In this document: one piece after another, positions 1 through 22,085 of the stretch | Layout: every line of letters begins with the position of its first letter | How positions within the stretch are numbered: position 1 is the stretch's first letter | Virus record (IMG/VR): IMGVR_UViG_3300042521_001938 | Coordinates: 1-22,085 of that record | Length of the DNA: 22,085 nucleotides | Origin: a virus | Reading direction: 5' to 3' (one strand) | Notes under the pieces: model-generated | Told to the model about the DNA's origin: nothing | The model's database searches: none | What the model saw: only the letters and a program-made list of their open reading frames with translations | Program-made: the position numbers and the translations under genes

Positions 1-387
1 GCTTGCTCCAGAAAGTGTGACAGTCCCCGAGCCGTAAAAGGACAAGGTGTGAGCGACCGCTGTAACGGTGACTGATTGAGTCGATAGCGTTGCTGTATTC
101 AGTAGCAGATTCGTCCTCTGCTCCTCCGGCAGCAGGCCTAGGCTTTCGCCGGTCGTGGGGTTGTGGTCAAACCTCGGCACATCCACAGCTGCCGTCTGCA
201 GCGTTCCCGCACTGTCGATGTAGGTTGCGCTGCTGGCGCGAGTAAACGTAACTAAATTTAGACCAGTTGCAGAATCAATTAAACTTTTAGTAGACGCAAA
301 GTTTAAATCTAGAACAGCAGATTTAAAAGTATTTGAAACAAAACTGCCAACAGCGGCGCCACGTGCACTAGGAATTGCTAAAAACAT
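1..387 (-). CDS. Lectin-like tail fibre/virion protein, C-terminus cut by window edge
   Basis: The frame opens at ATG 387-385 (MFLAIPSARGAAVG...) and stays open to base 1, giving 129 residues with the C-terminus missing. From about residue 50 it shows a pattern common in phage tail and fibre proteins: 'VTFTRASSATYID', then 'VPRFDHNP', then 'EEQRTNLLLNT'. In that family this segment precedes a carbohydrate-binding beta-sandwich, so a receptor-binding role on the tail is inferred. The first ~49 codons are AT-rich while the rest is clearly GC-richer, suggesting a swapped module. It is last in the visible run of minus-strand fibre genes and starts 5 nt after the stop of the upstream gene at 393. 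The family is reasonably sure; the exact role is not. Confidence 0.75.
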   Translation of the reverse strand, partial: MFLAIPSARGAAVGSFVSNTFKSAVLDLNFASTKSLIDSATGLNLVTFTRASSATYIDSAGTLQTAAVDVPRFDHNPTTGESLGLLPEEQRTNLLLNTATLSTQSVTVTAVAHTLSFYGSGTVTLSGAS

Positions 388-392
388 ATTTA

Positions 393-797
393 TCAGGAAG
401 TGGTATCACCAGCAAACAAGTACTCGTTTGCAACAACGCTAATTAACGATGAAACAGAATATTGCCCGCTAGTTTTATTTGCACTGGACCTTAAACGCAA
501 AGTGACGCCTGCACCAGCAGAAACCGCAACCTGACCTGTACCGTACTGAACAACGCTGCAGTTAAATCCAACGCCTAATCCACTTGGGATTGTTAAAGTA
601 ACTGCGGAACCGTTTGTAAAAACAATGACTTTACCGTTATCTGTTGTCTTTAAAGTATACGTTGTACCTGATTGAGTGTTAATAGCTTGCGCTGTAAACT
701 GATAGTTATCAGCAAAAATGCCAGGAACATCAACATAGGAATTAAAAACCATTATCCCGTTGCTTGGGTTAAGTGAAACGTATCCAGAGATGTCCAT
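393..797 (-). CDS. Small virion/fibre-associated protein (hypothetical)
   Basis: 134 residues starting at ATG 797. The sequence is rich in Ser, Thr, Val and Gly with alternating hydrophobic residues, as in all-beta virion proteins. The segment 'TTYTLKTTDNGKVIVFTNG' followed by 'VTLTIPSGLGVGF' resembles short beta-rich modules found in phage tail fibres and virion-associated proteins. No signal peptide or membrane segment is seen. It lies between the 974-residue virion protein and the partial lectin-type fibre, same strand, with short gaps, which supports a tail-tip or fibre role. The function is inferred from context only. Confidence 0.7.
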   Translation of the reverse strand: MDISGYVSLNPSNGIMVFNSYVDVPGIFADNYQFTAQAINTQSGTTYTLKTTDNGKVIVFTNGSAVTLTIPSGLGVGFNCSVVQYGTGQVAVSAGAGVTLRLRSSANKTSGQYSVSSLISVVANEYLFAGDTTS

Positions 798-836
798 AGT
801 AAATTTTTATCTTGAGTCAATTTTAAAGCAAGATAA

Positions 837-3761
837 TCAAGCTTGTGCTTCTGTCCAGGACATACGCGCCTGGATGGAGTTAGTAGCAACTGAACTTACA
901 TTTGTTACCCTAACGGTAACCACATCTGGACCATCAGGATAAAGATTCGCAACAGTAGTAGGAACGTTAGCGTTTACGCCACCGCCAAGAATACTTGTAC
1001 CTAAATCACGAACAAGAGTAAGTTCCTGTTGAACAACGGATGGAGTGTATACAAAGAATGAGAAGATGCTTTCACCGCCCGTCACAGTTGTGCCAGCTGA
1101 ATGGTAGGAGACCTGTGCCAGGCTAGAGCCGCCAGCTGCCGAAAAAGTTCCGGAGCTTACCCGACCATTGAGGATGAGTTCAACGCGGAAGATAGCAGCG
1201 GTCCCAGTAGCAGCGATGTCCATCTGGCGCAAAGTCAGCTGCATACGATTAATCAGGTCTCTTGCACCAAGAGCACCGATCAAACCAGAGTCAACGCTTG
1301 GTGCCAGGCGAACACTCATTAGAGCAACAGTACCGCTTGCAGCAATGTTAGTCAAGGCTGTTGTCATGCCAGCCTGGAATACGAATGATTTGTCGTCGTC
1401 GTAACGACCATCCATGATTACAGCGGAGCCCCAGTGCGAAAGCGTAGAAGCAAATTGCGCGGGGAAGGATGCAACCTGTACTGGTGCAGTTGCACTATAT
1501 GTAAAAGTTTGAGCTGTAGCTGCGCCGCCACCGCTGCTTAAACCACCAGAACCACTGATGTTTGTAACAGCCCTGGTCAAACCAGTAAACGTTGTTGCTG
1601 TCTTGCTGTTGTAACGGATGTATTCAATTGCAGCACCTGTATTACCCGGCGCAGTAACAATTACAACACCTGACTGCGGAAAGTTAGCGGTGCTTGCAAC
1701 TGTAAGCGTGCTGAGTTCTGTGTTAGAAAGAGTTGCAGCTAACGTCGTAAAAAGCGGAATAGTATTGCACTCATAACGAGAGCACATGTTGCCGGAACGC
1801 ATGTAAGCTTCCGTATTACGGTTGCTGTTAGAAATGCGGTGACAATAAATGACCTCACCGTTTTGATCTTTAAAGCCGAAGCGAATTGCGCCAGCACCGT
1901 ACCAGGAGTAATCGATATACATCATCTGCATCTTTGTAAGATCCAGATTGAATCCGGCGCTTCCAGTGCCGTTGCAACGATCAAGATTCCACTGAGATTG
2001 CGAATATCTTTCATCAATACGCTTACTGGCAATACAGTTTGAAACGTTTGTAGCAGAACGGTATTCAGGATAAATAACCATTGAAGTATTACTGCTAATC
2101 GATTGGACCAAATAGGTCATGCCTCGAATAACAACGTAATCACCAGGAACTAACTGCTGTGCAAATTGAGTATTTGTACCGGTTACAGAACCAGAACCGG
2201 AGTTTACTGCCAGAGTTCCAGAAAGCTGTTTCGTACTGCTCCGTTTAACGGCGTACAAGGTTTGTCCATCAAACTCAAAAAAGAATCCGTTTTGTTCATC
2301 AAAAAGACCAATACGACTGCGAGCGCCGTACCAACCAGAAGGCGAAACAATGATAGCAGAACCTGTAGCTGTAGCAGCACTAGGAGTAGATGCTGCAGTG
2401 TAAGTAAAACTCAAGTCAGTTGGAACAGTTTGGACAAGAAACGTTCCGTTGTAAGCAGTTTCATTGCAACCAGTAACCACAACATAGGGTCCACCTGGGA
2501 CTGGATAGAGAGTTGATGTTGAGCCAGCAGCTGCAGTAATAGTTCCAGTTGGTGCGCTTCTTACATCAAACTGGAACACAGTCGGACTAAGAACAGCTTT
2601 AACTGTCCAATTGCCATTAGGAGGGTTTGTAGTCGCTGTTGTACCTGTCACAAAAACAGGGTCACCAACAGCAAAACCGTGCGGGTTTGTCGTTGTGCAG
2701 TTGATTGTTAAACTGTTGTTGATGAATTGTGAATAGGTAAACGCCAGGCCTGCACCAGCGTTAACAGCAATGCCAGTGTCAGAGACGTAAGACGGGTTTA
2801 AGTTGTGTGGGAATTTAAGGTTGACAGTGACAGTAGCGCCAGAAGAAGTAATCGAATCTACGTTAAATTCTGGTTTTACGCATGTACCAGTACTGAATTG
2901 AATGCCTTTACCGGACTGGTAACGGAAATAACGACGCGTTTGGCGAATCAGTTGGTTACCTGAATAAGGATAGCCAGCAGTAAAAGCAACGCCACCATCA
3001 AACGAACGATGGATAATGCTTCCGTACGGACGAGGATAAAGGTTGGTAGAACCTGCAGTGTTATTGATTGTGCCTGTTGGAGCGTTGATTACTGCAAAAG
3101 TAAACGTATTAGATGTTGGAGTAGTACGTACAACCCACGAACCGTTAGGTGGGTTTGTTGTTGCAGTAGTGCCAACAACATAAACGGCATCACCGATGCT
3201 TAAGCCGTGGGCATTTGTTGTTGTACAGGTAATAGTTGTAGTCGAAAAAGTAAATGCAGTTGTACCTGTTAACGGAATACCCGAGCCCGTATAAAAGTTA
3301 CCGCTGAAAATATACGTTTTTGTTGCGTCAAAAATTGAACCAGCACCAATTGTATTAGTTGCTACATACGTAAAGTTCACACCAGCGCTGACAGTGTTTA
3401 CTAGGAACCAACCGTCAGCCAAAGGATTGGTCGTACTCTGGACGTAAATAGGCGTACCGACTGCGGGAGGCGTGGTCGTCAGAACAGTGACAACGCGTGT
3501 GCCAGCGCCGGATACACCTGTAATGGTTAACGGTGTAGTAACGTCATAGAATGCACTGGGCCGGTTACTTAACAGGTTCAGCGATTCCCACTTAGTTGAC
3601 TGAGTGCTGTATTCAAAGTCAGTATCGATCAGTGCCTGCGGCGTAGAAACACGCAGTTTGCCCACAGGGTCCTGCAGAGTTTCACTGGGGGCAATCGGAA
3701 CGGGATTATAGAAACGATCAGTCCCGTCCGGGAACATGTGCTGAAAAGATGTAGCAGGCAC
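837..3761 (-). CDS. Large repeat-containing virion structural protein
   Basis: 974 residues from a GTG start at 3761 (MPATSFQHMFPDGTDRFYNP). The N-terminus, with 'SKLR/GKLRVSTPQALIDTDFEY' and 'WESLNLLSNRPSAFYD' style motifs, is a type I recognise from large cyanophage virion proteins; this is memory, not a search. Between about residues 80 and 470 there are several beta-hairpin repeats with a 'HGLSIGDAVYVVGTTATT' type core followed by 'NGSWVV' and 'NTFTF'. These resemble the FCCH-like repeats described in phage tail proteins. The C-terminal half is Ser/Thr/Ala-rich and predicted beta. There are no enzyme motifs. Its size, repeats and place downstream of the tail genes point to a tail, baseplate or fibre-base component. 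Confidence 0.85.
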   Translation of the reverse strand: MPATSFQHMFPDGTDRFYNPVPIAPSETLQDPVGKLRVSTPQALIDTDFEYSTQSTKWESLNLLSNRPSAFYDVTTPLTITGVSGAGTRVVTVLTTTPPAVGTPIYVQSTTNPLADGWFLVNTVSAGVNFTYVATNTIGAGSIFDATKTYIFSGNFYTGSGIPLTGTTAFTFSTTTITCTTTNAHGLSIGDAVYVVGTTATTNPPNGSWVVRTTPTSNTFTFAVINAPTGTINNTAGSTNLYPRPYGSIIHRSFDGGVAFTAGYPYSGNQLIRQTRRYFRYQSGKGIQFSTGTCVKPEFNVDSITSSGATVTVNLKFPHNLNPSYVSDTGIAVNAGAGLAFTYSQFINNSLTINCTTTNPHGFAVGDPVFVTGTTATTNPPNGNWTVKAVLSPTVFQFDVRSAPTGTITAAAGSTSTLYPVPGGPYVVVTGCNETAYNGTFLVQTVPTDLSFTYTAASTPSAATATGSAIIVSPSGWYGARSRIGLFDEQNGFFFEFDGQTLYAVKRSSTKQLSGTLAVNSGSGSVTGTNTQFAQQLVPGDYVVIRGMTYLVQSISSNTSMVIYPEYRSATNVSNCIASKRIDERYSQSQWNLDRCNGTGSAGFNLDLTKMQMMYIDYSWYGAGAIRFGFKDQNGEVIYCHRISNSNRNTEAYMRSGNMCSRYECNTIPLFTTLAATLSNTELSTLTVASTANFPQSGVVIVTAPGNTGAAIEYIRYNSKTATTFTGLTRAVTNISGSGGLSSGGGAATAQTFTYSATAPVQVASFPAQFASTLSHWGSAVIMDGRYDDDKSFVFQAGMTTALTNIAASGTVALMSVRLAPSVDSGLIGALGARDLINRMQLTLRQMDIAATGTAAIFRVELILNGRVSSGTFSAAGGSSLAQVSYHSAGTTVTGGESIFSFFVYTPSVVQQELTLVRDLGTSILGGGVNANVPTTVANLYPDGPDVVTVRVTNVSSVATNSIQARMSWTEAQA
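2518..2725 (-). repeat. Diverged repeat copy A within the 974-aa virion gene
   Basis: This ~200-bp stretch encodes 'HGFAVGDPVFVTGTTATT', 'NPPNGNWTVK' and 'APTGTITAAAGST'. It matches copy B at 3040-3245 in order and spacing, at both protein and DNA level (for example the 'aggagggtttgtagt' and 'aggtgggtttgttgt' segments). It is an internal duplication that has since diverged. Confidence 0.7.
3040..3245 (-). repeat. Diverged repeat copy B within the 974-aa virion gene
   Basis: This copy encodes 'HGLSIGDAVYVVGTTATT', 'NPPNGSWVVR' and 'APTGTINNTAGST', the counterpart of copy A at 2518-2725. The two copies are separated by about 315 bp of non-matching coding sequence. They are repeated protein domains and not a mobile element. 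Confidence 0.7.
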
Positions 3762-3824
3762 TGGCTTACTATTAATCTAGGCTGTTTAAATTCTAGCAGC
3801 GTTGTCAATTAAGCAGAAATTCTT

Positions 3825-4280
3825 TTAGCAACCAAGGTTAGATTTAAGCAGCCATTGGAATTTTTTGTGCGCACGCGCCCGCTCTACTGCCAAATCAAGA
3901 GTTAGGTCATCGCCAATAGCACCAGCTTGCTTTGCAATTTCAGCAAATTTATCTGCTAACAGATCAGAGTTTGCTGCCAGTGTGCCGATCAAACCTTCCT
4001 GATCAAAGCAGTCGTCTGGAACAGCAGGAAGTGTGGAATAGTTGAGGTCTTCAACTGTTTTAGGAGCAGCAATATCCAAAGAACGAAGATGCTCAGCGAT
4101 TGCATCAAGGCCATCTTGAAGCTCTTCATACATTGACTCCGTCAGTTTATGGATTGAGTAGAACTTACAGCCGATTAAATTCCAGTGCACAATATACGTC
4201 TGATTAAGCAAGTAAGACGTATCACGCAATGCTTGCACCAATGCAATGTAGCAACCTGTTTTTTTGTCTGTTTTAGCCAT
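3825..4280 (-). CDS. dps: Dps-like miniferritin (DNA/iron protection protein)
   Basis: 151 residues from ATG 4280. An in-frame ATG 12 nt upstream overlaps the previous stop; I prefer 4280 because GGTGA precedes it by 5 nt. The core 'YIVHWNLIGCKFYSIHKL' followed by 'YEELQDGLDAIAEHLRSL' is the Dps signature. The inter-subunit ferroxidase ligands all line up: His32, His44, Asp59 and Glu63, with spacings 12-15-4 as in E. coli Dps (H51, H63, D78, E82). Length is normal for the family, and the end keeps the 'EkfqWLLks'-type final helix. Known Dps proteins form 12-mers that oxidise Fe(II), using peroxide, and store iron; many also bind DNA. The N-terminus is short, so DNA binding is uncertain. The gene directly follows the Lys-rich gene at 4286 (stop-to-start gap of 5 nt), suggesting co-translation. 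A role in protecting DNA from oxidative damage during infection is inferred. Confidence 0.88.
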   Translation of the reverse strand: MAKTDKKTGCYIALVQALRDTSYLLNQTYIVHWNLIGCKFYSIHKLTESMYEELQDGLDAIAEHLRSLDIAAPKTVEDLNYSTLPAVPDDCFDQEGLIGTLAANSDLLADKFAEIAKQAGAIGDDLTLDLAVERARAHKKFQWLLKSNLGC

Positions 4281-4285
4281 AAGTG

Positions 4286-4585
4286 TCACCATTTTTCACG
4301 ATTAGCCCAATATGCAGCTGAACCTTTGCCTTTAGCAATGTTTTTAGCATGTCGAGCTTTAAAACTTGCACGTTTTTGTTTCATGCGTTCAGACTCACCT
4401 TCTTTAGGTTTGCCTGCTGTTTCTGCACCTTGCTCCCCAAACCGAATGATCTTTTCGCCGCCAGTGACATCTTTCCCGCACGCTTTAACAACATGAGATT
4501 TGGTGGGATGCCCTGGAGTGCGGACAGGTTTATTGCACTGCATGTGTGCTTTGGATAGCTTTTTTGCTTTAGCTCGATCAGACAT
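4286..4585 (-). CDS. Lys-rich small phage protein, DUF6321-like
   Basis: 99 residues from ATG 4585, which begins 2 nt after the stop of the upstream small gene (translational coupling). The sequence is strongly basic, with conserved-looking blocks: 'CNKPVRTPGHPTKSHVVKAC', 'EKIIRFGEQG', 'FKARHAKNIAKGK' and a C-terminal 'SAAYWANREKW'. I recognise this arrangement from many cyanophage and other phage genomes (the family I recall as DUF6321). The basic charge and Cys/His residues suggest nucleic-acid contact, but no function is established that I know of. It is followed at once by the Dps gene. Confidence 0.85.
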   Translation of the reverse strand: MSDRAKAKKLSKAHMQCNKPVRTPGHPTKSHVVKACGKDVTGGEKIIRFGEQGAETAGKPKEGESERMKQKRASFKARHAKNIAKGKGSAAYWANREKW

Positions 4586-4587
4586 TG

Positions 4588-4776
4588 TCAGACCTTGATT
4601 ACCCCACGGGCTACTTTGTCATTAACACTGTCAGGAACTTCACCCTTTGTTAACTGATCGAACCCAGACGGAATCCGTCCCTTCTGCAAGGAATCAATGC
4701 TGTCGATATAGTTAGCAAGAAAAACCGTTGAGTCGCGTTTAGCTTGCGATCCATCCGATGTAGGAATCACTGGCAA
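4588..4776 (-). CDS. Small hypothetical protein
   Basis: 62 residues ending in TGA at 4590-4588. The frame opens at TTG 4776 or GTG 4770; both lie inside the 3' end of the HNH gene, so the start is uncertain. The sequence, with 'VFLANYIDSIDSLQKGRIP', 'GFDQLTKGEVPDSVNDKVA' and a 'RGVIKV' end, is soluble, mixed charge, with no membrane segment. I do not recognise it. The tight spacing (2 nt) to the DUF6321-like gene supports its being translated. Confidence 0.55.
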   Translation of the reverse strand: MPVIPTSDGSQAKRDSTVFLANYIDSIDSLQKGRIPSGFDQLTKGEVPDSVNDKVARGVIKV

Positions 4777-5158
4777 TGTACGGAATAGCCGCGTCAGTTT
4801 GCGGTAGCTTTATGGAACAAGGTTTTTGCTCCATCCATTGCTTTAGTTTACCAAGCCTCTCCTCCGAGTAACAGGGATGGCTGTCTGTATACCAGACTTC
4901 AAGAAGAGTCGACGCTTTCGACTTGTTGCAGTTTGTACAACAACAAGCTAGGTTGTTTTTTACGTTATGACCACCTCTATGTTTTGGTAAGATATGGTCA
5001 ATCGTAGCCGTACCTTCGCTTAATTGTTTATCGCAGTAAGCACATTTCCATTGCCACTCTTCAAAGATGTGCTGTCTGAATTTTCGACGCGCAAGCTTAG
5101 GACTGAGAACAATAAGATTTGCTAAAAGGTCTTGCTCACAGTGGAACATGTCTGTCAT
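4739..5158 (-). CDS. Free-standing HNH endonuclease
   Basis: 139 residues if started at ATG 5158. It is a classic HNH (beta-beta-alpha metal) nuclease: a zinc pair CAYC (Cys39, Cys42), the catalytic 'TIDHILPKHRGG' with Asp54-His55, Asn67-Asn69 in 'VKNNLACC', and a second zinc pair in 'CCTNCNKSKAS'. Such proteins nick or cut DNA and often act as homing enzymes. The frame runs open through antisense tRNA-Leu sequence to 5272, but translating across a tRNA gene is unlikely. ATG 5227 is another possible start and would add a Cys-rich 'FCHGC' segment. Lying next to two tRNA genes is typical of phage mobile HNH genes. Its target is unknown. Confidence 0.85.
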   Translation of the reverse strand: MTDMFHCEQDLLANLIVLSPKLARRKFRQHIFEEWQWKCAYCDKQLSEGTATIDHILPKHRGGHNVKNNLACCCTNCNKSKASTLLEVWYTDSHPCYSEERLGKLKQWMEQKPCSIKLPQTDAAIPYIASDSYIGWIAS

Positions 5159-5219
5159 GCATCCATGACAAAACTGTATGGTGCATACACCTGCCTTTTG
5201 CGCTATGCTTTTGTCGCCA

Positions 5220-5303
5220 GGGAGCATGGCGGAATTGGTAGACGCAGCGGATTTAAAATCCGCAGGCGGCAACGCTGTGGGGGTTCAAGTCCCCCTGCTC
5301 CCA
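5220..5303 (+). tRNA. tRNA-Leu (anticodon TAA)
   Basis: The acceptor stem GGGAGCA (5220-5226) pairs with TGCTCCC (5296-5302), followed by discriminator A. The anticodon arm is GCGGA-TTTAAAA-TCCGC, giving anticodon TAA in a 7-nt loop. There is a long variable arm, as expected for class II tRNA-Leu, and a normal T-arm (GGGGGTTCAAGTCCCCC). CCA is not encoded. The gene has no intron and lies on the plus strand, opposite to the surrounding protein genes. It would read UUA (and possibly UUG) codons. Confidence 0.97.
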
Positions 5304-5305
5304 TT

Positions 5306-5378
5306 GCTGGATTAGCTCAGTGGTCAGAGCACTCGCCTTGTAAGCGAGGGGCCGTCAGTTCAAATCTGACATTCAGCT
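5306..5378 (+). tRNA. tRNA-Thr (anticodon TGT)
   Basis: The acceptor stem GCTGGAT (5306-5312) pairs with ATTCAGC (5371-5377) with one G-T wobble; the discriminator base is T. The anticodon arm is CTCGC-CTTGTAA-GCGAG, giving anticodon TGT. The D-loop (AGCTCAGTGGT) and T-loop (GTTCAAATC) are normal. CCA is not encoded. It follows tRNA-Leu after 2 nt and is presumably co-transcribed with it. Its last base overlaps the stop codon of the minus-strand gene at 5378. Confidence 0.97.
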
Positions 5379-5605
5379 TAATCAATCAAAGCGGAGATGT
5401 CGTTGCAATCTTCCGCTGGGTCATATTCAGCATCCTCTAGTAGCTTCAGTAAGAAGTAGTGGAGTTTGTCTGTAACCCAGCGTAAATCTTCATCGCTGAC
5501 ATTGCAAACGATGGCATTAAGACGAATTTCGCGGGAGGGTTCACGAATGTAATCAGCGATTAGCTCAAGCGCTCGATAACGACCTTTCGTAAACTCTCCC
5601 AACAC
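5378..5605 (-). CDS. Small acidic hypothetical protein
   Basis: 75 residues from GTG 5605, one base after the upstream TGA, so probably translationally coupled. Likely mostly helical ('YRALELIADYIREPSREIRL', 'LRWVTDKLHYFLLKLLEDAE') with an acidic end. There are no motifs I recognise and no membrane segment. It follows a coiled-coil gene and the endolysin, so a lysis-related role is possible but unsupported. Confidence 0.6.
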   Translation of the reverse strand: MLGEFTKGRYRALELIADYIREPSREIRLNAIVCNVSDEDLRWVTDKLHYFLLKLLEDAEYDPAEDCNDISALID

Positions 5606-5606
5606 C

Positions 5607-5810
5607 TCAAAGAACCTCGCTGATTGCTTCTGCTTCGTTCATTTTTTGTTCCTCTTTCTGGAAAATTTCCAGCAGCTCCAAAGCACCTTGAACTTTTAAG
5701 TACCCTTCTTTAAGAGCAAAAACATTAGTTTCGGCTTGGCGAATTTGGTTGGCAAGGTCAGCCAGTTGCTCTTTGAGCTTGGGACCCATTTCTTTGATGA
5801 TTGCTTCCAT
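5607..5810 (-). CDS. Small coiled-coil protein (hypothetical)
   Basis: 67 residues from ATG 5810, 4 nt after the endolysin stop. Nearly all of it is helix with heptad-like spacing ('LKEQLADLANQIRQAETNVF', 'YLKVQGALELLEIFQKEE'), suggesting a coiled coil. There is no signal peptide or transmembrane stretch, so it does not look like a spanin on its own. I recall similar short proteins in cyanophages without assigned function. Being immediately downstream of the endolysin makes a lysis accessory role conceivable. Confidence 0.7.
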   Translation of the reverse strand: MEAIIKEMGPKLKEQLADLANQIRQAETNVFALKEGYLKVQGALELLEIFQKEEQKMNEAEAISEVL

Positions 5811-5814
5811 GAGA

Positions 5815-7062
5815 TCAAAGTTTTTTAAAGTTTAACCAACACCAGCCACTTCCGCCACCCTCAACAAAAAACCTGGGGTCAGTGTTCTTGAAACTGTAAC
5901 GAACATTTTTTCCAGCTTCTGCGCCGGTCTTTGCCCAGCCTCCGTTAACGAGATCAAGCTCTCCATACGGGTCCTGTACCAGCCAGTATCCATCCCCATA
6001 TCCAGAAATAACCACGAAGTGACCACTACCAGAAGGATCAGATACAGCTCCATGATGAAGAATACCGGCAACAACAGGTTTGCCTTTGTCGATCTGATCT
6101 TTGACATCTTGCTCATCTGCTGTCTGCGTGAATTTAGCATCAACGTTTAATTCTTTCAAGGCACAGATATGTGGGTAACGCGCTGGACTATCACCGTACT
6201 TATTGACAATCTTTAAGTAATCTATATCGTCATTAATACCAGGCACGTCTAAGTACTTTAAGCACATAGCAATGCTGCTGGATTGGCATTGGCGCCAGCC
6301 TTGAGGACCGTTATCAACTTGATAAAAGTAAGGGAAGTTGCGCAGGTAACGAAGATCACCTGTAGTCGCATACGGCTTGACTTCTGTTGTTGTTACAAGT
6401 CCCTCCCAATGTTCATCAAACACCCACCACTTACCGAGGCCAAAGCCTAATTCAAGAAGCGTGTGTTTATCTTTTTTATCAAGAACCTTACAGTTTCGAA
6501 TTGTACGTTTTGCAACAACTGAAGACTTTTCATCATTGCTTAATTCCGATGAAGGAATAGGACGTTTTTTGAACCAGGTTTTTGTGTTGCTGGTAATCTC
6601 AACTGTTCCTGTTTTTAACTCGGGAGCAGCAGAACAAAAAACTTCAACTTCTTGAGTTCGTCTACGACTCAAACCTTCTAAAATTTTTCCATCTCCTTTG
6701 TTCCAGCGGGGCAGCTCTTCTTTGGCTACTGTGTTTGGGTCTTCTCCAGCATTTAGGCGCTTAAGTAGAGTGGATTGACCAAGGGCACCGGCCCCGACGT
6801 TAAAACAAAAAGAAACAAGAGCATCAAACTGATGCTGATTAATCGGCACCTTAACAAGGTTCTCTACTGCTTTTTCTGTGCTGGCAAGATCAGCCTTCAA
6901 TAAAATTTCTGCATGCGCCGACGTAATCTGCGTATTTGGTTTAACGTCTGGACCTGTGTGACCGTAACCTACAGTCCAAATCCCTACGGCATCTTTATAG
7001 GAGACGCAACGTAAACCTTCAAAAGCTTTAATTAGTTCGATTCCAGCTTTAGATGTTTTCAT
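5815..7062 (-). CDS. Two-domain endolysin: GH24 lysozyme + C39-like cysteine peptidase
   Basis: 415 residues from ATG 7062; an upstream in-frame TTG at 7074 is less likely. Residues 1 to ~145 are a T4/P22-type muramidase: Glu15 in 'AFEGLRC', Asp24 in 'YKDAVGIWTVGYGH' and Thr30 give the family's E-8-D-5-T spacing. A middle segment (~155-225) may be a wall-binding SH3-like domain. Residues ~240-415 look like a Peptidase_C39_2 domain: Cys259 in 'GWRQCQSSSIAM', His348 in 'GHFVVISGYGDGYWLVQDPY' and Asp364. The enzyme would cut both glycan strands and, by inference, peptide cross-links of host peptidoglycan. There is no signal peptide, so it needs a holin. It lies directly downstream of the tail fibre gene. 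Confidence 0.9.
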   Translation of the reverse strand: MKTSKAGIELIKAFEGLRCVSYKDAVGIWTVGYGHTGPDVKPNTQITSAHAEILLKADLASTEKAVENLVKVPINQHQFDALVSFCFNVGAGALGQSTLLKRLNAGEDPNTVAKEELPRWNKGDGKILEGLSRRRTQEVEVFCSAAPELKTGTVEITSNTKTWFKKRPIPSSELSNDEKSSVVAKRTIRNCKVLDKKDKHTLLELGFGLGKWWVFDEHWEGLVTTTEVKPYATTGDLRYLRNFPYFYQVDNGPQGWRQCQSSSIAMCLKYLDVPGINDDIDYLKIVNKYGDSPARYPHICALKELNVDAKFTQTADEQDVKDQIDKGKPVVAGILHHGAVSDPSGSGHFVVISGYGDGYWLVQDPYGELDLVNGGWAKTGAEAGKNVRYSFKNTDPRFFVEGGGSGWCWLNFKKL

Positions 7063-7096
7063 TAACGCAGTCAACTCAACTTACATCTTAATTGAT

Positions 7097-9562
7097 TCAA
7101 GCCGTCTCCAGTGCGGTAACTTTGTTTTCTAAAGTTTCAATGCGATCCACTGCTTCTTGAAGTGCTTTAATGGCCATCCAATACATTTGTTGTTCTTTAA
7201 CGCCGAGTTGATCAGGTTGGCTTTGTGTTGCTTTTTGGAATACTGTAATAACTTCCGGAGAAATTTCAGCAACCTGCTGAGCAATAACACCAAAATTTAA
7301 ATCACTTTCATTTGACTGATCTTTGTACTGATAGCTGACAATTTCCCACTGCTTTAAATGCTCCCACGTACTGTTTGCAGGTAAAATATTTTTTTTAAGA
7401 TTGATGTCAGAAAGATTGACGTTATTTGCTTGAAAATTTGCAATGCCGCCGTTAGATCGAATTGCAGCTCTTGTTGCTGCGTTATCTGTGCATAACAGAA
7501 AATCATTAACATTTCCGTTTGGAGCAGCGTTGTCATAAGCAATTAACAACCCATTACAATTTGACGCAGTACTATCTACATTGCGAAAGGCGCATCGATG
7601 GGAACCTTGCCAACAAAACTCGTGCGTTCCAATTGGAGCTACGCTTGTACCAAGTGCTAATGTCCCAATGCCAGTCAATCGCATGCGTTCAACACTTGTA
7701 GTTCCAAAAACAAGTGGTGTTGCACCGTTTGTAAGAATTAAACCAGTGCTTGTATTCTGGAACGTTAAAACTCCAAGGTTTGCGTTTGCTTGTCCACCAG
7801 TTGTGCCAGTTGCAGTTGATCCATACTGTGAGATCGCAGTGCCAATAAATGTAGATCCTGATGTGTAATTTTGTACCTGGGCTTCAATGCGTGCTTCACC
7901 ACCATTAGTCGCATTACGGCAAACAATACGATTACCGTCACCAATAACTTCAAATTTGTTTTCAGGACTACTCGTCCCAATTCCCACGCGGCCGGAGCTG
8001 TCGATGCGGAGGCGTTCCGTAGGACTAGCAGCGCCGTCGGCCGTAGTGGAGAACACTAGGCGGCCCGGCATGTCATTACTGCCAGGCGTTGCATCTACCC
8101 CCGCTACAATACTGGCTCCTGGAGTATCAAGGTCGGTGCCATCTGCACCGCAGAAGTAAATTTCTCCTAGTGTATCGCCGTTTTGAACAATAGTACTAGA
8201 GCCGTTAACACTACCACGGGATTTGCCCAGCATGAGCAAAGGGCCGGCTGTGCTCGCATTGTTGAGAATTATGTTTACACCTGATGATGCGTAACCTGTG
8301 CCTTCTGTTTGAAGAACCCCTGTTTGGCCATAAAGACTACGTGCCGTACTCGATCCCACCAGCAGCTTGCCGGAGCTGTCGATGCGGAGACGCTCAGCAT
8401 TCACTGTCCAGAGTGTTAATGCATTACTTTGATAACCTATGTATCCATTTGGGTCGACACTGTTAACAAAACGTAGATATAAATCCGCGTTAGACGTTTG
8501 AAATGTTGCGGGCGTAATTGCGCTACCAGAAACGTGCAAAGATGTGCTAGGACTACTAGTCCCAATCCCCACGCGGCCGGTGCTGTCGATGCGCATGGCC
8601 TCGAGCATCGTGCCGCCTGCATTATTAACTGAAAATTGCAAATAACCAGCATAGTTGGCTGATGTGGCATTTACTTTGCGGCCTGCTATTTGTCCAAAAG
8701 CGCTTGAGCCACCTCCGGTCTGGCTGACCCCACCTAGGCTGATTGCACCACCAGTGTCGGCAGCGAGTGCGCTGGATGTCCAAACACGGAGGGCATTAGA
8801 TCCGCCGCCGTTGTCGTTGATGGGGCTGGTAGCAAATCTGAGATCGAGCAGGCTTCCTGGGCTGCTTGTTCCGATGCCTACGTTGCCGGAACTGTCGATG
8901 CGGAGACGTTCGGTTGTACCGTCTGCAGTTCTAAACCGATGCTGGTTACTGTCAAAAACAGCTAAATTGGCAAGCGTTGGGTGCGAACCACCGTACAATT
9001 CAATGTTTGCGCCGTTTCCTGCGCCACCGAATATGGTTAAGTTTCCTGTACTGTTAGAACAATCAATAATTCGACTACCACGTATATTTACTCCAGCAAC
9101 ATCAACAGTTAGTGATGATGTGTCAAATGTGACTGTTTTTGTTCCATTAGAAGTAAAACCAGCAGACCCTGAAGAAAGACGGTAAAAACCTGTATCCGTA
9201 TCTTGATCAAATGTAATAGAGGGAACAGTTGCAGTGCCGTCAGGGAAATTTGCTCCAACGTTGATGTAATCTGCTCCCGCTAAAATAATGCCGAAAAACG
9301 TGGCTCCTCCAGCTGGAGCATTTTTAAATACAATGTCTGTTCCTACAAGCCTAAAACCTTCTGTTGCGGTGTCGTCGGGACGCAAAACAACGCCGTTAAC
9401 AGAAATCAAGCATTGTTGTGGGTTAATAGGAAACGGTACTGGAGAAGCTCCGCCGACCCTAAGTGGAAATGTTGTTGTGACTCCGTTAAAAGAAGCCCGA
9501 ATATCATCAATGTTTAAGTAGCTGCTATAGGCTGCTTGAAGATTGTTACCAAGATAGGCCAC
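7097..9562 (-). CDS. Tail fibre with C-terminal S74 intramolecular chaperone
   Basis: 821 residues from a GTG start at 9562. The N-terminus ('MAYLGNNLQAAYSSYLNIDD', then 'FPLRVGGASPVPFPINPQQC') is a virion-attachment type I know from cyanophage fibres. The middle carries at least five copies of an 'RLRIDSSGxVGIGTSSP' unit. The last ~106 residues are a Peptidase_S74 domain: 'LSDINLKKNI' with the probable self-cleavage Ser718, then 'FGVIAQQVAEISPE' and a final coiled coil ('RIETLENKVTALE'). In this family the chaperone trimerises the fibre and then cuts itself off. The protein should bind the host receptor. GC-rich repeat blocks alternate with AT-rich parts, suggesting recombination. Confidence 0.92.
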   Translation of the reverse strand: MAYLGNNLQAAYSSYLNIDDIRASFNGVTTTFPLRVGGASPVPFPINPQQCLISVNGVVLRPDDTATEGFRLVGTDIVFKNAPAGGATFFGIILAGADYINVGANFPDGTATVPSITFDQDTDTGFYRLSSGSAGFTSNGTKTVTFDTSSLTVDVAGVNIRGSRIIDCSNSTGNLTIFGGAGNGANIELYGGSHPTLANLAVFDSNQHRFRTADGTTERLRIDSSGNVGIGTSSPGSLLDLRFATSPINDNGGGSNALRVWTSSALAADTGGAISLGGVSQTGGGSSAFGQIAGRKVNATSANYAGYLQFSVNNAGGTMLEAMRIDSTGRVGIGTSSPSTSLHVSGSAITPATFQTSNADLYLRFVNSVDPNGYIGYQSNALTLWTVNAERLRIDSSGKLLVGSSTARSLYGQTGVLQTEGTGYASSGVNIILNNASTAGPLLMLGKSRGSVNGSSTIVQNGDTLGEIYFCGADGTDLDTPGASIVAGVDATPGSNDMPGRLVFSTTADGAASPTERLRIDSSGRVGIGTSSPENKFEVIGDGNRIVCRNATNGGEARIEAQVQNYTSGSTFIGTAISQYGSTATGTTGGQANANLGVLTFQNTSTGLILTNGATPLVFGTTSVERMRLTGIGTLALGTSVAPIGTHEFCWQGSHRCAFRNVDSTASNCNGLLIAYDNAAPNGNVNDFLLCTDNAATRAAIRSNGGIANFQANNVNLSDINLKKNILPANSTWEHLKQWEIVSYQYKDQSNESDLNFGVIAQQVAEISPEVITVFQKATQSQPDQLGVKEQQMYWMAIKALQEAVDRIETLENKVTALETA
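7966..8911 (-). repeat. GC-rich direct repeats in the tail fibre gene
   Basis: A ~45-bp unit, 'cccaatccccacgcggccgg' followed by 'agctgtcgatgcggagacg', recurs at about 7966-8016, 8548-8602 and 8858-8911. A shorter copy is at 8379-8395 and a degraded one near 7690. On the coding strand it spells 'RLRIDSSGxVGIGTSSP'. The near-identical DNA, embedded in a less GC-rich gene, offers homology for fibre-module exchange. Confidence 0.85.
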
Positions 9563-9618
9563 GTTTTTGAGTCACACTTATTGTTCTATTGTATTTGTGG
9601 TTGACGCAGGTCGCCGTG

Positions 9619-9963
9619 TTATGGCGTTTGCTCTAGATAGCTTACAGAAATATCCAGGGCACTTGAAGTATCCGCACGTGCTCGCAGGATGTCATTTGAA
9701 CTCAAGATAATTTTGTTACCGTTGATTAATTCAAGGGTAGAGCCGCCAGGAATAGGTGCGTTACGGATTAAGTAAACGTCGTCTCCGGTGCTTGTTACTA
9801 GATAAACATCTGCACTAGCACTTGATCCAACCTTATTGGAAATAAGAACGCTAAGAACTATAGACGTTGCTGTGGAGCCAATTGACAAAACGTTTGTTGT
9901 TGAGTTGCTTACCGCATCAGTAACCAAACTGGATTTGGTAGCCATTTTAAAAATATTGGCCAT
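9619..9963 (-). CDS. Small virion protein (hypothetical)
   Basis: 114 residues from ATG 9963, one base after the upstream TAA (TAATATG arrangement). The sequence is beta-rich ('TATSIVLSVLISNKVGSSAS', 'DDVYLIRNAPIPGGSTLELI', 'KIILSSNDILRARADTSSAL'). This pattern is seen in small phage tail or neck proteins of the 'virion structural' type, but I cannot place it in a named family. No membrane segment is present. It lies between two fibre genes in a tight minus-strand run, supporting a tail role. Confidence 0.75.
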   Translation of the reverse strand: MANIFKMATKSSLVTDAVSNSTTNVLSIGSTATSIVLSVLISNKVGSSASADVYLVTSTGDDVYLIRNAPIPGGSTLELINGNKIILSSNDILRARADTSSALDISVSYLEQTP

Positions 9964-9964
9964 A

Positions 9965-10369
9965 TTAGCTCAGAGCAACTATAAGCGCAAGGTTATCGGA
10001 AGAACTAAATCCTCCGGTTACAGAAAGATTTCCTGCGATAGATACATTACCTGGGATAGTAATTGCACCAGCCGCATCTGCTGTAAGTCTAGCAACTCCC
10101 CCAGTTACAATTGCAAATTGATCCGTGCCGGGGGAAATAAAACCTGTGTTCGGATCTCCAAAGAACTTTAACGCACAATTGCTTAAAGATCCTGGAAACA
10201 ATGCAGAGTTGTTTCCATTTTCAAGCATAAGCGGATATCCGCCAGCTTGTGTACCGTCGTGAACAACGCAAACATGTTTTGTTGTATCGACAGTAACTTC
10301 ACCGACAACACCAGTAAAATTGCTGGTTTCAGCTGTAGTGCCGCGTCGAAACTGTACTTGTGTTGCCAT
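9965..10369 (-). CDS. Tail fibre-like protein with 'RRGTTAE' N-terminal module
   Basis: 134 residues from ATG 10369. It begins 'MATQVQFRRGTTAETSNFTG' and continues 'VGEVTVDTTKHVCVVHDG', the short beta-hairpin module that opens many phage tail fibres and tropism proteins (Mtd-N-like). The second half has 'FFGDPNTGFISPGTDQFAIV' and 'NVSIAGNLSVTGGF', typical of fibre shafts. The protein is short, so it may be a fibre base or connector that binds a longer fibre. It is first in the minus-strand run below the plus-strand gene at 10470. Confidence 0.85.
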   Translation of the reverse strand: MATQVQFRRGTTAETSNFTGVVGEVTVDTTKHVCVVHDGTQAGGYPLMLENGNNSALFPGSLSNCALKFFGDPNTGFISPGTDQFAIVTGGVARLTADAAGAITIPGNVSIAGNLSVTGGFSSSDNLALIVALS

Positions 10370-10421
10370 TTTAGAACTTTAAACCGGGCGCACCGGTAGC
10401 CGCAAACTACTTCTGAAATTC

Positions 10422-10427
10422 ATTATA
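10422..10427 (-). promoter_or_regulatory. Candidate -10 promoter element for the fibre genes
   Basis: A perfect TATAAT on the minus strand ('cctataatg') lies about 50 nt upstream of the start of the gene at 10369, inside the only sizeable gap (10370-10469) of this region. No convincing -35 box is seen, so this is only a candidate. Confidence 0.35.
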
Positions 10428-10469
10428 GGTTGTTAAACACTTTAGAATAGGAGAAAAAGCAAGCTTCGC

Positions 10470-10721
10470 GTGGCACCTGACACAATTATTGCAATCTTAT
10501 CTGGTATCGCAGGTGCGGTCACTGGTTTTTCTAAGGCGTTGTCAAATTTTAATCAAAAAATCAATTCAAGGTTTGAGTCAATTGAGAAAGATTTGGACAG
10601 GCTTGAAGAGCGTGTTCTTCACGATTACGTTTTAAAAGAAGACTTTCTACGCGAAATTGAAGCCGTCCATAACAAGCTTGACAGAATTTTAGACTATCTC
10701 CTCAGTTTAAATAAAAACTGA
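10470..10721 (+). CDS. Small hydrophobic/coiled-coil protein, possible holin
   Basis: 83 residues from GTG 10470, the only usable start after the in-frame TAG at 10443. AGGAG lies upstream at 10449-10453, with a rather long spacing of 16 nt. Residues ~4-22 ('DTIIAILSGIAGAVTGFSKA') form one hydrophobic segment that could cross the membrane. The rest is a charged coiled coil ('FESIEKDLDRLEERVL', 'LREIEAVHNKLDRILDYLL'). It is the only plus-strand protein gene among the tail genes, and its TGA abuts the stop of the minus-strand gene at 10722 with no gap. The topology fits a small holin or antiholin for the endolysin encoded nearby, but this is inference. I recall similar proteins in other cyanophages. 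Confidence 0.8.
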   Translation: MAPDTIIAILSGIAGAVTGFSKALSNFNQKINSRFESIEKDLDRLEERVLHDYVLKEDFLREIEAVHNKLDRILDYLLSLNKN

Positions 10722-11147
10722 CTACACAGCCAACCAAGAAACTGTTGTGGAATTGTACATGAATAAACCAGGAACTAAATTGTCGTAGTGTAGCTGACCA
10801 TCAATAGGATTTGCAGGCTTGCCATTACCCCTGGAAGCAACAGCTTTTGGAGTTTGCCAGCTAGTCCCATCAAATAATTTATGGATGTAAGTACTAGATG
10901 TGTCTAACCAAGATTCACCTTTTGAAAATGAAACAAATCCTGCCGCTGGCGTATTGGGTGCAGTTGCACCAATGTAAGTAGGGCCAACTTTAATGAGCCC
11001 TGTTGAAGGCGAAGAAGTACTATCAGCGAAGAACAAACCTGGATCGCCAGAGTTGTAATTAATTGCAACTTCACCAGTACCTAATCTGATTGGGTAAGGG
11101 CGATCATAAAGAACATTAGAACGACGACCGAGAACTTGAATAGCCAT
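10722..11147 (-). CDS. Small fibre/virion structural protein
   Basis: 141 residues from ATG 11147, which begins 2 nt after the TGA of the 766-residue gene (a TTG 6 nt further upstream is less likely). The start 'MAIQVLGRRSNVLYDRPYPI' followed by 'LGTGEVAINYNSGDPGLFFA' is of the 'R...RP..LG.GE.A.N....GLFF' type seen at the N-terminus of phage tail fibres. Later segments ('GESWLDTSSTYIHKLFDG', 'PIDGQLHYDNLVPGLFMYN') fit repeated fibre hairpins. It probably acts as a fibre or fibre-adaptor subunit. It converges tail-to-tail with the plus-strand gene. Confidence 0.8.
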   Translation of the reverse strand: MAIQVLGRRSNVLYDRPYPIRLGTGEVAINYNSGDPGLFFADSTSSPSTGLIKVGPTYIGATAPNTPAAGFVSFSKGESWLDTSSTYIHKLFDGTSWQTPKAVASRGNGKPANPIDGQLHYDNLVPGLFMYNSTTVSWLAV

Positions 11148-11149
11148 AA

Positions 11150-13450
11150 TCAAACGTTAATGTACAATCCGGCATCAACCACTGCATCCTGATCGGTCAG
11201 CGGTGAGTAGGTGCTACAGTCAATTGTACTTGTAGAAGAAGCAGGGTCAACAGGATCCCCGTTTAAGTAAGAACCACTATCAACAAGACCTGACTCAAAA
11301 TTTTGATTGTAGTTGATTAAAGGTTGATTAAGCGTTCCAAATTTAATATCGTTTATAAGGGTAGGATCTACATTTAAAAGCTTGCTAAGCATTGAAATCA
11401 TACGGTTTGTTGTATTTAAAGGTTTACCACTGCGGTCTAATTGATTAGTGTAATCTTTTCGAATGTTGTCAGTTACCAACATAGTCAAAAGCTGCGGATC
11501 GTAATTTGCAACTTGTTGTGGTTGATTGTAATCACCAATAATAGGTTTGTTTCCGGACCACGGCATTCCTTTTTGTACAAGCATTAATCTTTCTGCTGCT
11601 TGTTTTAACTTCTCATTCTCTTTATCAAAGTTACGATAAAAAGTATCTAGATCGTCGCCAATAGGTTTATCACTTGGCTCAAGCAACCAGTTTGAAACAT
11701 ATTCATGTTCTCTTAAATTATTGACAGTGCAATAACCGCTAGTTGCATTGGAAAATGGGTAAACAATTACAAAACTGTCTTTGTTTAGAACACTTGTAAT
11801 TGTGTACTCGCCTGATATAGCAGAGCCGCTTGTAAAATCAAGTTGAATTTTAGTGTTTGCTTCTAAGCCGTGATCTGATGCATAAACTGTAACGTTTGGA
11901 CCGGTCTGAATATAACGTGCAGTTAAATCAATCTCCTGGTTTCCTTCATTGTGTTGAAGAGAAAACATTGCTGCATAAATGTGTTTGCACCAGCGCAACT
12001 GATAGTACATCAAGTTAGGATACGAGGTGCCTGCTTTATCTTTGTAATTTGGAAGTTGATAAAAATTGTTAATTGAAATATAACCTAAATCAGAAAAACT
12101 ACCTGGAATGTCTCGGGTATCGGTGATTGTGCCGTCTTTATTTTGGGTTTGACCTGGTTTTGTAGACGTAATTGCAGTTACAGGAAATTTTCTAGCCTGT
12201 ACTTCTTTGTACAAGTTATAACCAGAGCGACGAATGTAGTCTTGACAGCCGCACTGCCAACGTAATTCAGTTGTTAAAAACCTACCAACAGCAAAACCTC
12301 TGTGGGCTGGGACAATTGTTTCTGTAATACCGTTTGCAGTTCTTGCTCCATAGCTGTCGTCTCTTTGGAAAATAATTTCACTTGTTGTTACATCTACACC
12401 TGTAACGGTATATCCTACATAGTCATCGTACCTGTAACCGGGGATTAATCTGTTTAACGTCAAGTTACCAGAAGTACTGCCGCTATCAATTGTTGAAAAA
12501 GTAAGTTGAGTTGGCGTTATTACTGTAATCTCATATTGCCCAGAAGAAACAACTCCTCCAGTAATAGAAACAAAAACTTTATTTCCAGTTGACAACCCGT
12601 GCTGTGAAGAACAATTTACAGTAACAATTGAACCGGTTCTGGAGTAAGTTGAAATTACTCCTGGATCACGTTCTACAATTCGATCGGCAAGCCGTTCTCC
12701 TGCAAAAAGAAGGGCTGGCGTAGGCAAAAAACGAAGTTGTACTCTAGTTGAAACCCAACGAGTATCGTTAAATGTTGTTGAAAGGTAGTATTTTACAGTT
12801 CCACTTGTTGTTAGTGGAGAAGCCGAAGTCACCGTAAAAGTGTTTTGCGTTTTACTTACAACAGGAAGTGTTACGTCTAATGCGCCACCAGATTGAAAAT
12901 CAAGATAAACGTTTTCACCAACCAAAAACCCATGGTCACTTTTGGTTACTGTTATGGAAGTACCTACTTGAGCGTAGCTTGCGTTTATAACTTCTCCGAG
13001 ATAACGAACAGCAAGAATAGGTAAACCAAATTTGTAAAAACTAAATGAGTTGGTATCTCGCATACCAACAAACTGCCCGCCTGTTTCTTGATTTATTGAC
13101 GGAAAAGTAAATACACGCGCAGGGATAAATTCTCCAGGGTACTGTTGATATGCACAGTACACTCTGTAATCTCCTCTGGATTTTCGTTCTGATGCAGAAG
13201 AACCTAAAACACTTTGGGTTATTGCGTATAACTCGTAACCGCGTCTCCATCTGGCCCAAAGAGAATCTTGATCGTAGTACTTAATTCGACTACGAACTTC
13301 ATCTTTATCCGGCGTAAACTTAAACGGGTTTGCATCTAATGAATATGCAGGTGATTTCCGAAACTGTTTTGGATCTTCAAAACCACCAAAAGACTTTCCG
13401 TTGAAATTTAATTTAGCTGGATTTTTGAATCCGCTAGAATTAAAGGGCAT
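11150..13450 (-). CDS. Large virion structural protein with SWIM-like zinc signature
   Basis: 766 residues from ATG 13450. I recognise no named family. Three FCCH-like beta repeats are visible: residues 171-208 ('SDHGFLVGENVYLDF'), 281-320 ('SSQHGLSTGNKVFV') and 525-564 ('SDHGLEANTKIQLDF'). A C-x-C pair at Cys400/Cys402 ('WQCGCQDYIRRSGYNLYK') and a C-x-H pair at Cys488/His490 ('LRWCKHIYAAMF') match a SWIM zinc finger split by an 85-residue insert. The C-terminal third is Asn/Gln-rich and partly helical. It lies in the middle of the tail/fibre gene run, so a tail or baseplate location is likely. No catalytic motif is seen. Confidence 0.85.
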   Translation of the reverse strand: MPFNSSGFKNPAKLNFNGKSFGGFEDPKQFRKSPAYSLDANPFKFTPDKDEVRSRIKYYDQDSLWARWRRGYELYAITQSVLGSSASERKSRGDYRVYCAYQQYPGEFIPARVFTFPSINQETGGQFVGMRDTNSFSFYKFGLPILAVRYLGEVINASYAQVGTSITVTKSDHGFLVGENVYLDFQSGGALDVTLPVVSKTQNTFTVTSASPLTTSGTVKYYLSTTFNDTRWVSTRVQLRFLPTPALLFAGERLADRIVERDPGVISTYSRTGSIVTVNCSSQHGLSTGNKVFVSITGGVVSSGQYEITVITPTQLTFSTIDSGSTSGNLTLNRLIPGYRYDDYVGYTVTGVDVTTSEIIFQRDDSYGARTANGITETIVPAHRGFAVGRFLTTELRWQCGCQDYIRRSGYNLYKEVQARKFPVTAITSTKPGQTQNKDGTITDTRDIPGSFSDLGYISINNFYQLPNYKDKAGTSYPNLMYYQLRWCKHIYAAMFSLQHNEGNQEIDLTARYIQTGPNVTVYASDHGLEANTKIQLDFTSGSAISGEYTITSVLNKDSFVIVYPFSNATSGYCTVNNLREHEYVSNWLLEPSDKPIGDDLDTFYRNFDKENEKLKQAAERLMLVQKGMPWSGNKPIIGDYNQPQQVANYDPQLLTMLVTDNIRKDYTNQLDRSGKPLNTTNRMISMLSKLLNVDPTLINDIKFGTLNQPLINYNQNFESGLVDSGSYLNGDPVDPASSTSTIDCSTYSPLTDQDAVVDAGLYINV

Positions 13451-13459
13451 TGTCTTGCA

Positions 13460-14251
13460 TCAATAGTATCCGCCTTGGACACCTACATAGAAACCATTAG
13501 TTAGCGCAGTGGGACCGCTTACTGCTGCATAAAGAGCTTGTCCACGTTGCAACATTAAACCACGAATTTTAGGCGATGTCAGGCTGTTTGTACTTGTAAA
13601 GTTTGCGCCAGCCTGAGGAACTGGGTGGTTAATGAGAGGAAGAACGTTATTAGAGCTGAGGCTAAAAAACTGGTTATCGTAAGTTGCGGGGATGCTAGCA
13701 ACAAATAAAGGAAAGAACTGGTTTGTATTTGTAAGAGTTGCTGCGTTAACAAGATAGAAACAAAAGTCAAGTGGCAGGTAAGCATTGACATTACCGGTAA
13801 TTGGTCCTGAGACAGAGGCCGCTGTTGTGCCGGTAAAGGTTGTTAGAGTTACGGAAGTAACTGTAATAATTTCATCTGCTGGTAAGCTGCCAGAGCTGTA
13901 GCTGGTGTAATCCAGAACAACTTTTTGTCCAATCTGCGCGTTGTGACCAGCTGCAATTGTTACGGTAACTGTTGTTCCATTTGCAGAGTAAGTTCCCGTT
14001 GTTGGGGACTGCGCGTCAATAGCTGTGTTATTTCGTTTTGCGTATTGAAACCAAATTTCGTCAATGTATGCGCCACTGACAGATGTATCAGTTAGAGAGG
14101 AATCAACATCAAAAATTTTTGTAGCGTTGCCAACAGATGTCGGCACCAGTGTGGTAGAAAATGTTTGGCCCGAAGCAACAGTGACAAGAGTGCTTGTAGT
14201 TGCTGGACGATCAACCAGCATTGGTTGTTTATTTGAACTAGAAGACGACAC
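13460..14251 (-). CDS. Virion structural protein, beta-rich
   Basis: 263 residues from GTG 14251. The N-terminus is Ser-rich; residues ~90-145 hold one FCCH-like repeat ('GHNAQIGQKVVLDYTSYSSG', 'ITVTSVTLTTFTG') like those in the two large virion proteins. The C-terminus ('KIRGLMLQRGQALYAAVSGP', 'GFYVGVQGGYY') looks like a compact beta domain of the kind found in tail-tip or decoration proteins. No enzyme motif is seen. The gap to the next gene is 9 nt, so the two are probably co-transcribed. Confidence 0.8.
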   Translation of the reverse strand: MSSSSSNKQPMLVDRPATTSTLVTVASGQTFSTTLVPTSVGNATKIFDVDSSLTDTSVSGAYIDEIWFQYAKRNNTAIDAQSPTTGTYSANGTTVTVTIAAGHNAQIGQKVVLDYTSYSSGSLPADEIITVTSVTLTTFTGTTAASVSGPITGNVNAYLPLDFCFYLVNAATLTNTNQFFPLFVASIPATYDNQFFSLSSNNVLPLINHPVPQAGANFTSTNSLTSPKIRGLMLQRGQALYAAVSGPTALTNGFYVGVQGGYY

Positions 14252-14305
14252 TGCGTTTTACGTTTCTGATTTTTAGATTCTAGTCTAGGTCAACAGTTAT
14301 GGCAT

Positions 14306-14620
14306 TCAGTAGAGAAAGGGAACCCTGATTTCTGCTCTTCCTACATCAGGCAACGGCTCTGTGGATGGCGTACCAGTTGAGTTTATGAACGCTTGAAGGG
14401 CTTCTCCTGCCATACGCGCTTTACGAGGAGCGCCGGTCATTCCAGGCCCTGTACTGGTTGCAGATGGACGTTCGTAGGGAGGAGCGTTGCGGTTCAGTCC
14501 CAGGGTGTAGCCAAGTTTAAAGTCGCCTGGCCTTGCCACGGGAGGCTCATTTTTCCTACCCCAATCGTCTGGATGCTCCGTAGGCTGCACAAAACGATTA
14601 AAGCTGCTAAGACGTCGCAT
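14306..14620 (-). CDS. Hypothetical protein, Pro/Arg-rich
   Basis: 104 residues from ATG 14620, which touches the TAG of the M23 gene (TAGATG). It is rich in Pro, Arg and Gly ('RNAPPYERPSATSTGPGM', 'VGRAEIRVPFLY' at the end) with no clear fold, so probably partly disordered. It is unrecognised. The tight coupling to the M23 gene suggests it belongs to the same virion sub-complex. Confidence 0.7.
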   Translation of the reverse strand: MRRLSSFNRFVQPTEHPDDWGRKNEPPVARPGDFKLGYTLGLNRNAPPYERPSATSTGPGMTGAPRKARMAGEALQAFINSTGTPSTEPLPDVGRAEIRVPFLY

Positions 14621-15292
14621 CTATCCCAACCCAAATGAGGAATACACGTTGGAAGGAGCAGCAGCTGATGTCAGCATTTTATAGATGGAGTTAGCTGAAA
14701 GAGGCGACTCTTTTTGTTGCTGAAGGTTTTCTTCAATAAAAGAAGTAAGGTAGTCTTTAGAAGATTTTTGTTTTTTTGGTTGAACGTAGAAGTTGTATGT
14801 AACGTTTGTACCAAAAGCGTCAGTTAATTGAGTTTGAGGTTGCGGTTGAACAGTTGTTTGCTGTGTGGGTTGAAGCTGAGTTTCTTTTCCTCCTTTGGTG
14901 TGAAGAAGACGAACTTCGTATCCTTCTGGGGTTGTAATGCTTCCGTACCCTTTGCCAGGTTTAAAAGTTCCTGGGCCCTCCCAGAACAGCTGCTCTCCTC
15001 CTGCAATACCGTAATCAATGCCCTTGTGGTCTGTTGATGCACCAGCCGTAGGAGCGACCCTAGGGCCGTAACCAGAAGTAATTGCAAATCCCGGAGACCA
15101 CTTGTCTCCTTGTTGCCGATAGAGCGGTGTACGAGCAGATCCAATTTTTAAACGTTGTAAACCTGAGCGCCAAGTAGATGGATCAATATACTGACCGTCT
15201 TTAAGAACACGAACATCGAGATGTGGGCCAGTAGAAGGGAGAACGTCTTCTCCGCTTTTTGCTACATATCCGACGTGCATGCTGTTGGTCAT
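14621..15292 (-). CDS. M23 (LytM-type) metallopeptidase, motifs in permuted order
   Basis: 223 residues from ATG 15292, overlapping the upstream TGA (TGATG). It has the M23 zinc-site motifs in a changed order. First 'STGPHLDVRVLKDGQYIDP' (His24, normally the HLH near the family's C-terminus, here HLD), then 'ITSGYGPR', then 'DHKGIDYG' (His89, Asp93) and 'LLHTKGG' (His131). Normal M23 order puts HxxxD first and HLH last. M23 enzymes cut peptide cross-links in peptidoglycan. There is no signal peptide. Residues 162-223 form a tail module matching that of the neighbouring transglycosylase. By context it is a virion-associated enzyme for local wall opening during DNA entry. Activity is not certain because HLH is HLD. 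Confidence 0.85.
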   Translation of the reverse strand: MTNSMHVGYVAKSGEDVLPSTGPHLDVRVLKDGQYIDPSTWRSGLQRLKIGSARTPLYRQQGDKWSPGFAITSGYGPRVAPTAGASTDHKGIDYGIAGGEQLFWEGPGTFKPGKGYGSITTPEGYEVRLLHTKGGKETQLQPTQQTTVQPQPQTQLTDAFGTNVTYNFYVQPKKQKSSKDYLTSFIEENLQQQKESPLSANSIYKMLTSAAAPSNVYSSFGLG

Positions 15293-16020
15293 CAGCTCAT
15301 ACCAAAACCAAAGTTCTGAGGAGTGCTGGCGGCGCCAGCAATTGCACTAGCCATGTCAGCAACGTTTAAATTGTTACGGCGACCAAGAGCTAAGGTTCGC
15401 ATGAAATCCATGGGATCAACAGATTCTTTTTGGTCTTCATCTGTTAAATAAATGTTGTAGGTAATTCCACCTGGGGTTTGAGCTTGTCTTGCAGCTACGG
15501 GTTGTTGTGTAAGTTGTTGTGTGGGTTGCGTTGTTTTTGGAGTTGTGCCAAAAACTTTTTGTAGATCTTTTAAAGACTTGACCGGTTGTCCGTAATAGCT
15601 TTTACCGCTTTGCGTGGGGAACGATGCCCACTCCGGAGATAAAGCGGCCGCAACTTCTGGAGACAACCCTTCTTTTTCTAAACGTGCAAAACCACCAATT
15701 GGTTTTAAACGTTGATGCGCTAAGTACGTACCAGCAATGTCTTGCTCTTTAGGGCCAAAACCTTTTAGTCCAAGTTTTTTTGAAACAGATTGCCAAGTCG
15801 GTGTTAAAAATTGATAGGCTCCAGCGGCGGTGCTGGTGTATCCACCTGAACTGATTGCTTGATCTGGATGGCGACTTAAATCAGAAAACTTTTTACCACT
15901 GAACTGTGTTTGGTAGCCTTGAGGACCAGCTGTTCCTTCTGCGTAACGAATTGCGTTAAGCAGCTTTTGCACAGAAGGATTCTGTACTTGTTGTTGGTAA
16001 AAAGCTAGATCTTCTGCCAT
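15292..16020 (-). CDS. Virion-associated lambda-R-type (GH104) transglycosylase
   Basis: 242 residues from ATG 16020. The frame runs open to 16179, but that part overlaps the upstream gene by 137 nt, and its apparent signal peptide is a shadow of that gene. Residues ~15-165 match the lambda endolysin family: 'LLNAIRYAEGTAGPQGY' with catalytic Glu28, 'FSDLSRHPDQAI', 'TSTAAGAYQFLTPTWQS', 'FGPKEQDIAGTYLA' and 'LSPEWASFPTQ'. Such enzymes cleave the MurNAc-GlcNAc bond. A Gln/Thr-rich linker follows, then residues 184-242 ('GITYNIYLTDEDQKES' to 'FGFGMS'), a module shared with the M23 neighbour. The pair would act together at the tail tip or inner virion. No true signal peptide. Confidence 0.88.
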   Translation of the reverse strand: MAEDLAFYQQQVQNPSVQKLLNAIRYAEGTAGPQGYQTQFSGKKFSDLSRHPDQAISSGGYTSTAAGAYQFLTPTWQSVSKKLGLKGFGPKEQDIAGTYLAHQRLKPIGGFARLEKEGLSPEVAAALSPEWASFPTQSGKSYYGQPVKSLKDLQKVFGTTPKTTQPTQQLTQQPVAARQAQTPGGITYNIYLTDEDQKESVDPMDFMRTLALGRRNNLNVADMASAIAGAASTPQNFGFGMS

Positions 16021-16042
16021 GACTGATGCAGCTGATGAGGAT

Positions 16043-16522
16043 TTAGCGGAAGCTGTTGTTGAGCATAAGTCGAGTGCCAACAGCAACGTCAGCGGGGCCA
16101 GGAAGTGCTTGGATAAACTCAGCGCCTTCCCGATTAAACCGATACCTCGCTTGTTCAGGATTTCGGTAATTGGGGACATAAAGATGAAGGGCTAGTCGAT
16201 CCGTCTCGTATAGATAAATTGCCGTCCAGGTTTTTAGCGTGTCCCTAAAATCAGAAGTTGCAATCGTACGATCAACGTCACCAGCGATGCTTTCAATACG
16301 ATTACGAGGAACGGTGTTATTGTTCACGCTACCTGTCATGTCTGTGCGTTTTTCAGCCTCATCGCACCGACCGACCTGTTCGACAATCTTGCTATACCAG
16401 AACGAATCTGGGATGTTGTTGACAGCTTCCTCTAGCCGCGCTTGGTCACCAGCGGGGATGGATGTAGTGTTGTACCCCAGGTGCCAGCGGACCTTTGATT
16501 TAAGGAAGGTATCGAGTTGCAT
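16043..16522 (-). CDS. Probable head-tail connector/neck protein
   Basis: 159 residues from ATG 16522. It begins 'MQLDTFLKSKVRWHLGYNTT' and has 'IPAGDQARLEEAVNNIPDSF'. The N-terminal half is helical ('YSKIVEQVGRCDEAEKRTDM'), followed by helix-rich segments with 'FRDTLKTWTAIYLYETDRLA'. Size, helical character and position between head and tail genes fit a head-completion or adaptor protein. I cannot assign a named family, so the role is an inference from position. Confidence 0.75.
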   Translation of the reverse strand: MQLDTFLKSKVRWHLGYNTTSIPAGDQARLEEAVNNIPDSFWYSKIVEQVGRCDEAEKRTDMTGSVNNNTVPRNRIESIAGDVDRTIATSDFRDTLKTWTAIYLYETDRLALHLYVPNYRNPEQARYRFNREGAEFIQALPGPADVAVGTRLMLNNSFR

Positions 16523-16596
16523 TAGTTTTTATTAATGCGTTTTTGGGTATCGCAGGCTATAGCTATACCCAGTAACACACTAGCACGCGCAAATTA

Positions 16597-17037
16597 TCAC
16601 TCTACGCGGACAAGATTTTCTTTAAAAATCTCATCCCAATCGACGCGTTTAATTGATCGGAGTTGCTCTAACTTCTGGAAACGTTCAGCTGGCAACGACG
16701 TTTGCAAGTCTTTAATGTCACGGGCTGTCTTAAGTCCGACGCCAGGGAGAGAGTCTGCGATCTGACGTGCAGTTGCTGTGTTGATATTGATGCGGACATC
16801 AAGAGGGAAAGTTTCCCGTGTTGTTGGCTTGGCTGGACGAACGCCTTCAGCTTCAAGCTGAGCAGTTAGACGTTCTTCCGTCCGAATTTTTTCGTTGGTG
16901 GCTTCAAGATGAGGCGTCAAGTCGTTTTCTTCGACATAGATAACCTCATCTTGAGAGTCCACACACATTAAGACACCGTCTCCGTGTTTAGAAACAACTT
17001 CAACGAGTCCGCCAGTCAGTTTGTATTGGTAGAGCAT
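16597..17037 (-). CDS. Helix-hairpin-helix protein in the head cluster
   Basis: 146 residues from ATG 17037. Residues 1-45 look like a small beta barrel ('GGLVEVVSKHGDGVLMCVDS', 'EVIYVEENDLTP'). A charged linker follows. Residues ~80-140 are a ComEA-like helix-hairpin-helix: 'ININTATARQIADSLPGVGL' with the PGVG hairpin at 98-101, then 'SIKRVDWDEI'. This fold usually contacts DNA without sequence specificity. The place between head proteins and the connector gene suggests a neck or head-completion protein that touches the packaged DNA end. That role is inferred. Confidence 0.8.
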   Translation of the reverse strand: MLYQYKLTGGLVEVVSKHGDGVLMCVDSQDEVIYVEENDLTPHLEATNEKIRTEERLTAQLEAEGVRPAKPTTRETFPLDVRININTATARQIADSLPGVGLKTARDIKDLQTSLPAERFQKLEQLRSIKRVDWDEIFKENLVRVE

Positions 17038-17094
17038 TCCATAGGAGTGACAACTACCAATACAATACCAACATTAACCTTGTTGCGCTACTGA

Positions 17095-17901
17095 TCAGAT
17101 GTCGTCGCCACCCACTTGGGAAGCAAAGTCAATCAGACCCTCAATGTCGCGCCAGGAGACGGCGGCTTGAGGACGAATGTAGTTCACGCGACACACAAGG
17201 TAGCCTGCACGTCCAGCATCAAAATCAGTTTGGCTGATGAAGATACCGGCGCCATTTACCGTTGTGGAGGTGATGGCAGTGGTGTTGAACACCTTGAAGG
17301 TGGTGTCCGAAGTTACTTTGTACATCATGCTGTTGGCAAGGTCGCCAGCAACAATTGTGCTAGTAACGCTGGACGGGAAGGGAAGACCAGCAGCCGTAAC
17401 GCCAGACAGGCCCTGAGTAAACAGGGAGCTGGCAGCAGTGATGCTTGATGTAGCAGCGGCAAGACCGTTCAGCTGAGTAGCAGGAATACCAAAAGGTACG
17501 CCAGCGTTGTTAGGACCAAGAACCAGCAGCTCGGAAGTGGTACCACCAATGTTGGCAGTCACAGGATCAGCGGGGAAACCAGTAACTGTGTAGTCTTGGG
17601 CCACCGCGATCGACGCACCCACAACGTAGGTAGGACGAGCTGAAGAAGCTGGCACCACGAGAGAGGTGCGGTTGTCGCGCACACGGTCGTCAGGACGACG
17701 ATCCGGGGAAGGCACGGTGATGTCAAAGCTCTTGAAGTTAGCTTTGTCAGCAGCAAGGTTGCTGATCCTGACGTAACCAATAGTTTCGTAAGCTTCAACA
17801 CCTGGCCAACCAAACACACCCTCGCCGTTGTAACCAGAGAGGCGGTTAACCTGGTTGCCTGGTTGCAGAATTGCACCAGCGTTTGATTTATAAGTAGCCA
17901 T
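17095..17901 (-). CDS. Head-associated structural protein (decoration or minor capsid)
   Basis: 268 residues from ATG 17901, with a strong Shine-Dalgarno GGAGG at 17915-17911, 9 nt upstream and directly after the capsid gene stop. It begins 'MATYKSNAGAILQPGNQVNR'. It has a Ser/Thr/Ala-rich beta middle and ends 'VSWRDIEGLIDFASQVGGDD'. No enzyme motif is seen. Being the first gene after the capsid gene, with a strong ribosome site implying high output, it is likely a decoration or second abundant virion protein. It could also be a tail-tube type protein; the sequence does not decide. Confidence 0.82.
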   Translation of the reverse strand: MATYKSNAGAILQPGNQVNRLSGYNGEGVFGWPGVEAYETIGYVRISNLAADKANFKSFDITVPSPDRRPDDRVRDNRTSLVVPASSARPTYVVGASIAVAQDYTVTGFPADPVTANIGGTTSELLVLGPNNAGVPFGIPATQLNGLAAATSSITAASSLFTQGLSGVTAAGLPFPSSVTSTIVAGDLANSMMYKVTSDTTFKVFNTTAITSTTVNGAGIFISQTDFDAGRAGYLVCRVNYIRPQAAVSWRDIEGLIDFASQVGGDDI

Positions 17902-17915
17902 TGTTAGTTACCTCC

Positions 17916-19049
17916 TCAAACGATGGTGAAAGCTGCGGTGACGAAGTCCTTGTTCAGGTTGGCAAAGCCAGCGTACAGCTGCCAAATCAAGATGATAAAG
18001 CGGCTGAAGTCATCGTTGTTGTTGATGAGAACCTGAGCGTTGGGGCCACCGATGCCCACGCCAACGGCCTGAGGACCGAAGAACAGAGCAGGAGGAGTGT
18101 TGTGAGACACAGCGCCGAGACCGTCGCCAGTGTCCACAGTGATGGACTTGTCAGCAAAGTTGGTGGACTCGAAGAAACGTACGCCTTCAAAGACAAAGCC
18201 AGAAGGCATGATCGGTTCACCAGCCACGAATTGAGCTTGGCCGTACTGACCGCCGCCATAGATGGAGGCGTTGGGAGCCATGGCACCCATAAGGGGGTTA
18301 GGCTGGCCCATGCCAGGGTAACGAGCCACTTCACGGAAACCTTGGTCAGCACGCAGATCCTTCATGAAAGAGGGATCAGCAATACAGCGGTAGTAACCGT
18401 CAGCAAAGACAGGCACATTGCGCTTGCGGAGTTGCTTGACAACTTCCAGAAGGTCAGTTTTGACGTTGAACTTATAACGCTCAGAAGCGTATTCTGTAGC
18501 GGAATAAGCAGTCAGCGTGGTAGAGCCAGTCTTGATCTTACCGTTGGGGTAGTAGTAACCACCTTGGGTGTCAGAAGAGGCACCACGAGCTTCCGATTTC
18601 GAAAACTCATCAAGGAACACACGATCGCGCCAGCGGCGATAGTCGTCTAGCAGGGTCAGCGAACCGATGGACTGGTGGAACATGTTAAGGTTCCCGGTGT
18701 CCAGCAGCAGACGCTGAGCGGTCATCAGAGTCTCACGAGCAATTTTGAAAGTGCTCGGGAGGTTGGAGTTGTTCGGGTCGGCAGGACCAGTGTACTCACG
18801 CAGAGAGACGAGCACTTTGTCCTTAACGATGGAGCGGCTATTAGCCGTACCAATCGTTTGGTCTTGGGTACGCTCACGCTGAGTTTTGGTGCCGGGGTTG
18901 CCCCAGAAACGGTACCGGTCTAACTGAACAGTTTGACCAGGCTGTTTAGTGAAGTCGTGGACAACAACAGGCTCGGCTGCCATTTCCACAATATAAGCCG
19001 GGTGGGGACGGTACAGCTCCGCGCCCAACAGCTTGGGAAAATCGTTCTC
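17916..19049 (-). CDS. Major capsid protein, 3' exon
   Basis: About 377 codons, forming the bulk of the capsid protein after the group I intron. It opens ~'ENDFPKLLGAELYRPHPAYI', with no ATG. A TTG at 19028 could be misread as a start, but the frame runs on upstream into the intron core and stops only at 19088-19086. Blocks such as 'EPVVVHDFTKQPGQTVQLDR' and 'FWGNPGTKTQRERTQDQTIG' are typical of HK97-fold major capsid proteins of the P22/N4-gp56-like kind; I cannot name the exact subgroup. The segment 'YRRWRDRVFLDEFSKSEARG' is helical and probably in the E-loop/spine region. Context: downstream of portal and scaffold. The exact junction is unresolved (19043-19056). Confidence 0.85.
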   Translation of the reverse strand, partial: ENDFPKLLGAELYRPHPAYIVEMAAEPVVVHDFTKQPGQTVQLDRYRFWGNPGTKTQRERTQDQTIGTANSRSIVKDKVLVSLREYTGPADPNNSNLPSTFKIARETLMTAQRLLLDTGNLNMFHQSIGSLTLLDDYRRWRDRVFLDEFSKSEARGASSDTQGGYYYPNGKIKTGSTTLTAYSATEYASERYKFNVKTDLLEVVKQLRKRNVPVFADGYYRCIADPSFMKDLRADQGFREVARYPGMGQPNPLMGAMAPNASIYGGGQYGQAQFVAGEPIMPSGFVFEGVRFFESTNFADKSITVDTGDGLGAVSHNTPPALFFGPQAVGVGIGGPNAQVLINNNDDFSRFIILIWQLYAGFANLNKDFVTAAFTIV

Positions 19050-19269
19050 CTGATCTCCAGTCTCCTGAAGGGGTGGACTATCTCTTCACCCTGTAAGGGT
19101 GCCGGGCGCTAATGGCGTATTACGAATGAAGCGTCATTCACCGCCTAGTCTCTGCACCTTCCAACTACGTACTTAGTTGGCTTGGCTCAGGATTACCCTC
19201 GACTTGACGTTAGGGCTTCCCTGAATTCACCCGGTTTTCACTGATCAGTTGCCTGATCAGGCGACAACG

Positions 19270-19298
19270 TTGACTACTCAGCTAAGTCGTGTTAGGAT
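19270..19298 (+). promoter_or_regulatory. Candidate sigma70-type promoter for the homing endonuclease
   Basis: TTGACT (19270-19275) and TAGGAT (19293-19298) are separated by exactly 17 bp on the plus strand. Transcription would start near 19305, shortly before the endonuclease ATG at 19324. A short hairpin (GTTGT/ACAAC, 19308-19323) lies right before that ATG and could limit translation. Confidence 0.5.
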
Positions 19299-19323
19299 TG
19301 GAATCAAGTTGTTTTTATACAAC

Positions 19324-19854
19324 ATGGAACCAAAACTTGTTCCTGGATTTGAAAACCTTTACTTGAGCTTTTCTGGGACTCCTTATCAAAAAATCAATGA
19401 AGACTTTGTTGAATTAAAGGTCAGCTCATCAAGCATGTACGACAGGGTTTCTGTTCTTAAAAATGAAAAGAAAGAAAGGCACCATGTACACGTTCTTATG
19501 GCTGTGACATTTTTAGATTTAGATTTAGCTTTACACGGAACCGGAAGTGCTTCTCTTCAAGTTGATCACAAAGACGGAAACAAAAGAAACAATTCTCTTG
19601 AAAACCTTGAAGTTGTTACAAAAAGAGAGAATTACGATAGGGCGTTAAAAGCTGGGTGCTACTCTAAAAATGGTTACGCCAGTAAAGGTAGGCCAAAGAA
19701 AACATTAAGAAAGTTTTCGGAGGATGACATTGTGCAGATTAAAGAAATGAGATCAGACGGTCTTTCTTATAGAAAAATTGCTGCTTACTTTAACTGCAAT
19801 CACTTGGCCATTTATCAAATCTTAAAAGGAAAAACCTATCAGGATCTGAGTTAG
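19324..19854 (+). CDS. HNH homing endonuclease, antisense within the group I intron
   Basis: 176 residues from ATG 19324. A TTG at 19249 would extend the frame but lies inside the intron's P2-like hairpin. Residues ~51-100 are an HNH_3-type nuclease: 'RHHVHVLMAVTFL', 'VDHKDGNKRNNSLENLEVVT' with Asp81-His82 and Asn89-Asn90. Residues ~131-168 are a helix-turn-helix ('FSEDDIVQIKEMRSDGLSYR', 'KIAAYFNC', 'AIYQILKG'), probably for target binding. Such enzymes cut intron-less copies of the host gene so the intron spreads. The gene is AT-rich compared with the capsid exons, a sign of separate origin. Unusually, it runs opposite to the intron, so it cannot be made from the capsid transcript and needs its own promoter (candidate at 19270). 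It ends ~40 nt from the intron's 5' end. Confidence 0.9.
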   Translation: MEPKLVPGFENLYLSFSGTPYQKINEDFVELKVSSSSMYDRVSVLKNEKKERHHVHVLMAVTFLDLDLALHGTGSASLQVDHKDGNKRNNSLENLEVVTKRENYDRALKAGCYSKNGYASKGRPKKTLRKFSEDDIVQIKEMRSDGLSYRKIAAYFNCNHLAIYQILKGKTYQDLS

Positions 19855-19898
19855 CTATCGATAAACATGTTGGTAATTCAGCGTAAGTTTTAGCTGAA

Positions 19899-19976
19899 AC
19901 CAGGATCTGGAGGATCCTTGGGTACAGTAGTTTCCGGTTTCCCGTAACCGCTGCTTGCCTGGAACTTCCGTCCCAT
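19899..19976 (-). CDS. Major capsid protein, 5' exon
   Basis: A short open frame from ATG 19976 encodes about 26 residues (MGRKFQASSGYGKPETTV, then PKDPPDPG) and reaches TAA at 19892-19890, just inside the intron. I infer it is the first exon of the capsid gene: it has the same strand, sits right before the intron, and its Gly/Pro-rich end joins naturally to 'ENDFPKLLGAEL'. The joined product would be about 403 residues, a normal capsid size. No Shine-Dalgarno is seen before the ATG; a TATAAT lies 7 nt upstream, so the message may be leaderless or the promoter call false. The 3' end of this exon is uncertain by several bases. Confidence 0.7.
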
Positions 19977-19983
19977 TGAAAAA

Positions 19984-19989
19984 ATTATA
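19984..19989 (-). promoter_or_regulatory. Candidate -10 element of the capsid gene
   Basis: TATAAT on the minus strand ('gctataatt') ends 7 nt before the capsid ATG. There is no matching -35. If used, the transcript would begin at or next to the start codon. Similar isolated TATAAT boxes are at 20794-20799 and 10422-10427. Confidence 0.3.
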
Positions 19990-20020
19990 GCAACCCTTTA
20001 TCAATCCAGATTATTTAAGT

Positions 20021-20284
20021 TCAGTAGTTGACCATATGCGGAGCATTGTGACCGGCAAGCATATTACCTGCTGTATATGACGTTGGAGCCATTGTACCGG
20101 TTGCTCGATAAGGATTGATGTAACCGTCTGCTGGTTGCAGTGAGATGGAAGAAGCTTGAACTTCAGGGTTAATTCCAGCGGTAGCACTCATCATGCCAAG
20201 GGCTGCTGCTGGATCTTCCTGTTGCGCAGTTTTTTTACGACCTTTTGATTTGCTAACTGCTTTTTTTGCTTTTGCTTTGTCCAT
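20021..20284 (-). CDS. Small basic head-region protein (hypothetical)
   Basis: 87 residues from ATG 20284, overlapping the end of the upstream gene (ATGA type). The first ~22 residues are Lys-rich ('MDKAKAKKAVSKSKGRKKTA'); the remainder is uncharged with Met, Ala, Gly and Tyr ('TMAPTSYTAGNMLAGHNAP'). There are no motifs I recognise. The basic N-terminus could bind DNA or the scaffold inside the head; that is speculation from composition and place. Confidence 0.75.
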   Translation of the reverse strand: MDKAKAKKAVSKSKGRKKTAQQEDPAAALGMMSATAGINPEVQASSISLQPADGYINPYRATGTMAPTSYTAGNMLAGHNAPHMVNY

Positions 20285-20721
20285 CAGCGGTTACCTTTCT
20301 TTTGGGGAACGGGAGGCATAATACCCATGGGAAGTTGTCCACGCATCGGCATCATTTGTGACATCATCATTTGCTCACTGGCGAGCATCTGATCTTGTGT
20401 AATTTCTGTTGCTTTAACATTACGATCTGTAAACAAACCATGTTGTGGCAACGGAGATCCTGGAAGGTTTAACTTTAGGTAGGCAGCATCCAGGTTTTGT
20501 GCCATTGGAGGTTGCGGAGCACGAGGATCACCAACACCGGTTCCGTCACTCATCATTCGCACAGCAGCAAAATGATCTGTGTTACCTGCTTGAACCTGCT
20601 GTGCAAGATCGTAACCACCAAAACCAACCAATGAAGGTGAGCCAATTGGTCCGCCAGCTGTGCCAATACTGGCCAAGAACTGTTGCGTCCTGGCACCCAC
20701 ACTGGCTTTTTTTGATGCCAT
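20284..20721 (-). CDS. Head-region hypothetical protein, Met/Pro/Gln-rich
   Basis: 145 residues from ATG 20721 (MASKKASVGARTQQFLASIG). There is a Gly-rich N-terminal third, an 'RMMSDGTGVGDPRAPQPPMA' segment, and a Met/Gln/Pro-rich end ('QMMMSQMMPMRGQLPMGIMP', then 'PQKKGNR'). The composition suggests a largely disordered protein. It lies between scaffold and capsid genes, below a terminator-like hairpin, and overlaps the next gene by its stop codon. A minor head or assembly protein is likely, but the function is unknown. Confidence 0.78.
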   Translation of the reverse strand: MASKKASVGARTQQFLASIGTAGGPIGSPSLVGFGGYDLAQQVQAGNTDHFAAVRMMSDGTGVGDPRAPQPPMAQNLDAAYLKLNLPGSPLPQHGLFTDRNVKATEITQDQMLASEQMMMSQMMPMRGQLPMGIMPPVPQKKGNR

Positions 20722-20730
20722 TTTTTTAGA

Positions 20731-20759
20731 AACAAAAACGGGGCAGCTATTGCTACCCC
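20731..20759 (-). terminator. Intrinsic terminator after the scaffold gene
   Basis: On the minus strand, GGGGTAGC (20759-20752) and GCTGCCCC (20747-20740) form an 8-bp stem with one G-U pair and a 4-nt AATA loop, followed by GTTTTTGTT (20739-20731). It lies in the 93-bp gap between scaffold and the gene at 20721. It may reduce, not abolish, read-through to the capsid gene. Confidence 0.75.
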
Positions 20760-20814
20760 TTATTTTACAGTTACTATGTTTTCTAATAAACGGATTATAT
20801 CAACAATCCGAGTA

Positions 20815-21816
20815 TCACTCCATCACCATCAGCTTCTGACGGAAAGCATCGGGAGATGCCATGTTCAGATAGCGCCAGGCATTGGAAGGATCACGTTCGG
20901 CCAGAGCACCAAAACCGTTCCAGAAGTCAGCGGGGTTGCCCTGAACTTGGGGCTGCGGGGGAGCAGGCATTTCAGGACGCTGAGGAGCCACAGGACGCTG
21001 GAACTGTTGACCAACGGCTTGAGGGGCACGGCTGTAACCAATTTCTTCATCGGGCACCGGATAGGGGCCATTTTCACCGAAAAACTCACAAGTGTAGTCA
21101 GCCAGGACGTCCGGATCGGTCAGGATGGTCTCATAGGAGCGGTGCTCGTTAGAGAGTTCCTGGAGCAGACCAACAGCCTCAGTGAGCTGCTGGTTGGTAG
21201 CAATCAGAGCATCTTCTAACTGACACGCGTAGCTATTGAGAATAGCTGGCACGTCAGCACCGAAGTGATCAATGACCTGAAGACTAGCTTCGCTTACCCC
21301 GCTTGCGCGGAGTTGGTCCGGGCTGATTTCCTGCGAAGTTTGGGAATAACCGTTGGAGTAAGCCTGGTTGTTGTTGATCCCAGGCATAGAGGTCGGCATC
21401 CCCGCGTTGTTGTACTGGGGAACCGGTTGGGAATTGTAGTTGACCGGTGCGACTTGTTGGTTCGCGCTCGATTGTTGACCCTGGAACGGGAATTGGACGG
21501 GCGAACTCAGGAGCCCCACTACCCGGTTGAATGCCTCCTTGTAAGGGTTCTCCGATTGTGGTGCTGTTTGTTGGGGCGCCAGGGATTCCTGGTGGTAGTA
21601 CGGTGTAGGGCTGGATTGGTAGTTGCTGACCCCCATCTGGGCCTGCATTTGCGGGGCTGGGGCCACCGCTTGCTGGTAAGGCGCCACCCATTGGGGAGAC
21701 GTTGCCACCGCCGGGGCCTGAGCCGCCGTCTGTGCTACCGGAGCCGCGTAGCTGATCGGCTGGGTCTGGGATACTTGGGGTACCGATTGGATCGGCGCTG
21801 CGGTATCGGCCTGCAT
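20815..21816 (-). CDS. Probable capsid scaffold protein
   Basis: 333 residues from ATG 21816, with AGAGGT at 21827-21822, 5 nt before the start. The N-terminal ~160 residues are Gln/Pro/Ala-rich and probably disordered ('VPQVSQTQPISYAAPVAQTA'). Residues ~165-245 are helical and likely coiled ('SPDQLRASGVSEASLQVIDH', 'LIATNQQLTEAVGLLQELSN'). The C-terminus ('NPADFWNGFGALAERDPSNA', 'SPDAFRQKLMVME') is charged. Low complexity plus a helical core and a position between portal and capsid is the usual picture of a scaffold. The first 533 bp overlap the portal frame. Codon use alone does not decide against either frame. The scaffold role is inferred. Confidence 0.8.
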   Translation of the reverse strand: MQADTAAPIQSVPQVSQTQPISYAAPVAQTAAQAPAVATSPQWVAPYQQAVAPAPQMQAQMGVSNYQSSPTPYYHQESLAPQQTAPQSENPYKEAFNRVVGLLSSPVQFPFQGQQSSANQQVAPVNYNSQPVPQYNNAGMPTSMPGINNNQAYSNGYSQTSQEISPDQLRASGVSEASLQVIDHFGADVPAILNSYACQLEDALIATNQQLTEAVGLLQELSNEHRSYETILTDPDVLADYTCEFFGENGPYPVPDEEIGYSRAPQAVGQQFQRPVAPQRPEMPAPPQPQVQGNPADFWNGFGALAERDPSNAWRYLNMASPDAFRQKLMVME

Positions 21817-22085
21817 AGGTTACCTCTTTTTGTAGGCTTTCGAGAGTTCGGTAAAGGAAGGGAGTGAGATCTAATCTCGGATCCGCAGCCATCGGAAGAT
21901 TGGGTTGCTGCGGATGTGGTGTTCGCATCTCTTGATTGATTAGATCAATAAATGCGGAGTAGGCCCTCTGTACTTCCCCTACCATTCGGAATGGGAAACC
22001 GGAGAGCATTCCCGCGATTTCGTCATCCGTTTTTGAAGGGAATAAATACTTCAGTGCTTCAATGCTATCAACCCCTAATTCCTGT
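21284..22085 (-). CDS. Probable portal protein, C-terminal part (5' end outside window)
   Basis: The frame is open from the window edge to TAG at 21286-21284, showing 266 residues with no start needed. The visible N-terminal part is helical and ordered ('GVDSIEALKYLFPSKTDDEI', 'FPFRMVGEVQRAYSAFIDLI', 'LTPFLYRTLESLQKEVTYAG'). From about the scaffold start onward it becomes a Gly/Pro/Ser-rich tail, ending 'PTPRKRGKRS'. The position just upstream of scaffold and capsid is where tailed phages keep the portal gene, hence the call; no diagnostic portal motif is in view. If real to the end, it overlaps the scaffold gene by 533 bp in another frame. Confidence 0.65.
   Translation of the reverse strand, partial: QELGVDSIEALKYLFPSKTDDEIAGMLSGFPFRMVGEVQRAYSAFIDLINQEMRTPHPQQPNLPMAADPRLDLTPFLYRTLESLQKEVTYAGRYRSADPIGTPSIPDPADQLRGSGSTDGGSGPGGGNVSPMGGALPASGGPSPANAGPDGGQQLPIQPYTVLPPGIPGAPTNSTTIGEPLQGGIQPGSGAPEFARPIPVPGSTIEREPTSRTGQLQFPTGSPVQQRGDADLYAWDQQQPGLLQRLFPNFAGNQPGPTPRKRGKRS

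Follow-up and report, generated by a model that had tools for sequence, protein, structure and literature searches.

The window analysed here, the whole 22,085-nucleotide stretch corresponding to positions 1 to 22,085 of the IMG/VR virus record IMGVR_UViG_3300042521_001938, contains a gene coding for a Dps mini-ferritin on the minus strand (3825..4280). Dps is well known as a stress protein of bacteria. Surrounded by lysis and tail genes, the gene has a fixed position within a conserved run consisting of lysozyme, small ORFs, HNH endonuclease, phrog_7595, Dps and a tail gene. In the window all of these lie on the minus strand. The cassette is headed by the lysis gene, coding for a lysozyme fused to a C39-like peptidase (5815..7074), and continues with the HNH endonuclease gene (4739..5272), which in 76 loci lies upstream of Dps at a distance of at most 2.5 kb, a small conserved ORF (4588..4776) and the gene of the phrog_7595 protein (4286..4585). 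Downstream of Dps and in the same orientation there is a gene for a large protein (837..3761), a 78% identical homologue of which follows Dps in L055; as to its function, it is probably a component of the tail or adsorption apparatus. The lysozyme and C39-like peptidase domains are separate or differently combined in relatives. Genes for tRNA-Leu(TAA) and tRNA-Thr(TGT) are located inside the lysis-Dps cassette (5220-5378), on the strand opposite to that of the late-type genes.

The major capsid protein (17916..19028, minus strand) has a sole relative among 50,697 phage records, namely that of Synechococcus phage S-EIV1, with 70% identity. This makes the photosynthetic host proposed in the preliminary description plausible, and the host is probably a Synechococcus-type cyanobacterium. 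A capsid gene 86-100% identical to that of the window was found in 19 of the 31 Dps-carrying contigs tested; IMG/VR classes all these records as linear, and they are often fragments, so the remaining contigs may end before the capsid gene. In the 75.9-kb relative G005, the genes coding for DNA polymerase A, primase-polymerase, single-stranded DNA-binding protein (SSB) and ThyX are gathered on one strand in one half of the genome, and the structural and lysis genes are on the other strand, a gene order which suggests that Dps is expressed late. A scan of positions 3500-7300 returned fewer promoter-like sites than expected by chance and slightly more terminator-like sites. Many long S-EIV1-like contigs possess no ferritin-family gene at all, and Dps is therefore probably dispensable.

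The Dps reading frame and its upstream neighbour

The longest open frame of the Dps gene spans positions 3825-4292 and codes for 155 aa, with an alternative in-frame start at ATG 4292 (4281..4292, minus strand; MVTL-MAK) that overlaps the end of the upstream gene. A comparison of start contexts across relatives indicates that this is probably not the true start. The conserved start is ATG 4280 (MAKTDKK...), giving a protein of 151 aa with the stop codon at 3827-3825. It is favoured because the residues MAK are kept across relatives, because GGTGA or GGTAA stands at the same place just 5′ of the start in many of them, and because a stop interrupts the frame equivalent to the longer form in L009 and L040. 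In the window, the Shine-Dalgarno-like GGTGA (4286..4290, minus strand) overlaps the TGA stop codon of the upstream gene, pointing to translational coupling. Residue numbers below refer to the 151-aa form; 4 has to be added to obtain the numbering of the alignments, which are based on the 155-aa form.

The N-terminal tail is, as noted earlier, short: it consists of about eight residues, MAKTDKKT, with three lysines (codons 1-8; 4257..4280, minus strand) and has low confidence in the structural model, being disordered. Across the viral clade the tail has a net charge of 0 to +3, and the window Dps as a whole is acidic (net charge -7, pI 5.0). DNA binding via a Lys/Arg-rich tail is not universal among Dps proteins.

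The protein encoded directly upstream, whose gene overlaps the long Dps frame, has 99 aa, a pI of 10.3 and a net charge of +16 (+11 to +16 across relatives). Its residues 3-99 match positions 3-96 of the 96-position phrog_7595 profile with an E-value of 3.9e-34. The preliminary description took the two genes for a coupled pair of Dps and a Lys-rich DUF6321-like protein. The pair is real: in 73 of the 78 loci with room for it, phrog_7595 precedes Dps on the same strand, usually overlapping or less than 70 bases away, and in the divergent relatives G043 and G047 the two genes are adjacent in reversed order. The DUF6321 (PF19846) label had to be dropped: no Pfam family matches the window protein and only 2 of 16 relatives match that family (best E-value 0.006), while DUF5754 matches 6 of the 16 (best 4e-12). 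No structural match was found for the phrog_7595 model (pLDDT 72).

That phrog_7595 might supply the DNA binding for Dps, as was suggested earlier, is a guess, since each gene also occurs without the other. Phrog_7595 is present in 47 phage records, with Dps known here in only one of them, S-EIV1, where it is of a different type; the long S-EIV1-like contigs G042 and G049 harbor phrog_7595 and no ferritin-family gene; and Dps lacks phrog_7595 alongside in 5 of the 78 loci. The N-terminal half of the phrog_7595 protein is kept (CNKPQRTPxHPTKSHVVKAC, with Cys17 and Cys36 invariant), and at least four different kinds of C-terminal module occur among otherwise similar phages, as if swapped by recombination. 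In L009, L011, L012, L037 and L038 about 0.5 kb of extra sequence lies between phrog_7595 and Dps, and in L009, L011 and L037 the phrog_7595 protein carries a hydrophobic C-terminal extension.

Fold and ferroxidase site

The identification of the protein as a phage-encoded Dps is upheld by profile, structure database and model alike. The Pfam Ferritin family (PF00210) matches it with 43.5 bits, above the curated cut-off of 24.5 (E-value 4e-11), the phrog_3636 profile matches with 1e-18, and the best sequence match in the PDB is Pseudomonas aeruginosa Dps PA0962 (8e-14). The score against the equivalog model for E. coli-type Dps, NCBIfam NF006975, is 54.1 bits, below the curated cut-off of 114. 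An AlphaFold2 model of the monomer, built with 41 relatives in the alignment (pLDDT 89, pTM 0.85), contains helices at residues 10-38, 42-71, 80-83, 98-126 and 129-150 of the 155-aa form, that is, the Dps fold with its four long helices and short BC helix, and the best 50 PDB matches listed by Foldseek are all Dps proteins with TM-scores of about 0.75-0.88. The length and the final helix (129-150) are normal, as described before. Dps proteins are dodecameric mini-ferritins, and this one may likewise assemble into a 12-mer cage, with residues 64 and 139 (see below) differing from those of its cellular relatives.

In canonical Dps, the ferroxidase centre comprises two His residues and an Asp or Glu of one chain together with an Asp and a Glu of the partner, and the fifth ligand (E. 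coli position 67, Listeria Asp47) may be either Asp or Glu (PMC6675082). The four residues named in the preliminary description, His32, His44, Asp59 and Glu63, were found exactly in the 12-15-4 spacing claimed for them, and the canonical site is indeed complete, although the list had overlooked Trp33 and the fifth ligand, Glu48. All codons are on the minus strand: His32-Trp33 (4182..4187) and His44 (4149..4151) are invariant in all 62 distinct viral Dps sequences used for the conservation counts, as is Asp59 (4104..4106), the ligand provided by the partner subunit. Glu48 (4137..4139), which aligns with the fifth canonical ligand of site B, is kept as Glu in 27 of the 62 and replaced by Gln in the other 35. 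Glu63, the bridging ligand, never varies among the 62 sequences and is followed by His64 (4089..4094). Relatives may have a weak site B, because over half of the clade substitutes Gln for the fifth ligand and because the last helix has Leu, and not Met, following its conserved Trp. The ferroxidase site is probably active, as had been proposed, judging by the invariant ligands and strongly purifying selection (median dN/dS 0.056 over 42 usable pairs).

Some residues set the clade apart. His64 and Lys139 (3864..3866, minus strand) are each present in 62 of the 62 viral sequences, whereas in the 76 cellular Dps proteins compared, obtained by the wider pattern scan described below, position 64 is always Arg and position 139 is Glu or Asp in 75. 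By alignment the two would correspond to E. coli Arg83 and Asp156 and may be in contact. Cys10 is invariant in the viral clade, and so are Asp124 and Asp129 in the region of the last helix, which correspond in the alignment to the ferritin-like pore region.

The viral clade and other Dps proteins

Two scans of IMG/VR yielded Dps relatives with 58-100% identity, the second confirming 132 stretches, and more than 100 related virus contigs carry a Dps gene. In the tree, 64 viral sequences, including those of the divergent G043 and G047, are located on one side of a branch with a support of 100, and 41 cellular sequences together with two other phage Dps are on the other side. No member of the clade was found in GTDB genomes with clade-specific patterns, which, being exact, can miss divergent members. 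A wider pattern set, biased by one Rhodobacterales sequence among its queries, recovered cellular Dps no more than 43% identical, mostly from Rhodobacterales. These alphaproteobacterial proteins, the nearest cellular sequences found in that query-biased ranking, differ from the viral clade in having Arg64 and Glu139 and no Cys10. An origin from a cyanobacterial host gene received no support: there was no cyanobacterium among the best 80 genome hits obtained with these biased patterns, and the cyanobacterial DpsA model scores the window Dps at only 24.6 bits. The His-type Dps of cyanobacteria (NpDps4, TeDpsA), the presumed hosts of the phage, share the fold and have His78 (PMC6675082) where the window protein keeps Asp59; assignment to this type was ruled out, as Asp59 is kept in all 62 viral relatives. 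Canonical Dps of E. coli, Listeria innocua and P. aeruginosa (PA0962, 28% identity and a TM-score of about 0.84) have the four-helix fold, BC helix and five ligands in common with the window protein, whereas the window clade is virus-only and is distinguished by His64/Lys139 instead of Arg/Glu, a Cys10 that never varies, a Leu following the conserved Trp and a short tail.

The presence of the gene stands; since phage-encoded Dps is already on record, however, its novelty is less than the preliminary description implied. The literature searched contained no paper that describes a function for phage Dps. S-EIV1 itself had appeared from tblastn to possess no Dps, a reading overturned by a profile search, which found a divergent protein annotated as "DNA-binding ferritin-like protein" (AHV82153, phrog_3636) encoded elsewhere in its genome. 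This protein of 184 aa comes from the same phage lineage as the window and keeps the His, His, Asp, Glu core. It differs in having 25-35% identity to the window type and a locus outside the lysis-tail cassette. In its type Trp33 is replaced by Leu or Phe and Glu48 by Gly or Lys, and the tail is Pro-rich, with 37-41 residues ending in Lys, compared with the short tail of the window protein. The S-EIV1 type is encoded at 50 viral loci. A CDS next to it (L275:2154-3620; S-EIV1 17153-18619) is annotated as sulfate adenylyltransferase and has no Pfam or PHROG match; its homologue is present in only 3 of these 50 loci.

The two types were found together in none of the 50 contigs compared (29 with the S-EIV1 type and 21 with the window type, the single cross-hit per contig being the resident gene). 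Since the split in Dps type tracks the capsid lineage, with 70% identity between the two, it is counted as one lineage difference and not as many independent ones. The tree joins the S-EIV1 type beside the window type with a non-significant support of 86.9 and thus lends no support to independent origins. The T4-like Synechococcus phage S-SRM01 (Kyanoviridae) encodes yet another, third form of Dps (QPX48251), which resembles that of the window in the His, Trp, His, Asp and Glu residues and the His after the bridging Glu; it differs in its 28% identity, the Gly at the fifth-ligand position and its closer relation to cyanobacterial and haloarchaeal DpsA models. Many further phage Dps proteins are listed in BFVD. 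What is new here is the size and conservation of the subfamily, its fixed late-type context, the His/Lys swap and the mutual exclusion with the S-EIV1 form.

Possible roles of the phage Dps

The role which we consider fairly probable is that of a cage removing Fe2+ and H2O2 late in the infection of a cyanobacterium, and we infer its assembly, chemistry, timing and benefit as follows. Twelve subunits made late in infection would build a cage in which every dimer interface holds an iron site; the cage would use H2O2 to oxidise Fe2+ and store the resulting Fe3+, so that both Fenton reagents would be removed. This would take place in a still-illuminated cell in which the iron-rich photosystems are breaking down and phage DNA is being replicated and packaged. 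Canonical Dps centres favour H2O2 over O2 (PMC7762939). DNA binding, if there is any, would be secondary and mediated by the short Lys-containing tail.

It is rather unlikely that the main job of the protein is instead to bind or compact phage or host DNA, either alone or together with the basic phrog_7595 protein. The three lysines of the window tail, the clade's neutral to positive tails, and a very basic neighbour that immediately precedes Dps in 73 of 78 loci and stays adjacent in two divergent relatives despite the reversed order would all suit such a role, but the Dps is acidic with a tail of about eight residues, phrog_7595 occurs in many phages with no detected Dps and is missing beside Dps in five loci, its model has no structural match, and coating of DNA as such does not need a strictly kept ferroxidase site. 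A cage placed in or on the virion, where it would shield the packaged DNA or bring iron to the next cell or the tail, is improbable. The position of the gene among lysis and tail genes is compatible with it, and Dps-like structural matches in proteins named "Prohead protease" in BFVD (A0A6J7XDU5, A0A6J7WPK9 and A0A6J7WIS1 from uncultured Caudovirales), fusions known from database names and structural matches, suggest that some Dps domains may be routed into capsids; the window Dps, for its part, has neither a fusion nor a packaging signal.

We give an equally small chance to the idea that the protein serves chiefly to store iron for phage or host enzymes that depend on it, and not as a defence against peroxide. 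The chemistry would be the same and a 2OG-Fe(II) oxygenase-like gene is present in the genome of a close relative, but the cages of Dps are small, and H2O2 is the oxidant that the canonical site prefers (PMC7762939). That the gene is a decaying remnant or a chance resemblance is hardly credible given the purifying selection, the invariant ligands and the intact frames in relatives, which refute it for the family as a whole. A more specialised proposal, which we regard as quite improbable, is a virus-only cage that does not mix with host Dps and either acts on phage DNA together with phrog_7595 or is built into the virion; the non-mixing is proposed because the conserved Arg/Glu pair has been re-made as His/Lys. 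If this were true, the protein would amount to an iron-peroxide shield of the genome that is specialised to the virus.

The His/Lys swap offers a handle on whether the cages of virus and host remain distinct. Sister lineages have two Dps forms that exclude each other, which allows carriers and non-carriers to be compared. That a large Dps subfamily, confined to viruses, keeps its active site intact and its position fixed beside lysis and tail genes in a cyanophage lineage that is widespread suggests that phage production in photosynthetic cells is limited by iron and peroxide.

Follow-up and report, generated by a model that had tools for sequence, protein, structure and literature searches.

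The window analysed in this work, a stretch of 22,085 bases that is the full length of the virus record, carries a capsid gene on its minus strand, a group I intron close to the start of this gene, and, inside the intron, an HNH homing endonuclease-like gene that is read from the other strand (Table 1). The capsid frame at 17916-19028 (minus strand) encodes a major head protein (PHROG 1357, 3.4e-16), and its only match among 50,697 phage records was in Synechococcus phage S-EIV1 (KJ410740.1; 69.9% identity); the virus is an S-EIV1-like cyanophage. S-EIV1 has the related capsid gene, but without the intron, and reads VFIDTDFPKI uninterrupted upstream of the match. In the window, the upstream end of the capsid frame has no ATG and, as the original prediction had stated, the frame runs into intron sequence, where it stays open for just 19 further codons beyond 19028; the same was found in the identical relatives L002 and L003.

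Table 1. Features of the capsid intron locus, in positions of the window.
Feature	Positions	Strand	Remarks
Capsid exon 1	19857..19868	-	ATG TTT ATC GAT (M F I D), 12 nt, directly at the intron 5' end
Group I intron	19047..19856	-	810 nt; first bases AGCTAAC, last ATCAGGAG (terminal G); empty site in L004
Capsid exon 2	17916..19046	-	spliced product 380 aa; PHROG 1357
Internal guide GUU(P10)-GUCG(P1)	19262..19268	-	pairing and covariation
Rfam-matched core, P2 to P9	19054..19294	-	RF00028; the P1 of the Rfam model is placed on L1 sequence
HNH homing endonuclease-like gene	19324..19854	+	176 aa; starts with ATG; its TAG stop lies 2 nt from the intron 5' end
Candidate extended -10 of the HNH gene, TGTTAGGAT	19290..19298	+	-34 from the start codon
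Capsid 5' leader, allele accompanying HNH-bearing introns	19869..19977	-	start approximate
TATAAT of the likely capsid promoter (TTGCTATAAT)	19984..19989	-	from sequence; same motif in many relatives

A group I intron within the capsid gene had been predicted from the letters of the window, and a search with RF00028 bore this out: at 19294-19054 of the minus strand the model scored 93.7 bits (E 2.9e-23), against a gathering score of 50, and all 8 relatives submitted to the same search passed as well. A covariance model, R1, was built from 17 relatives at the same site, and the window, itself one of these 17 training sequences, scored 273.9 bits against it. In the alignment of the 17 relatives, 29 of the 67 predicted pairs have changed on both sides and still pair. 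This match is more than chance, because a high covariance score, pairs changed on both sides and an arrangement conserved in relatives were all found. On these comparisons, the major head protein gene is interrupted by a group I intron, which is probably self-splicing.

Joining 19857 to 19046 (AAC GAT TTT CCC) gives a protein that starts with MFIDNDFPKLLGAELYR and has 10 residues (MFIDNDFPKL) before the TTG at 19028. Capsid relatives were drawn from IMG/VR as the best 80 of 598 encoding stretches; 68 of them have no intron at the 5' end, 8 have one, and in 4 (L035, L043, L058 and L078) this end is missing. All of the 68 intronless relatives, whose starts are readable, begin with MFIDNDFPKL. 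The original prediction had used an ATG-led frame at 19976 as the 5' exon, which would have added 26 residues to the N-terminus. The comparison with intronless homologues refuted that exon, but the intron itself stands, with the different short exon at 19868-19857 providing the N-terminus. The frame at 19976 belongs to the capsid leader and follows closely on the TATAAT at 19989-19984; the sequence of this leader is not constant among relatives, and in many of the intronless ones the ATG is missing.

In the predicted splice-site pairing, GUCG of the internal guide pairs with CGAU of exon 1, with a U.G pair at the splice site, and GUU pairs with AAC of exon 2. The core pattern was present in 72 records, 66 of which were parsed, several contigs being present twice; the other 6 either have their introns in other genes (L129, L138 and L142) or are cut by contig ends (L128, L155 and L164). 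Every one of the 66 parsed intron-bearing records has the 12-nt exon, allowing synonymous or F/W changes, and combines exon CGAU with a guide of GUC(G or A). Furthermore, the pair formed by exon base 9 is C-G in 59/66 parsed records and U-A in the remaining 7/66 (L134 and the L131/L145/L161 group), without exception, and the terminal G of the intron is found throughout the aligned set. P1 has only 4 pairs and P10 has 3-4, and RNAalifold assigned the guide bases to pairs other than P1/P10; the register of P1 and P10 thus rests on the covariation and the spliced product. A first splice model, with P1 formed by UUUAUC and GAUAGG and an exon of 9 nt, was dropped because the intron of L105 ends in ACTG before AATGAT, and the pairing of CGAU with GUCG fits and covaries. 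From the sequence and this covariation, we infer that the capsid transcript is spliced: its ribozyme would pair CGAU with GUCG and AAC with GUU, excise itself and restore MFIDNDFPKL, and the ligated junction across 19868/19046 would read ATGTTTATCGAT-AACGATTTT.

The HNH gene lies wholly within the intron, where it occupies the P1 loop, and is read from the other strand, in agreement with the earlier placement of an HNH gene on the plus strand of the intron. Its product matches Pfam HNH_3 above the cut-off (6.4e-11) and PHROG 59 HNH (4.2e-24), and its C-terminal part contains an HTH-like stretch that matches HTH_38 below the cut-off (1.5e-4). Residues 2-134, including the HNH motif, align to the HNH homing endonuclease of PDB 1u3e (E 2.2e-6), a distant relative that we take to be I-HmuI of phage SPO1; the I-HmuI gene is carried in the sense direction by an intron of a DNA polymerase gene. 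A relative of the intron-borne HNH protein occurs in 121 phage records, each with less than 60% identity, and a search of 84,980 bacterial and archaeal genomes gave one match, which was weak and at the level of the motif. All 13 HNH-bearing 5' haplotypes have the gene in antisense orientation.

Both splicing and nuclease expression could be dispensed with under other readings of the locus. If the capsid started at an internal codon, for instance the TTG at 19028, from which the frame is open, no splicing would be needed and the intron would be an untranslated leader. However, the start common to the readable intronless relatives lies upstream of 19028, and an MFID or MWID exon is kept by every parsed intron-bearing record together with a guide that varies along with it, so that an internal start is very improbable. 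Similarly, the antisense HNH frame could be a passenger or a relic whose expression has been lost, which would agree with the presence at the same site of 6 haplotypes without HNH. However, the gene is intact in 58/58 records, representing 24 distinct sequences, and dN/dS is 0.07-0.18 across diverged copies, among the pairs with measurable dS; many pairs are saturated, and one near-identical pair has a dN of 0. This conservation would require translation, and a relic can hardly be reconciled with it. Because the frame is always intact and its dN/dS is low, it is taken to be translated, and, as far as a comparison of sequences goes, these data establish that it is under selection at the protein level.

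The HNH protein would be translated from a plus-strand transcript of its own, predicted to start from the candidate extended -10 element about 34 nt before the start codon. TGnTAnnnT occurs at -31 to -35 of the HNH start in 10 of 12 types (all except L131 and L161), where shuffles of the same stretches would be expected to give 1.3; the types are related, and the 10 occurrences are thus not 10 independent events. A plain consensus promoter scan of the window region gave 1 site versus 1.7 in shuffles, which is not above chance, and no clear Shine-Dalgarno sequence was seen ahead of the HNH start. The -10-like element, which is TGCTATAnT-like in several relatives, resembles TTGCTATAAT of the capsid gene itself. 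It therefore gives no ground for the proposal, made with the original prediction, that expression of the nuclease is limited to early infection, and this proposal is unsupported.

The distribution of the intron suggests that it moves. When 83 distinct capsid genes, 21 of them with the intron, are placed on a quickly built tree whose branches have SH-aLRT values as their sole support, at least 15 gains or losses are needed. The precise empty site is found in L004, which is 98-99% identical over kilobases to the intron-bearing L003, and the window differs from L004 by a clean insertion of 810 nt, with 0 mismatches across the next 150 nt downstream. Six haplotypes have HNH-free introns at the same capsid site; among the HNH-free introns, L007, L147 and L159 retain the end of the HNH gene, and the P1 loop measures 7 nt in L160, 14 nt in L144 and 42 nt in L145. 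Judged from these comparisons, the arrangement of the intron with its antisense HNH gene looks both stable and mobile. At a single site the family offers a natural series, from alleles without the intron, through introns that lack the HNH gene or have a decayed copy of it, to introns with an intact one, on which the evolution and the cost of the arrangement could be tested directly. Ahead of its capsid region, L004 also has a frame of 123 aa (3742-4110) that is absent from the otherwise 98-99% identical L003.

Upstream of the insertion site, a part of the leader of about 90 nt differs nearly everywhere between the window and L004, up to the capsid TATAAT. When leader haplotypes are compared, the motif GATCCTGGTnTCAGC is present in 11/15 of those with HNH-bearing introns (all except L105, L131, L151 and L161, a group with another leader), in 3/6 of those with HNH-free introns (all except L144, L145 and L160) and in 0/54 of the intronless ones; in the tree set, 20/21 intron rows and 0/61 others have it. 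Furthermore, of 12 independent contrasts on starred branches, 11 show the leader allele and the intron changing together (p 0.001). The simplest reading of this linkage, as it appears in the sequences, is one-sided co-conversion during homing, and a leader that moves with the intron suggests that the mobile unit is larger than the intron alone. CAGATCCTG (minus strand) occurs twice in the window, in the leader (19897-19911) and at the 5' end of the intron (19840-19850), where it is antisense to the C-terminal codons of the HNH gene.

Other functions can be proposed for both the element before the HNH gene and the leader. The conserved TGCTA before HNH could be an RNA pairing element instead of a promoter, with GCUA near the 5' end of the intron pairing to UAGC in the P1 loop, and by eye the GCUA close to the 5' splice site could pair with UAGC in several haplotypes. 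However, the window has TGTTAGGAT, which retains the promoter-like bases and not UAGC, and the diverged L105 retains TGATACAGT at an equal distance; we regard a pairing element as unlikely, and a promoter remains our candidate. A somewhat better case, though still a doubtful one, can be made for a leader allele that is functionally needed together with HNH, for example because it terminates or weakens transcription of the plus strand or is bound by the nuclease, and that is not simply copied along. The association of GATCCTGGTnTCAGC by haplotype would fit this, the HNH-bearing exceptions all belonging to a single group, and so would the GATCCTG that is common to the leader and the intron 5' end, within CAGATCCTG in the window. 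However, one-sided co-conversion accounts for the linkage without any function, and no plus-strand terminator was found when one was looked for in the leader. Quite unlikely, in our estimate from the sequence, is the further possibility that leader and intron form one mobile unit in which the antisense nuclease transcript crosses the capsid start and leader, so that the locus would both home and tune capsid expression. If this were true, convergent or antisense transcription would determine how the capsid message is spliced or translated, with the co-inherited leader as the matching part.

Homing is itself inferred from the patchy distribution of the intron and the linked leader. The most likely target of the HNH protein is the stretch around the MFID|NDF codons of intronless capsid alleles, and repair after cutting there would copy the intron and the upstream leader into the recipient. 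Taken together, the data make it very probable that a mobile intron lies after codon 4 of the capsid gene and is spliced out, and that the antisense HNH gene in its P1 loop, presumably expressed from its own transcript, drives homing, in which the leader is copied along. The homing genes of phage introns are usually on the host transcript, where they must not disturb splicing. Reading the gene from the other strand, behind a candidate promoter of its own, would uncouple the production of the nuclease from splicing; its RNA, however, would be antisense to the beginning of the message for the most abundant virion protein.

It has been reported that the homing genes of the Didymium (myxomycete) nuclear rDNA group I introns, I-DirII and I-DsqI, are antisense (PMC9548176, PMC3073962), and the parallel with eukaryotic nuclear rDNA introns that was drawn in the original prediction holds, as far as the available portions of these papers go: in both, intron and host gene share one strand and the homing gene is read from the other. 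The Didymium introns are located in eukaryotic nuclear rRNA genes and, according to the same portions, have a His-Cys box enzyme, a P9 extension, an RNA polymerase II promoter and a spliceosomal intron, whereas the present case involves a phage protein gene, the HNH family and the P1 loop. The I-PfoP3I intron of cyanophage Pf-WMP3 is similar in combining a group I intron and an HNH enzyme in a protein gene, but the gene is that of DNA polymerase, the intron belongs to group IA2, and an antisense gene is not mentioned in the available part of the report (PMC3428280). In phage T4, the available part of a review describes SegD as antisense to the late capsid genes 23 and 24, but as a free-standing GIY-YIG gene outside any intron, and states that all T4 homing genes except segD run in the direction of their neighbours (PMC2988022). 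The words antisense, opposite and orientation do not occur in the available part of a review of bacterial group I introns (PMC3984707). In the open-access literature, as represented by the available portions of sources including PMC3428280, PMC10448857, PMC9548176, PMC2988022, PMC6669764, PMC9769974, PMC3073962 and PMC3984707, with subscription papers mostly outside this scope, no antisense homing gene in a phage group I intron is described, which is weak evidence of absence. An antisense homing gene is thus of a kind known from nuclear rDNA introns and, on this weak evidence, appears to be new for phage group I introns.

Other viral introns were surveyed as well. A 14-base P7 pattern occurred in at least 120 viral stretches, and a regular-expression search around 121 motif places gave 22 ORF rows, mostly sense; four antisense ORF rows near the motif were judged by eye not to be homing genes. 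Because the P7 motif alone admits chance matches, model R1 was adopted, and it gave 95 matches at E below 1e-6, of which 93 were distinct. Among the 8 Pfam-scanned of 39 antisense ORF candidates in this survey, none proved to be a homing gene located within its intron; the ORFs of L227 (a weak Vsr match, E 0.0022) and L232 (LAGLIDADG_2) are antisense and homing-like, and both lie outside the intron. Among the best 25 of 86 families matched by the sense ORFs beside introns, 138 of 172 of which were scanned, were Endonuclease_7 (5), HNH (4), LAGLIDADG_2 (2) and GIY-YIG (2). The same scan of 138 sense ORFs (loci L167-L285), again among the best 25 of 86 families, gave Gp10A-like (8), Phage_capsid_4 (7), SU10_MCP (6) and Photo_RC (6). 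Capsid genes seem to be favoured hosts among the surveyed viral group I introns.

Several related loci have further introns or homing-like genes. The capsid gene of L134 (3460-6700) contains at least 5 group I cores according to model R1, with a sense LAGLIDADG_2 ORF in one intron (4510-5337, plus strand) and an antisense LAGLIDADG_3 ORF between capsid exons (5752-6603, minus strand; outside the R1 survey), and other introns of the same capsid gene family carry sense LAGLIDADG_2 genes. The related group of L131, L145, L151, L154, L161 and L232 has several capsid introns each and an antisense LAGLIDADG-like ORF just upstream of the capsid start, the Pfam-scanned copy being that of L232 (LAGLIDADG_2). 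In L144, an antisense HNH gene of another family (1678-2142; PHROG 3377, 2.8e-35) is located just upstream of the capsid gene, and the capsid intron itself is without a homing gene. L129 and L138 have antisense ORFs, homing-like by eye, upstream of their intron-bearing genes. It is possible that the upstream antisense genes of L144, L129 and L138 are forerunners of the arrangement inside the intron. In L142 (424-1031), a group I intron overlaps or adjoins a tmRNA match on the minus strand, and in L227 (5581-6700) a group I intron appears to split a tRNA-like gene, with the antisense nuclease-like ORF outside the intron. The window itself contains a second HNH gene at 4739-5378 (minus strand; HNH_5, 2.3e-11), whose upstream end overlaps two tRNA genes on the plus strand and whose true start is probably further in.
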